DNA of 64,000 bases from the NCBI RefSeq assembly GCF_014654895.1, contig NZ_BNBE01000001.1, positions 1,240,001 to 1,304,000 on the forward strand, written 5' to 3'. Source of the stretch: Streptomyces filamentosus (GTDB lineage: Bacteria; Actinomycetota; Actinomycetes; Streptomycetales; Streptomycetaceae). Positions 1-64,000 of this stretch are shown here, in pieces. The notes under the pieces were generated by a model that worked only from the letters and a program-made list of their open reading frames with translations, had not been told where the DNA came from and did no database searches. The position numbers and the translations under genes are program-made. Position 1 is the first letter of the stretch. The number at the start of each line of letters is the position of its first letter.

Positions 1-683
1 GTCAGGTAGAAGCCGATCATGATGACGGCGAGCGACTTCAGGGCGTCGAGCCCGGTCGCGCCGACGACGGCGGCGATGGCACCGAAGGCACCCACCGGGG
101 CCGCCCACATGATCATGGAGAGGATCCGGAAGACCAGCCGCTGGATGTGCCCGATGCCCCGCAGGACCGGCGCGCCGGCCTCGCCCATGGCCTGGAGCGC
201 GAAGCCCGCGAGGAGGGCGACCAGCAGGGTCTGGAGGACCTCGCCCTCGGTGAAGGCGGAGACCAGGGTGGTCGGGATGATGCCGAGCAGGAAGTCGGCG
301 GTGCCCTCGCTCGCCCCCTCGGCCTGCTTGGCGCCCGCCTCGGCCAGCTCCTTGGTGAGGTGGAGGCCGGAACCGGGCTCCAGGAGGTTGCCGACGACGA
401 GGCCGATCGCGAGTGCGACGGTCGACATCACGAGGAAGTAGCCGAGCGCGAGGCCGCCGACGGCGCCGACCTTGGCGGCCTTGCGGACCGAGCCGACGCC
501 CAGGACGATCGTGCAGAAGATGATCGGCGAGATCATCATCTTGATCAGGTTCACGAAACCGGTGCCCAGCGGCTTCAGCTCGACGGCCACGCCGGGGGCG
601 AGGAAACCGACGCCGATGCCGAGCAGGACGGCGCCGATCACGGCCAGATACAGATAGTGGGTGCGGTCCCGGCGTGCGGCCAC
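1..683 (-). CDS. dctA: Dicarboxylate/cation symporter, C-terminus cut by window edge
   Basis: About 227 N-terminal residues are visible and the gene runs off the left edge. The start is GTG at 683, with GAGGAGG five bases upstream. The sequence opens with a membrane segment (YLYLAVIGAVLLGIGVGF) and carries family features such as MMISPIIFCTIVLG and a Ser/Gly-rich loop. This is the glutamate/C4-dicarboxylate symporter family, integral membrane proteins that take up succinate, fumarate and malate with cations. It is transcribed away from a CitA/DcuS-type sensor kinase and its regulator, which probably control it. The exact substrate is inferred from the family and context. Confidence 0.88.
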   Translation of the reverse strand, partial: MAARRDRTHYLYLAVIGAVLLGIGVGFLAPGVAVELKPLGTGFVNLIKMMISPIIFCTIVLGVGSVRKAAKVGAVGGLALGYFLVMSTVALAIGLVVGNLLEPGSGLHLTKELAEAGAKQAEGASEGTADFLLGIIPTTLVSAFTEGEVLQTLLVALLAGFALQAMGEAGAPVLRGIGHIQRLVFRILSMIMWAAPVGAFGAIAAVVGATGLDALKSLAVIMIGFYL

Positions 684-748
684 GGGGTCCTCCTCGCGCT
701 GATGGGGGCGTCCACGTCCCGGTGGACTCCGCGACTATCCACCAGCCT

Positions 749-793
749 GTGACCGGGGTCACCGTTGTGTGCGTTTCGTTCACGGCCGAAACG
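749..793. promoter_or_regulatory. Two inverted repeats between dctA and the sensor kinase
   Basis: The 187-bp divergent gap holds GTGACC-GG-GGTCAC (749-762) and CGTTTCG-N8-CGAAACG (772-793). Both have perfect arms. They are plausible operators for the adjacent CitB-type response regulator, but no binding evidence is available from sequence alone. Confidence 0.4.
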
Positions 794-870
794 TGCGCCC
801 CCTCCCCCGGGAGAGAACGATTCGGGAACGCAACGCACCGGAGCAAATCCCGGCGTGCACACTTGCTCGC

Positions 871-2502
871 ATGCGAATCCCGCTCCCCCGCCCCCTCCCC
901 CGGCCCCGCAGCCTGGCCGGCCAGCTCTTCGCCGTGCAGGTCGTGCTGATGGCCGCGGTCGTGGCGGGGTGCGCCGTCTTCGCCTACGTCACGGACCTGG
1001 ACCAGGCCGAGGAGACCGCGCGCCGGCAGTCCACGGCGACCGCGACGGCCGTCGCCGGCTCGCCGTCCGTGGTGGCCGCCGCCCGCACCGCCGACCCGTC
1101 CGCCGCGCTCCAGCCGTACGCGGAGGGGCTGCGGCGGCGGGCCGACGTGGCCTTCGTGGTGATCATGGCGCCGGACGGCACCCGGTGGACGCACCCGGAG
1201 CCCGGCCAGATCGGCCGGCACTACCTCGGGCACATCGAGCCCGCGCTGCGCGGCGCCACCTTCTCGGAGACGTACCCGGGCACCCTCGGCCCCTCGGTGC
1301 GGACGGTCACCCCGGTCCTCTCCGGCGGGCGGGTGGTCGCCCTGGTCAGCGCGGGCATCACCATCGAGCGGATCAGCGCGCAGGTGCGGGAGCAGGTGAC
1401 CGCGCTGCTCGGCATGGCGGGCGCGGCGCTCGCGCTCGGCGGCGCGGGGACGTACGTGATCAACGCGCGGCTGCGGCGGCACACCCACGGGATGAACGCC
1501 GGCGAGCTGAGCCGGATGCACGACTACCACGAGGCGGCGCTGCACGCGGTGCGGGAGGGCCTGGTGATGCTCGACGGGCAGCGGCGGATCGCCCTCATCA
1601 ACGACGGGGCACGCGAACTCCTCGGCCTGGACGAGGGGGTGGTCGGACGGTCGGCGGCGGACCTCGGGCTGCCCGCGCCGCTGGCCGGGGCGCTGCTCTC
1701 CTCGGAGCCCCGGGTGGACGAGACGCACCTGACCGACGCCCGGGTGCTGGTCGTCAACACCCGCCCGGTGGTGGGCGGGGAGCGGCGCGGCACCGTGGTG
1801 ACGCTCCGGGACCGCACCGAACTCCAGGCACTCTCGGGCGAGTTGGACTCGCAGCGCGGCTTCACGGAGGCGCTGCGCTCACAGGCCCACGAGGCGGCGA
1901 ACCGGCTCCACACGGTGGTGTCGCTCATCGAACTCGGGCGCGTGGACGAGGCGGTGGACTTCGCGACGGCCGAACTGGAGCTGGCGCAGGCGCTCACCGA
2001 CCGGGTGGTCGAGGCGGTCGGCGAACCGGTCCTCGCGGCGCTGCTGCTCGGCAAGGCTGCGCAGGCGAACGAGCGGGGCGTGGAGCTGGTGCTCACCGAG
2101 GACAGCCGGATCGACGACGGACTGCTGCCGCCGGGCCTGCCCGCGCGGGACCTGGTGACGGTGCTCGGCAACCTCGTGGACAACGCGGTGGAGGCGGCGG
2201 GCGGCTCCCCGCAGGCCCGGGTGACCGTCACGGTCGCGGCCCGCGCCGGGGACGGCGAGCTGCTGCTCCGCGTCGACGACAGCGGGCCCGGGGTGCGCCC
2301 CGCCGACCGGGCGGCCGTCCTCGGCAGGGGCTGGTCCACCCGGGGCCCCGGGCGCGGGCTCGGCCTGGCGCTGGTGCGGCAGGCCGTCACCCGCGCCTCC
2401 GGCACCCTCGCCGTGGACGGGGCGCCGGGCGGCGGGGCCCGCTTCACGGTGCGGGTGCCGCTGCCGCGTCCGGCCGCCGGCCGGGACGGGGGTGCGGCGT
2501 GA
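871..2502 (+). CDS. CitA/DcuS-family sensor histidine kinase
   Basis: 543 residues from ATG 871. A first membrane segment (about 17-40) is followed by an extracytoplasmic sensor domain (about 41-170), a second membrane segment (about 176-196), a PAS-like region (about 215-315) and a kinase core. The likely phosphorylated histidine is H340 in SQAHEAANRLHTV, the dimerisation motif of the citrate/C4-dicarboxylate kinases. The ATPase domain shows the N-box NLVDNAVEA, then DDSGPGV and GRGLGLALV. The response regulator gene overlaps its stop by four bases. Divergence from dctA suggests it senses extracellular dicarboxylates. An in-frame upstream start at 769 exists but would put extra residues before the membrane anchor. 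Confidence 0.88.
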   Translation: MRIPLPRPLPRPRSLAGQLFAVQVVLMAAVVAGCAVFAYVTDLDQAEETARRQSTATATAVAGSPSVVAAARTADPSAALQPYAEGLRRRADVAFVVIMAPDGTRWTHPEPGQIGRHYLGHIEPALRGATFSETYPGTLGPSVRTVTPVLSGGRVVALVSAGITIERISAQVREQVTALLGMAGAALALGGAGTYVINARLRRHTHGMNAGELSRMHDYHEAALHAVREGLVMLDGQRRIALINDGARELLGLDEGVVGRSAADLGLPAPLAGALLSSEPRVDETHLTDARVLVVNTRPVVGGERRGTVVTLRDRTELQALSGELDSQRGFTEALRSQAHEAANRLHTVVSLIELGRVDEAVDFATAELELAQALTDRVVEAVGEPVLAALLLGKAAQANERGVELVLTEDSRIDDGLLPPGLPARDLVTVLGNLVDNAVEAAGGSPQARVTVTVAARAGDGELLLRVDDSGPGVRPADRAAVLGRGWSTRGPGRGLGLALVRQAVTRASGTLAVDGAPGGGARFTVRVPLPRPAAGRDGGAA

Positions 2503-3185
2503 CCGGGCAGCCGGAGATCCGGGTGCTGGTCGTCGAGGACGACCCGGTGGCCGCCGACGCGCACGCGCTGTACGCCGGACGGGTGGAGGGCTTCCGGGTG
2601 GTCGGGGTGGCGCACTCGCGGGCGGCGGCCGTGCGGCTGCTCGACCGGGTGCCCGTCGACCTGATCCTCCTCGACCTGTACCTGCCGGACGGGTACGGCC
2701 TCGCGCTGCTGCGGGCGCTGCGGGCCGCCGGGCACGCGGCGGACGTCATCGCCGTGACCTCGGCGCGCGATCTGGCGGTGGTGCGGGAGGGGGTGTCCCT
2801 CGGGGTGGTGCAGTACGTCCTCAAGCCCTTCGCCTTCGCCACCCTGCGGGACCGGCTGGTGCGGTACGCCGAGTTCCGGGGCGCGGCCGGGGAGGCGTCC
2901 GGGCAGGACGAGGTCGACCGGGCGCTCGCCGCGCTGCGCTCCCCGCGGCCGGCGACCCTGCCGAAGGGGCTGAGCGGACCGACCCTGGAGGCGGTCACCC
3001 TGAGCCTGCGCGAGACGCCGGCCGGGCTGACCGCCGCCGAGGCGGGCGCGGCGGTGGGCATCTCGCGGATCACCGCCCGCCGCTATCTGGAGCACCTGGT
3101 CACCGAGGGACGGGCGGTGCGGGCCCCGCAGTACGGCCAGGTCGGCCGGCCCGAGCTCCAGTACCGCTGGCGCGGGGGGCGCTGA
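2499..3185 (+). CDS. CitB/DcuR-family response regulator
   Basis: 228 residues from GTG 2499, overlapping the kinase stop (GTGA). The receiver domain has the acidic pair at residues 14-15, phospho-acceptor D59 in LILLDLYLPDG, and a C-terminal Lys in LKPF. A winged/HTH region near residues 165-215 (GLTAAEAGAAVGISRITARRY) ends the protein, as in CitB and DcuR. It should bind the dctA promoter region when phosphorylated. The target is inferred from gene order. Confidence 0.88.
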   Translation: MTGQPEIRVLVVEDDPVAADAHALYAGRVEGFRVVGVAHSRAAAVRLLDRVPVDLILLDLYLPDGYGLALLRALRAAGHAADVIAVTSARDLAVVREGVSLGVVQYVLKPFAFATLRDRLVRYAEFRGAAGEASGQDEVDRALAALRSPRPATLPKGLSGPTLEAVTLSLRETPAGLTAAEAGAAVGISRITARRYLEHLVTEGRAVRAPQYGQVGRPELQYRWRGGR

Positions 3186-3198
3186 CCGGACCCCGGGC

Positions 3199-3228
3199 CT
3201 CCGGAGCGGGGCCCTCACCGCTCCGGAG
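3199..3228 (+). terminator. Hairpin after the two-component operon
   Basis: Perfect 11-bp arms (CTCCGGAGCGG and its complement) around an 8-nt loop, 14 bp after the response regulator stop. There is no T tract, as is usual in Streptomyces. Confidence 0.6.
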
Positions 3229-3371
3229 CAGCCGCGGCGGAGCCGTACCCCCGGATCACCGCTCACCGGACGTGACACCCCGATTACCGGCCGGTTCCCA
3301 CCTTCCTACAGACCGTGGCCTTGGGTGAACGCACCGTATCCACGGGACGGATGTGCCCTTACCGTGGCGAG

Positions 3372-4043
3372 GTGCACCATCCTTCTCCTCCCTTCGACGC
3401 CCCGGCCGCGCGCCGCCTGCGCCAGGGGCTCGGCATGGCACCGGGTCATGTCGCGTACGGCCTGCGGGCCCAGTACGGCCTGTCCGTCACGCCCGACACC
3501 GTCGCCGCCTGGGAGCGCGGCACCCTCGCGCCCACCGAGCAGGAGCTGACCGCGCTCGCCGGGGTCCTGTGGTGCTCGCCCGCCGACCTGATCGCCGCCG
3601 CCACCACGCTCCGCGAGCACCGGGTGGCGCGCGGCCTCGCGCCGGAGGAGCTGGCCCGGCTCGTGGGCCTCTCCGCGCACGCGTACGCCCGGATGGAGGA
3701 CGGGGACGGCTGGCGCGGCACCGACCGCCAGACCGCCGCGCTCGCCCAGGTCCTGGGGCTCGGCCCGCGCGCCCTGCTCACCGCCACCGGCGGCGACGAG
3801 CGGCTCGCGGAGCTGCTGCGGGACGCGGCCACGACCCGCTGGCAGGCGTACGTGAAGCCGGTCACCCGTCTGCTGCCGCTGCCCAAGCGGGTGGTCGAGC
3901 CGGTCCTCGCCCGGCTGCACGCCGAGTACCACGCCCGCATGGCGGCCACGTCCAGCTGGGGCGCCTCCGGCGCCACCGGCGACGAGGGCCGCGCGTACCT
4001 GGAGGAGATCGGCGACCACTTCTGGGCTGCGGTCGGACCGTAG
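3372..4043 (+). CDS. XRE-type helix-turn-helix protein
   Basis: About 223 residues from GTG 3372. Two HTH-like segments are visible: an N-terminal one (APGHVAYGLRAQYGLSVTP, then DTVAAWERGTLAPTEQEL) and a second (LAPEELARLVGLSAHAYARME). The C-terminal half holds a basic helical stretch (PLPKRVVEPVLARLHAEYH). No enzymatic domain is visible. The start is uncertain: ATG 3351 is in frame and neither site has a well-spaced ribosome site. It converges on pfkA. The role is unknown; a DNA-binding regulator is likely. Confidence 0.72.
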   Translation: MHHPSPPFDAPAARRLRQGLGMAPGHVAYGLRAQYGLSVTPDTVAAWERGTLAPTEQELTALAGVLWCSPADLIAAATTLREHRVARGLAPEELARLVGLSAHAYARMEDGDGWRGTDRQTAALAQVLGLGPRALLTATGGDERLAELLRDAATTRWQAYVKPVTRLLPLPKRVVEPVLARLHAEYHARMAATSSWGASGATGDEGRAYLEEIGDHFWAAVGP

Positions 4044-4153
4044 GCCCGGGAGGGGGCCCGGCCGCAGGTCCCGGGAGGGGAGCCCGGGCGCAGGTCCCGG
4101 GAGGAGAGCCCGGGCGCAGGTCCGGGAGGGGGGCCGGGCCGTAGGTCCCGGGG
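4041..4153. repeat. Four and a half tandem 24-26 bp GC-rich repeats
   Basis: The unit is close to CAGGTCCCGGGAGGGGAG followed by CCCGGGCG. Units lie at 4041-4064, 4065-4090, 4091-4116 and 4117-4141, with a partial one after. Each unit has short self-complementary arms (CCGGG and CCCGG). The array fills the convergent gap before the strong terminator at 4161. Confidence 0.75.
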
Positions 4154-4160
4154 AAAAGGC

Positions 4161-4191
4161 GACGGAGGTCCCGTCGCACGGGACCTCCGTC
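4161..4191. terminator. Bidirectional terminator between the XRE gene and pfkA
   Basis: Perfect 14-bp stem (GACGGAGGTCCCGT) with a 3-nt loop, 17 bp from the pfkA stop and between convergent genes. Confidence 0.8.
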
Positions 4192-4208
4192 GGAGGGCGG
4201 GGCGCGGG

Positions 4209-5234
4209 TCAGAAGACCGACTCGGCCTCGCGCATCCGGTCCTCGGGGACCGTCTTGAGCCGCGTGACGGCCTCGGCCAGCGGCACCATCTTCACGTCGG
4301 TGCCGCGCAGCGCCGTCATGTTGCCGAAGTCGCCGCGGTGCACGGCCTCCACCGCGTGCCAGCCGAAGCGGGTGGCGAGGACCCGGTCGTACGCGGTCGG
4401 GGTGCCGCCGCGCTGGACGTGGCCGAGGATGACCGGGCGGGCCTCCTTGCCGAGCCGCCGCTCCAGCTCGTAGGCGAGGGCCGTGCCGATGCCCTGGAAG
4501 CGCTCGTGGCCGAACTGGTCGATCTCGCCCTTGCCGTAGTCCATCGTGCCCTCGGCGGGGTGGGCGCCCTCGGCGACGCAGATGACGGCGAACTTCTTGC
4601 CGCGGGCGAAGCGCTCCTCGACCATCTTGACCAGGTCGGCCGGGTCGAAGGGGCGCTCGGGCAGGCAGATGCCGTGGGCGCCGCCGGCCATGCCGGACTC
4701 CAGCGCGATCCAGCCGGCGTGACGGCCCATCACCTCGACGACCATCACCCGCTGGTGGGACTCGGCGGTGGTCTTCAGCCGGTCCATCGCCTCGGTGGCG
4801 ACGCCGACGGCGGTGTCGAAGCCGAAGGTGCGGTCGGTCGACGAGATGTCGTTGTCGATGGTCTTGGGGACGCCGACGACGGGCACGCCCGCGTCCGAGA
4901 GCATCCGGGCGGCCGTCAGGGTGCCCTCGCCACCGATCGGGATGAGGGCGTCGAAGCCGCTCTTCTCCACGAGCTCCTTGGCGTTGTCGCAGGCCGCGGC
5001 GAAGCGGTCGCGCTCCAGCCGGGAGGAGCCGAGGATGGTGCCGCCGCGGGCGAGGATGCCGCTGACGGCGTTGAGGTCGAGGGGGCGGTAGCGCCCGTCG
5101 AGGAGTCCGGCGTAGCCGTCCTCGAAGCCGATGACCTCGTCCCCGTAGTTGGTCACGGCCCGGTGCACGACCGACCGGATCACTGCGTTCAGGCCGGGGC
5201 AGTCGCCGCCTGCGGTGAGAACTCCGATGCGCAT
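4209..5234 (-). CDS. pfkA: 6-phosphofructokinase, ATP type
   Basis: 341 residues from ATG 5234, with AGGAGA upstream. It phosphorylates fructose 6-phosphate to fructose 1,6-bisphosphate in cytoplasmic glycolysis. The nucleotide motif TAGGDCPGLNAVIR (residues 7-20) and PKTIDND (123-129) are present. Position 104 is Gly (GGEGT) and position 124 is Lys. From family knowledge, Gly104 indicates ATP rather than pyrophosphate as donor, and Lys124 is typical of the actinobacterial group. It is divergent from pta-ackA and close to pyk, so a glycolysis/acetate block is clustered here. Confidence 0.95.
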   Translation of the reverse strand: MRIGVLTAGGDCPGLNAVIRSVVHRAVTNYGDEVIGFEDGYAGLLDGRYRPLDLNAVSGILARGGTILGSSRLERDRFAAACDNAKELVEKSGFDALIPIGGEGTLTAARMLSDAGVPVVGVPKTIDNDISSTDRTFGFDTAVGVATEAMDRLKTTAESHQRVMVVEVMGRHAGWIALESGMAGGAHGICLPERPFDPADLVKMVEERFARGKKFAVICVAEGAHPAEGTMDYGKGEIDQFGHERFQGIGTALAYELERRLGKEARPVILGHVQRGGTPTAYDRVLATRFGWHAVEAVHRGDFGNMTALRGTDVKMVPLAEAVTRLKTVPEDRMREAESVF

Positions 5235-5567
5235 CGTGCTGTGTCTCCTGCTCGTAGCTGTCCGTCTGAGCCGTTTCGATTCTCACACGACGGGCACGTG
5301 CGAGGCGTTCGGTGCTGCTCCGGGCGTGCCGGTGACGGGCCCCTCCGGGGGCCTTTCGTCCTTCGGGGAAGGGCCTTCGTACAGCGGGCGACCTACCCAG
5401 GTGCGGAGGTATTGTCAAGGGGTTGATATCGCCCTGTCGGTGCTTTTCCGAGGCCGGGGGTTGACGCAGGGCGAGGGCCGGGCCCCGTACGGGGGGCCGG
5501 GCCCTCCCGCAGGACGGCCCTTCCACGGGACGGGCCCCTTCCGCAGGACTGGACAGGAGACCGCGGC
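5235..5567. other. Divergent pfkA/pta intergenic region
   Basis: 333 bp with no convincing gene. It holds a GC-rich imperfect hairpin at 5473-5506 (14-bp arms, one mismatch, loop GTAC) about 60 bp before pta, and TTGTCA and TTGATA hexamers near 5413-5428 that could belong to promoters. I could not assign a convincing -35/-10 pair to either gene. Confidence 0.4.
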
Positions 5568-7657
5568 GTGACGCGCAGTGTGTACGTGACCGGGATCGAC
5601 CGCGGGGACGGCCGCCAGGTCGTCGAGCTGGGAGTCATGGAGCTCCTCACCCGACAGGTGGACCGGGTGGGGGTGTTCCGTCCGCTGGTGCACGACGGCC
5701 CCGACCGCCTCTTCGACCTGCTGCGCACCCGCTACCGGCTGACCCAGGACCCCTCCACGGTCTACGGCATGGACTACCACGAGGCGGCCGCCCTCCAGGC
5801 CGAGCAGGGCACCGAGGAGCTCCTCTCCCGGCTCGTCGACCGCTTCCACGCCGTCGCCCGCGACTACGAGGTCGTCCTCGTCCTCGGCACCGACTTCGCC
5901 GCCACCCAGCTCCCCGACGAGCTGGCGCTCAACGCCCGCCTCGCCAACGAGTTCGGCGCCTCCGTCATCCCGGTGGTCGGCGGCAAGGGCCAGTCGGCCG
6001 AATCGGTCCGCGCCGAGACCCGCAACGCCTTCCGCGCCTACGACGGCCTCGGCTGCGACGTCCTCGCCGTGGTCGTCAACCGGGTGGCCGCCGCCGACCG
6101 CGAGGTCATCGCCGAACGGCTGACCGCCCGGCTGCCCGTCCCCTGCTACGTCCTCCCCGACGAGCCGGCGCTCGCCGCGCCGACCGTCGCCCAGATCACC
6201 CACGCCCTCGGCGCGACCGTCGTCCTCGGCGACGACGCCGGGCTCGCCCGCGACGCCCTGGACTTCGTCTTCGGCGGCGCGATGCTGCCGAACTTCCTCG
6301 CCGCCCTGACCCCCGGCTGCCTGGTCGTCACCCCCGGGGACCGCGCCGACCTCGTCGTCGGCGCGCTCGCCGCCCACTCGGCCGGCACGCCCCCGATCGC
6401 GGGCGTCCTGCTCACCCTGGACGAGCGGCCCAGCGACGCCGTCCTGACCCTCGCCGCCCGGCTCGCGCCCGGCACCCCGGTGATCTCCGTCCCCGGCAAC
6501 AGCTTCCCGACCGCCGCCGAGCTCTTCGCCCTGGAGGGCAAGCTCAACGCGGCCACCCCCCGCAAGGCGGAGACCGCGCTCGGCCTCTTCGAGCGGCACG
6601 TCGACACCGCCGACCTGCTGGGGCGGATCTCGGTGGCGCCCAGCGGACGGGTCACCCCCATGATGTTCGAGCACGAGCTCCTGGAGCAGGCCCGCGCCGA
6701 CCGGCGCCGGGTGGTCCTCCCCGAGGGCTCCGAGGAGCGGGTGCTGCGCGCCGCCGACGTGCTGCTGCGCCGGGACGTCTGCGACCTCACCCTCCTCGGC
6801 GACGTCGAGGTCATCCGCAAGAAGGCCGCCGACCTGGGCGTCGACCTGAAGGCCACCCAGCTGATCGACCCGCAGACCTCGGAGCTGCGGGACGCCTTCG
6901 CCGAGAAGTACGCGCAGCTGCGCGCCCACAAGGGCGTCACCGTGGAGCTCGCGTACGACGTGGTCTCGGACGTGAACTACTTCGGCACCCTGATGGTCCA
7001 GGAGGGCCTGGCCGACGGCATGGTCTCCGGATCGGTGCACTCCACGGCCGCGACCATCCGCCCCGCCTTCGAGATCATCAAGACCAAGCCGGACGCCTCG
7101 ATCGTCTCCTCGGTCTTCTTCATGTGCCTCGCCGACAAGGTGCTGGTGTACGGCGACTGCGCGGTCAACCCGGACCCGAACGCCGAGCAGCTCGCGGACA
7201 TCGCCGTGCAGTCGGCCGCCACCGCCGCCCGCTTCGGCGTCGAGCCGCGGATCGCGATGCTCTCGTACTCGACCGGCACCTCCGGCTCGGGCGCGGACGT
7301 CGACAAGGTCCGCGAGGCGACCAAGCTGGTCCGCGAGGCCCACCCGGAGCTGCGGATCGAGGGCCCGATCCAGTACGACGCGGCCGTGGAGCCCTCCGTG
7401 GCGGCGACCAAGCTGCCGGACTCCGAGGTGGCCGGCCAGGCGACCGTGCTGATCTTCCCCGACCTCAACACCGGCAACAACACCTACAAGGCGGTGCAGC
7501 GTTCGGCCGGCGCCGTCGCCGTCGGCCCGGTCCTCCAGGGCCTGCGCAAGCCCGTCAACGACCTCTCGCGCGGCGCCCTCGTCAGCGACATCGTCAACAC
7601 GGTCGCCATCACGGCCATCCAGTCCCAGGTCCCCGCCCCGGCTCAGGAGCTCCCCGC

Positions 7658-7661
<4 letters not shown>
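5568..7661 (+). CDS. pta: Phosphate acetyltransferase, long form
   Basis: 697 residues from GTG 5568, with AGGAGA seven bases upstream. It interconverts acetyl-CoA and acetyl phosphate. This is the long form: an N-terminal P-loop-like/DRTGG regulatory part (about 1-360, beginning SVYVTGIDRGDGRQ) precedes the catalytic domain (about 365-690), which carries VVLPEGSEERVLRA, YSTGTSGSG and FPDLNTGNNTYKA. ackA overlaps its stop by four bases (ATGA), so the two are translationally coupled and form the acetate overflow/activation pathway. Confidence 0.96.
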
Positions 7662-8965
<1,304 letters not shown>

Positions 8966-8998
8966 GCGGGACCCCGCCCATTTGTACTTTCCGCCAGC

Positions 8999-9010
8999 CG
9001 GAATATTCCG
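8999..9010. promoter_or_regulatory. Palindrome upstream of pyk
   Basis: CGGAATATTCCG is a perfect 12-bp AT-centred palindrome 29 bp before the pyk start, inside the 74-bp ackA-pyk gap. It may be an operator or part of the pyk promoter. Confidence 0.3.
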
Positions 9011-9039
9011 CAGTGAAACAAACCGATAGGATCCGCCTC

Positions 9040-10470
9040 ATGCGCCGTTCCAAAATCGTCTGCACGCTGGGCCCCGCCGTCGACTCGTACGAGCAGCTGA
9101 AGGCTCTCATCGAGGCCGGCATGAACGTGGCCCGTTTCAACATGAGCCACGGGACCCAGGCAGAGCACCAGGAGCGGTACGACCGTCTCCGCAAGGCCGT
9201 CGCCGACACCGGCCGCGCCGTCGGTGTGCTGGCCGACCTCCAGGGCCCCAAGATCCGTCTGGAGACCTTCGCGGAGGGTCCGGTCGAGCTGGTCCGCGGG
9301 GACGAGTTCACCATCACCACCGAGGACGTCCCCGGCGACAAGTCCATCTGCGGCACCACCTACAAGGGCCTCCCCGGAGACGTCTCCAAGGGCGACCAGG
9401 TCCTCATCAACGACGGCAACGTCGAACTGCGGGTCGTCGAGGTCACCGGCCCCCGGGTCAAGACCGTCGTCATCGAGGGCGGCGTGATCTCCGACCACAA
9501 GGGCATCAACCTGCCCGGCGCGGCGGTCAACGTCCCGGCCCTCTCCGAGAAGGACGTCGAGGACCTCCGCTTCGCCCTCCGGATGGGCTGCGACATGGTC
9601 GCCCTCTCCTTCGTCCGCGACGCCGACGACGTCAAGGACGTCCACAAGGTGATGGACGAGGAGGGCCGCCGGGTCCCCGTCATCGCCAAGGTCGAGAAGC
9701 CGCAGGCCGTCGAGAACATGGAGGCCGTCGTCGCGGCCTTCGACGCCGTCATGGTCGCCCGCGGCGACCTCGCCGTCGAGTACCCGCTGGAGCGGGTCCC
9801 GATGGTGCAGAAGCGCCTCGTCGAGATGTGCCGCCGCAACGCCAAGCCGGTCATCGTCGCCACCCAGATGATGGAGTCGATGATCACCAACTCCCGGCCG
9901 ACCCGCGCCGAGGCGAGCGACGTCGCCAACGCCATCCTGGACGGCGCGGACGCGGTCATGCTCTCCGCCGAGTCCTCGGTCGGCGCCTACCCGATCGAGA
10001 CCGTCAAGACGATGTCGAAGATCGTCGCCGCGGCCGAGGAGGAGCTGCTCTCCAAGGGCCTCCAGCCCCTGGTCCCCGGCAAGAAGCCGCGCACCCAGGG
10101 CGGCTCCGTCGCCCGCGCGGCCTGCGAGATCGCCGACTTCCTCGGCGGCAAGGCCCTCATCGCCTTCACCCAGTCCGGCGACACCGCCCGCCGCCTCTCC
10201 CGCTACCGGGTGCAGCAGCCGATCCTCGCCTTCACCACCGACGAGAACACCCGCAACCAGCTCACCCTGAGCTGGGGCGTCGAGTCCTTCGTCGTCCCCC
10301 ACGTCGACAACACCGACGCCATGGTCGACCTCGTCGACGCCGAGCTCCTGAAGCTCCAGCGCTACAACGAGGGCGACACCATGGTCATCACCGCCGGCTC
10401 GCCCCCCGGCGTCCCCGGCACCACCAACATGGTCCGCGTCCACCACCTGGGCGGCGGCGAGCGCGACTGA
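9040..10470 (+). CDS. pyk: Pyruvate kinase
   Basis: 476 residues from ATG 9040, with AGGA eight bases upstream; an earlier in-frame GTG at 9013 is less likely. It converts phosphoenolpyruvate and ADP to pyruvate and ATP in the cytoplasm. Motifs are RRSKIVCTLGPA at the N-terminus, ARFNMSHG, the Lys-containing signature VIAKVEKPQA, MVARGDLAVEYP and ATQMMESM. The strong stem-loop at 10499 ends the unit. Streptomyces usually carry two pyruvate kinases; this position matches the one near ackA. Confidence 0.96.
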   Translation: MRRSKIVCTLGPAVDSYEQLKALIEAGMNVARFNMSHGTQAEHQERYDRLRKAVADTGRAVGVLADLQGPKIRLETFAEGPVELVRGDEFTITTEDVPGDKSICGTTYKGLPGDVSKGDQVLINDGNVELRVVEVTGPRVKTVVIEGGVISDHKGINLPGAAVNVPALSEKDVEDLRFALRMGCDMVALSFVRDADDVKDVHKVMDEEGRRVPVIAKVEKPQAVENMEAVVAAFDAVMVARGDLAVEYPLERVPMVQKRLVEMCRRNAKPVIVATQMMESMITNSRPTRAEASDVANAILDGADAVMLSAESSVGAYPIETVKTMSKIVAAAEEELLSKGLQPLVPGKKPRTQGGSVARAACEIADFLGGKALIAFTQSGDTARRLSRYRVQQPILAFTTDENTRNQLTLSWGVESFVVPHVDNTDAMVDLVDAELLKLQRYNEGDTMVITAGSPPGVPGTTNMVRVHHLGGGERD

Positions 10471-10498
10471 CGTCGCGGACCGACGCCACGCGGTACGG

Positions 10499-10538
10499 CC
10501 GCGGGGCCGCACTCCGGAAGAGGAGTGCGGCCCCGCGG
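10499..10538 (+). terminator. pyk terminator
   Basis: Perfect 17-bp stem (CCGCGGGGCCGCACTCC) with a 6-nt loop, 28 bp after the pyk stop. Confidence 0.88.
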
Positions 10539-10629
10539 CGTTTCCGTACCGCCGGTTCCAGGGCGGAACCGCGGAAGGAGGACCGAGCCCGATGACGGAT
10601 GCCGAGATGCCCCCGGACTCCGCGACGCC

Positions 10630-11079
10630 GTGGAGCGGTTGGAGGCGCTGACCGGGCGTCCCCGGTCCGGGACGGCCGACGGGCACGCCCGCTGGGAGCT
10701 GTACCGGGCCGCCCTGGCGGTCGACGCGGCGCGCCCGGCCCTGCTGGCGGCCGTCCCGGCGGAGCCGGACGGCGCGCTCGCGGCGGGCGTCGTCGGGGAG
10801 GTGCTGGAGCGGGTGCCGCGCGCCGAGCGCGGGACCTGGGTCGGAGCACTGGCGCCCGCGGTACGGGCCTTCTGCGCGCGCCGGGCGGACGAGCTGGGGA
10901 CCCTGGAGGACCTCCGGTCCGGGACCGGTGCCACCGGGCCGGGACCGGTCGAGGACTGGAGCGACTGGCTCCAGCTGCGGATCGCCGCCGAGGTGTCCGA
11001 CCCCGCGGTGCTGCGCGCCCTGGCGGAAGCCGGGCGGACGAAGCGGATCCGGCGCACCGCCGCCGAGGCGCTCGGCTGA
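10630..11079 (+). CDS. Hypothetical protein, probable frameshift near its start
   Basis: The open frame from GTG 10630 gives about 149 residues (VERLEALTG... ending AAEALG), rich in Ala, Leu and Arg and probably helical. No domain was recognised. The good ribosome site AGGAGG (about 10576-10581) leads to ATG 10592, which is in a different frame and stops at 10651. One extra C in the C5 run at 10610-10614 would join MTDAEMPP to GLRDAVERLEAL and give an intact protein ending at 11079. It is therefore either a genuine frameshift mutation, an assembly error, or a gene that starts at 10630. It sits between two terminators and is monocistronic. Confidence 0.5.
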   Translation: MERLEALTGRPRSGTADGHARWELYRAALAVDAARPALLAAVPAEPDGALAAGVVGEVLERVPRAERGTWVGALAPAVRAFCARRADELGTLEDLRSGTGATGPGPVEDWSDWLQLRIAAEVSDPAVLRALAEAGRTKRIRRTAAEALG

Positions 11080-11093
11080 CGCCACGGCATGAC

Positions 11094-11129
11094 GACGGCC
11101 CCTCCTCCCGGGCGGGAGGAGGGGCCGTC
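11094..11129. terminator. Bidirectional terminator
   Basis: Perfect 16-bp arms (GACGGCCCCTCCTCCC) around GGGC, between convergent genes ending at 11079 and 11162. Confidence 0.85.
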
Positions 11130-11161
11130 GCTCTGTGCGGCTCCCGGAGCGGTACGGGGGA

Positions 11162-12568
11162 TCAGCCGGGTTCGATGGTGTTGCGGAGGCCCGGGATCTT
11201 GAGGGTGCCGCCGAACTGGCCGGCCTGGATGACCACCGCGTTCGAGAAGATGGCGAGGGGGACGTCCAGCGGGGGCGGGGACTGGGGGGTGAACTCGATG
11301 GGGATGATCCCGAAGAGGTTGCCCTTGATCGACTCGGTGTACATGGTCACCGTGCCGTCGGTGATCGTCGAGGTGGAGCCCTTGTCCGAGCGGACGTGGC
11401 CCTTGTAGCCCGGCGAGTGGACGGTCGTCTGGTGCAGGTCCTTGATGTCCACGCCGTTCTTGGCCGTGAACTTGAGGACCTTCTTGATCTGACCGCTGTA
11501 GGTCTTCACCTCCACGATGCCGTGGTACTTCAGCCCCTTGAGGGTGAGGAGCGTGGTGTCGAGGCGCCACGGGTCGTCCGGGAGCAGCGGGATGCCCTGC
11601 TCCAGGTCGGCGGCGGCGAGCGCGGCCGGGTCGGGCTCGGGGCACGGGAAGCGGGGCTTGGCCCCTTCGGGTATGTCCGTGTCCTTCTTCGCGTCCAGGC
11701 CCTGGGCGCTCTCGGGGAGCTCCTGGACCTTCGCGCCGGCCTTCTCCGCGGCCTCCTCGATCGCGGCCTTGGCCCTCTCGGCCCGCTCCTCGGCGTCGGT
11801 CGCGGGCTTGTCCTCGGCCTTGTCCTCGGCCTGGTCGGCGGGCTTCTGCTCGTCGGCCTCCGTCGCCGGGGGCTCGTCGGTCTCGGCCGTCTTCTGCTGC
11901 GGGGCGGCCGTCGTCGCCGACGGGGACGGGGTGGCGGTCGCGGACGGCGTGGCGGACGGGGTCGCCGTCGGCTCCTGCTTCGGGGCCAGGCCGTCGAAGA
12001 AGTCCTTGAGGGCGTCGCCGACGCCCAGCGGGTCGAGCGGGTTCGCCGACTTCGTGGGCGTCGGGGCGGCCGTGGCGGTGGCCGCGGACGCGGCCTTCTC
12101 CTCGGCCGTCGCCTCCTGCGCCCCGCCCTGGGCGGCTCCGGTCGCGGTGGGTTCCGGGGTCGCCGTGGCGGTGGGCCCGGCGGTCGCGGACGCGGACGCG
12201 GTGGCGGACGGGGTCGCCGTCGTCTCCCCGGTGGGCCGGGGCGACGCGGTGGCCGTCGCCGTGGCCGTGGCCGTGGGGTCCGGCTTCGCGGTCTCGGTGG
12301 CCTTCGCCGTGGGCGTGGCCGTCGTCTCCTCCGCCACCGGCTCGTCGGAGCGGGTCACACAGGGGCCGGGCGCGAAGGGGATGTCCTTCTCGTCGGCGAG
12401 GGCGGGGTTGGGCGCGAGGCCCATGCCCACGAACACCGCGGTCGGCATGGCGGCGAGCGCCATCGCCTTGCCCGCGGGGCCCTGGATCCTGTTCAGCAGC
12501 GTCTTGCGAGGGGCCGCGTGGCGCGGTCCGCTCCTCGCGACAGTCGGCTGGGTGTCGTCACCCCGCAC
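11162..12568 (-). CDS. Secreted or exported Thr/Pro/Ala-rich protein of the DUF6114/DUF6230 cluster
   Basis: 468 residues from GTG 12568, overlapping the DUF6114 gene by 11 bp, with GGAGGA just upstream. An N-terminal hydrophobic stretch (residues about 36-58, MALAAMPTAVFVGMGLAPNP, then ALA) looks like a signal peptide or anchor. Next comes a long low-complexity region of Ala-Thr-Pro-Ser repeats (about 75-250), a charged Ala/Glu/Lys helix (about 250-295), and a C-terminal globular domain (about 305-465) that probably belongs with DUF6230-like beta-rich domains. The repeats resemble a cell-wall-spanning spacer. The function is unknown; it is co-expressed with the next two genes. Confidence 0.72.
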   Translation of the reverse strand: MRGDDTQPTVARSGPRHAAPRKTLLNRIQGPAGKAMALAAMPTAVFVGMGLAPNPALADEKDIPFAPGPCVTRSDEPVAEETTATPTAKATETAKPDPTATATATATASPRPTGETTATPSATASASATAGPTATATPEPTATGAAQGGAQEATAEEKAASAATATAAPTPTKSANPLDPLGVGDALKDFFDGLAPKQEPTATPSATPSATATPSPSATTAAPQQKTAETDEPPATEADEQKPADQAEDKAEDKPATDAEERAERAKAAIEEAAEKAGAKVQELPESAQGLDAKKDTDIPEGAKPRFPCPEPDPAALAAADLEQGIPLLPDDPWRLDTTLLTLKGLKYHGIVEVKTYSGQIKKVLKFTAKNGVDIKDLHQTTVHSPGYKGHVRSDKGSTSTITDGTVTMYTESIKGNLFGIIPIEFTPQSPPPLDVPLAIFSNAVVIQAGQFGGTLKIPGLRNTIEPG

Positions 12569-13112
12569 TGTTCCTCCCGCCCTTGGCGTCGATGCTGGTC
12601 TCGGTCGCCCCGTCGCGCTGGTCCGGGACGCCGGCCGTCATGACGGTCCCGGTCTCGTCCGCGTGCGCCGGCTCGCCGTCGTACTCCGCCTCCACGGGCT
12701 CGTCCTCCGTCTCCTCCTTCTCGGGCGCGGGGGCCCAGGACGCCGACAGGGCGCCGCCAATGAGGGCGAGGAGGAACCCGACGACCAGCCCGCCGAAGTT
12801 CGACACCGGGATGGAGACGAGGGCCAGGACGATCGCCGCGATGCCCGCGAAGACCCGGACGAGGGGCTGGAACCACATCGTCAGGCCGAGCGTGATCAGC
12901 AGGACGCCGATGATCAGGGCACCCGCGCCCGCGGTCGTCGCCATGGTGAGGGTGACGTTGCCGAGCCGGAGGTCTCCGTACGGGAGGTAGGCGATCGGTA
13001 CGCCGCCCAGCATGGTGAACAGTCCCGCCCAGAAGGGCCTGGTCTGCCGCCAGACCTTGAACCGGTTCTCCTTCTTGGGGACTTCGCGGGAGGCGAGGGT
13101 CTCGGCGCTCAT
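12558..13112 (-). CDS. DUF6114-type integral membrane protein
   Basis: 184 residues from ATG 13112, with GGGAG upstream. Four hydrophobic segments (beginning PFWAGLFTMLGGVPIAYL, TMATTAGAGALIIGVLLI, VRVFAGIAAIVLALVSI and GGLVVGFLLALIGGAL) are followed by an acidic cytoplasmic tail (EKEETEDEPVEAEYD). This matches the small Streptomyces family found beside DUF6230 secreted proteins. The function is not known. It lies between the DUF6230 gene and the Thr/Pro-rich protein gene in one operon. Confidence 0.8.
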   Translation of the reverse strand: MSAETLASREVPKKENRFKVWRQTRPFWAGLFTMLGGVPIAYLPYGDLRLGNVTLTMATTAGAGALIIGVLLITLGLTMWFQPLVRVFAGIAAIVLALVSIPVSNFGGLVVGFLLALIGGALSASWAPAPEKEETEDEPVEAEYDGEPAHADETGTVMTAGVPDQRDGATETSIDAKGGRNSAG

Positions 13113-13220
13113 GGAAACAGCTCCCTGGAAGCGGTGTTGCTGAGAAAGGTGAAGAGACCAGGGACGGGCCCCGGTGCGGGTGCGGGCCGCCGGAACGGCC
13201 CGCACCCCGGTGGACCGGAA

Positions 13221-13895
13221 TCAGTCCTTGAAGCACTCCGCCGAGGTGCCCCGGTGCAGGGACAGGCTCAGGTTGGGGAGCTTGAAGGTCGCGGCGGTGG
13301 TCGCCCACGCCTTCTGGCGGACGTTGCTCAGCGTCGCGGTCTCGGCGCGCTGGGCGAAGCCGCTCTCCTTGGCCACCGTGTTGGGCTGGATGCCCGGGCG
13401 GCCCGGCAGCTTTTCGCCCTTCTGGTTCTTGTCGGCGGAGCCCGCCGCGACACCGATGTCGATGTTGGTGAACTCGGCGTCGGCCTTCAGGTCGGAGACG
13501 TCGAGGTAGAGACCGGTGGCCTCGACCGGACGCTTGTCGTCGGTGCCCGCGTTCAGCTGGAGCGTCACGTCACCGATGAAGGGGACCTTCGGGGTGACGA
13601 CCGACTGGCACATCCCGTAGATCTTCGCGTTGTCGAAGCCCGACACGGCGACCGGCGCCCCGAAGGGCTGGTCGCCCTCCAGCGTCTTGCCGGTGGCAAC
13701 GCTGCCGTACTGGACGAAGCCGTTGCCCACGAGCTTGTCGGCACGGACCTTGAACTCCTGGCCGGAAATGCTGAAGGACGCGGCGAGCGCGCCCTGGGCC
13801 AGGCCGACACCGATCGCGGCCGTGGCGGCCACGCTCGGGACCATGACGACGGCGAACCGCTTCCATCTGGTCCCGCCACGAACCTGGGACTTCAT
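13221..13895 (-). CDS. DUF6230 family secreted protein
   Basis: 224 residues from ATG 13895, with AAGGAGG seven bases upstream. A signal peptide (basic RGGTRWKRFAVV, then a hydrophobic core and AQGALAAS) is followed by a beta-rich domain with two Cys (C in GMCQS and C in SAECF). DUF6230 proteins are often labelled cholesterol esterase homologues, but no Ser hydrolase motif is visible, so I do not assign that activity. It is the first gene of a three-gene operon with DUF6114. Confidence 0.82.
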   Translation of the reverse strand: MKSQVRGGTRWKRFAVVMVPSVAATAAIGVGLAQGALAASFSISGQEFKVRADKLVGNGFVQYGSVATGKTLEGDQPFGAPVAVSGFDNAKIYGMCQSVVTPKVPFIGDVTLQLNAGTDDKRPVEATGLYLDVSDLKADAEFTNIDIGVAAGSADKNQKGEKLPGRPGIQPNTVAKESGFAQRAETATLSNVRQKAWATTAATFKLPNLSLSLHRGTSAECFKD

Positions 13896-14251
13896 GAGAA
13901 TCCTCCTTCTCGGACGTACATCTCTCAGGAGGGCCCGGGGCCCGGCCTGGGATGGGAGAAGAGCTACGTCCTCGGGAAGGGGAGCACCGGGGCATCAGGA
14001 GGCGCGAAGCGCGTCCGAATCACCGGCGATCACCCCCGAGCGACAACCATGTGCCGCGCGTGCGCACGGCCCTGTGGACAGGTCCCGTCCGCTGGGGACG
14101 GGAACCCCCCTGTCCGTCGACCGGCCGCCTCTCGGGGCCGGTCCGCCCGGTGGGGACCCTGGCCGCGTGTCCCGGTTGGTTGCCGGGGCGTGCGGTTCGG
14201 ACCGAGCGTGGCCGATCGTGGTCCATTCACGGCGCCCGCACAAGGGGTTCA

Positions 14252-14265
14252 TTACTCGCTAGTAA
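14252..14265. promoter_or_regulatory. Inverted repeat TTACTCGCTAGTAA
   Basis: Perfect 5-bp arms with a 4-bp spacer, upstream of the DUF6230 operon on the minus strand. A related site lies at 14382. Candidate operator for an unidentified regulator. Confidence 0.4.
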
Positions 14266-14381
14266 CGGATGCGTGACCGTGTCATGGCGCGGCGCCGCCG
14301 GGTGGGTACACAGGGTGGGGGCACGTGGTGCGGAAAGTCCGCTTATAGGAGGGTGAACCCGGACAGAACCACGGGTTCGAT

Positions 14382-14394
14382 TTACTGCAAGTAA
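14382..14394. promoter_or_regulatory. Inverted repeat TTACTGCAAGTAA
   Basis: Same arms as the site at 14252 but with a 3-bp spacer, 130 bp further from the DUF6230 gene and inside an AT-rich stretch. Confidence 0.35.
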
Positions 14395-14517
14395 CAGCGG
14401 CCGCGATTATCAAGATTTGGTAAAGCGCGGCCGCCACTTGTCACCGTGTCGCCAAATCGTCAGGCGATCCGGCGCCGGAATGCGTGTCCGGGGATCAGAA
14501 CAGTCGCTTCCCCGGGA

Positions 14518-15486
14518 TCAGAACAGCACCCGCGCCAGCGCCTGCCGGGCCGCCATCACCCGCGGGTCCTCCGGGCCGATCACCTCGAACAGCTCCAGGA
14601 GCCGCACCCGCGCCGCGTCCCGGTCCTCGCCGAAGGTCCGGCGCACGGTCTCCACGAGCCGCCCGAAGGCGTCCTGCACGTGCCCGCCGGCCAGGTCGAG
14701 GTCGGCCGCGGCGATCTGCGCGGTGACGTCGGCCGGGTCGTCCGCCGCGTTCTTCCGGACGGTCTGCGGGTCCATGCCCTGCACCCGGGACAGCAGTTCG
14801 GCCTGGGCCAGGCCCAGCTTGGCCTCGGGGTGGCCGGGGTCGTCGGCCAGCACGTTCTTGTACGCCTGCACCGCGCCGGCCAGGTCGCCCGCGTCCAGCG
14901 CGGACATGGCCGCCTCCAGGAGGGCGTCGTACGGGCCGGCGGCCTGGCGCGCGGCGGGCTCGGCGCCCTCCGCGGCCGGGTCCACGGCGAGACCGGTGAG
15001 GCCGAAGCGCTCCTCGCCGACCAGGATCAGCTGGTCGAGGGTCTCGCGGATCTGCGCCTCCGGCACCGCGCCCTGGAAGAGGGGCAGCGCCTGACCGGCG
15101 ACGACCGCGAAAACGGCCGGAATTCCCTGGATGCCGAACTGCTGCATCAGCATCTGGTTGGCGTCGACGTCGATCTTCGCGAGCAGGAAACGGCCGGAGT
15201 ACTCGACGGCCAGCCGCTCCAGGAGCGGGCCGAGCTGCTTGCAGGGCTCGCACCACTCGGCCCAGAAGTCGAGGACGACCGGGACCTCGGCGGAGCGCTG
15301 GAGCACGTCGCGCTCGAAGCCCGCCTCGTCGACGTCGATCACGAGGGCGGAGGGCGGCACCGCCGCGGGTCCGCCGTGGCGGGCGGCCTCGGCGCGCGCC
15401 TGCTCCGCCTTCGCCTTGGCCTCTCCGGCCGCCTTCACCGCGGCGAGGTCGACGACGCCGCTCATGGACATGTTTCGGGGCTGCAT
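14518..15486 (-). CDS. Thioredoxin-domain protein with TPR-like tail (YbbN/CnoX type)
   Basis: 322 residues from ATG 15486, with GGAGG upstream. A thioredoxin fold (about residues 55-165) carries the active-site motif WAEWCEPCK (C79, C82). The remainder (about 195-320) is helical and TPR-like (ALDAGDLAGAVQAYKNVLADDPGHPEAKLGLAQAELL). This matches the YbbN/CnoX family of cytoplasmic thioredoxin-like co-chaperones and the single thioredoxin gene known in this part of S. coelicolor. It is divergent from the TetR gene at 15749. Confidence 0.88.
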   Translation of the reverse strand: MQPRNMSMSGVVDLAAVKAAGEAKAKAEQARAEAARHGGPAAVPPSALVIDVDEAGFERDVLQRSAEVPVVLDFWAEWCEPCKQLGPLLERLAVEYSGRFLLAKIDVDANQMLMQQFGIQGIPAVFAVVAGQALPLFQGAVPEAQIRETLDQLILVGEERFGLTGLAVDPAAEGAEPAARQAAGPYDALLEAAMSALDAGDLAGAVQAYKNVLADDPGHPEAKLGLAQAELLSRVQGMDPQTVRKNAADDPADVTAQIAAADLDLAGGHVQDAFGRLVETVRRTFGEDRDAARVRLLELFEVIGPEDPRVMAARQALARVLF

Positions 15487-15632
15487 GAGTACATCCTCCC
15501 CCCTCCGCGCGCGGAACCGGTGCGGAACCGGCAAGGGCCGTGGCCGAACAGCGCCCTCCGCCGAGGGCGCTCGGTGTGCGCCGGGTCCCCACCCGGCGCC
15601 ATGGTTGTCGCTGGGGCCGCTCAAAAGCCTTT

Positions 15633-15649
15633 CGCTACGGGTCGTAGCG
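15633..15649. promoter_or_regulatory. Inverted repeat CGCTACG-GGT-CGTAGCG
   Basis: Perfect 7-bp arms in the 262-bp gap between the thioredoxin gene and the TetR gene. TACGCT on the minus strand could also serve as a -10 for the thioredoxin gene. A second inverted repeat, CGGGGGAAATCCCCCG, lies at 15669-15684. Candidate TetR operator. Confidence 0.4.
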
Positions 15650-15748
15650 TAAGGGTTCGACCCGCCCCCGGGGGAAATCCCCCGCCGTGAACTGCCTCAC
15701 ATCGCACGCCTCTGGCGCGGTACCTACCGGCGAGTATGGTCGTCGTTC

Positions 15749-16384
15749 ATGTGCAGTCGCCCCACCCCCCGCCCGGCCCCCCGCACCGGCCGCCCCCGCT
15801 CCGCCGAGGCCGACGAGGCCATCCTGGAGGCGACCCGCGAGGTCCTGGTGGAGCTGGGGTGGTCCAAGCTCACCATGGGCGACGTCGCGGGCCGCGCCGG
15901 AGTCGCCAAGACCACCCTGTACCGCCGCTGGGCCAACAAGAACGAGCTGGTCGTCGACGCCGTCGCCGTCCTCTTCGACGAACTCGAACTGCCCGACCTG
16001 GGTTCCCTCCAGGCCGACATCGAGCACGTGGTCCTGCAGTTCGCGGCCCTCCTGGAACGCCCCGAGACCAAGACGGCGCTGATGGCCGTGGTCGCCGAGT
16101 CGACCCGGGACGTCCCGCTGCGCGAGCGGATCCGCGCCTCGATCGTGGAGCGGCAGAAGCGGCTGGTGCTGGACGGGCGGCGGCGGGCGCAGGAGCGCGG
16201 CGAGCTGCCCGCGGACCGCGACCCGGTGTCCGTGGACGCCACCGACGACCTCATCTTCGACGTGGTCGCGGGCGCCGTGGTGCACCGCGCGCTGGTCAGC
16301 GCCGAACCGGTGGACACGGCCTGGGTGAACCGCCTCTCGGCGCTCCTGGTCGGCGGCCTGGGCGCGGTCGCCGCGCTCGGCTAG
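15749..16384 (+). CDS. TetR-family regulator
   Basis: 211 residues from ATG 15749. The N-terminal HTH (ILEATREVLVELGWSKLTM, then DVAGRAGVAKTTLYRRWANK) is typical of TetR; the C-terminal ligand-binding half follows. TATGGT at 15735-15740 is eight bases before the ATG, so the mRNA is probably leaderless. The PPOX gene starts 9 bp after its stop, so the two form an operon. Its ligand is unknown. Confidence 0.9.
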   Translation: MCSRPTPRPAPRTGRPRSAEADEAILEATREVLVELGWSKLTMGDVAGRAGVAKTTLYRRWANKNELVVDAVAVLFDELELPDLGSLQADIEHVVLQFAALLERPETKTALMAVVAESTRDVPLRERIRASIVERQKRLVLDGRRRAQERGELPADRDPVSVDATDDLIFDVVAGAVVHRALVSAEPVDTAWVNRLSALLVGGLGAVAALG

Positions 16385-16393
16385 CGTGCCCGC

Positions 16394-16837
16394 ATGACCA
16401 CCCGTATCCCGCCGAACGGCCGTACCCCCGCGGGCCTCCGGCTCCCCGCGCCCGTGCGCGCCCTGCTCGACGACGCGAACCACGCCGTCCTGTCGACGCT
16501 CCAGCCCGACGGCTCCCCGCAGACCTCCGTGGTGTGGGTGGGCCGGGACGGCGACGACGTCCTGGTCTCCAGCCAGGACGGCCGCCGCAAGGTGAAGAAC
16601 GTCCGGGCCGACGCCCGGGTCTCCCTGCTCCTGCTCGACCGCCGCGACCCGGAGCGCTACACGGAGATACGCGGCACGGCCACGGTCGCCGAGGACGTGG
16701 ACCGGGCCCTGGCGGTGGCGCTGGCGGAGAAGTACGAGGGCGAGGGCGCCGGGCGGGAGTACCTCGAACTGCCGCCGGAGCAGGTCCGGGTGACGATCCG
16801 GATCACCCCGGCGCGGCTGACCGGCCCGGTCCGCTGA
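16394..16837 (+). CDS. PPOX-class flavin/F420-dependent oxidoreductase
   Basis: 147 residues. The split-barrel flavin-binding family signature is present: HAVLSTLQPDGSPQTSVVWV near the start, then RRKVKNVRADARVSLLLLD and an ITPARL-type C-terminus. In actinobacteria such proteins usually bind coenzyme F420 or FMN and reduce unidentified substrates. It is co-transcribed with the upstream TetR gene, which probably controls it. Confidence 0.85.
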   Translation: MTTRIPPNGRTPAGLRLPAPVRALLDDANHAVLSTLQPDGSPQTSVVWVGRDGDDVLVSSQDGRRKVKNVRADARVSLLLLDRRDPERYTEIRGTATVAEDVDRALAVALAEKYEGEGAGREYLELPPEQVRVTIRITPARLTGPVR

Positions 16838-16918
16838 CGCACGCGCGCACGACGCACGCTTGATGCACGCACGTACGCCCGCGACGCACGCATCACGTGC
16901 GCACGCCCGGCGCACGCA

Positions 16919-16960
16919 CGCGGGGCCGGTACGGGAGACCCTCCCCGTACCGGCCCCGCG
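16919..16960. terminator. Bidirectional terminator after PPOX gene and icmA
   Basis: 17-bp perfect arms (CGCGGGGCCGGTACGGG) with an 8-nt loop, between convergent genes. It is preceded by a CGCACG-rich simple repeat (16838-16918). Confidence 0.85.
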
Positions 16961-16977
16961 CGGCGTCGCGCGTCCGG

Positions 16978-18678
16978 TCAGAAGCCGGCCGGCTCCACGT
17001 ACACGCCCCACTCCTCGCGGAGCACGTCGCAGATCTCGCCGAGGGTGGCCTCCGCGCGGACCGCGTCGAGCATGGGCGGGATCATGTTGGAGCCGTCCCG
17101 GGCCGCCGCCAGCATGGCGTCGAGGCAGCCGCGGACCTTCGCCTCGTCGCGCCGGCCCTTGCGGTCGCCGAGGACGCGGACCTGCTCCCACTCGACCTCG
17201 TGGCTGACCCGCAGGATCTCCAGGTCGCCGGTGACCGAGCCGTGGTGGACGTTGACGCCGACGACCCGCTTCTCGCCCTTCTCCAGGGACTGCTGGTAGC
17301 GGAAGGCGGACTCGGCGATCTCGCCGGTGAACCAGCCGTCCTCGATGCCGCGCAGGATGCCGGAGGTGATCGGGCCGATCGGGTGCTGCCCGTCCGGGTG
17401 GGCGCGCAGCCCGCGCTCCTTGATCTGGTCGAAGATCTTCTCGGCGTCGGCCTCGATGCGGTCGGTGAGCTGCTCGACGTACCAGGAACCGCCCAGCGGG
17501 TCGGCGACGTTGGCCACGCCGGTCTCCTCCATCAGCACCTGCTGGGTGCGCAGGGCGATCTCGGCGGCCTGCTCGCTGGGGAGGGCGAGGGTCTCGTCGA
17601 GGGCGTTGGTGTGGAGGGAGTTGGTGCCGCCGAGGACGGCGGAGAGCGCCTCCACGGCCGTGCGGACGACGTTGTTGTACGGCTGCTGGGCGGTGAGCGA
17701 GACGCCGGCGGTCTGGGTGTGGAAGCGGAGCCACTGCGCCTTGTCGGTCTTCGCGCCGTACACCTCCTTCATCCAGCGGGCCCAGATCCGGCGGGCGGCG
17801 CGGAACTTGGCGATCTCCTCGAAGAAGTCGAGGTGCGCGTCGAAGAAGAAGGAGAGGCCGGGCGCGAAGACGTCCACGTCGAGGCCGCGGGAGAGGCCGA
17901 GCTCCACGTAGCCGAAGCCGTCGGCGAGGGTGTACGCCAGCTCCTGCGCGGCCGTCGCCCCGGCCTCGCGGATGTGGTAGCCGGAGACGGAGAGCGGCTT
18001 GTAGGCGGGGATGCCGGCGGCGCAGTGCTCCATCAGGTCGCCGATGAGGCGCAGGTGCGGCTCGGGCGGGAAGAGCCACTCCTTCTGCGCGATGTACTCC
18101 TTGAAGATGTCGGTCTGGAGCGTGCCGTTGAGGACGGCGGGGTCGACGCCCTGGCGCTCGGCGGCGACGAGGTACATGCAGAAGACCGGGACGGCGGGCC
18201 CGGAGATCGTCATGGAGGTGGTGACGTCGCCGAGCGGGATGTCCTTGAAGAGGACCTCCATGTCGGCGGCGGAGTCGATGGCGACGCCGCAGTGGCCGAC
18301 CTCGCCGAGCGAGCGGGGGTCGTCGGAGTCGCGGCCCATGAGGGTGGGCATGTCGAAGGCGACCGAGAGCCCGCCGCCGCCGGCGGCGAGGATCATCTTG
18401 TACCGCTCGTTGGTCTGCTCGGCGTTGCCGAAGCCGGCGAACTGGCGGATGGTCCAGGTGCGGCCGCGGTAGCCGGTGGGGTGGAGTCCCCGGGTGAAGG
18501 GGTACTCGCCGGGCCAGCCGATGCGCTCGAACCCCTCGTACGCGTCCCCGGGCCGGGGCCCGTAGACCGGCTCGACCGGGTCCCCGGAGAGCGTGGTGAA
18601 GTCCGCGTCCCGCTTGCGGGCCTTGTCGTAACGGGCCTGCCAGCGACGGCGGCCTTCCTCGATGGCGTCAGCGTCCAT
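16978..18678 (-). CDS. icmA: Isobutyryl-CoA mutase large subunit
   Basis: 566 residues from ATG 18678, the known length of IcmA. It carries the substrate-binding TIM barrel of the methylmalonyl-CoA mutase family and lacks the C-terminal B12-binding domain, which sits on a separate small subunit (IcmB) not in this window. Phe80 (TIRQFAGFG) and Gln198 (EYIAQKEW) replace the Tyr and Arg of methylmalonyl-CoA mutase; this pair marks isobutyryl-CoA/n-butyryl-CoA isomerisation. The product feeds butyryl-CoA into fatty acid and polyketide supply. It has its own very short promoter region overlapped by a 24-bp palindrome. meaB and a cobalamin adenosyltransferase lie elsewhere in the window. Confidence 0.95.
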   Translation of the reverse strand: MDADAIEEGRRRWQARYDKARKRDADFTTLSGDPVEPVYGPRPGDAYEGFERIGWPGEYPFTRGLHPTGYRGRTWTIRQFAGFGNAEQTNERYKMILAAGGGGLSVAFDMPTLMGRDSDDPRSLGEVGHCGVAIDSAADMEVLFKDIPLGDVTTSMTISGPAVPVFCMYLVAAERQGVDPAVLNGTLQTDIFKEYIAQKEWLFPPEPHLRLIGDLMEHCAAGIPAYKPLSVSGYHIREAGATAAQELAYTLADGFGYVELGLSRGLDVDVFAPGLSFFFDAHLDFFEEIAKFRAARRIWARWMKEVYGAKTDKAQWLRFHTQTAGVSLTAQQPYNNVVRTAVEALSAVLGGTNSLHTNALDETLALPSEQAAEIALRTQQVLMEETGVANVADPLGGSWYVEQLTDRIEADAEKIFDQIKERGLRAHPDGQHPIGPITSGILRGIEDGWFTGEIAESAFRYQQSLEKGEKRVVGVNVHHGSVTGDLEILRVSHEVEWEQVRVLGDRKGRRDEAKVRGCLDAMLAAARDGSNMIPPMLDAVRAEATLGEICDVLREEWGVYVEPAGF

Positions 18679-18685
18679 GCTTCGA

Positions 18686-18709
18686 ATTTACTAGGACGTC
18701 CTAGTAAAT
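18686..18709. promoter_or_regulatory. 24-bp perfect palindrome at the icmA start
   Basis: Self-complementary over all 24 bases, with core TTACTAGGACGTCCTAGTAA. It ends eight bases before the icmA ATG and begins 12 bp from the upstream terminator. On the minus strand TAGTAA inside it is well placed as the -10 of a leaderless icmA transcript, so a bound repressor would block initiation. The nearby MarR protein (19127) is a candidate binder. Confidence 0.7.
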
Positions 18710-18721
18710 GTCGATGAGAAA

Positions 18722-18743
18722 CCCCCGCACAGTTGTGCGGGGG
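18722..18743 (-). terminator. Terminator of the MFS-MarR-DUF3817 operon
   Basis: CCCCCGCACA paired with TGTGCGGGGG across a minimal loop, immediately after the DUF3817 stop and just before the icmA promoter. Confidence 0.75.
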
Positions 18744-18749
18744 TGGGTC

Positions 18750-19082
18750 TCAGGCGTTGACCGGAACCGACTGCGCGCCGCTGACCAGCGGCTTCACCTC
18801 GGCGACGACCTTGCGCTCGACGAAGAAGGCGGCGAAGGGGATCGTGCCGGAGAGCAGCAGCCACACGATCTTGCCGAACGGCCAGCGGGCCTTGGAGCCC
18901 AGGTCGAAGGCGAAGACCAGGTAGACGATGTACAGGACGCCGTGGGCCTGGGAGACCGCGAAGGTCAGGTCCTCGCCGGTGTCGAAGCCGTACTTGGCGA
19001 CCATGCAGCCGCAGAGGATCAGGAGCATGACGGCGGTCACGTACGCCATGACGCGGTAGCGGGTCAGCACGCTGGATTTCAT
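18750..19082 (-). CDS. DUF3817 integral membrane protein
   Basis: 110 residues from ATG 19082. Three hydrophobic segments (YVTAVMLLILCGCMV, HGVLYIVYLVFAF, IVWLLLSGTIPFAAFF) and a short charged tail fit the DUF3817 family. The role is unknown. It follows the MarR gene by 44 bp. A divergent paralogue of similar size lies at 28495-28839. Confidence 0.82.
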   Translation of the reverse strand: MKSSVLTRYRVMAYVTAVMLLILCGCMVAKYGFDTGEDLTFAVSQAHGVLYIVYLVFAFDLGSKARWPFGKIVWLLLSGTIPFAAFFVERKVVAEVKPLVSGAQSVPVNA

Positions 19083-19126
19083 GCCGTCGAGCGTAACCGC
19101 CCGTTCCGGGGCGATCTTCGCGGGGG

Positions 19127-19636
19127 TCAGCCCTCGTCGAAGTCGTGCGCGGCGACCCGCAGCGGGCGGAGCATCGCGAAGATCTCGGCGCACTCCTCGG
19201 CGTCGTACGCCCCGAGTCCGAACTCCATCTCCATCAGGTCCCGGGTGGCCGCCTCGACGACCTCGCGGCCCTTCTCCGTGATGGAGGCGAGCGTGCCGCG
19301 GCCGTCGTTGGGGTTGGGCCGCTTGTCGACGAGGCCGGACCGCACGAGCCGGTCCACCGTGTTCGTCACCGAGGTCGGGTGGACCTGGAGCCGCTCGCCG
19401 ATCTTCGACATGGGGAGCTCGCCCGCCTTGGAGAAGGTCAGCAGCACCAGCGCCTCGTACCGGGCGAAGGTCAGCCCGTACGGCTTGACCACGGCGTCCA
19501 CCTCGGCCAGGAGGATCTGGTGGGCGCGCATGATCGAGGTGATCGCGGCCATCGAGGGGACCGGGCCCCAGCGCTTCTGCCAGAGCTCGTCGGCTCGGGC
19601 GATGGGGTCGAAGGGGAGACTGAGCGGCTTCGGCAC
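19127..19636 (-). CDS. MarR-family regulator
   Basis: 169 residues from GTG 19636, with AAGG upstream. The winged HTH (ELPMSKIGERLQVHPTSVTN, then TVDRLVRSGLVDKRPNPNDGR) is the MarR signature. It starts 9 bp after the MFS transporter stop and precedes DUF3817, so it may be translated from both an operon message and its own promoter. Proximity makes it a candidate for the icmA palindrome; the ligand is unknown. Confidence 0.9.
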   Translation of the reverse strand: MPKPLSLPFDPIARADELWQKRWGPVPSMAAITSIMRAHQILLAEVDAVVKPYGLTFARYEALVLLTFSKAGELPMSKIGERLQVHPTSVTNTVDRLVRSGLVDKRPNPNDGRGTLASITEKGREVVEAATRDLMEMEFGLGAYDAEECAEIFAMLRPLRVAAHDFDEG

Positions 19637-19645
19637 GCGACGACC

Positions 19646-21112
19646 TTACCGACTGGTCACATGCCGGTCAGCCCCGTCTCGCCTTTCGGTCGCCAGCAGG
19701 ACGGCCACGAGGACGGCGACGGCGGCGGTCGCCACGACGCCGGTCCCGGTCACGACGAGGTGCACGGGGGCGAACTCCGCCACCAGGCCCGCACCGGCCA
19801 TGCCGAGGCCCTGGACGGTCATCATGCCCGCCGTCATCAGGGTCATGGCCCTCCCCCGCCGCTCTTCGGGGACGGCCTCGACGAAGCGGGCGTCGAGCCC
19901 GAGGGTGTACGCGCCGGCGGCGCCGGCCAGCGCGAGGGCGAGGGCCGCGAGGGCGGGGCCGGGGCGGAGCGCGTAGAGGAGGAAGGGCGGGAAGGAGACG
20001 AGGAGCAGCGGGACGAGGAGCCGGGCGCGGGCGGCGGGACCGAGGAGCGCGCCGGCGAGGAGCTCGCCCGCGATGGTGCCGACGGGCATCGCGCACATGA
20101 GGAGGCCGAGGGCGGCGCGGGAGACGCCGAGCTGGTCCACGTAGGGGGCGGTGAGCGCCTCGGGGACGACGATGAAGAACGGCGGCACCCAGAACAGCAG
20201 CATCAGGGTGCGGATCCGGCGGTCGCGCAGCAGGGACCAGGTGGCGCCGAGCCCCTCGCGCCGCTCGGCGGCGCGGGCGGGGCGGCGGGCGGTGCCGAGG
20301 CGCAGGAGCAGGGCGGAGAGCAGGAAGGTCCCGGCGGTGAGGGCGATGGCGCCGCGGGCGGGGATGACGGTGAGCAGGACGCCGCCGACGCCGAAGCCGG
20401 CGAGGAGGGCGGTCTGGGAGACGATCCGGAGCAGGGAGCGGCCGAGGACGAAGAGGTCGCCCTCGCCGAGGATGTCGGCGAGGGTCGCCATCCGGGTGCC
20501 CTGGAAGACCGGGGCGACGAGGGCGACGGCGCAGCGCAGCGCGAGCAGCCCGGCGACGGGGGTGGCGGGCAGCACCATGAGCGCCACGGCGCCGGCGCAG
20601 ACCAGGTCGCAGGCGACGAGCACCCGGCGCGGCGGGAAGCGGTCGGCGAGTCCGGCGAGGAGGGTGCCGCCGACGAGGTAGGGGGCGAGGCCGATGGCGA
20701 AGGTGAGGGAGGAGAGGAGCGGGGAGCCGGTGAGGTCGTAGACGAGGACGGTGAGGGCGATCTCGCTGACCATGAGCCCGAGCAGCGAGAGCAGGTGGGC
20801 CGTGAACACCCACCGGAACTCCCGCACCCGGAAGACGGCGCCGTAGCCGGGGGTCCCGGCGGCCTCGGGGGCGGCCCCGTCCCCCGAAGTGCGGGGTCCC
20901 CCGGGGACGGGGGTGCCGGCCGCCCCGGAGGAGAGGGGGCCGGGTCCCCGGGGGACGGGCGGGTGGGGCTCCCCGGGAGCGGGGGCGCCGGGGGCGGAGG
21001 GGACAGGGGTGGCGGGGACAGGGATGGCGGGCTCCCCGAGGGCGGTGGCGGGCGTCCCCGGGACGGGGACGGGGCCGGGGGCGTGCGGGGCAGGGGTGTC
21101 GGTCGGGGGCAT
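19646..21112 (-). CDS. MFS transporter with long Pro-rich N-terminus
   Basis: 488 residues from ATG 21112. About 85 Pro/Gly/Ala-rich residues precede FRVREFRWVFTAHLLSLLG, where the twelve-helix transporter begins; the start might lie further in. The family motif after helix 2 is GLADRFPPRRV. It resembles exporters of the drug/unknown-substrate group. The divergent ArsR-type gene and the palindrome between them suggest regulation by that protein. Confidence 0.85.
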   Translation of the reverse strand: MPPTDTPAPHAPGPVPVPGTPATALGEPAIPVPATPVPSAPGAPAPGEPHPPVPRGPGPLSSGAAGTPVPGGPRTSGDGAAPEAAGTPGYGAVFRVREFRWVFTAHLLSLLGLMVSEIALTVLVYDLTGSPLLSSLTFAIGLAPYLVGGTLLAGLADRFPPRRVLVACDLVCAGAVALMVLPATPVAGLLALRCAVALVAPVFQGTRMATLADILGEGDLFVLGRSLLRIVSQTALLAGFGVGGVLLTVIPARGAIALTAGTFLLSALLLRLGTARRPARAAERREGLGATWSLLRDRRIRTLMLLFWVPPFFIVVPEALTAPYVDQLGVSRAALGLLMCAMPVGTIAGELLAGALLGPAARARLLVPLLLVSFPPFLLYALRPGPALAALALALAGAAGAYTLGLDARFVEAVPEERRGRAMTLMTAGMMTVQGLGMAGAGLVAEFAPVHLVVTGTGVVATAAVAVLVAVLLATERRDGADRHVTSR

Positions 21113-21152
21113 GGACGCAGCCTGCGGGCGGGGAGGGGGCCGGTCCTAGACT

Positions 21153-21168
21153 TTCGGCTCCAGCCGAA
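21153..21168. promoter_or_regulatory. Operator-like palindrome TTCGGCT-CC-AGCCGAA
   Basis: Perfect 7-bp arms with a 2-bp centre in the 79-bp gap between divergent MFS and ArsR-type genes. TAGACT at 21147-21152 could be the -10 of the regulator gene, which would place the palindrome over its transcription start. Confidence 0.6.
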
Positions 21169-21191
21169 TGTTCCGCGTCCGAGGGGGCCGT

Positions 21192-22187
21192 GTGCCGTAC
21201 CACCTGGTCTTCGGCGAGACCGATCCGCTGCGGATCCGCTTCGCCGTGTCGCCGCTGTGGGAGGCCCAGTCGGCCGTACGGGTCCTGGCGCGGCCCCGGC
21301 AGCAGGGCTACCACCTGCCGTGGCTGCGGCGGATCGCCGGGGCCGCGCGGGAGCTGGACCTGGCGCCGCTCCACCTGCTGATGCCGGAGCGGGGGCATTC
21401 GCCGGACTTCCTGTATCCGCCGCCGCTGGGGCCCGCCGCCTCCTTCGAGGAGGAGCTGGCGGCGGTGCGGGCGGTGGATCCCGCGCTGGCGGGGCCGGAC
21501 CTGGCGCGGGCGCTGGCGGGCACACCGGGGGCGGCCGAGAGCGCGGAGGGGCGGGCGATGGTGGCGGATCCGGCGCGGGCGGTGGCGCGCCTGGCGGATC
21601 TGCTGGAGGCCGCCTGGGAGGCGCTGGTCGCGCCGGAGTGGCCCCGGCTGCGGGCGCTCCTGGAGGCGGACGTGGCGTACCACTCGCGGCGGCTCGCGGA
21701 GGGGGGTCTGGAGCGGCTGCTCGGCGAGCTGCACCCGTCCTTCTCCTGGGACCCGGCGACGGCGGTCCTGGCGGTGGGTGCCTACCGGGGACGGCACGTG
21801 CGGGCGCTGGGCGGGCGGGGGCTCGTGCTGATGCCCTCGGTGTTCATCTGGCCGGAGGTGGTGAGCGGTTTCGAGGAGCCGTGGCAGCCGACGGTGGTGT
21901 ATCCGGCGCGGGGGATCGGCGGGCTGTGGTCGGGTCCCCGGGAGCGGACGCCGGAGGCGCTGGCGCGGCTGCTCGGTCCGGTGCGGGCGGACGTGTTGTG
22001 CGCGCTGGACGAGCCGATGGGGACGACGGCGCTGGCGCACCGGCTCGGGCGGGCGCCGTCGTCGGTCTCGGCGCACCTGGCGGTGCTGCGGGACGCGGGG
22101 CTGCTGACCTCGCGGCGTTACGGCCACCAGGTGCTGTACGAGCGGACGCCGCTGGGGATCGCGGTGTCGCAGCCGGACGCCGGGTGA
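21192..22187 (+). CDS. ArsR-type winged-helix regulator (DUF5937-like N-terminus)
   Basis: 331 residues from GTG 21192, with GAGGGGG upstream. The long N-terminal part (about 1-245) has the pattern YHLVFGETDPLRIRFAVSPL seen in large Streptomyces ArsR-like regulators; the HTH is at the C-terminus (about 260-320, GTTALAHRLGRAPSSVSAHL, then AVLRDAGLLTSRRYGHQVLY). It is divergent from an MFS transporter with a palindrome between them, so it probably represses the transporter and itself. No metal-binding Cys cluster is visible. Confidence 0.85.
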   Translation: MPYHLVFGETDPLRIRFAVSPLWEAQSAVRVLARPRQQGYHLPWLRRIAGAARELDLAPLHLLMPERGHSPDFLYPPPLGPAASFEEELAAVRAVDPALAGPDLARALAGTPGAAESAEGRAMVADPARAVARLADLLEAAWEALVAPEWPRLRALLEADVAYHSRRLAEGGLERLLGELHPSFSWDPATAVLAVGAYRGRHVRALGGRGLVLMPSVFIWPEVVSGFEEPWQPTVVYPARGIGGLWSGPRERTPEALARLLGPVRADVLCALDEPMGTTALAHRLGRAPSSVSAHLAVLRDAGLLTSRRYGHQVLYERTPLGIAVSQPDAG

Positions 22188-22274
22188 CCGTCATGTCACG
22201 ATGAGCCCCGTTCGTCCCGATCTCGTGGACGGATCCACGCCCGTCCTCCCCGTGTGCCGACCCTGGGGGCCCGG

Positions 22275-23387
22275 ATGTCCCGCCGTACCGCCCTGTCCCT
22301 CCGTTCCGCCGCCCGCCTCCGCACCGCCCCGTCCCCCCGCGCCGCCGTACCCCTCCGCTCCCCTGCCCCCGTTCCCCGCCGCGCCGCCGTCGCCGCCCTC
22401 GCGGCCGTCCTGCTGCTGGCCGGCAGCGGGTGCTCCTCCGACGGGCCCGCACCCTCCCCCGTGGGGCCGCCGGCCGCGACGGGCGGGGAGGCTCCCGCGC
22501 CGACCGGCGGCTCGCCGTTCTGGGTGGACCCGGAGAGCGACGCGGCGAAGCAGGTGCGGCGGTACGAGGCGGAGGGCCGCGCGGACGACGCGCGGGTCCT
22601 GAAGCGGATCGCGGAGCAGCCGGTCGCCGAGTGGCCGGCCGGGGACGACCCGGCGCCGGAGATCCGGCGGGCGGTGCGCGGGGCGACGGCCGAGGACCGG
22701 ACGGCGGTCTTCGTGGCGTACAACATCCCGCACCGGGACTGCGGCATGTACTCGGCGGGCGGGGCGCACGACGGGCAGGCGTACCGCGCGTGGGTGGACT
22801 CCTTCGCCTCGGCGATCGGGGACGCCTCGGCGGTGGTGGTGCTCGAACCGGACGCGGTGCCGCACATGGTGGACGGCTGCACGCCGGCCGAGTACCACGA
22901 GGAGCGGTCCGCGCTGCTGGCGGAGGCGATCGAGCGGCTGAAGCGGCAGCCGCGGACCCGGGTCTACCTGGACGCGGGGAACCCGGAGTGGATCGACGAC
23001 CCGGGAAAGCTGGTGGAGCCGCTGCGGCGGGCCGGCGTCGGCCGCGCGGACGGCTTCTCGCTGAACGTGTCGAACTTCCAGACGAACGCGACGGTGCGGG
23101 ACTTCGGGGCGACCCTGTCGGGGCTGCTCGGCGGGATGCACTTCACGATCGACACGAGCCGGAACGGCGCGGGCCCCCTCCCGGGGAACCGGGCGGAGGC
23201 CTGGTGCAATCCCCCGGGCCGGTCGCTCGGCGTGCCGCCGACGGACCGGACCGGGGACGCGCTGGTGGACGCCTATTTGTGGATCAAGCGTCCCGGGGAC
23301 TCGGACGGGCAGTGCCGGGGCGGCCCGGCCGCCGGGACCTGGTGGCCGGAGTACGCGCTGGGGCTCGCCCGCCGCGCGGACTCCTGA
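22275..23387 (+). CDS. cslZ: Glycoside hydrolase family 6 protein, secreted or lipid-anchored
   Basis: 370 residues from ATG 22275. An N-terminal basic/hydrophobic signal (AAVAALAAVLLLAGSGC) ends at Cys53, a lipobox-like site. The GH6 domain (about 80-365) has the two expected acidic residues: D155 in HRDCGMYSAGG and D193 in VVLEPDAVPHM. GH6 enzymes cut beta-1,4-glucan. It converges on glxA with 7 bp between stops. A GH6 enzyme (CslZ) accompanies cslA and glxA in other streptomycetes, so it may trim the tip glycan. The symbol is by analogy. Confidence 0.82.
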   Translation: MSRRTALSLRSAARLRTAPSPRAAVPLRSPAPVPRRAAVAALAAVLLLAGSGCSSDGPAPSPVGPPAATGGEAPAPTGGSPFWVDPESDAAKQVRRYEAEGRADDARVLKRIAEQPVAEWPAGDDPAPEIRRAVRGATAEDRTAVFVAYNIPHRDCGMYSAGGAHDGQAYRAWVDSFASAIGDASAVVVLEPDAVPHMVDGCTPAEYHEERSALLAEAIERLKRQPRTRVYLDAGNPEWIDDPGKLVEPLRRAGVGRADGFSLNVSNFQTNATVRDFGATLSGLLGGMHFTIDTSRNGAGPLPGNRAEAWCNPPGRSLGVPPTDRTGDALVDAYLWIKRPGDSDGQCRGGPAAGTWWPEYALGLARRADS

Positions 23388-23394
23388 CGCTTCC

Positions 23395-25362
23395 TCACTC
23401 GCCCTTCACCTGGACCCACTTCGCCTCGGACGGGATGCCTGCCTCGTCGGTGACGAAGAGCATGTACCAGCCGGGCGGGACGAGGGTGGGGTCCTCGGGG
23501 GCGTCCACGGTGACGGTGCGGCCGTCCTTGCCCTTCGTCAGGCCCAGTTCCACCGAGCGCTGCTCGACGTCGGTGGTGTGGGTGACGGCGCTGGGCCGCA
23601 TCAGCCGGGCCTTGGCGATGCGCCCGGCGTCCTCGGTCTCGAAGGTGGCGCGGCCGTCGGCGTCGAGCTCCCGCGGGCCCTCGCCCAGGGCCGGGCGGTC
23701 GGCGCCGGCCTTGTGGAGGTAGGGCGGGGTGAAGACCTCGATGCGCTGCTCGAAGGTGCCGAGCTTGGTGTTGTCCTTGTCGTCGAAGAGCGGGTCGGAA
23801 CCGAAGGTGGCGACCCGTCCGTCGGGCAGCAGCAGCGCCTCGGAGTGGTAGTTGCGGCCGACCATGGGGTCGGCGGCCGCGGCGAAGGCGTTGGTGGCGG
23901 GGTCGTAGAACTGCGCCTTGAGGATGTCGCTGCCGCCGCGGCCGCGGTAGTCGCGGGAGCCGCCGGTGGTGAAGACGGTGTCGTCGGGGAGGAGGACGCT
24001 GCTGAGGTAGCGGGTGCCCTGCGGGAGCGGGGGCCCGTCCCGGAAGGCGGGGTTCTCGCCGCCCACGTCGACGATGGAGGTGCGGGCGGTGGACTTGGCG
24101 GACTCGCCGACCCCGCCGCCGCCGAGGACCATGACCTTCTGGGCCTGCGCGGGGGGCAGGATCAGGGAGGAGGAGGTCTCCAGCTGGTCGGGGTCGGTGA
24201 GGCCGGGCAGCTTGGTGAACGTGTTGGTCTCCAGGTCCCACAGGCCGGGCGCGCGGCCCTTGTCCGCGGGGCCGTAGCCGGCGTTGGAGCCGGTGTAGAG
24301 GAGCTTGCCGCCCTTGGTGAGGAAGAGCGAGGGGTAGGTGGGGAAGTAGCGGAAGGGGCCCTTGGTCCACTTCTTGGTCTTCGGGTCGTAGATCTCGTTG
24401 TCGCCGGGGACGACGTCGCCGACGTCGTTGAGCCCGGAGACGGCGAGGACCCTGCCGTCCTGGAGGCCGACCAGGGTGGGGTACCAGCGGGCGTCCTTCA
24501 TGGGGGCGACCGGGACGTACTTCTCCGCCACGGGGTCGAACTCGTAGGCGGCCTTGATGCCCTGGAAGTCCTGCTTCTCGGTGGTGAGCTTCTGGGCGAG
24601 GCCGTAGACGTTGTCGGCGTCCTCACCCTTGAGCCCGACGACCTCGTACTGGGCGGCCTCGGTGGTGAGGGCCCGGGGGCCCTCCTCCACGGCCTCGACG
24701 AAGACGCGGGACTCGGCCGCGGTGACCTTGGTCTTCCACGGCCGCATCTGGCCGCTCTTGAAGTAGGAGATCTCGAACTCGCGCTTCGCCTTGGGCACGG
24801 TGACGTCGGTGGTGGTGACGTACTCGACGCCGGACGGGGAGCGGAAGCGGGTGCCCTTCTTCAGGGTGACGGCCTTGTCGGGGCTCTCGTTCTTGACCCG
24901 CATGCCGCCGCCGGCCTTCTTCACCCCGCCGTCGAGGACCTCGTAGCGGGCGGTGCCGCCGGCCACCAGGAGCCGCCCGTCGGGGAGTTGGCTGTGTCCG
25001 GCGCAGAAGAAGTCCTCGGGGGTGGGGATCTTCTTGAAGGTGTTCTTCACCGGGTCCCACAGGACGGTGTCGAAGGTGCCGGCGTCGAAGTTCTTCTGGT
25101 TGTTGCCGGAGCCGGCGATCAGCAGCACCTTGCCGGTGTGCAGGAGGGCGGCGTGGATGGCGTTGATCCGGGCGCCGTCGGGGACGGAGACCCCGCCCCA
25201 GGAGCCGTACTTCTTCTTGTAGTCGGGCTGGGCGATCCGGTAGGCGTGGTACTTCTCCGAGGCGAAGGAGACGGCGGCGGGCGCGTTGAGCGCCGCGAGG
25301 ACGAGGACGGCGCCGCTGCCGAGCAGGGTCTTCTTGAACTTCTTCGACGGCCGGTAGGCCAT
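23395..25362 (-). CDS. glxA: Copper radical oxidase, GlxA type
   Basis: 655 residues from ATG 25362, three bases after the cslA stop. An N-terminal hydrophobic stretch (about 12-34) is a signal or anchor. Kelch beta-propeller repeats and a C-terminal Ig-like domain follow. Expected copper-site residues of the galactose/glyoxal oxidase family are visible: C120 (EDFFCAGH), a candidate partner Y294 (RWYPT), Y505-H506 (GRNYHSEALLLPDGRV) and H595 (PSAVTHTTD). GlxA uses a Cys-Tyr radical to oxidise an alcohol or aldehyde and, with CslA, makes the glycan at hyphal tips needed for aerial growth and adhesion. Residue assignments are by motif alignment, not structure. Confidence 0.9.
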   Translation of the reverse strand: MAYRPSKKFKKTLLGSGAVLVLAALNAPAAVSFASEKYHAYRIAQPDYKKKYGSWGGVSVPDGARINAIHAALLHTGKVLLIAGSGNNQKNFDAGTFDTVLWDPVKNTFKKIPTPEDFFCAGHSQLPDGRLLVAGGTARYEVLDGGVKKAGGGMRVKNESPDKAVTLKKGTRFRSPSGVEYVTTTDVTVPKAKREFEISYFKSGQMRPWKTKVTAAESRVFVEAVEEGPRALTTEAAQYEVVGLKGEDADNVYGLAQKLTTEKQDFQGIKAAYEFDPVAEKYVPVAPMKDARWYPTLVGLQDGRVLAVSGLNDVGDVVPGDNEIYDPKTKKWTKGPFRYFPTYPSLFLTKGGKLLYTGSNAGYGPADKGRAPGLWDLETNTFTKLPGLTDPDQLETSSSLILPPAQAQKVMVLGGGGVGESAKSTARTSIVDVGGENPAFRDGPPLPQGTRYLSSVLLPDDTVFTTGGSRDYRGRGGSDILKAQFYDPATNAFAAAADPMVGRNYHSEALLLPDGRVATFGSDPLFDDKDNTKLGTFEQRIEVFTPPYLHKAGADRPALGEGPRELDADGRATFETEDAGRIAKARLMRPSAVTHTTDVEQRSVELGLTKGKDGRTVTVDAPEDPTLVPPGWYMLFVTDEAGIPSEAKWVQVKGE

Positions 25363-25365
25363 GGC

Positions 25366-27204
25366 TCAGTTCCCTCCGGTCGTCGTGGGGGCGGTGGTCG
25401 CGGGCGGGTGCGGGGGCAGCGGCGGGAAGGCCGGGAGCGGCGGTACGGTCCGCAGCTCGATGCCCTCCCGGGCGCGGGCCACGCGGCGGCCCCTGATCCG
25501 GTCGCGGGCGTGGGCGCGGGCCGTGCGGGCCCGCCGGTCGCGCAGGGTGGTGAAGGCCCAGACGCCGACCGGGGCCAGCGAGATGACGAGGGCGAGCACC
25601 GCCCAGGTCCGCATGGCGGCGTGGGTGTGGTCGAAGTGGACCGAGGCCGCCAGGGAGGCGACGAGGACGACCGCCCAGTAGAGGTGGATGCGGAAGGTGA
25701 GGACGCGGTCGGGGCTGGCGGCGCCGCCCTTGGGGGTGACGACGAAGCGGCCTCGGGTGCGCAGCAGCGCGGAGCCCAGGGACTTGAGGTAGATGGGCGC
25801 GGAGAGCGCGGACATCACCATGCCGGCGAGGCCGCCGGAGCCCTCGGGTTCGTGCGGGGAGACGTTGTGGCGGCGGTTCCAGAGGTAGAGGCCGATCTGG
25901 AGGGCGACGGCGTCGCTGTAGATCATGAGCCAGACCTGGGAGGAGACCTGGGTGCCGGAGGCGCCCAGCCACAGGTAGAGGACGCAACTGAGGATGCCGA
26001 GCAGCCAGTTGACGGCCGTCATGGGGTAGTAGACGAGCATCAGCGTGTAGTTGAGGAGGCGGCCGGGCGGCATGCTGAACGGCGCCTTCCAGTACTGCTT
26101 GATGATCGTCTCGTAGGTGCCCCGGGACCAGCGGAGCTGCTGGGTGAAGAAGTCGGTCCAGGACTCGGGGCCCTCGCCGACGGCGAGCACGTCGGGGGTG
26201 TAGACGGAGCGCCAGCGGCGGCCGGTGACCGGGTTCTTGCGGCGGTGCAGCTCGAAGCCGGTGGCCATGTCCTCGGTGATGGAGTCGTACAGGCCGCCGA
26301 TCTGCTTGAGGGCGGCGATCCGGACGACGTTGTTGGTGCCGACGAACATGGGGGCCCGGTAGCGGTTGCCCGCGCGCTGGATGAGGGCGTGGAAGAGGAA
26401 CTGCTGGGACTCCGCGGCCTTGGTGACGGCGCCGGTGTAGTTGCCGTAGACCTGCGGGCCGACGACGAAGGCGGTGTCGGGGTCGCGGAAGTAACCGAGC
26501 ATCCGCTCCAGGAAGTTGGGGAGCGGGACGTGGTCGGTGTCGACCGAGGCGAAGAAGTCGTAGGCGTCGCCGTGCATGGCGAGCCAGGCGTTGTAGTTGC
26601 CGTGCTTGGTCCGCGCCTTGTGCGGGCCCTTCTTCCGGTTCCACTCGGGCACGCCGGACCGGGTGAAGTGGTGGACGCCGAGCTCGGCGCAGAGGGCCTT
26701 GGCCTCGTCGCTGTCGCCCTCGTCGAGGAGCCAGACGTGGAGGGTGCCGTCGTGCCGCAGGCGGACGGCGGCCTCCAGGGTGCCCCGCACCATGGCGAGG
26801 GGTTCCTTGCCGGGCACGTAGGTGGTGAGGAAGGCGACCCGGGTGCCCTTCTCGGGGTACACCGGGACGGGGTCGCGGGCGACCATGGTCGCGTGGGCGA
26901 TCGAGGAGACGTTCACCAGCATGAAGAGGCAGATGAGGCCGATCGACACGAGCATCACCGTGTCGTACGGCACCCGCCAGGTGTCGTCTCCCTCACGGAC
27001 GGTCCAGTGGCTGGGCCAGACCAGGTAGGCCAGCAGCACCGCGGAGAGCAGCGGCGCGAGGGCCATGAGGAGGACGGCTCGTATTCGGTGCGGTTCCTTC
27101 GAGAGCAGACTCGTGTACTGCACCTGATAGGCCGTCGGGTCCGGTTCCGTGAGGGGACCGGCGAGTCGGCTGTAGGTGTCGTAGTCGTAGCCTCCCGGCC
27201 GCAC
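25366..27204 (-). CDS. cslA: Cellulose-synthase-like family 2 glycosyltransferase
   Basis: 612 residues from GTG 27204, with GGAGG four bases upstream. Two N-terminal membrane segments (beginning VLLMALAPLLSAVLLAYLV and MLVSIGLICLFMLVN) precede the GT2 catalytic domain with DTDHVP, ITEDMATG and QQLRWSRGT (the D,D,D,QxxRW set). Several further membrane helices follow, and a Pro-rich tail. No PilZ domain is seen. CslA polymerises a beta-glucan through the membrane at hyphal tips. It is coupled to glxA with a 3-bp gap; a TetR gene lies 91 bp upstream in the same direction. Confidence 0.92.
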   Translation of the reverse strand: MRPGGYDYDTYSRLAGPLTEPDPTAYQVQYTSLLSKEPHRIRAVLLMALAPLLSAVLLAYLVWPSHWTVREGDDTWRVPYDTVMLVSIGLICLFMLVNVSSIAHATMVARDPVPVYPEKGTRVAFLTTYVPGKEPLAMVRGTLEAAVRLRHDGTLHVWLLDEGDSDEAKALCAELGVHHFTRSGVPEWNRKKGPHKARTKHGNYNAWLAMHGDAYDFFASVDTDHVPLPNFLERMLGYFRDPDTAFVVGPQVYGNYTGAVTKAAESQQFLFHALIQRAGNRYRAPMFVGTNNVVRIAALKQIGGLYDSITEDMATGFELHRRKNPVTGRRWRSVYTPDVLAVGEGPESWTDFFTQQLRWSRGTYETIIKQYWKAPFSMPPGRLLNYTLMLVYYPMTAVNWLLGILSCVLYLWLGASGTQVSSQVWLMIYSDAVALQIGLYLWNRRHNVSPHEPEGSGGLAGMVMSALSAPIYLKSLGSALLRTRGRFVVTPKGGAASPDRVLTFRIHLYWAVVLVASLAASVHFDHTHAAMRTWAVLALVISLAPVGVWAFTTLRDRRARTARAHARDRIRGRRVARAREGIELRTVPPLPAFPPLPPHPPATTAPTTTGGN

Positions 27205-27295
27205 GGTGCCTCCAGCTGGTGTCGATCGGGTCGATATCCCCACAAAAAGGGAGATCGACCGGTGTGTCGACTGGAGTGCTCCGAGTGAGGGCGTT

Positions 27296-27973
27296 CTACC
27301 GTCCGCGTCCACCCGATCGACGCAGTGTGTACGCGACGGCCCGCCGCGCCACCGGGTTCAGCTCCTCCACGGCGGCGAGCAGCGCGCCGAGCTGCTCCAG
27401 GGCGGCGAGGGCCGTCTCGGCTCCCTCGGGATCGACGCCCTCGTAGAGTTCGAGCCCGACGAAGGAGGCGGCGACGGCGCGGGCGAGTCCGGCGGGGTCG
27501 GTGACGCCGTCGAGCGGGGTGCCGGCGAGGACCCGGCGCAGCACCCGCTCGATCTCCTCGATCCACAGGTCGAGCCCGGCGGCGGTGGCGGGGGCGAGCC
27601 GGGGGTGGGTCTGGGCGCCGGCGAGGAGCTGGGCGAGGACGGCGACGTGCCCGGCGTCCCGCTCCTCGTCGTGCATGGCGCGGCCGAAGGCGAGCAGCTC
27701 GGAGAGGCTGGTGACGGCGCGGAGCCGGTCGCGGTGGCGGGCCACCCGCTGTTCGGCGCCGCGCCGGCAGGCGGCGGCGAGGAGTTCGTCGACGGAGCCG
27801 AAGTGGTAGAAGACGAGGGCCTGGTTGACCCCGGCGGCGGCGGCGACGGACCGGGCGGAGGCGCCGGCGATGCCGTGCTCCACGAGGGTCCGCAGGGCGC
27901 CGTCGAGCAGTTTCTCCCGGGTCTCGCGCCCCTTGGCGTCCCGTGCCCCCGAGGGCTTGGCCTCCCCGCTCAC
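27296..27973 (-). CDS. TetR-family regulator upstream of cslA-glxA
   Basis: 225 residues from GTG 27973. The HTH is DGALRTLVEHGIAGASARSV, then AAAAGVNQALVFYHFGS. The second half resembles ligand-binding domains of the AcrR group. Two TTGAGC-N4-GCTCAA operators lie 121-170 bp upstream, so it is probably autoregulated. Whether it also controls cslA-glxA is unproven; the same orientation and 91-bp gap allow read-through. Confidence 0.88.
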   Translation of the reverse strand: MSGEAKPSGARDAKGRETREKLLDGALRTLVEHGIAGASARSVAAAAGVNQALVFYHFGSVDELLAAACRRGAEQRVARHRDRLRAVTSLSELLAFGRAMHDEERDAGHVAVLAQLLAGAQTHPRLAPATAAGLDLWIEEIERVLRRVLAGTPLDGVTDPAGLARAVAASFVGLELYEGVDPEGAETALAALEQLGALLAAVEELNPVARRAVAYTLRRSGGRGR

Positions 27974-28093
27974 ACCCGCCCCCTTCGCCCGCGCGGCGCG
28001 CCGCGGGCCCGGTGGCGCTCCCCCGCGGAGACACCGGGCCGGCGGCGGCCGGGACGGGAACACGCCGTGGCTTCCCACGGCCACTCCCCCGTT

Positions 28094-28143
28094 TTGAGCG
28101 ATCGCTCAAGGAGGACGTTAACCGATGTTGAGCACTCGCTCAA
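28094..28143. promoter_or_regulatory. Pair of TetR-type operators
   Basis: TTGAGCGATCGCTCAA (28094-28109) is a perfect 16-bp palindrome. TTGAGCACTCGCTCAA (28128-28143) has the same 6-bp arms. They are 34 bp apart start to start, upstream of the TetR gene at 27973 and just beyond the terminator of the next operon. Confidence 0.75.
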
Positions 28144-28161
28144 AGCCCTCCGGCCAGCGAA

Positions 28162-28188
28162 AAGCCCCCGGCGGCGGACCGGGGGCTT
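28162..28188 (-). terminator. Terminator of the DUF3817/MTH1187 operon
   Basis: 10-bp perfect arms (AAGCCCCCGG) with a 7-nt loop, 17 bp past the MTH1187-type gene stop. Confidence 0.75.
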
Positions 28189-28204
28189 CGGGGGGCGCGG
28201 GGGC

Positions 28205-28498
28205 TCAGGCGCCCAGGTGGCGCTCGACCGTCTCGACCTTGGCGGTGAGGCCGTCGGTGACGCCGGGCCGGATGTCGGCCTTGAGGACGACGGAGACCCG
28301 CGGGGCGCGGGCCTCGACGGCGGCGACCGCCCGCTTCACGACGTCCATGACCTCGTCCCACTCCCCCTCGATGGACGTGAACATGGCGTCGGTGCGGTTC
28401 GGCAGCCCGGACTCCCGGACGACGCGGACGGCGTCGGCGACGTACTCGCCGACCTCCTCGCCGACGCCGAGCGGGGTGACGGAGAAGGCGACGATCAC
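28205..28498 (-). CDS. MTH1187/YkoF-like thiamine-binding-type protein
   Basis: 97 residues from GTG 28498, overlapping the DUF3817 stop by four bases. The sequence [19 protein letters not shown], then [20 protein letters not shown] and [12 protein letters not shown] matches the small ferredoxin-like MTH1187 family, which forms tetramers and can bind thiamine-like ligands. The biological role in Streptomyces is not established. Confidence 0.85.
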
Positions 28499-28839
28499 GC
28501 GTTCACCGTGCCCTCGCGGCGGGCGCGGGAGGCGATGACGGCGGCCTCGGCCTCGCGACGCAGCTTGCGGTCGGCGTAGAAGCCGCCGAAGGGCACGACC
28601 GAGAGGAGGAAGTAGACGGCGGCGGTGCCGAAGCCCCACTTGGTGCGGTTCCAGGCGTCCAGCCAGAAGAGCACGTAGAGGACGAAAAGAAGGCCGTGGA
28701 CGGCGCCCATCACCGGGACCGCGTTGAAGTCCGTGGTCCGCTTGAGCACCGAGCAGACCAGCAGGAGCAGGAACGACACGGCCTCGGGCGCGGAGACGAG
28801 CCGGAGGCGGTGGAGCGAGGAAGCGGTCTTGAGGTCCAC
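28495..28839 (-). CDS. DUF3817 integral membrane protein
   Basis: 114 residues from GTG 28839. Three hydrophobic segments ([48 protein letters not shown]) and a basic tail match DUF3817, and it is a diverged paralogue of the gene at 18750. It is translationally coupled to the MTH1187-type gene and divergent from the AIM24 operon. Confidence 0.82.
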
Positions 28840-28887
28840 GGAGGGGTCACCTTCGTTCGAGCCGATGGGCGAGCCGCCCAGCGCGAT

Positions 28888-28929
28888 CTTGTGAACGGAT
28901 GCACAAGGGGGGCGGATCCATTGTGCACA
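28888..28929. promoter_or_regulatory. Inverted repeats between DUF3817 and AIM24 operons
   Basis: CTTGTG-N8-CACAAG (28888-28907) and the nearby palindrome TGTGCACA (28922-28929) share the TTGTG half-site. They lie in the 135-bp divergent promoter region and may be operators. Confidence 0.35.
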
Positions 28930-28974
28930 CCGACTTTGCTGTCTCTTTATCCGGGTCCCCGCTACCTTCGGGCC

Positions 28975-29613
28975 GTGGCTACGTTCCGACTCCAGGGCAG
29001 CAAGGTGCTCGCCGTGACGATGACCGGCGACGCCGTCAAGGCGAAGAACGGCTCGATGGTCGCCTACGACGGGCAGATGGCGTTCAAGAAGATGAGCGGC
29101 GGCGGGGAGGGCCTGCGCGGCATGGTCACCCGGCGGCTGACGGGTGAGCAGATGGAGGTGATGGAGGTCAGGGGGCAGGGGACCTGCTGGTTCGCCGACC
29201 GGGCCTCCGAGATCAACCTCGTGCGGCTGCACGGCGAGAAGCTGTGGGTGGAGGCGAGCAATCTGCTCTGCACCGACGCGGGGCTGCGCACCGGCACGAC
29301 CTTCACGGGACTGCGCGGCGGCGCGACCGGCAACGGCCTCTTCACCACCACGGTGGAGGGCACCGGGCAGGCGGCGATCATGTCGGACGGCCCGGCGACG
29401 GTGCTCCGGGTGACCCCGCAGTACCCGCTGTCGGTCGACCCGGGGGCGTACGTCGCCCACCAGGGGAACCTCCAGCAGCACTTCCAGTCGGGTGTGACCT
29501 TCCGCACCCTGCTCGGCGAGGGCGGCGGCGAGGCGTTCCAGATCCGTTTCGAAGGTGACGGACTCGTCTACGTCCAGCCCAGCGAGCGGAACACGATCGG
29601 AGGCGACGTCTGA
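28975..29613 (+). CDS. AIM24 family protein, first of three
   Basis: 212 residues from GTG 28975. The whole chain is the AIM24 beta-sandwich domain (FRLQGSKVLAVTM, NGSMVAYDGQMAFKKMSGGG, WVEASNLLCTD, GLFTTTVEGTG). These bacterial proteins are homologous to yeast mitochondrial Aim24 and are often linked to tellurite-type stress domains or membrane association; the biochemical role is unknown. TACCTT at 28963-28968 could give a leaderless message. The next gene overlaps by one base. Confidence 0.85.
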   Translation: MATFRLQGSKVLAVTMTGDAVKAKNGSMVAYDGQMAFKKMSGGGEGLRGMVTRRLTGEQMEVMEVRGQGTCWFADRASEINLVRLHGEKLWVEASNLLCTDAGLRTGTTFTGLRGGATGNGLFTTTVEGTGQAAIMSDGPATVLRVTPQYPLSVDPGAYVAHQGNLQQHFQSGVTFRTLLGEGGGEAFQIRFEGDGLVYVQPSERNTIGGDV

Positions 29614-30263
29614 TGCCCTTCCGCGAGGTGAACTCGAAGATGGTCGAGGCGACCGTCGTCCCGGGGCAGCGGCTCTTCAGCCAGCGCGGCGCGATGCTCG
29701 CGTACCGGGGGGACGTCACGTTCACGCCGAACATGGCGGGCGGCCAGGGCGGCCTGGCGTCGATGATCGGCCGCCGGGTGGCCGGCGAGGCGACGCCGCT
29801 GATGACGGTGGAGGGCAGCGGCACGGTGATGTTCGGGCACGGCGGCCACCACATCCAGGTGATCGCGCTGACCGGGGACACCCTCTACGTGGAGGCGGAC
29901 CGGCTGCTCGCCTTCGACGGGACCCTGGAGCAGGGCACGATGTTCATGGGCTCGCAGGGCGGCGTGATGGGCCTGGTGCGCGGGCAGGTGACCGGCCAGG
30001 GCCTCTTCACGACGACCCTGAAGGGGCACGGTTCGGTGGCGGTGATGGCGCACGGCGGGGTGATCGAGCTGCCGATCGCGCCGGGCCGTCCGGTGCACGT
30101 CGACCCGCAGGCGTACGTGGCCCACCACGGCGACGTGCGCAACAAGCTCTCGACGGCGCTGGGCTGGCGGGACATGGTGGGCCGCGGTTCGGGCGAGGCG
30201 TTCCAGCTGGAGCTGAGCGGCAGCGGCGCGGTGTACGTCCAGGCGTCGGAGGAGAAGCTGTGA
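29613..30263 (+). CDS. AIM24 family protein, second of three
   Basis: 216 residues; the ATG overlaps the previous stop (TGATG). Key stretches are QRLFSQRGAMLAYRGDVTF, YVEADRLLAFDGTLEQGTMF, GLFTTTLKGHGSVAV and VDPQAYVAHHG. Gly-rich turns align with the first copy, so the pair arose by tandem duplication. No signal peptide is visible; a cytoplasmic or membrane-peripheral location is likely. Confidence 0.85.
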   Translation: MPFREVNSKMVEATVVPGQRLFSQRGAMLAYRGDVTFTPNMAGGQGGLASMIGRRVAGEATPLMTVEGSGTVMFGHGGHHIQVIALTGDTLYVEADRLLAFDGTLEQGTMFMGSQGGVMGLVRGQVTGQGLFTTTLKGHGSVAVMAHGGVIELPIAPGRPVHVDPQAYVAHHGDVRNKLSTALGWRDMVGRGSGEAFQLELSGSGAVYVQASEEKL

Positions 30264-31042
30264 GCACCCCTGTCATCCACGATCCGCACACCCTGCCCTC
30301 GGACGACAACGTCAACGCGTACACCTTCTGCGTCGAGCTGAAGGGCGCCCCCTGGTTCCTCCAGAAGGGGAAGATGATCGCCTACTACGGGCGGATCGAG
30401 TTCAACGGGATCGGGCACGGCCGGCTGGACCGGCTGGTGCGGACCGCCTTCCACTCGCCGCTGCACGCGAGCGACTGGGTGGTGGCGGAGGGCTCGGGCA
30501 AGATGCTGCTCGCGGACCGGGCCTTCGACGTGAACTCGTACGACCTGGACGAGGGCAATCTGACGATCCGGTCGGGGAACCTGCTGGCCTACCAGCCGAC
30601 GCTGGCGCTGAAGCAGTCGATCGTGCCGGGGTTCGTGACGCTGATCGGCACGGGCAAGTTCGTGGCGGCGTCGAACGGTCCGGTGGTGTTCATGGAGCCG
30701 CCGCTGCGGGTGGACCCGCAGGCGCTGGTGGGCTGGGCGGACTGCCCCTCGCCCTGTCACCATTACGACCACGCGTACCTGACGGGCGTGATGGGCGGGG
30801 TGCGGGCCCTGACGGGCATCGGGGGCTCCTCGGGCGAGGAGCACCAGTTCGAGTTCGTGGGGGCGGGTACGGTACTGCTCCAGTCGACGGAGCTGCTGAT
30901 GGCCGAGCGGAACATCGGCGGGCCGCCGGCCCAGGCCGGGGTGCCGGGCGGGCAGCCGCACGGTTCCGGCCAGGCGGTGCAGGGTGCGGTGCCGCGCCTT
31001 CCCGGCCAGCTCGGTGACCTCCAGAGGCGCTTCGGTCTGTGA
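30260..31042 (+). CDS. AIM24 family protein, third of three
   Basis: 260 residues from GTG 30260, overlapping the second copy by four bases. It is the most diverged paralogue: extra N-terminal residues, an insertion with CPSPCHHYDHAYL, and a Gly/Pro/Gln-rich C-terminal tail of about 35 residues. The core still shows LQKGKMIAYYGRIEF and VDPQALVGWADC. The operon suggests the three proteins form a hetero-oligomer, an inference from coupling alone. Confidence 0.83.
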   Translation: MSTPVIHDPHTLPSDDNVNAYTFCVELKGAPWFLQKGKMIAYYGRIEFNGIGHGRLDRLVRTAFHSPLHASDWVVAEGSGKMLLADRAFDVNSYDLDEGNLTIRSGNLLAYQPTLALKQSIVPGFVTLIGTGKFVAASNGPVVFMEPPLRVDPQALVGWADCPSPCHHYDHAYLTGVMGGVRALTGIGGSSGEEHQFEFVGAGTVLLQSTELLMAERNIGGPPAQAGVPGGQPHGSGQAVQGAVPRLPGQLGDLQRRFGL

Positions 31043-31072
31043 GCGGTAGTCTGCGGAGCGTGACGCTTCGAA

Positions 31073-31095
31073 CGGCCGCGCGGGGACCGCGGCCG
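31073..31095 (+). terminator. Possible terminator of the AIM24 operon
   Basis: CGGCCGC and its complement around a 9-nt loop, 30 bp past the third AIM24 stop and upstream of the MarR promoter. Confidence 0.45.
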
Positions 31096-31128
31096 GTCCG
31101 GCGGGTGCCGCGCGTCACCTTCCAGATT

Positions 31129-31158
31129 TCGTCAAGTATTCAACTTCTTAGGTAGAAT
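31129..31158 (+). promoter_or_regulatory. Promoter of the MarR gene with internal operator
   Basis: TCGTCA (31129-31134) and TAGAAT (31153-31158) are 18 bp apart, and TAGAAT is seven bases before the ATG, so the message should be leaderless. AAGT-ATTCA-ACTT (31134-31146) is an inverted repeat in the spacer, a usual position for a MarR autoregulatory site. Confidence 0.5.
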
Positions 31159-31165
31159 CCACATC

Positions 31166-31642
31166 ATGGAGACCGAGACGGCCACCCCCTGGCTCACCGA
31201 CGCCGAGCAGTGCGCCTGGCGCACCTTCCTCGACGTCCAGAGAATGCTGACGCACCAGCTGGAGCGCGACCTCCAGCCCTTCGGCCTGACGATGAACGAC
31301 TACGAGATCCTGGTCAACCTCTCGGAGTCCGCCGAGCGCAGGCTGCGCATGAGCGACCTCGCGGCCGCCACCCTCCAGTCCAAGAGCCGCCTGTCGCACC
31401 AGATCACCCGGATGGAGAACGCGGGCCTGGTCGAGCGGATGAACTGCGAGTCCGACCGGCGCGGCCTCTACGCCGTCCTCACCGACCGCGGCATGGAGAC
31501 CATGCGCAAGGTCGCCCCGCACCACGTGGAGTCGGTCCGCGACCACTTCATCGACCGGCTCACCCCGGAGGCGCTGGGCGACCTCCACGAGTCGCTGAAG
31601 CCGGTCGCCGAGCAGCTGCGCGGCAAGCGCGGCAAGCCGTGA
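31166..31642 (+). CDS. MarR-family regulator
   Basis: 158 residues from ATG 31166. The winged helix is RRLRMSDLAAATLQSKSRLS, then HQITRMENAGLVERMNCESD. No ribosome site precedes the ATG and the -10 is too close for a leader. It converges on meaB with a strong terminator between them. Target and ligand are unknown; the inverted repeat in its own promoter suggests autorepression. Confidence 0.9.
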   Translation: METETATPWLTDAEQCAWRTFLDVQRMLTHQLERDLQPFGLTMNDYEILVNLSESAERRLRMSDLAAATLQSKSRLSHQITRMENAGLVERMNCESDRRGLYAVLTDRGMETMRKVAPHHVESVRDHFIDRLTPEALGDLHESLKPVAEQLRGKRGKP

Positions 31643-31652
31643 CCTGACGGAT

Positions 31653-31699
31653 GTGACGAGAGGGGCCTCCCCGCCCGGCGGGGAGGCCCCTCTCGTCAC
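31653..31699. terminator. Strong bidirectional terminator
   Basis: 21-bp perfect stem with a 5-nt loop (CCCGG), lying 8-11 bp from the stops of the convergent MarR and meaB genes. Confidence 0.92.
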
Positions 31700-31707
31700 G
31701 TACCGGG

Positions 31708-32664
31708 TCAGTTGCCGGTCAGGCTCGCCAGGAGCTCGTCGGAGGCCGCGTACGGGTCGAGGGCGCCGCCCGCGATCCGCTCGGCCAGCGCGTCGAGCCG
31801 CCGGTCCCCGTGCAGGTCGCCGATCCGCTCGCGCAGCGCCGTGATGGTGATGGTCTCCACCTCGCGGGCCGCCCGGGCCTTCCGGCGCTCCGCCAGGACC
31901 CCGTGCTCCTCCATCCAGGCCCGGTGCTTCTCCAGGGCCTCCACGACCTCGTCCACGCCCTCGCCGCGCGCCGCGACCGTCTTCACGATCGGCGGCCGCC
32001 AGTCGCCCGGACCGCGGGCCTCGCCGAGGCCCAACATGTGGTTGAGCTCACGGGCGGTGGCGTCGGCGCCGTCCCGGTCGGCCTTGTTGACCACGTACAC
32101 GTCGCCGATCTCCAGGATGCCCGCCTTCGCGGCCTGGATCCCGTCGCCCATGCCCGGGGCGAGCAGCACCACCGAGGTGTCGGCCTGCCCGGCGATCTCC
32201 ACCTCGGACTGGCCGACGCCGACGGTCTCCACCAGGACCACGTCGCAGCCGGCCGCGTCGAGGACCCGGATGGCCTGCGGGGCGGACCAGGCGAGGCCGC
32301 CCAGGTGGCCGCGGGTGGCCATCGAGCGGATGTAGACGCCGGGGTCGGAGGCGTGCTCCGACATGCGCACCCGGTCGCCGAGGAGCGCGCCGCCGCTGAA
32401 CGGCGAGGACGGGTCGACGGCGAGCACGCCGACCCGCTTGCCGGCCCTGCGGTACGCGGTCACCAGCGCCGAGGTCGACGTGGACTTGCCGACGCCGGGC
32501 GAGCCGGTCAGGCCCACCACGTAGGCGTTGCCGGTCAACGGGGCCAGCGCCGCCATCACCTCGCGCAGCTGCGGGGACGCCCCCTCCACGAGCGAGATCA
32601 GCCGGGCCACGGCCCGCGGCCTGCCCTCCCGTGCCTGGGCGACCAGTGCGGGGACGTCCACCAT
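31708..32664 (-). CDS. meaB: Methylmalonyl-CoA mutase-associated GTPase MeaB
   Basis: 318 residues from ATG 32664, with AGGAGA upstream. It is a G3E-type GTPase chaperone that loads and protects adenosylcobalamin in methylmalonyl-CoA or isobutyryl-CoA mutase. Motifs are Walker A GLTGSPGVGKST (51-62), VDPSSPFSGGALLGDRVRM, the switch region ETVGVGQSE and NKAD for guanine recognition. It follows a thiolase gene by 26 bp and lies beside methylmalonyl-CoA epimerase, so the block handles propionate-type acyl-CoA metabolism; icmA at 16978 is another possible client. Confidence 0.95.
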   Translation of the reverse strand: MVDVPALVAQAREGRPRAVARLISLVEGASPQLREVMAALAPLTGNAYVVGLTGSPGVGKSTSTSALVTAYRRAGKRVGVLAVDPSSPFSGGALLGDRVRMSEHASDPGVYIRSMATRGHLGGLAWSAPQAIRVLDAAGCDVVLVETVGVGQSEVEIAGQADTSVVLLAPGMGDGIQAAKAGILEIGDVYVVNKADRDGADATARELNHMLGLGEARGPGDWRPPIVKTVAARGEGVDEVVEALEKHRAWMEEHGVLAERRKARAAREVETITITALRERIGDLHGDRRLDALAERIAGGALDPYAASDELLASLTGN

Positions 32665-32690
32665 GCTGCGTTCTCCTGTCAGAGGTGCTC

Positions 32691-33893
32691 TTACTTGCCG
32701 GTGACCTTGATGATCAGGGCGTCGCCCTGACCGCCGCCGCCGCACAGCGCGGCCGCGCCGACGCCGCCGCCGCGCCGCTTCAGCTCCAGCGCGAGGTGGA
32801 GCACCACGCGGGCGCCGGACATGCCGATCGGGTGGCCGAGCGCGATGGCGCCGCCGTTGACGTTCACCTTTTCCGGGGACACGCCGAGGTCCTTCATGGA
32901 CTGTACGGCGACCGCCGCGAAGGCCTCGTTGATCTCGATCAGGTCGAGGTCGCCGACGGTCAGGCCCTCCTTCTCCAGGGCGTGGCGGATGGCGTTCGAC
33001 GGCTGCGACTGGAGGGAGTTGTCCGGGCCGGCCACGTTGCCGTGGGCGCCGATCTCGGCGATCCACTCCAGGCCCAGCTCCTGGGCCTTGGCCTTGCTCA
33101 TCACGACCACGGCGGCGGCGCCGTCGGAGATCTGCGAGGAGGTGCCGGCGGTGATCGTGCCGTCCTTGGCGAAGGCCGGGCGGAGCTTGCCGAGGGACTC
33201 GACGGTGGTCTCGGCGCGGACGCCCTCGTCCTTGGCGAAGATCACCGGGTCGCCCTTGCGCTGCGGGATCTCGACCGGGGTGATCTCGGCCTCGAAGACG
33301 CCGTTCTTCTGGGCGGCGGCGGCGCGCTGGTGCGACAGGGCGGCGATCTCGTCCTGGGAGGCGCGGTCGATGCCCAGGCGGGTGTTGTGCTTCTCGGTGG
33401 ACTCGCCCATCGCGATGTTCTCGAAGGCGTCGGTCAGGCCGTCGTGCGCCATCGCGTCGAGCATCTCGATCGCGCCGTACTTGTAGCCCTCGCGGGACTT
33501 CGGCAGCAGGTGCGGGGCGTTGGTCATCGACTCCTGGCCGCCGGCGACGACGACGTCGAACTCGCCGGCGCGGATCAGCTGGTCGGCGAGCGCGATGGCG
33601 TCCAGGCCCGACAGGCACACCTTGTTGATGGTGAGGGCGGGGACGTTCATCGGGATGCCGGCCTTGACGGCGGCCTGGCGGGCGGGGATCTGCCCGGCGC
33701 CCGCCTGGAGCACCTGGCCCATGATCACGTACTGCACCTGGTCGCCGCCGATGCCGGCCCGGTCCAGGGCGGCCTTGATGGCGAAGCCGCCGAGGTCCGC
33801 GCCGGAGAAGGACTTGAGCGAGCCGAGCAGGCGACCCATGGGCGTGCGGGCGCCCGCGACGATCACTGAGGTGGTACCGGTCGTTCCAGACAT
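32691..33893 (-). CDS. Acetyl-CoA C-acetyltransferase (thiolase)
   Basis: 400 residues from ATG 33893, with AAGGGG upstream. It condenses two acetyl-CoA to acetoacetyl-CoA or cleaves 3-ketoacyl-CoA. The nucleophile is C93 ([11 protein letters not shown]), and the C-terminal His and Cys are in [18 protein letters not shown] and CGGGGQGDA. meaB follows by 26 bp. It pairs functionally with the 3-hydroxybutyryl-CoA dehydrogenase at 50664 in building butyryl-CoA precursors. Confidence 0.94.
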
Positions 33894-34030
33894 GAGGCAC
33901 GGCCCCTTGGGATGAGGAGTGAACGAGGGTTTACCGCCAATGTACTGAGGGGTGCGGCGCGAGGTCACCGGCCCGCCGGTGTGACGGCGCGCACGTTGCG
34001 TAACCATCCCGGCGGGGGTGCACTGGAGCC

Positions 34031-34483
34031 ATGCTGACGCGTATCGACCACATCGGGATCGCCTGCTTCGACCTGGACAGGACCGTCGAGTTCTACCGTG
34101 CCACGTACGGCTTCGAGGTCTACCACTCCGAGGTCAACGAGGAGCAGGGCGTCCGCGAGGCCATGCTGAGGATCAACGCCACGGACGACGGCGGCGCCTC
34201 CTACCTCCAGCTCCTGGAGCCCACCCGCGAGGACTCCGCGGTCGGCAAGTGGCTGGCCAAGAACGGCGAGGGCGTCCACCACATCGCCTTCGGCACCGCC
34301 GACGTCGACGGGGACGCCGAGGCCATCCGCGGCAAGGGCGTCCGGGTGCTCTACGACGAGCCCAGGACCGGCTCCATGGGCTCCCGGATCACCTTCCTCC
34401 ACCCCAAGGACTGCCACGGCGTGCTGACCGAACTCGTCACCTCGGCACCGCCTTCCGCCGACCGCTCCTCAGTGGAGCACTGA
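34031..34483 (+). CDS. mce: Methylmalonyl-CoA epimerase
   Basis: 150 residues from ATG 34031, with GGAG upstream. It is a VOC-fold metalloenzyme that interconverts the 2R and 2S forms of methylmalonyl-CoA. Metal-ligand motifs are [12 protein letters not shown] (His), LQLLEP (Gln/Glu), [10 protein letters not shown] (His) and [13 protein letters not shown] (Glu). It is divergent from the thiolase-meaB operon, consistent with a shared acyl-CoA role. Its last codons overlap the likely scy promoter. Confidence 0.94.
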
Positions 34484-34509
34484 CCTCCGTATTCCCGGCC
34501 CGGTAGAGT
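34480..34509 (+). promoter_or_regulatory. Candidate scy promoter
   Basis: CTGACC (34480-34485) and TAGAGT (34504-34509) with an 18-bp spacer. This implies a leader of about 180 nt before scy. Confidence 0.4.
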
Positions 34510-34696
34510 GGGCGGCTCCGGGCCGGGGCCGGTCGGGGCCGCTTCGCGCGGCGTCGTAGTCGGGTTGTCGGGGTCGTCCGATCTGCCACGATTCCCGGGG
34601 GGCCGTTCTGTCCGGTGAACGGTGCTCGTCGGAACGTGTGCGACCAGGGTTGGGGTCTCTCCTGCTCGCAGAGCTCGGGGAAGGATGGACCGCGCA

Positions 34697-39130
<4,434 letters not shown>

Positions 39131-39244
39131 CCACTCAAAAGGCTGGACATTCTCCAGATCAAACGGGCATACGCTCGATGACACGCCGCTCCGGCCCCTA
39201 GGATTCCCTCTAACACCTCACCGGTCTCATTCGACAGGAACCCC

Positions 39245-40180
39245 ATGAGCGACACTTCCTCCCCCTTCGGCTTCGAGCTCGTGCGGCGTGGTTACGACCG
39301 CGGTCAGGTGGACGACCGCATTACCAAGCTCGTCGCCGACCGTGACAGCGCACTGGGCCGCATCACCTCCCTGGAGAAGCGCATCGAGGAACTCCACCTC
39401 GAAACGCAGAACGCCCAGGCGCAGGTGAGCGACGCGGAGCCGTCGTACGCCGGTCTCGGCGCGCGCGTCGAGAAGATCCTCCGTCTCGCCGAGGAGGAGG
39501 CGAAGGACCTGCGCGAGGAGGCCCGTCGCGCCGCCGAGCAGCACCGCGAGCTGGCCGAGTCGGCCGCCCAGCAGGTGCGCAACGACGCGGAGTCCTTCGC
39601 GGCCGAGCGCAAGGCGAAGGCCGAGGACGAGGGCGTCCGGATCGTCGAGAAGGCGCAGGGCGAGGCGAACTCGCTGCGCGCCGAGGCGCAGAAGGACGCG
39701 CAGTCGAAGCGGGAGGAGGCGGACGCCCTCTTCGAGGAGACCCGCGCCAAGGCCGCCCAGGCCGCCGCGGACTTCGAGACCAACCTGGCCAAGCGCCGCG
39801 AGCAGTCCGAGCGCGACCTGGCCTCCCGTCAGGCCAAGGCCGAGAAGCGCCTCGCCGAGATCGAGCACCGCGCCGAGCAGCTCCGCCTGGAGGCCGAGAA
39901 GCTCCGCACGGATGCCGAGCGCCGGGCCCGCCAGACGGTGGAGACCGCGCAGCGCCAGGCCGAGGACATCGTGGCCGACGCGAACGCCAAGGCCGACCGG
40001 ATCCGTTCGGAATCGGAGCGCGAGCTGGCGGCGCTGACGAACCGCCGCGACTCGATCAACGCGCAGCTGACCAACGTCCGCGAGATGCTGGCGACGCTGA
40101 CCGGTGCCGCGGTGGCCGCGGCCGGCTCCCCGCTGGACGAGGACCGCTCCGCCGGTGTCCCGGCCCAGCAGACCCGGTAA
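39245..40180 (+). CDS. filP: FilP, intermediate-filament-like protein
   Basis: 311 residues from ATG 39245, with AGGAA upstream. A short head (MSDTSSPFGFELVRRGYDRGQ, DivIVA-like) is followed by a continuous coiled coil (about 20-285) and a Pro/Gln tail. FilP forms cytoplasmic filaments behind the hyphal tip, adds stiffness, and interacts with Scy and DivIVA. The length matches the S. coelicolor protein (about 310). The adjacent scy gene and shared repeat character support the call. Older labels call it a cellulose-binding protein. Confidence 0.95.
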   Translation: MSDTSSPFGFELVRRGYDRGQVDDRITKLVADRDSALGRITSLEKRIEELHLETQNAQAQVSDAEPSYAGLGARVEKILRLAEEEAKDLREEARRAAEQHRELAESAAQQVRNDAESFAAERKAKAEDEGVRIVEKAQGEANSLRAEAQKDAQSKREEADALFEETRAKAAQAAADFETNLAKRREQSERDLASRQAKAEKRLAEIEHRAEQLRLEAEKLRTDAERRARQTVETAQRQAEDIVADANAKADRIRSESERELAALTNRRDSINAQLTNVREMLATLTGAAVAAAGSPLDEDRSAGVPAQQTR

Positions 40181-40208
40181 GGCCCCGGCCTTCCGGAGCG
40201 ACCCCGTG

Positions 40209-40242
40209 GAAGCCCCCCGTCACTCCGGTGGCGGGGGGTTTC
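40209..40242 (+). terminator. filP terminator
   Basis: 15-bp stem with G-T wobbles, loop TCCG, 28 bp after the filP stop and ending in GTTTC. Confidence 0.8.
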
Positions 40243-40264
40243 GCGCGCCCTTAGCTTGGTGTGC

Positions 40265-41269
40265 ATGATCGAGCTTGACGGGCTGACGAAGCGGTACGGG
40301 ACGAAGACGGCGGTCGATCATCTCTCCTTCCGGGTGCGGCCGGGCATGATCACCGGCTTCCTGGGCCCCAACGGGGCCGGGAAGTCGACCACGATGCGGA
40401 TGATGCTCGATCTGGACAACCCGACGAGCGGGACCGTGCGGATCGACGGCCGGCACTACCGCGAGCTGGACGAGCCGCTGAAGTACATCGGGGCGCTGCT
40501 CGACGCGAAGGCGATGCACGGGGGCCGGTCGGCGTACAACAACCTGCTGTGTCTGGCGCAGTCGAACCGGATCCCCCGGCAGCGGGTGGACGAGGTGCTG
40601 GACCTGGTGGGTCTGACGGCGGTGGCGCGGAAGAAGTCGAAGGGTTTCTCGCTGGGCATGGGGCAGCGGCTCGGCATCGCGTCGGCGCTGCTGGGGGACC
40701 CCGAGATCCTGATGTTCGACGAACCCGTCAATGGTCTGGACCCCGAGGGAATTCACTGGATCCGCAATCTGATGAAGTCGCTGGCGGCGGAAGGCCGGAC
40801 GATCTTCGTCTCCAGTCATCTGATGAGTGAAATGGCGCTGACGGCAGATCATCTGATCGTCATCGGGCAGGGAAAGCTGCTGGCCGACACGTCGATGGCC
40901 GATTTCATCCAGCAGAATTCCCGGAGTTTCGTCCGGCTGCGTTCTCCGCAGCAGGAACGGCTGCGGGACGTGCTGCACGGCGCCGGGTTCGTGGTGGTCG
41001 AGGCGGGCAACGGGACGCTGGAGGTCGACGGGGCCACGACCGAGCGGCTGGGCGAGCTGGCGGCGGAGCACCAGCTGACGCTGCACGAGCTGAGCGCCCA
41101 GCGCGCCTCCCTGGAGGAGGCGTTCATGCAGATGACGGCGGGTGCGGTGGAGTACCACGCGCACGGCACCGATGTGCACGGCGGCGGCCCCGCCGCCCCG
41201 TCCGGGCCCGTGTGGGGCGCGGACTCCGGCTGGGGCCCGCGGGCCGGCTCGACGACCGAGGGGGTCTGA
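40265..41269 (+). CDS. ABC transporter ATP-binding protein
   Basis: 334 residues from ATG 40265. ABC signatures are FLGPNGAGKST (Walker A), SLGMGQRLGIASALL (signature), LMFDEPVNGLDPEG (Walker B) and VSSHLMSEM (switch His). The C-terminus (about 215-334) is an accessory domain with a Gly/Pro tail. TAGCTT at 40252-40257 is seven bases before the ATG, so the message may be leaderless. The permease gene follows by 3 bp. It is of the drug/bacitracin-exporter type; the substrate is unknown. Confidence 0.9.
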   Translation: MIELDGLTKRYGTKTAVDHLSFRVRPGMITGFLGPNGAGKSTTMRMMLDLDNPTSGTVRIDGRHYRELDEPLKYIGALLDAKAMHGGRSAYNNLLCLAQSNRIPRQRVDEVLDLVGLTAVARKKSKGFSLGMGQRLGIASALLGDPEILMFDEPVNGLDPEGIHWIRNLMKSLAAEGRTIFVSSHLMSEMALTADHLIVIGQGKLLADTSMADFIQQNSRSFVRLRSPQQERLRDVLHGAGFVVVEAGNGTLEVDGATTERLGELAAEHQLTLHELSAQRASLEEAFMQMTAGAVEYHAHGTDVHGGGPAAPSGPVWGADSGWGPRAGSTTEGV

Positions 41270-41272
41270 TCC

Positions 41273-42052
41273 ATGGCAGCGGTACCGGCGGTGCTCCAGT
41301 CCGAGTGGACGAAGATCCGGACGGTCTCCTCGACGGTCTGGACGCTGGCGGCCGCGCTGATCGTCACGGTGGCGATGGGCGCGGCGCTCTCGGCCGTCCT
41401 GAAGTCGAGCTTCGACGACCTCTCCGAGGTGGAGCGGGCGACCTTCGACCCGACCTTCGTCAGCTTCTCCGGGATGGTCCTCGGGCAGCTGGCGATGGTG
41501 GTCTTCGGCGTGCTGGTGGTGGGGACCGAGTACTCCTCGGGCATGATCCGCACCTCGCTGGCGGCCGTCCCCCAGCGGGCCACCTTCCTCTTCTCCAAGG
41601 TCGCGGTGGCCGGGGCGCTCGCCCTGGTCGTCGGGCTGGTGACGAGCTTCCTGTCGTTCTTCCTCGGGCAGGCGCTGCTGGGCGAGCACCGGACGACGCT
41701 CGGCGCGGACAACGTGCTGCGGGCGGTGGTCGGCGGCGGGCTCTACATGGGGCTGATCGCGCTCTTCTCGATGGGCGTGGCGACGATGCTGCGCTCCTCG
41801 ATGCTGTCGCTCGGCATCCTGGTGCCGTTCTTCTTCCTGATCTCGCAGATCCTGTCGGCGGTGCCGAAGGCGAAGGAGGTCGCGAAGTACTTCCCCGACC
41901 AGGCGGGTTCCAAGATCATGCAGGTGGTGCCGGACGCCCTGGGCTCGGAGAAGGCGCCGTACGGGCCGTGGGGCGGGCTCGGGATCATGCTGCTCTGGGT
42001 GGCGGCCTCGCTGCTCGGCGGCTATCTGGTGCTGAAGCGGCGGGACGCCTGA
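41273..42052 (+). CDS. ABC-2 type permease
   Basis: 259 residues from ATG 41273. It begins with the conserved QSEWTKIRTVSSTVWTL element and has about six membrane segments, including MVLGQLAMVVFGVLVVGTEY and SLGILVPFFFLISQIL. GTEYSSGMIRTSL is the family cytoplasmic loop. It partners with the ATPase at 40265. The next transporter pair at 42255 is a paralogue. Confidence 0.9.
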   Translation: MAAVPAVLQSEWTKIRTVSSTVWTLAAALIVTVAMGAALSAVLKSSFDDLSEVERATFDPTFVSFSGMVLGQLAMVVFGVLVVGTEYSSGMIRTSLAAVPQRATFLFSKVAVAGALALVVGLVTSFLSFFLGQALLGEHRTTLGADNVLRAVVGGGLYMGLIALFSMGVATMLRSSMLSLGILVPFFFLISQILSAVPKAKEVAKYFPDQAGSKIMQVVPDALGSEKAPYGPWGGLGIMLLWVAASLLGGYLVLKRRDA

Positions 42053-42069
42053 GGCTCCCCCGGTCCAGG

Positions 42070-42100
42070 CGCCCCGGACCCCGGCACGGGATCCGGGGCG
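42070..42100 (+). terminator. Hairpin after the first ABC pair
   Basis: 9-bp perfect arms (CGCCCCGGA) with a 13-nt loop, 18 bp past the permease stop. This suggests the two transporter pairs are separate transcripts. Confidence 0.5.
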
Positions 42101-42254
42101 TCCCGGATTTTCCCCGGAGGTTTCGCTTCGGTCTCGCTTCCCCGGCGCGGGAACCGTCAACGGCTGGATAAGCTCCTGACTCGTACGGGGGCCTTCCGGC
42201 CGCGCGCCGTCATGCCCCGATCGCACACCACCGACCTGTCGATGGGGCTGGAGA

Positions 42255-43418
42255 ATGATCGAGGCAGTCGGCCTGACCAAGCGCTACGGCGCGAAGACGG
42301 CCGTGTACAACCTTTCCTTCCAGGTGAGGCCGGGCGTCGTCACCGGCTTCCTGGGCCCGAACGGCTCCGGCAAGTCGACCACCATGCGCATGATCCTCGG
42401 CCTGGACCGGCCGACGGCCGGGCACGTGACGATCGGCGGCCACCCCTTCCGGCAGCTGCCGAACGCGCCCCGGCAGGTCGGCGCCCTGCTCGACGCCAAG
42501 GCCGTGCACGGCGGCCGCAGCGCCCGCAGCCACCTCCTGTCGCTGGCCCAGCTGGCCGGCATCCCGGCCCGCCGGGTGGACGAGGTGCTGGGCGTGGTCG
42601 GCCTCCAGGACGTGGCGCGGCGGCGGTCCAAGGGCTTCTCCCTCGGCATGGGCCAGCGGCTCGGCATCGCGGCGGCGCTGCTCGGCGACCCGCAGGTGCT
42701 GCTCTTCGACGAGCCGGTCAACGGCCTGGACCCGGAGGGCATCCTCTGGGTGCGGAACCTGATGAAGAAGCTGGCCTCCGAGGGCCGCACCGTCTTCGTC
42801 TCCAGCCACCTGATGAGCGAGATGGCGCTGACGGCGGACCACCTGATCGTGATCGGCCGGGGCCAGCTGCTCTCCGACATGCCGGTGAAGCAGTTCATCT
42901 CGGCGAACTCGGCGGACTTCGCCCGGGTCCGCACCCCGGAGGGCGATCCCGCGCAGCGGGAGAAGCTGTCGGCCGCGCTCGCCGGCGCTGGCGGGCAGGT
43001 GCTCTCCGAGCCGGACGGCGCGCTGCGGGTCACCGGCCTGCCGCTGCCGAGGATCAGCGACCTGGCGCACGGGGCGGACGTACGGCTCTGGGAGCTGTCC
43101 CCGCACCAGGCGTCGCTGGAGGAGGCGTACATGCGGCTGACGCAGGGCGCGGTGGACTACCGCTCGACCGACGACCGGCTGGCCCACCTCCAGGCCCCGC
43201 CGCAGCCCGGGCAGCCGGGGTACGGGGCGCCGCAGCCGCAGGCCCCCTCGGACGTGCCGCAGCAGGGCTGGTACGCCCCGCCGCCGCCCGGACAGAATCC
43301 GTACGCCACCGCCCCGCAGGCCCCCGCGCCCGGCGCCCCGCAGCCTCCCGCGGCCGCGCCGGACGCCGCGCGGCCGAGCTTCCAGAAGCAGAGCGACACC
43401 ACCGAGGACGCCCGATGA
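42255..43418 (+). CDS. ABC transporter ATP-binding protein with Pro-rich tail
   Basis: 387 residues from ATG 42255, with GGAG upstream. Walker A is FLGPNGSGKST, the signature SLGMGQRLGIAAALL, Walker B LLFDEPVNGLDPEG, and the switch region SSHLMSEM. It is about 60% or more similar by eye to the ATPase at 40265. A disordered tail of about 80 residues (Pro, Gln, Ala, Gly) follows. The permease gene overlaps by four bases. Confidence 0.9.
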   Translation: MIEAVGLTKRYGAKTAVYNLSFQVRPGVVTGFLGPNGSGKSTTMRMILGLDRPTAGHVTIGGHPFRQLPNAPRQVGALLDAKAVHGGRSARSHLLSLAQLAGIPARRVDEVLGVVGLQDVARRRSKGFSLGMGQRLGIAAALLGDPQVLLFDEPVNGLDPEGILWVRNLMKKLASEGRTVFVSSHLMSEMALTADHLIVIGRGQLLSDMPVKQFISANSADFARVRTPEGDPAQREKLSAALAGAGGQVLSEPDGALRVTGLPLPRISDLAHGADVRLWELSPHQASLEEAYMRLTQGAVDYRSTDDRLAHLQAPPQPGQPGYGAPQPQAPSDVPQQGWYAPPPPGQNPYATAPQAPAPGAPQPPAAAPDAARPSFQKQSDTTEDAR

Positions 43419-44251
43419 CCGCCCCGACGCCGACCCCGACCCCTCCCCCGCCGTACGGCTACGTCTCCCCCATCCCGGTCCGCCGGGCGCACCTCGGGGA
43501 CGCGCTCGCCTCGGAGTGGACGAAGATCCGCTCGGTGCGGTCGACGGTGTGGACGCTGGGCACCATGGTCCTGCTGATGCTGGCGATCGGTCTGGGCGTG
43601 GCCGCGATCGCCTCCGGCGAGGGCGGGAACATGGGCGAGGAGTCGGCGCTGCCGCTGGGCTTCTTCGGGATGCTGCCGGCGTCGATCTGCGTGATCACGC
43701 TGGGCGTCCTGACCATCTCGTCCGAGTACGGCACGGGGATGATCCGGACGACGCTGACCGCGTGCCCGAGCCGGGCCCGGGTGCTGACGGCGAAGGCGAT
43801 CGTCTTCTTCCTGCTGGTCTTCACGGTGACCCTGGTGGTCGCGTTCGTGGTGGCGACCGCGCAGGTGGCGATGGTGGAGGCGGCGGAGCCGACGGGCGCG
43901 GAGTGGGCGCGGGCCACGGTCGGCGCGGCCGGGTTCCTGGCGCTGCTGGGCCTGCTGTCGATGGCGGTGGGCGCGCTGGTGCGGCACTCGGCCGGGGCGA
44001 TCACGGTGATGATCGGCGTGCTGCTGCTGCCGCTGGTGGCGGGCATGTTCATGTTCGCGTCGGCGCTGAGCGGGCTCCGGGAGGCGCTGTTCACCTACGC
44101 GGTGCCCTCGCAGATGATCGCGCTGTACAGCGCGGAGCCGCCGTTCTCGGACAGCGGTCCGGCGGGCTGGGAGGCGCTGTTCATCCTGATGGGGATCACG
44201 GCGGTGGCACTGGGCGGCGCGTACGCGCTGCTGAACAGCCGGGACGTCTGA
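43415..44251 (+). CDS. ABC-2 type permease
   Basis: 278 residues from ATG 43415, overlapping the ATPase by four bases. An N-terminal Pro/Thr-rich stretch precedes ASEWTKIRSVRSTVWTLG; about six membrane helices follow, with SEYGTGMIRTTL matching the first permease. The pair is a tandem paralogue of the transporter at 40265-42052. The substrate is unknown. Confidence 0.9.
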   Translation: MTAPTPTPTPPPPYGYVSPIPVRRAHLGDALASEWTKIRSVRSTVWTLGTMVLLMLAIGLGVAAIASGEGGNMGEESALPLGFFGMLPASICVITLGVLTISSEYGTGMIRTTLTACPSRARVLTAKAIVFFLLVFTVTLVVAFVVATAQVAMVEAAEPTGAEWARATVGAAGFLALLGLLSMAVGALVRHSAGAITVMIGVLLLPLVAGMFMFASALSGLREALFTYAVPSQMIALYSAEPPFSDSGPAGWEALFILMGITAVALGGAYALLNSRDV

Positions 44252-44263
44252 CCCCGCCGGGCC

Positions 44264-44590
44264 CTAGTGCTTCGGCGCGTTGCGGGACCGCTGCACCCCG
44301 GGGGTGCGGCGGTCCTTCGCGTTCCAGCAGGCCTTGTGCCAGTGGCGGCGGTCGTCGACGCCGCCGTACTCGGGCCAGGCGACGACGTGCGGGGCGCCGG
44401 GCGGGATCTCCTGGTCGCAGCCGGGGCAGCGGTAGCGCTTCCCGGGGGAGCTGGCGCCGGCGACGAGGCGGACGTACCACTCCTCGCCCTGCCAGGTCTC
44501 GGTGCGCTGCGAGCCGCCGTACCGGTCGTCGCGGTCCTCCTGCGCCGCCGGCCTGGCGCCGCGGCGGGAACGGTGGTGACGCGGGGACAC
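44264..44590 (-). CDS. Small zinc-ribbon-like conserved protein
   Basis: 108 residues from GTG 44590, with GAGG upstream. The N-terminus is basic and disordered. The core has RCPGCDQEIPPGAPHVVAWP and RRHWHKACW, a CxxC plus HxxxC set fit for one zinc ion. Related Streptomyces proteins are sometimes labelled ATP/GTP-binding, but no P-loop is present here. It converges on the ABC permease with a 12-bp gap. The function is unknown. Confidence 0.72.
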   Translation of the reverse strand: MSPRHHRSRRGARPAAQEDRDDRYGGSQRTETWQGEEWYVRLVAGASSPGKRYRCPGCDQEIPPGAPHVVAWPEYGGVDDRRHWHKACWNAKDRRTPGVQRSRNAPKH

Positions 44591-44789
44591 AGCACACCTC
44601 ACGGAGTCGGGGAACACGGACCGTTCCCTCCAGCGTACGGGCCGCGACCTGGTGCCCGGGGCCCTCGTCCGGGCACCCGGACCGAAAATCGCAAGAACTT
44701 CATGAAAGGCCGTTGCCTTTGGCACGTGTCAGGCGTTGTTGCCGGTACGGGGGGAAGTCGACGCGCCGGCCGCGAGGAGGCAGAAGGCG

Positions 44790-45824
44790 ATGCGCGTAGG
44801 AACGTTCGTGCTGGCGGCCCAGTTCCCGGGCCAGGGGCAGGGAGAGGCGCTGCACCGGGCGGTGCGGACCGCCGAGGTCGCCGAGGAGGCGGGCCTGGAC
44901 GCGGTCTGGCTGGCCGAGCACCACTTCGTGCCGTACGGCGTGTGCCCGTCGGCGGTGACGCTGGCCGCCCTGCTCCTCGGCCGCACCCGGCGGCTGCGGG
45001 TGGGGACGGCGGTGAGCGTGCTGCCGACCGTCCACCCGGTCGCCCTGGGCGAGCAGGCGGCACTGCTGCACGTCGTCTCGGGCGGCAGATTCACCCTCGG
45101 GGTGGGGCGCGGCGGGCCGTGGGTGGACCTGGAGGTGTTCGGCGCGGGCCTGGAGGCGTACGAGCACGGCTTCCCCGAGGCCCTCGACCTGCTGCTGCGG
45201 TGGCTCACGGAACCCCGCGTGGGCGCCTCGGGTGAACGGTTCTCCTTCCGGGAGGTGCCGGTGGTGCCCCGGCCCGGCGAGCTGATCGGCGGCGCCGCCT
45301 CGCCGGAGGTGGTCGTGGCCTGCACCTCGCAGAAGAGCGTGCGCCTGGCGGCCGAGCGCGGCCTTCCGATGCTGCTCGGCATGCACTGCGGCGACGAGGA
45401 CAAGGCGGAGATGGTCGCGGCCTGGGCCCGCTGGGCGCGGGAGGCGGGCCGGGATCCGGACGAGGTGGCGCGGATCGGCGCCGAGCACGTCTCGGCGGGC
45501 GTGGTGCAGCTCGCGGACGGGCCCCGGGAGGCCGCGGAGACCCTGGTGAAGGCGATGCCGGGCTGGCTGAAGCAGGGGCTGGACGCGCACGTGACGGTGG
45601 ACGGCCGGCACCGCGCGATGCGGGACCCGGTGGCGTACACCGAACTGCTCTGCTCCCTGCACCCGGTGGGCACCCCCGCCCTGGCGGCGGACCGGCTGGC
45701 GGCGACCGCCGAGCGCACCGGCATCACCCGCTTCGCGCTGCTCGCCGAGGGTTCGGGCGACCTCGCCGGTACGGAGGAGAACCTGCGGCGCCTCGGCACC
45801 GAGGTGCTCCCCCGACTGGCCTGA
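44790..45824 (+). CDS. LLM-class (luciferase-like) flavin or F420 oxidoreductase
   Basis: 344 residues from ATG 44790, with GAGGAGG upstream. The TIM-barrel family features are MRVGTFVLAAQFPGQ, AGLDAVWLAEHHF, RLRVGTAVSVLPTVHPVALGEQAALL and GRFTLGVGRGG. Such enzymes use F420H2 or FMNH2; the substrate is not predictable. It converges on the next gene and is followed by a large inverted repeat. Confidence 0.87.
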   Translation: MRVGTFVLAAQFPGQGQGEALHRAVRTAEVAEEAGLDAVWLAEHHFVPYGVCPSAVTLAALLLGRTRRLRVGTAVSVLPTVHPVALGEQAALLHVVSGGRFTLGVGRGGPWVDLEVFGAGLEAYEHGFPEALDLLLRWLTEPRVGASGERFSFREVPVVPRPGELIGGAASPEVVVACTSQKSVRLAAERGLPMLLGMHCGDEDKAEMVAAWARWAREAGRDPDEVARIGAEHVSAGVVQLADGPREAAETLVKAMPGWLKQGLDAHVTVDGRHRAMRDPVAYTELLCSLHPVGTPALAADRLAATAERTGITRFALLAEGSGDLAGTEENLRRLGTEVLPRLA

Positions 45825-45848
45825 GACGGGCCGGTCCGGGGGCGGGGC

Positions 45849-45922
45849 GTGCCGCCGCTCCGGCGTTCCCGCGGGGCGGTGCGCGTCGACACGCACCGAT
45901 CGCGGTGCCGGAGCGGCGGCAC
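45849..45922. terminator. Nested hairpin between convergent genes
   Basis: Outer 16-bp perfect arms (GTGCCGCCGCTCCGGC) at 45849-45864 and 45907-45922 enclose an inner hairpin (CGGTGCG...CGCACCG). It could form a cruciform or branched terminator for both flanking genes. Confidence 0.6.
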
Positions 45923-45958
45923 CAGGTCCCGAGAGCACCCGGTGACGACGGCCGGGCC

Positions 45959-46351
45959 TCAGCAGTCGCGGAGTTCCGGCGACTGGTTGAGCAGCTGGCC
46001 CCGTATCGACGTGAAGCGGGCGAGCCGCTCGTCCACCGCCGGGTCCAGCGGGAAGACCGCCACACGGTGGCAGTTCTGGAAGGCCAGACGCACTCCGAAG
46101 TGACGCTGGAGCGCACCGCGGATCGCGTCGCTCGCCAGCGCGCGCAGCAGCTGACCACGTGCCTGCTCGTTCGGCGGCGGCGTCTGGTTGTCGGCGAACT
46201 CTCCGCCTTCGACCTCCAGCTGTGCCACCAGAGAACTGATCATCTCCCACGCGAAGGGCAGGGAGGTCCGGACGCAGTCGACGAAGGCGGCTTCGTCGAC
46301 CTCGCCTCGCTCGGCCTGTTCCAACAGTGCCGGTGAGACGTCGAGCGACAT
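45959..46351 (-). CDS. SCO5389 family conserved protein
   Basis: 130 residues from ATG 46351, with GAGGAGA upstream. The opening SLDVSPALLEQAERGEVDEA, a helical middle with NQTPPPNEQARGQLLRALAS, and FGVRLAFQNCHRVAVFPLD match the family named after the S. coelicolor gene at this position. No enzymatic motif is visible. It is divergent from nucS, which holds across streptomycetes as far as I recall. The function is unknown. Confidence 0.82.
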   Translation of the reverse strand: MSLDVSPALLEQAERGEVDEAAFVDCVRTSLPFAWEMISSLVAQLEVEGGEFADNQTPPPNEQARGQLLRALASDAIRGALQRHFGVRLAFQNCHRVAVFPLDPAVDERLARFTSIRGQLLNQSPELRDC

Positions 46352-46578
46352 GGGTTCTCCTCTCGCGACCCCGCGGACGGGGTCTGTGCGGGCAGGGCCG
46401 AAGACCGCCGGGCGCCACGCAGCGTGCACGGACGACGACCTCCAGCATCCACGGTAAGCGCGCGGTCCTGCGGGCACCAGGCGATTGGGCACACAACAGG
46501 CCGATAACCGACGGGTGTTCGGCTCAGGAAGGTGCCCGAATCGCGTAGAAGGGCGCTCCTCTTGTAGCGTTGCCGACC

Positions 46579-47250
46579 ATGCGTCTCGTCATTGCCCGTT
46601 GCTCCGTGGACTACGCGGGCCGGCTCACGGCCCACCTGCCCTCCGCACCCCGTCTGATCCTGATCAAGGCAGACGGCAGCGTCTCGATCCACGCGGACGA
46701 CCGGGCGTACAAACCGCTCAACTGGATGTCCCCGCCGTGCACCCTGAAGGAGGGTGCCGACGGTGAGGCGGGCATCTGGACGGTGATCAACAAAGCGGGC
46801 GAGAAACTGATCATCACGATGGAGGAGATCCTCCACGACTCGTCCCACGAACTGGGCGTGGACCCGGGCCTCATCAAGGACGGCGTGGAGGCCCACCTCC
46901 AGGAGCTGCTCGCCGACCGCATCGAGACCCTGGGCGAGGGCTGGACGCTGGTGCGCCGCGAGTACCCGACCGCCATCGGCCCGGTCGACATCCTCTGCCG
47001 GACCGCGGACGGCGCCACGGTCGCGGTCGAGATCAAGCGGCGCGGCGAGATCGACGGCGTCGAGCAGCTGACCCGCTACCTGGAGCTGCTCAACCGCGAC
47101 CCGCACCTCGCCCCGGTGAAGGGCATCTTCGCGGCGCAGGAGATCAAGCCGCAGGCGCGGGTCCTCGCGACGGACCGCGGGATCGACTGCGTGGTGCTCG
47201 ACTACGACGCCCTGCGCGGCATCGAGGACGACAAGCTGCGGCTGTTCTGA
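46579..47250 (+). CDS. nucS: Mismatch-specific endonuclease NucS/EndoMS
   Basis: 223 residues from ATG 46579. It cuts DNA at mismatches and provides the non-canonical mismatch repair of actinobacteria, which lack MutS/MutL. The N-terminal DNA-binding domain (about 1-110) is followed by a RecB-like nuclease domain with D137, E151 and K153 (GPVDILC and VAVEIKRRG). The last residues KLRLF resemble a sliding-clamp-binding motif. TAGCGT at 46565-46570 is eight bases before the ATG, so translation may be leaderless. Confidence 0.95.
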
Positions 47251-47266
47251 GCCGGGCGGTACGGAG

Positions 47267-47311
47267 AAGGGGACGGCCCCGGACGCGCGAAGCGTCCGGG
47301 GCCGTCCCCTT
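47267..47311. terminator. nucS terminator, bidirectional
   Basis: 20-bp perfect stem (AAGGGGACGGCCCCGGACGC) with loop GCGAA, 16 bp past nucS and 16 bp from the convergent gene. Confidence 0.92.
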
Positions 47312-47327
47312 TCCCGGTGTCCGGCCC

Positions 47328-49985
47328 TCAGCCCGCGGTGGGGGGCTCGGGGGCGATGTCGGAGGTGGAGGAGCCCTCGGCGACGGGGGACTCGCTGGTG
47401 GCGGTGTCGGACGGGGTCGGGGACTCGGGCGTCGGGGTCGCCGAGCTCGTGCTCGGTTCGGGGTCGGGGCTGTTCGACGTCGGCGTCGAGGTGGGCGACG
47501 ACGAGGTGGGGTCCGGTCCAGGGTCCGACGTCGTCGTGGTCCGGGTGGGCGTCGGGCGGCCCGGTGTCGTCGGCTCGTCCGTCGCCCCCGGCGCGCTCGT
47601 CGTGGACGGGTCGGTCCCGTCCGGCGCGGTGGTCGACGGGGAGCCGGTCGCCGTGGGGTCCGTGGCGGTCGGTGACGCGGTCGTGCCGTCGGAGGGGGTG
47701 GTGGTGGGGCCGGGCGTGCCGGAGGAGGACGAGGGGGGCGTGCCGGTGCCCGCGGGGGTGTCGGTGCCGTCCTCGGCGGGGGTCCCGTCGCCGGTGCCGG
47801 GGAGGTCGTCGCCGCCCTGGCCGGCGGTGCTGTCGGTGGTGACGGTGCCGGAGGTGGGCGCGTCGTCGTCGCCGGAGCCGCCGCCGAGGGCGACGACGGT
47901 GCCGAGCACGGCGACGAGGAGGAGGCCCGCGCCGACCGCGGCGAGGTTGCGCCGGGCGCCGGTGAGGATCCCCGCCGCGAGGCTCCGCCGCCCGCCGTCC
48001 GCCGGGGCGGGACCGGCCGGGGCGAGGAGCGCGGGGCCCTGGCCCGCGGGCTCGGGGAAGTCGGGGAAGTCCGGGAAGGCGGGCGGCGCGGCGGCGACCG
48101 GCGGCAGGAGTTCGGTGGGCGGTTCGGCGGGGGCCGCGGCGGCGCGGACGGCGGGCAGGCCGCGGGGCGGGGAGTCGGCGCGGGGCGGCACGGCGGCGGC
48201 CGGGGCGGGTTCCCCCCGGCGGGTGAGGTCGGTGACGAGGGCGAGGGCCCGGCGGCCCGCGACGGTGCCGCGCTTGTCGGCGAGGACGCCGCGCAGCCCG
48301 ATGGACGCCTCCAGTTCGGCGCGGGCGCGGGCGAGGTTCCCGGCGCAGAGGGCGAGGACGCCGAGCTCGTGGTGGAAGTACGCCTCCTCGGCGACGTCCC
48401 CGGTGAGCCGGGCGGCCTCCTGGCCGGAGCGCAGGGCCCGTTCCCAGGCGCCCCAGTGGAGTCCGGCGGCGAAGGCGGGGGCGGCGGCCCGGGCGAGGAC
48501 GACGGCGGTGGCGCGGTGCTCGGCGGCGGTCTCGGGCCCGGCACCGGTCTCGCCGCCGACGAGGGCGCCGAGGGCGGCGAGGAGGGCGTCGGCCTCGGCG
48601 GCGGCCCGCTCGGGGCCGACCGAGGGGTGTCCGGCCCACCAGGCGTAGTGCTGGGCGGCGGTGTGGACGCGGTCGGCGGCGTCGTGGCCGTAGCCGTGGG
48701 CGAGGAGCTGGGTGAGGACGCCGCCGGCGAGCCGGTGGCGGGGGCCGACGGGGGTGATCAGGCCGCAGGCGCGGAGTTCGCCGAGGGCGGCGTCGGCGTG
48801 GGTGTCGCCGACGAGCGCCGGGAGGTGGGCGTGGTGGGGCAGCTCGCCGCCGAGGGCGACGGCGAAGCGGAGGGTGGCCTGGGCGGAGCGGCTGAGCCGG
48901 GAGGCGAGGAGCGCGGCGGGGGCGGCGCCCTCGCCGAGGCTGGGCAGCGGCACCTCGTGGAGCTCGACGTCGGGGTCCTCGTACGGGTCGGGGACGGGCC
49001 CGGCGGCGGAGCCGGTCCCGCCGGTGCCCGCGCCGGGGCCGAACGCCTCCTCCAGGGCTCCGAAGGCGTCGAACTCGGCGGGGGTGACGCGCAGCCGGTC
49101 GCGCTGCCGGAGCAGGGCGCCGGCCTGGACGAAGCGGAGCGGCAGGCCCTCGGACTCGAACCAGAGGTCGCCCGCCCAGTTGGCCTCCTCGTCGGTGAGG
49201 CGGCGGCCCACGGCGGCCTCCAGGAGGGCCAGGGAGGCGGCGCGGCCGAGGCCGGGGAGGGCGACCTCCTCGATCCGGGCCTCGGCGGAGGGCGCGGGGG
49301 CGCCGGGGGCGGCGGCGAGGAGGAAGGCGCACTCGGGGGCGGCGGCGAGGAGTTCGTCGAGGGCGGCGCCGCCGAACTCCAGGTCGTCCACGACGACGAC
49401 GGCGCCGACGGAGCCGAGGGCGGCGCTCAGGCCGTCGCGGTCGGGCCGGTGGAGGGGGGCGTGCAGGACGGCGGCGCGGAGTTCCTGGAGGAGTTCGTGC
49501 GCGGTGCGGTGGTGGCCGGAGAGGCGGACGACGCCGTCCGGGGCGAGACCGGCGCAGTCGGCGGCGACGGCGTCGAGGAGGGCGGTGCGGCCGGAGCCGT
49601 CCGGGCCGGTGAGGCGGGCGCTGCGGCCGCGGGTCAGGGTCTCGGCGAGCCGGGCCCGCTGCTCGTCGCGTTCCAGGAGGGGGAGTTCGGGGGCGGTGGG
49701 GCCGGGCGGCGCGGGGACGGTGGTGGCGCGGGCGGCCTCGGCGCGTTCCTCGGGGGTGCGGCGGCGGGCGGGCGGGGGCTCCTCGCCGGGCGGGCAGGGC
49801 TCGATCTCGCTGCCGTCGACGGGGTTGACGGTGAGCAGCAGCCCGCCGGAGACGATCCGGGTGACGCGGGCGCGGGCGGGCGCCTGGGCGGCGCGCTCGG
49901 GCAGGGCGGCGGGCTGGGCGGGGCGGGCGTCCTCGGCCGCGGTGTCGTGACCGGACTCGTCCGGCCCCCGGTGTATCGGGTCCAT
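47328..49985 (-). CDS. Large membrane-anchored STAND-like ATPase with Ser/Thr/Pro tail
   Basis: 885 residues from ATG 49985. A Pro/Ala-rich start leads to a P-loop segment LTGPDGSGRTALLDAV (about 125-140) and AVVVVDDLEFG (Walker B-like). Further on is a helical region with tetratricopeptide character (HHELGVLALCAGNLARARAE). One membrane helix (LAAVGAGLLLVAVLGTVVAL, about 690-712) follows, then about 170 residues of Thr/Ser/Pro/Asp low complexity, presumably outside the cell. This layout suggests a signalling ATPase coupled to the envelope. No ortholog function is known to me. The STAS gene lies upstream in the same direction with a 227-bp gap holding no visible gene. Confidence 0.75.
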   Translation of the reverse strand: MDPIHRGPDESGHDTAAEDARPAQPAALPERAAQAPARARVTRIVSGGLLLTVNPVDGSEIEPCPPGEEPPPARRRTPEERAEAARATTVPAPPGPTAPELPLLERDEQRARLAETLTRGRSARLTGPDGSGRTALLDAVAADCAGLAPDGVVRLSGHHRTAHELLQELRAAVLHAPLHRPDRDGLSAALGSVGAVVVVDDLEFGGAALDELLAAAPECAFLLAAAPGAPAPSAEARIEEVALPGLGRAASLALLEAAVGRRLTDEEANWAGDLWFESEGLPLRFVQAGALLRQRDRLRVTPAEFDAFGALEEAFGPGAGTGGTGSAAGPVPDPYEDPDVELHEVPLPSLGEGAAPAALLASRLSRSAQATLRFAVALGGELPHHAHLPALVGDTHADAALGELRACGLITPVGPRHRLAGGVLTQLLAHGYGHDAADRVHTAAQHYAWWAGHPSVGPERAAAEADALLAALGALVGGETGAGPETAAEHRATAVVLARAAAPAFAAGLHWGAWERALRSGQEAARLTGDVAEEAYFHHELGVLALCAGNLARARAELEASIGLRGVLADKRGTVAGRRALALVTDLTRRGEPAPAAAVPPRADSPPRGLPAVRAAAAPAEPPTELLPPVAAAPPAFPDFPDFPEPAGQGPALLAPAGPAPADGGRRSLAAGILTGARRNLAAVGAGLLLVAVLGTVVALGGGSGDDDAPTSGTVTTDSTAGQGGDDLPGTGDGTPAEDGTDTPAGTGTPPSSSSGTPGPTTTPSDGTTASPTATDPTATGSPSTTAPDGTDPSTTSAPGATDEPTTPGRPTPTRTTTTSDPGPDPTSSSPTSTPTSNSPDPEPSTSSATPTPESPTPSDTATSESPVAEGSSTSDIAPEPPTAG

Positions 49986-50212
49986 GGTCAAAGCCCCCAA
50001 GAGCGGTGGTGCGGAGCCCGCCGGGTGGGTCCGTCGTCGGGTGCGGGCGACCGAACCCTAGACGGTCGCCGGGCGCCCGGGAACAGGCGGGGGGCCACCG
50101 AGCCCAAGACGTCACGGTCTTGTGAGGATTGAGCGGGACGCCTGGTTCGCACAGGGGCTTCACAGACGGCGGGCCCGGCGTTCACCCCGGGGGCCGTCCG
50201 CGCACCGTGCGT

Positions 50213-50536
50213 TCAGACCCGGGGCAGGGACTCCAGGGCCAGGCCGCCCTCGATGGCGAGGATGCGGTGGAGGCGGGTGGCCACGAGGAGCCGCTGCATC
50301 TGCGGCGGCACCCCCCGCAGGACGAGCCGGCGGCCGCAGCGGCCGGCCCGCCGGTGCGCGCCCATGATGACGCCGAGGCCCGTCGCGTCCCAGGAGTCGA
50401 GTCCGGTCAGGTCGAGCACCAGGTCGCCGGCGCCGCGGTCGACGGCCGAGTGCAGGACCGTACGGGCGTCCGCCGCGCTGCGGACGTCGAGGCGGCCCCC
50501 GACGACCAGCTGGGCATGGTCGCCCCTGATGTGCAT
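50213..50536 (-). CDS. STAS-domain anti-sigma factor antagonist
   Basis: 107 residues from ATG 50536, with GGGGAG upstream. The SpoIIAA-like fold shows VVGGRLDVRSAADARTVLHS and LDLTGLDSWDATGLGVIMGA. The usual phosphorylated Ser of the DSSG-type loop is replaced by Thr52 (WDATGLG). Such proteins release sigma factors from anti-sigma kinases. No kinase or sigma gene is adjacent. Thr may still be phosphorylatable, or regulation may differ. Confidence 0.85.
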   Translation of the reverse strand: MHIRGDHAQLVVGGRLDVRSAADARTVLHSAVDRGAGDLVLDLTGLDSWDATGLGVIMGAHRRAGRCGRRLVLRGVPPQMQRLLVATRLHRILAIEGGLALESLPRV

Positions 50537-50663
50537 ATTCGCTCCCCGGGAAATGCTCCGTCTTCGCAACAACTGACTGCTGCCTCGGCAGATACGTTGC
50601 GCCTTGTCGTCGAACCGATACCTGAATTCACTCCATGGAGTGAGAAGGCGTGGCGGGCCGGGC

Positions 50664-51512
50664 TCAGTACGTGTAGAAACCCTGCCCGCTCTTGCGGCCG
50701 AGGTCACCCGCGTCCACCATCCGGCGCATCAGCTCCGGCGGGGCGAACTTCTCGTCCTGGGTCTCGGCGTAGATGTTGCTCGTGGCGTTGACGAGGATGT
50801 CGACGCCGGTGAGGTCGGCGGTGGCGAGGGGGCCCATGGCGTGGCCGAAGCCCAGCTTGCAGGCGAGGTCGATGTCCTCGGCGGTGGCGACGCCCGACTC
50901 GTGGAGCTTGGCGGCCTCGACGACGAGGGCGGAGATCAGGCGGGTGGTGACGAAGCCGGCGACGTCGCGGTTGACGACGATGCAGGTCTTGCCGACGGAC
51001 TCGGCGAAGGAACGGGCGGCGGCGAGGGTCCCGTCGCCGGTCTTGTGGCCGCGGACCAGCTCGACGAGCTGCATCATCGGGACCGGCGAGAAGAAGTGGA
51101 CGCCGACGACGGCCTCGGGGCGCTCCGTGACCGCGGCGATCTTGGTGATCGGGAGGGCGGAGGTGTTGGAGGCGAGGACCGCGCCGTCCTTGACGATCTT
51201 GTCGAGGGAGCGGAAGATCTCGTGCTTGATCTCGATCTTCTCGAAGACGGCCTCGACGACGATGTCGGCGTCGGCGACGGCGTCGAGGTCGGTGGTGGTG
51301 GTGATGCGGCCGAGGGCGGCCTCCGCGTCGGCGGCCTCCATCCGGCCCTTCGCGACGAACTTCTCGTACGAGGCCCGGATGCCGTCGGTGCCGCGGGTCA
51401 GGGCCGCGTCCGTGACGTCCCGCAGGACGACGTCCCAGCCGGCCTGAGCGGAGACCTGAGCGATGCCGGACCCCATGAGTCCGGCCCCGATGACGGCGAG
51501 CTTCCCAGCCAC
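50664..51512 (-). CDS. 3-hydroxybutyryl-CoA dehydrogenase
   Basis: 282 residues from GTG 51512, chosen because GAGGGG is eight bases upstream; GTG 51521 is in frame but too close to it. NAD(P)-binding GAGLMGSGIAQ is near the N-terminus, and HFFSPVPMMQLVELV holds the catalytic His. The C-terminal domain ends DLGRKSGQGFYTY. It oxidises 3-hydroxybutyryl-CoA to acetoacetyl-CoA or runs in reverse to build butyryl-CoA. It links functionally to the thiolase at 32691 and to icmA. Confidence 0.94.
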   Translation of the reverse strand: MAGKLAVIGAGLMGSGIAQVSAQAGWDVVLRDVTDAALTRGTDGIRASYEKFVAKGRMEAADAEAALGRITTTTDLDAVADADIVVEAVFEKIEIKHEIFRSLDKIVKDGAVLASNTSALPITKIAAVTERPEAVVGVHFFSPVPMMQLVELVRGHKTGDGTLAAARSFAESVGKTCIVVNRDVAGFVTTRLISALVVEAAKLHESGVATAEDIDLACKLGFGHAMGPLATADLTGVDILVNATSNIYAETQDEKFAPPELMRRMVDAGDLGRKSGQGFYTY

Positions 51513-51672
51513 GAATTCCACCCCTCAACACCTGTTCACTTCTGGCTCTCCGGCGGAGATTAGCGGCCCGGGGGCGCCATGTGACCGTGAAGTAATGCGC
51601 GTCACGCTCTCTTTGACGGACGTCACACTCGCGACAGGCGCGGGGGGCGGCGGCGTCACTAGTCTGGGGTCC

Positions 51673-52245
51673 ATGGTCAATCTGACGCGCATCTACACCC
51701 GCACCGGCGACCAGGGCACGACGGCCCTGGGGGACATGAGCCGCACCGCCAAGACCGACCTCCGGATCGCGGCCTACGCGGACGCCAACGAGGCCAACGC
51801 CGTCATCGGCACCGCGCTCGCGCTCGGCCGGCTGGAGGAGGAGGTCGTCACGGTCCTGACCCGTGTCCAGAACGACCTCTTCGACGTGGGCGCCGACCTC
51901 GCCACCCCGGTGGTCGAGAACCCGGAGTACCCGCCGCTGCGGGTGGAGCAGTACTACGTGGACAAGCTGGAGGCGGACTGCGACCGCTTCCTGGAGGACC
52001 TGGAGAAGCTGCGCTCCTTCATCCTGCCCGGCGGCACGCCCGGCGCGGCGCTGCTGCACCAGGCGTGCACGGTGGTCCGCCGGGCCGAGCGCTCGACCTG
52101 GGCGGCCCTGGAGGTCCACGGCGAGACGATGAACCCGCTCACCGCGACCTACCTCAACCGCCTCTCGGATCTCCTCTTCATCCTTGCGCGGGTCGCCAAC
52201 AAGGCGGTCGGGGACGTGCTCTGGGTTCCGGGCGGGGAGCGCTAG
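51673..52245 (+). CDS. Cob(I)alamin adenosyltransferase, PduO type
   Basis: 190 residues from ATG 51673. It transfers adenosyl from ATP to cob(I)alamin to make the cofactor used by icmA and methylmalonyl-CoA mutase. Motifs are IYTRTGDQGTTALGD (ATP site), AYADANEANAVIG, FILPGGTPGAALLHQACTV and RRAERSTWA. TAGTCT at 51660-51665 is seven bases before the ATG, which suggests a leaderless transcript. It is divergent from the 3-hydroxybutyryl-CoA dehydrogenase; the gap holds TGACG-GA-CGTCA at 51613-51624. Confidence 0.94.
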   Translation: MVNLTRIYTRTGDQGTTALGDMSRTAKTDLRIAAYADANEANAVIGTALALGRLEEEVVTVLTRVQNDLFDVGADLATPVVENPEYPPLRVEQYYVDKLEADCDRFLEDLEKLRSFILPGGTPGAALLHQACTVVRRAERSTWAALEVHGETMNPLTATYLNRLSDLLFILARVANKAVGDVLWVPGGER

Positions 52246-52287
52246 ACCTCCGGTCGGGGACGTGCCCCGGACCCCTGCCGGATGGCG

Positions 52288-52968
52288 CTAGGAGGACCGG
52301 CCCGCGGACCCCTGCCGGGGGTCCGGGCGTTCTCCCCCGGGAGCCGTGGCGTCCTCGCGCGGGTGGCCGGCCAGGGGGCCGGGGACGCGCTCCGGGTTCC
52401 GGGCGGGGGGCGCCGGGGTCTTCTCCGGCTCGCCCTCCGGGGCCTTCTTCGGCCAGACCGAGTAGCTGAGGGCGATCAGACCGTGGATGCCGACGGCGCG
52501 CCAGACGCCGGCGATCGCGGCCTCCAGCTTCGACGTGTCGCCGGCGTCGCCGACGTACCAGACCGCGGCGAGGAGCAGCGCGGAGGCGACGGAGCCGGCG
52601 ACCAGCGAGCCGAGCCAGATCGCGCCCTCGTGGCGGGCGCGGGCCATGCCGTAGCGGGGCGGCTTCGCGGGCGGCGGGGCGCCGCCGAAGCGGTGGGCGG
52701 CGTGGCCGTCGAGCCACTTCACGGTGCGGTGCCCGTGCCCGACGGTGTAGCCGATGTAGATCGCGGCGAGGCCGTGCCGCCAGCTGGGCTCGGCGCCGTT
52801 CTTCAGGTCGATCGCGGAGACGACCAGGAGCAGGACCTCCAGGAGCGGCTCGCACAGCAGCAGTCCCGCGCCCAGCCTCGGCATGCGCAGCAGGTAGCGG
52901 GCGCCGAGCCCGGCGGCCAGCAGGACCCAGAACCCCACCTCGCAGACGACGATCATCGTGACGATCAC
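52288..52968 (-). CDS. Conserved integral membrane protein
   Basis: 226 residues from GTG 52968, with GGGGAAAG upstream; ATG 52956 is possible. Membrane segments include MIVVCEVGFWVLLAAGLGA, GAGLLLCEPLLEVLLLVVSA, WLGSLVAGSVASALLLAAVWYV and AVGIHGLIALSYSVW. A Pro/Glu-rich tail of about 60 residues follows. The domain is a Streptomyces-conserved family without known function. It is divergent from chiS. Confidence 0.75.
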   Translation of the reverse strand: MIVTMIVVCEVGFWVLLAAGLGARYLLRMPRLGAGLLLCEPLLEVLLLVVSAIDLKNGAEPSWRHGLAAIYIGYTVGHGHRTVKWLDGHAAHRFGGAPPPAKPPRYGMARARHEGAIWLGSLVAGSVASALLLAAVWYVGDAGDTSKLEAAIAGVWRAVGIHGLIALSYSVWPKKAPEGEPEKTPAPPARNPERVPGPLAGHPREDATAPGGERPDPRQGSAGRSS

Positions 52969-53141
52969 GGGCTTTCCCCTTTCGTTCCCCCGTCGGGTCC
53001 TTCCCAGCGTCCCGTCCGGGAGGGCCCGGTTCGTCGTCGCCGGTGAGGAAACGCGCCTACATCCTTCGACGGAGGCGGGCACGGCGGCGGATCGGCCCGG
53101 CAGCCGAGGTCCGGGGGCCGCGGGGCGTGTTGGATGGGTAC

Positions 53142-54383
53142 GTGACCCACCCCCGCCCGTCCCTCCCCCGTCCTCCCCTCTCCCGCCGGCCCCTCCCCCG
53201 CCCGCACCGCCACGACGTGCTGATCGCCTGCGCCGGGTTCTCCGTCGGCGTCCTGCTCTGGTCCTACGGGCTGTACACCACCGGCGACCGCGTCTTCGAC
53301 CAGCGCTGGGCGGCGCTCGTCCCGCTGGCGGTGATGTCCGGCGCGGAGGCGCTGCGCCGGGCCGCCCCGCGGACCGCGCTGGTGCTGGGCACGCTGGCCG
53401 TCGTGGCCGACCAGTTCACCGACGGGAACCTGGCCACCGTGCTGATGTTCACGGACGTGGTCTACGCGGCGGTCGTCTACGGCACCCCGGCGCAGGCCCG
53501 CCGGATCCCGTACACCACCGCGCTGGTCACGGTCGCCGCCACGGTGGGGTTCCTGATCTGGTGGCAGAACGCGATCGCCCTGCTCGTCGGCGTCATCACC
53601 GGCATGGTCTCCTTCCTGCCCGCCGTCACCGGCTCGATCGTGCGCAACCACCGGGAGGCGGCGGAGGCGGCCCGGCTGCGCGCCGAGCAGATCGCGCTGC
53701 TCTCCGAGATGGACCGGGCGCAGGCGGTGGCGGCGGAGCGGGCCAGGATGGCGCGGGAGCTGCACGACGTGGTGGCCAACCACCTCTCGGCGATCGCGAT
53801 CCACTCGACGGCGGCGCTCTCCCTCGACGATCCCGGCACCACCCGGCAGGCGCTCACGGTGATCCGGGAGAACAGCGTGGCGGGCCTGGCGGAGATGCGA
53901 CGGCTGATCGGGCTGCTGCGGGACAGCGGCGCGGAGACCGCGCCGGCCGCGACGGCCTCGCTGGCGGGGCTGGACGCCCTGGTGGCGCAGGCGGGGACCA
54001 ACGGGGCGGCGAGCGGGCTGCGCTTCACCCTGGACGACGCCCGGCAGGACGGTCCCGGTCTGCCGGCGCCGGTGGAGCTGGCCGCGTACCGGATCGTCCA
54101 GGAGGCGCTGACGAACGCGCTGAAGCACGCGGCGCCCGGCGAGGTGCGGGTGGCGCTGGCGCGGGCGGACGGGGCGCTGCGGGTGACGGTGACGAGCCCG
54201 TACGGGGAGCGGCCGGGGCCGCGCGCGCCGGGGTCGGGGGCGGGCCTGGTGGGCATGCGGGAGCGGGTGGCGCTGCTCGGCGGGGAGCTGGCGGCCGGTC
54301 CGGTTTCGGCGGACGGGGGCGGCAGGGTGTGGCGGGTGCGGGCGGAGCTGCCCGTGGACGCGAGCGAGGAGGAGCGGGCATGA
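53142..54383 (+). CDS. chiS: Sensor histidine kinase of the chitinase two-component system
   Basis: 413 residues from GTG 53142 (THPRPSLPRPP). Four to five membrane segments (about 25-165) replace a large sensor domain. The NarL-type kinase follows, with H208 in ARELHDVVANHLSAIAI and an ATPase domain ending GSGAGLVGMRERVALLGG. chiR overlaps by four bases and chiC lies just downstream; in S. coelicolor the same arrangement is ChiS-ChiR controlling ChiC (from memory). The sensed signal is presumed to be chitin-derived. Confidence 0.87.
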   Translation: MTHPRPSLPRPPLSRRPLPRPHRHDVLIACAGFSVGVLLWSYGLYTTGDRVFDQRWAALVPLAVMSGAEALRRAAPRTALVLGTLAVVADQFTDGNLATVLMFTDVVYAAVVYGTPAQARRIPYTTALVTVAATVGFLIWWQNAIALLVGVITGMVSFLPAVTGSIVRNHREAAEAARLRAEQIALLSEMDRAQAVAAERARMARELHDVVANHLSAIAIHSTAALSLDDPGTTRQALTVIRENSVAGLAEMRRLIGLLRDSGAETAPAATASLAGLDALVAQAGTNGAASGLRFTLDDARQDGPGLPAPVELAAYRIVQEALTNALKHAAPGEVRVALARADGALRVTVTSPYGERPGPRAPGSGAGLVGMRERVALLGGELAAGPVSADGGGRVWRVRAELPVDASEEERA

Positions 54384-55024
54384 CGGTGCGGGTGGTGGTG
54401 GCCGAGGACCAGAGCGCGGTACGGGCCGGGCTGGTGCTGATCCTGGGCAGTGCGCCGGACGTCGAGGTGGTCGGGGAGGCGGAGGACGGCGAGCGGGCGG
54501 TGGAGCTGGCCCGGGAGCTGCGGCCGGACCTGGTGCTGATGGACGTGCAGATGCCCCGGATGGACGGGGTGACGGCGACCCGGATCGTGGTGGCGGAGGG
54601 GCTCGCGGACGTGCTGGTGCTGACCACCTTCGATCTGGACGAGTACGTCTTCGGGGCGCTGCGCGCGGGGGCGGCGGGCTTCCTGCTGAAGAACGCGGAC
54701 GCGCGGGAGCTGATCGAGGCGGTGCGGACGGTGGCGCGGGGCGAGGGGATGATCGCGCCGGCGGTGACCCGGCGGCTGATCGCGGAGTTCGCCTCCCCGG
54801 CCCCGCCGGTGCGGCGGGATCCGGCGGTCGTGGCGGGGCTGACGCCCCGGGAGCGGGAGGTGCTCTCGGCGTTGGGGGCGGGGCTGTCGAACGCGGAGAT
54901 CGCGGTGCGTCTGGAGATGGCGGAGGCGACGGTGAAGACGCACGTCAGCAAGGTGCTGGGGAAGCTGGGACTGCGCAGCAGGGTCCAAGCGGCGGTGCTC
55001 GCGCAGGAGTTGGGGATCCGGTGA
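54380..55024 (+). CDS. chiR: LuxR-type response regulator of chitinase expression
   Basis: 214 residues from ATG 54380, overlapping chiS. The receiver domain has the acidic residues AED, phospho-acceptor D55 (LVLMDVQMPRMDG) and Lys in LLKNAD. The LuxR HTH is LTPREREVLSALGAGLSNAE, then IAVRLEMAEATVKTHVSKVL. The next gene is chiC, with the promoter and DasR-type repeats in the 119-bp gap. Confidence 0.9.
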   Translation: MTVRVVVAEDQSAVRAGLVLILGSAPDVEVVGEAEDGERAVELARELRPDLVLMDVQMPRMDGVTATRIVVAEGLADVLVLTTFDLDEYVFGALRAGAAGFLLKNADARELIEAVRTVARGEGMIAPAVTRRLIAEFASPAPPVRRDPAVVAGLTPREREVLSALGAGLSNAEIAVRLEMAEATVKTHVSKVLGKLGLRSRVQAAVLAQELGIR

Positions 55025-55038
55025 AACGGAACCGACGT

Positions 55039-55071
55039 TGGTCTGGACCTCTTGACGATTGGTCCAGACCT
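55039..55071 (+). promoter_or_regulatory. Two direct repeats resembling DasR operators
   Basis: TGGTCTGGACCT (55039-55050) and TGGTCCAGACCT (55060-55071) are 21 bp apart, two helical turns. They match the 12-bp direct repeats described for Streptomyces chitinase promoters and the core of the DasR site (TGGTCTAGACCA). They flank and overlap the -35 region. Confidence 0.8.
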
Positions 55072-55080
55072 TCCTACGCT
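55052..55080 (+). promoter_or_regulatory. chiC promoter
   Basis: TTGACG (55052-55057), 17-bp spacer, TACGCT (55075-55080). The two repeats bracket the -35, so binding would block polymerase. Confidence 0.7.
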
Positions 55081-55143
55081 CGCGGGGCGCGCAACTCCCA
55101 CGGACCACCCCCACCCCGAACGTCCGCAACTTGAGGAGCACCG

Positions 55144-56991
<1,848 letters not shown>

Positions 56992-57007
56992 CCGGCTTGC
57001 GCTCCAC

Positions 57008-57052
57008 GGAGCCCCGCACCGCTCCCCCGCGAGGGGGGCGGTGCGGGGCTCC
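57008..57052 (+). terminator. chiC terminator
   Basis: Long GC stem (GGAGCCCCGCACCGC and complement, extended by a wobble into CCCCC/GGGGG), starting 17 bp after the chiC stop. Confidence 0.85.
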
Positions 57053-57174
57053 TCGCGTCCCCCGTCGGCAAGGAGATCGCAAAGAACCTCAACTCACGGC
57101 CCCGCGGCGGGCGTTCATCCTATATTCCTCTCTAGGACCGAACCTTTCCCGCCGCCCTGAAAGGGGGTGCAGTG

Positions 57175-57255
57175 ATGAAGCTCCTCTTCGCCATCCGCAA
57201 CAAGGTGTCCGCCCAGAAGAGCCTGAAGGCCAGCTCCTGGTACATCTGGTACTGA
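57175..57255 (+). CDS. Atropopeptide (tryptorubin-type) RiPP precursor peptide
   Basis: 26 residues: a basic leader beginning MKLLFAIRNKVSAQ and ending KSLKAS, then a C-terminal core SWYIWY (residues 21-26). AAGGGGG lies eight bases before ATG 57175; GTG 57172 is an alternative start. The core differs by one residue from AWYIWY, the ribosomal core of tryptorubin A, and a cytochrome P450 gene follows, as in known atropopeptide loci. The P450 in that family cross-links the aromatic side chains to each other and to the backbone. TATATT at 57121-57126 is the likely -10, within an AT-rich patch unusual for this genome. Cleavage site and final product are not known from the sequence. Confidence 0.9.
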   Translation: MKLLFAIRNKVSAQKSLKASSWYIWY

Positions 57256-57262
57256 GCCGCAC

Positions 57263-57292
57263 GGCCGTCCCCGCCGCACGGCGGGGACGGCC
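57263..57292 (+). terminator. Attenuator-like hairpin between precursor and P450 genes
   Basis: GGCCGTCCCCGCCG pairs perfectly with CGGCGGGGACGGCC, 14 bp, with almost no loop, seven bases after the precursor stop. It could cause partial termination so that more precursor than enzyme is made. Confidence 0.6.
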
Positions 57293-57326
57293 CCGCCCTC
57301 CGACGCCCGCCCTCCCGGAGACCCCC

Positions 57327-58376
57327 ATGCGCGCCACGGTGTTCCACCCCCGACTCGCCGCCCTGTTCCGGGACCACCTCGGACAGGACGTCTTCCGGCT
57401 CGAACCCGACACCGTCGGCGTCGCCGGACACGAGGCCGCCGACCGGATCCTCGCCGCCCGCCGCGCCACCGAGGACGAGCGCCCCACCTTCAAACCGCTC
57501 CAGGGCCGCTCGATCCCCAGGGCCGAGGGCGCCGCCGTGATGCGGACCGTCGGCGCCGACGTCCGCGCGGCCCTCAAGGGGGAACGGATCCGGCCCGGGG
57601 ACGTCGACCTGACCGGGGTGTGGCCGCACCGGGGCCACGTCTTCCTCCGGGACCTGGTCCTCGGCAAGGACCCCTACCGGCTGCGGATCCTCATGAGCCG
57701 CAACCTCGAACTGACCCCCAAGCTCACCTGGGCCGTCATCGCCGCGGGCGCCGCCCTCCCCGGCCGGCCCGGCCGCCGCGGCGAACCCCTCACCGGCCTC
57801 GCCCGGCTCACCGCCGACGCCACCGGCTACCAGGACCGCCGCTACGCCATGGGGCTGTACCGGCGCGCGGCCGCCCCCGTCTGCTTCACCGTCTCCGCCC
57901 TCGTCGCCAACGCGCTCTGGCTCGGCTCGCCCTTCGACCCCGCGACGCCGAACCGGCACCTGCTGTACGAGGCCATGCGGCTGCTGCCGCCCTCCTGGAA
58001 CATCCTGCGCAACGCCTCCCCCGAGTACCCCGGCGTCGACCCGCGCATCGGCCCCGCCGACGACGTCCTCCTGCTGCCCCTGCTCACCCACCGGGACCCG
58101 GAGCTCTGGAAGGACCCCGACGCCTTCCGCCCGGAGCGCTGGGAAGACCTCGACCCCGACGACACCCCCGGCTACCTGCCCTTCGGCCACGTCTCCGAGC
58201 GCTGCTGGGGCCGCCACATGGTGATGCCCCTCGCCGAACTGCTCCTGGACCTCGTCCGCGGCGCGGGCCTGGAGGTGGACCCCGGACAGACGAAAGCCGA
58301 GGTGCCCCTCGCGGGACTCCTCGGCGTGTCGGAGATACGGATCCGGCGCGGCCCTCAGGCCACATTGACCCGTTGA
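57327..58376 (+). CDS. Cytochrome P450, presumed atropopeptide cross-linking enzyme
   Basis: 349 residues from ATG 57327, with GGAG upstream; about 50 shorter than typical bacterial P450s. The ExxR pair is E215/R218 (YEAMRLLPPSW), the PERW-type meander is FRPERWED, and the haem Cys is C293 in FGHVSERCWGRH. The expected I-helix region (FTVSALVANALWLG, about 187-200) lacks the common Gly-x-x-Thr, so proton delivery may differ. It lies 71 bp after the precursor gene and its 3' end overlaps the convergent DUF2550 gene by 22 bp. No ferredoxin or reductase gene is adjacent, so redox partners must be supplied from elsewhere. Confidence 0.88.
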   Translation: MRATVFHPRLAALFRDHLGQDVFRLEPDTVGVAGHEAADRILAARRATEDERPTFKPLQGRSIPRAEGAAVMRTVGADVRAALKGERIRPGDVDLTGVWPHRGHVFLRDLVLGKDPYRLRILMSRNLELTPKLTWAVIAAGAALPGRPGRRGEPLTGLARLTADATGYQDRRYAMGLYRRAAAPVCFTVSALVANALWLGSPFDPATPNRHLLYEAMRLLPPSWNILRNASPEYPGVDPRIGPADDVLLLPLLTHRDPELWKDPDAFRPERWEDLDPDDTPGYLPFGHVSERCWGRHMVMPLAELLLDLVRGAGLEVDPGQTKAEVPLAGLLGVSEIRIRRGPQATLTR

Positions 58377-58801
58377 CCCGGCGGCGCCGCCTCCAGCCAG
58401 GCCATGAACCCGGTCCGGGCGTCCTCGCTCATCGCGAGCTCCAGCCGGACCCCGTTGTACATGCAGGGCTGGATCACCGAGTCCGACAGGAGCGCCAGCT
58501 CCTCCTCGCCCTCCGGCATCCGGCGCTCCAGGGCCACGATGGCCGAGCGCTCCAGGAAGCGGCGCGGGCGGGGCGCGTACGAGAAGACCCGGAACCAGGC
58601 GATCTCGTCACCGCTGTACCGGGCGACCCCGTACACCCAGCCCTTGCCGCTGAGGTCCGGCTCCTCCGGCACGTCCCAGCGCAGGGAACAGTCGAAGGTG
58701 CCGCCGGCCCGCTGGATCAGCCTGCGGCGCAAGCCGAAGACGAAGAGCCCGATCACCACCAGTGCGACGACCAGGCCGCACACGAGCAGCGCGAGGAACA
58801 T
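58355..58801 (-). CDS. DUF2550 membrane-anchored protein
   Basis: 148 residues from ATG 58801, chosen because GAGGAGG is nine bases upstream; GTG 58807 is too close. One N-terminal membrane helix (FLALLVCGLVVALVVIGLFV) precedes a soluble domain (TFDCSLRWDVPEEPDLSGKG, then WVYGVARYSGDEIAWFRVFS). The family occurs next to the atp operon in many actinobacteria. The role is unknown. Its C-terminus overlaps the P450 gene end by 22 bp. Confidence 0.85.
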   Translation of the reverse strand: MFLALLVCGLVVALVVIGLFVFGLRRRLIQRAGGTFDCSLRWDVPEEPDLSGKGWVYGVARYSGDEIAWFRVFSYAPRPRRFLERSAIVALERRMPEGEEELALLSDSVIQPCMYNGVRLELAMSEDARTGFMAWLEAAPPGQRVNVA

Positions 58802-58874
58802 CTTCACCGACCTCCTCGCTGCGTCCCGTGACCGGCGCCGCCGGCCGAACCGAATACAACCTGCATCTGCATCG

Positions 58875-58924
58875 CCTCAGCCGCGGCACGGTCCGGAACG
58901 TTCCGGACCGTGCCGCGGCTGAGG
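58875..58924 (-). terminator. ATP synthase operon terminator
   Basis: A 50-bp perfect palindrome (two 25-base arms) centred on GGAACGTTCC, 25 bp beyond the atpC stop and upstream of the DUF2550 gene. Confidence 0.92.
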
Positions 58925-58948
58925 GCACTACTCTTCGGTGCGGGTCCG

Positions 58949-59323
58949 CTAGCGGACCGCTACCGCACGCAGCCGGACCTCGGCGCGCCGCTCGGCGGCG
59001 GCGTCCTCGTCCGACTTGGCGCGCTCCAGCGCGCGCTCGGCGCGCCGGGCGTCGATCTCGTCCGCCAGCTCGGCGATCTCCGCGAGCAGAGACAGCTTGT
59101 CGTCGGCGAAGGAGATGAACCCGCCGTGGACGGCGGCGACGACCGTGCCGCCCTCGCTCGTGCGGATGGTCACCGGGCCCGACTCCAGCACACCGAGCAG
59201 CGGCTGGTGACCGGGCATGACGCCGATGTCGCCGGAGGTGGTACGCGCGATGACCAGGGTGGCCTCGCCGGACCAGACACTCCGGTCCGCGGCGACCAGC
59301 TCGACGTGCAGCTCAGCAGCCAA
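58949..59323 (-). CDS. atpC: ATP synthase F1 subunit epsilon
   Basis: 124 residues from TTG 59323, with GAGGAG upstream. The N-terminal beta domain (LHVELVAADRSVWSGEATLV, GDIGVMPGHQPLLGVLESG) and two C-terminal helices match subunit epsilon, which couples rotation in F1 and can inhibit hydrolysis. It is the last gene of the operon. The 115-bp gap from atpD holds a hairpin that may tune its expression. Confidence 0.95.
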   Translation of the reverse strand: MAAELHVELVAADRSVWSGEATLVIARTTSGDIGVMPGHQPLLGVLESGPVTIRTSEGGTVVAAVHGGFISFADDKLSLLAEIAELADEIDARRAERALERAKSDEDAAAERRAEVRLRAVAVR

Positions 59324-59389
59324 GGGTGGGCTCCTCGGTTCACCACCCGGCGGTGCTGCCGGGTGTTGGGATCAATTCTAAGGGGCGTG

Positions 59390-59423
59390 GAGAGGGGGAC
59401 GGGAACGGCTCCCGCCCCCTCTC
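59390..59423 (-). promoter_or_regulatory. Hairpin between atpD and atpC
   Basis: About 14-bp stem with one bulge (GAGAGGGGGACGGGA against TCCCGCCCCCTCTC), 15 bp after the atpD stop. It may be an attenuator or an RNA-stability element, not a full terminator. Confidence 0.45.
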
Positions 59424-59438
59424 GGGCGAGCACGGGGC

Positions 59439-61798
<2,360 letters not shown>

Positions 61799-61818
61799 GA
61801 GTCAGGTCCCTTCCGTCG

Positions 61819-63417
<1,599 letters not shown>

Positions 63418-63463
63418 CTGGGTTCCCTGCTCTCCTTGTTGGGCCCGAAGTTTCTTAAGGGGT

Positions 63464-63481
63464 CTGGGGGCCGACCCCCAG
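63464..63481 (-). promoter_or_regulatory. Small hairpin between atpH and atpA
   Basis: CTGGGGG and CCCCCAG around CCGA in the 137-bp gap. It may be a stability or attenuation element; no promoter was recognised in the gap. Confidence 0.35.
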
Positions 63482-63554
63482 GAATCTTCTGCAATCTCTG
63501 CACGGCCCAACCGGGCCGCTGTGATGCGTGTTGTGTTGCCGGCGGCCGGAGCCG

Positions 63555-64000
63555 TCAGCCGGCCAGCCGCCGCTTCGCCTCGCCGAGGCGCTCGGAGACC
63601 GTGCCGTCGATGACCTCGTCACCGACCCGCACCGAGATCCCGCCGAGGACCGAGGGGTCCACGTCCAGGTTCAGGTGCATCTCGCGGCCGTACAGCTTCG
63701 CCAGTACGGCTCCGAGCCGCTGCTTCTGCTGGTCGGTGAGCGGCACCGCCGAGGTGACGACCGCGACCATCCGGTCCCGGCGCGCCGCGGCGAGCTTGGA
63801 CAGGGACTCGAGTCCCGCTTCCAGGCTACGTCCCCGGGGCTGGGTCACCAGACGGACGACCAGGCGCTCGGTGGTGCGGTTGGCCCTGCCGCCGAGCAGG
63901 CTGCGGAGCAGCTCGCCCTTGGCCGTGGCCGTGGCGGTCTTGTCCGTGAGCGCCGAGCGCAGCTCGGTGCTGGAGGACACGATCCGGCCGAAGCGGAACA
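63555..64000 (-). CDS. atpH: ATP synthase F1 subunit delta, N-terminus cut by window edge
   Basis: About 148 C-terminal residues are visible ([17 protein letters not shown] at the edge to AKRRLAG). [19 protein letters not shown] and the C-terminal [20 protein letters not shown], then TVSERL, are the delta (OSCP) signature. The gene continues beyond the right edge; actinobacterial AtpH is near 270 residues, so roughly half is missing. It is the upstream neighbour of atpA, 137 bp away. Confidence 0.93.

Follow-up and report, generated by a model that had tools for sequence, protein, structure and literature searches.

Atropopeptide loci are defined by a family P450, a KSLK-type motif in the leader that is the proposed anchor of this enzyme, and a tryptophan at core position 2 (PMC11450843), and more than 650 loci of this type are already in print. 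The lau locus of Streptomyces laurentii encodes LauA, LauB1, and LauB2. LauA has the core WYIWY (PMC12352619); LauB1 installs three modifications on this block and together with LauA gives tryptorubin B, to which LauB2 adds an aryl ether to form laurentirubin B (PMC11450843). The trp/try locus of tryptorubin A, a hexapeptide with N-terminal alanine, has two genes (P450 WP_007820080.1), a KSLK-type leader, and no clustered protease in the published description (PMC11450843). The sva locus of S. varsoviensis combines a P450 with a precursor of core SWYQWL, for which two ions matching Ser-less WYQWL were reported, and the structures given are Ser-less varsorubins (PMC11450843). In varsorubin B1, three new bonds go with a loss of four hydrogens, and varsorubin B2a, made by the same P450 with different bridges, has one bond (PMC11450843), while ScaB forms just a single bond in LauA and yields products two hydrogens short from LauA and SvaA (PMC12352619). 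A similar core and P450 thus do not fix the bond pattern.

Here, we analyze a locus of S. filamentosus in a stretch of 64,000 nucleotides (contig NZ_BNBE01000001.1, positions 1,240,001 to 1,304,000; hereafter the window; Table 1). It has the WYIWY block and presumably the P450 clade in common with lau, from which it may differ by the Ser ahead of the block and does differ in that LauB2 is missing, the genes lie next to that of a chitinase, and the C-terminus of the P450 is altered. From trp/try, which it resembles in its two genes, its KSLK leader, and the lack of a clustered protease, it differs by Ser in place of the core Ala, in a comparison of gene layout and precursor. The core of the tryptorubin locus is presumably of the same xWYIWY type, and we take its full form to be AWYIWY. 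Ser at core position 1 and the pairing of precursor and P450 are shared with sva, which has QWL in place of IWY.

Table 1. Features of the atropopeptide locus, in positions of the window
Feature	Position	Strand	Basis
Ribosome-binding site AAAGGGGG of precursor gene	57160..57167	+	Sequence
Precursor gene, MKLLFAIRNKVSAQKSLKASSWYIWY	57175..57255	+	NF038372 match, 56.1 bits
KSLK leader motif, residues 15-18	57217..57228	+	Sequence; motif per PMC11450843
Core SWYIWY, residues 21-26, W at core position 2	57235..57252	+	Sequence
Intergenic RNA hairpin, 13-bp perfect stem, 4-nt loop; predicted partial terminator or 3' stabilizer	57263..57292	+	Folding of 57253-57326
Ribosome-binding site GGAGA of P450 gene	57317..57321	+	Sequence
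Atropopeptide P450, 349 aa	57327..58376	+	98% to S. filamentosus P0003, 78% to S. laurentii P0016
Heme-ligand motif FGHVSERCWG, P450 residues 286-295	58182..58211	+	Alignment of family P450s
Insertion scar: last six P450 codons (QATLTR) and stop, antisense of DUF2550 3' end	58355..58376	+	Alignment

An intact atropopeptide locus of tryptorubin type

Judged from its sequence, this is a real and intact tryptorubin-type atropopeptide locus, well formed but ordinary, and its peptide is probably a known compound or close to one. The original prediction had described a 26-residue ORF with a ribosome site and an SWYIWY end, followed 71 bp later by a cytochrome P450 in a two-gene layout with no clustered protease, transporter, or redox partner. 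All of this holds: the precursor matches the NCBI tryptorubin-family model NF038372 from end to end and well above its cut-off (33 bits); the P450 is of the atropopeptide family; and the annotated neighbors between 53043 and 60881 include no protease, transporter, or P450 redox partner. The leader carries exact KSLK and the core has its tryptophan at position 2. A chance ORF is ruled out by the model match and by pattern scans of 392 genomes of the genus, which found SWYIWY-stop in one genome (the window's own) and AWYIWY-stop in 15, with no match to a reversed control pattern among the listed genomes. Membership in the biarylitides was also considered and rejected, as the precursor of those peptides has five residues and its gene 18 bp (PMC13417212). 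No mention of the core string SWYIWY was found in the literature, and the precursor list in the supplement of PMC11450843 may contain it.

Over 97% to 99% of its length, the P450 is 78% identical to that of S. laurentii (P0016) and 71% identical to that of S. jumonjinensis (P0092); we infer that these are LauB1 and JumB, respectively, from the species names (for P0016 also from its full length) and not from accessions. In a tree of 89 P450s, the window's enzyme groups with P0003 of S. filamentosus and with that of S. termitum (locus L001), inside a clade of 15 rows (97/97) that includes P0016. Identity and clade support a class-defining atropopeptide P450, in a tree of family P450s only, which on its own is no test of whether the enzyme falls outside the family. 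Assignment to the family rests on full-length identity and the linked precursors, because the tree has no out-of-family row and no NCBIfam model covers the window P450 (best partial matches far below cut-off); WP_007820080.1 lies outside this comparison. No close sequence relatives were found in the PDB, and the best Pfam and PDB sequence matches cover the C-terminal part only; a fold search recovered the P450 fold. Truncation of the enzyme was ruled out, since its 349 aa fall within the family's 332 to 365 aa (rows listed in the family alignment, with the match start as first residue for the loci) and its model covers the whole fold.

In the I-helix segment of the window P450 (residues 178 to 202), P184, C186, F187, and T188 are invariant (81/81). 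AGx(D/E)T is the I-helix motif of P450s; neither this motif nor an acid–alcohol pair is recognizable in the segment, where the alignment to canonical P450s is ambiguous and disagrees with the residue count from the helix end. The window's own genome has one full-length copy of the P450, and four other places match its C-terminal part only (31% to 35%). Among relatives, a homolog at E 1e-60 was found in 12 of 120 genomes, the window's own counted.

Related loci and their cores

Scanning species-representative genomes with the window P450 gave at least 86 confirmed places, from which 79 distinct loci (L001 to L079) were kept; the scan favors close relatives, because its patterns came from the window P450. 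For counts of precursors, cores, and gaps, the partial locus L075 was left out, and the remaining 78 loci plus the window make 79. A short family precursor lies 71 to 254 bp upstream of the P450 match in all 78 related loci examined, among the matches listed. Exact KSLK is present in 62/79 loci, with variants in the others, and W at core position 2 in 79/79; this regularity is partly built in, since a KSLK-like motif with a W close by was a condition of the search, and therefore only the presence and position of the precursor count as evidence.

The cores are AWYIWY (23 loci), AWYLWY (20), AWYFWY (13), AWYHWY (6), SWYIWY (5), AWYGWI (5), and others (7). The five SWYIWY loci are the window, L001, L051, L071, and L073, and they occupy three separate places of the tree (the window with L001; L073; and a Xanthomonas group with L071, L051 being absent from the tree). 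The Ser core is thus recurrent, in at least three P450 lineages. At L051 (Xanthomonas cucurbitae), the P450 frame stops early (95 codons as translated); this locus was excluded from the P450 alignment, the tree, and the P450 clusters used below and retained in the precursor and hairpin counts. Another locus, L077 of Xanthomonas sp. GPE 39, has two precursors ahead of one P450, with cores SWPHWY and of a longer AWEGYISY type.

The S. termitum JCM 4518 locus (L001) has a precursor identical to that of the window, a P450 of 94% identity, the same kind of P450 tail, and the same chromosomal site; it differs by one base in the 3' arm of the intergenic hairpin (U-A to U-G) and by another loop. The parts of the family papers drawn on here (PMC11450843 and PMC12352619) report no product for it.

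Predicted product

The xWYIWY core and the LauB1-type P450 of the tryptorubin/laurentirubin subtype are both present. The leader would dock on the P450 through KSLK, and with electrons from host redox partners the enzyme would form a C–C bond between the tryptophans, a C–N bond between Trp and Tyr, and a C–N bond between Trp and the backbone, as reported for the scaffold; unclustered host peptidases would then remove the leader and often Ser1 too. We consider it probable that the SWYIWY precursor and this P450 give the known three-bond tryptorubin scaffold on WYIWY and that trimming by host peptidases then yields what is likely tryptorubin B, perhaps the Ser-hexapeptide. The corresponding products would be tryptorubin B (WYIWY less four hydrogens, m/z 826.356) or possibly Ser-tryptorubin A (SWYIWY less four hydrogens, m/z 913.388). 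The expectation of two hydrogens lost per cross-link, as originally formulated, is inexact given the three bonds and four missing hydrogens of varsorubin B1 (PMC11450843).

The locus had been predicted to make a distinct congener in which Ser precedes WYIWY. The Ser-bearing core itself stands, with Ser replacing the Ala of tryptorubin A, and core position 1 can survive maturation, since tryptorubin A is itself a hexapeptide. However, SWYIWY is not particular to this locus (5/79), and Ser1 lies outside the cross-linked block at a trimmable position that bears no cross-link in the structures published in the parts of PMC11450843 and PMC12352619 drawn on here. Furthermore, Ser has arisen at least three times, as expected of a loosely held residue, and the structures from the SWYQWL locus lack it (PMC11450843). 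An untrimmed Ser1-tryptorubin A as a distinct natural product therefore seems rather unlikely, and, with position 1 trimmable and the sva structures Ser-less, maturation may simply end at tryptorubin B. A simpler monocyclic peptide with a single Trp–Trp bond and two hydrogens lost would have precedents in the ScaB products and in varsorubin B2a, but the tree places the window P450 in one clade with that of S. laurentii (97/97), and three modifications on the same WYIWY block are reported for LauB1 (PMC11450843), so that we regard this outcome as improbable. The peptide itself probably adds little, its scaffold and family being known; the new parts here are the intergenic hairpin, the insertion scar, and the absent LauB2-type P450, none of which figured in the original prediction.

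Absence of a second P450 and insertion beside DUF2550

In 16 of the 79 loci L001 to L079, including L003, L004, and L072, the family P450 is followed by a LauB2-type P450 that starts at or near its end (match starts 5016 to 5124). The other 15 copies are 61% to 85% identical to that of L072, which served as query, and all 16 loci have Ala at core position 1. These genes probably correspond to LauB2 in function, by analogy with what PMC11450843 describes for the lau locus and for that of MMG1121 (L072). No LauB2-type gene was found at E 1e-20 in L001 or between 50001 and 64000 of the window, and genome-wide searches at E 1e-100 likewise gave none for L001, L073, and L002; the best match in the window's own genome is 47% identical, and L002 has a remnant comprising the C-terminal quarter only. 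The second P450 of the laurentirubin ether is thus missing from the window between 50001 and 64000. We therefore assign the locus to the tryptorubin and not the laurentirubin type and, LauB2 being absent, expect no formation of the laurentirubin aryl ether.

The window/L001 and L073 lack LauB2, whereas the related L017/L018 and L003/L004/L072 have a LauB2-type gene. Both Streptomyces lineages with a Ser core are without it, which makes two cases only. A link of the Ser core to LauB2 loss was rejected, as two cases are too few and L002 lost LauB2 with an Ala core. At L068 and L070, P450s similar to LauB2 (45% to 58%) lie upstream on the other strand and are outside the count.

The annotated genes between 53043 and 60881 are a two-component pair, a GH18 chitinase gene directly upstream of the locus, and, downstream, a convergent DUF2550 gene followed by ATP synthase genes. 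The scar at the end of the P450 gene makes it overlap with the convergent DUF2550 gene, and L001 has the same scar (about 5029 to 5050) and the same arrangement of chitinase gene, cassette, and DUF2550 gene; the C-termini of sister P450s are different, for example VRRAAA. Among 29 DUF2550 stretches from other genomes (L097 to L125), 25 were examined: none has this P450 beside DUF2550, and 19 have the chitinase gene (absent in 6), sometimes near DUF2550 and sometimes several hundred bases off. The stop codons of the two genes are 57 bp apart in L097, one of the two closest cases, versus 1363 bp in the window. This empty, short gap in relatives and the antisense origin of the P450 tail argue that the cassette was inserted at this site; it entered the lineage between the chitinase gene and the DUF2550-atp genes. 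The right edge of the insertion falls within the last codons of the P450, near the point where the frame of the second P450 starts in sister loci. Scar and empty site make this a clean case of movement of a two-gene RiPP cassette.

The altered C-terminal tail may possibly harm P450 activity, and together with the absence of LauB2 here and its fragment in L002 it could be taken to mean that the locus is silent or decaying. Yet both ORFs are intact, the P450 frame with the altered tail being so in three related sequences (window, P0003, and L001), the precursor is letter-identical in S. termitum despite divergence of the P450 (94%) and of the chitinase (91%), and the one base altered in the hairpin stem still allows pairing; we therefore find a silent or decaying locus very improbable. 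Past the chitinase stop, the window has a long G+C-rich inverted repeat (57010 to 57060), probably the chitinase terminator, that differs in sequence from the empty-site repeat of L097 and L098. Rfam gives two hits in the repeat past the chitinase gene, each scoring less than its gathering threshold.

A conserved hairpin between precursor and P450

The segment between the two genes (57253 to 57326) folds with −41 kcal/mol (z −3.89), and 0/200 shuffles are as good. The folding z averages −2.45 over the 79 gaps (that of the window included), compared to −0.06 for length-matched segments of P450 coding sequence, −0.66 ahead of the precursor gene, and −0.75 past the P450 gene (78 segments). A stem score of at least 10 is reached in 67/79 gaps versus 9/79 upstream and 9/79 coding segments, and by the majority of members in 19 of 22 P450 clusters versus 2 and 3 in the controls (clusters at 80% identity from the 78 loci, with L051 not clustered). 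The 12 gaps below this mark include L057 and L058, which are without a strong stem, and the SWYIWY loci L071 and L073.

Within the window's group, a set of six, 96.1% of cells pair versus 37% to 67% when slid, and 2 of 13 pairs changed on both sides. Shuffled controls reached this pairing percentage in 7/500 and the covariation score in 9/500 cases, and the counts of doubly changed pairs and of pair types in 238/500 and 448/500; covariation in this set is suggestive only, because the latter two measures are no better than shuffles. Two other groups kept double changes at 6/19 and 5/20 predicted pairs, with small covariation energy terms (−1.84 and −0.19 kcal/mol) for structures predicted on the same alignments. 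The shape of the hairpin is kept more than its sequence, which is new relative to the main texts of both family papers: the words "hairpin" and "terminator" are absent from those of PMC11450843 and PMC12352619, and "stem-loop" is absent from that of PMC11450843. No mention of atropopeptide intergenic regions was found in the literature.

Just 5 of the 67 hairpins have at least five T in the ten bases past the stem, and a classical intrinsic terminator is therefore not indicated. Rfam has no match at the hairpin, and scans of 56900 to 58900 gave no sigma-70-type promoter and two terminator sites, both on the minus strand and neither of them the hairpin. We predict that the hairpin, by terminating some transcripts or by protecting the 3' end, makes the precursor mRNA outnumber that of the P450. 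A ribosome site introduced ahead of the sva P450 increased the yield 100-fold (PMC11450843), which suggests that P450 dose limits production, and the hairpin, present before the P450 in 67/79 loci, is a candidate setter of this dose; the possible importance of the locus would then be regulatory. Tentatively, and with somewhat more doubt than confidence, we propose that the hairpin acts as a family-wide, fast-drifting but shape-conserved RNA valve that fixes the ratio of peptide to enzyme and may decide the number of cross-links, with the locus in the window as a compact, movable example that has shed the second P450. In one group, the hairpin arms share GACATCGTTGTCC-type sequence that is operator-like in look.
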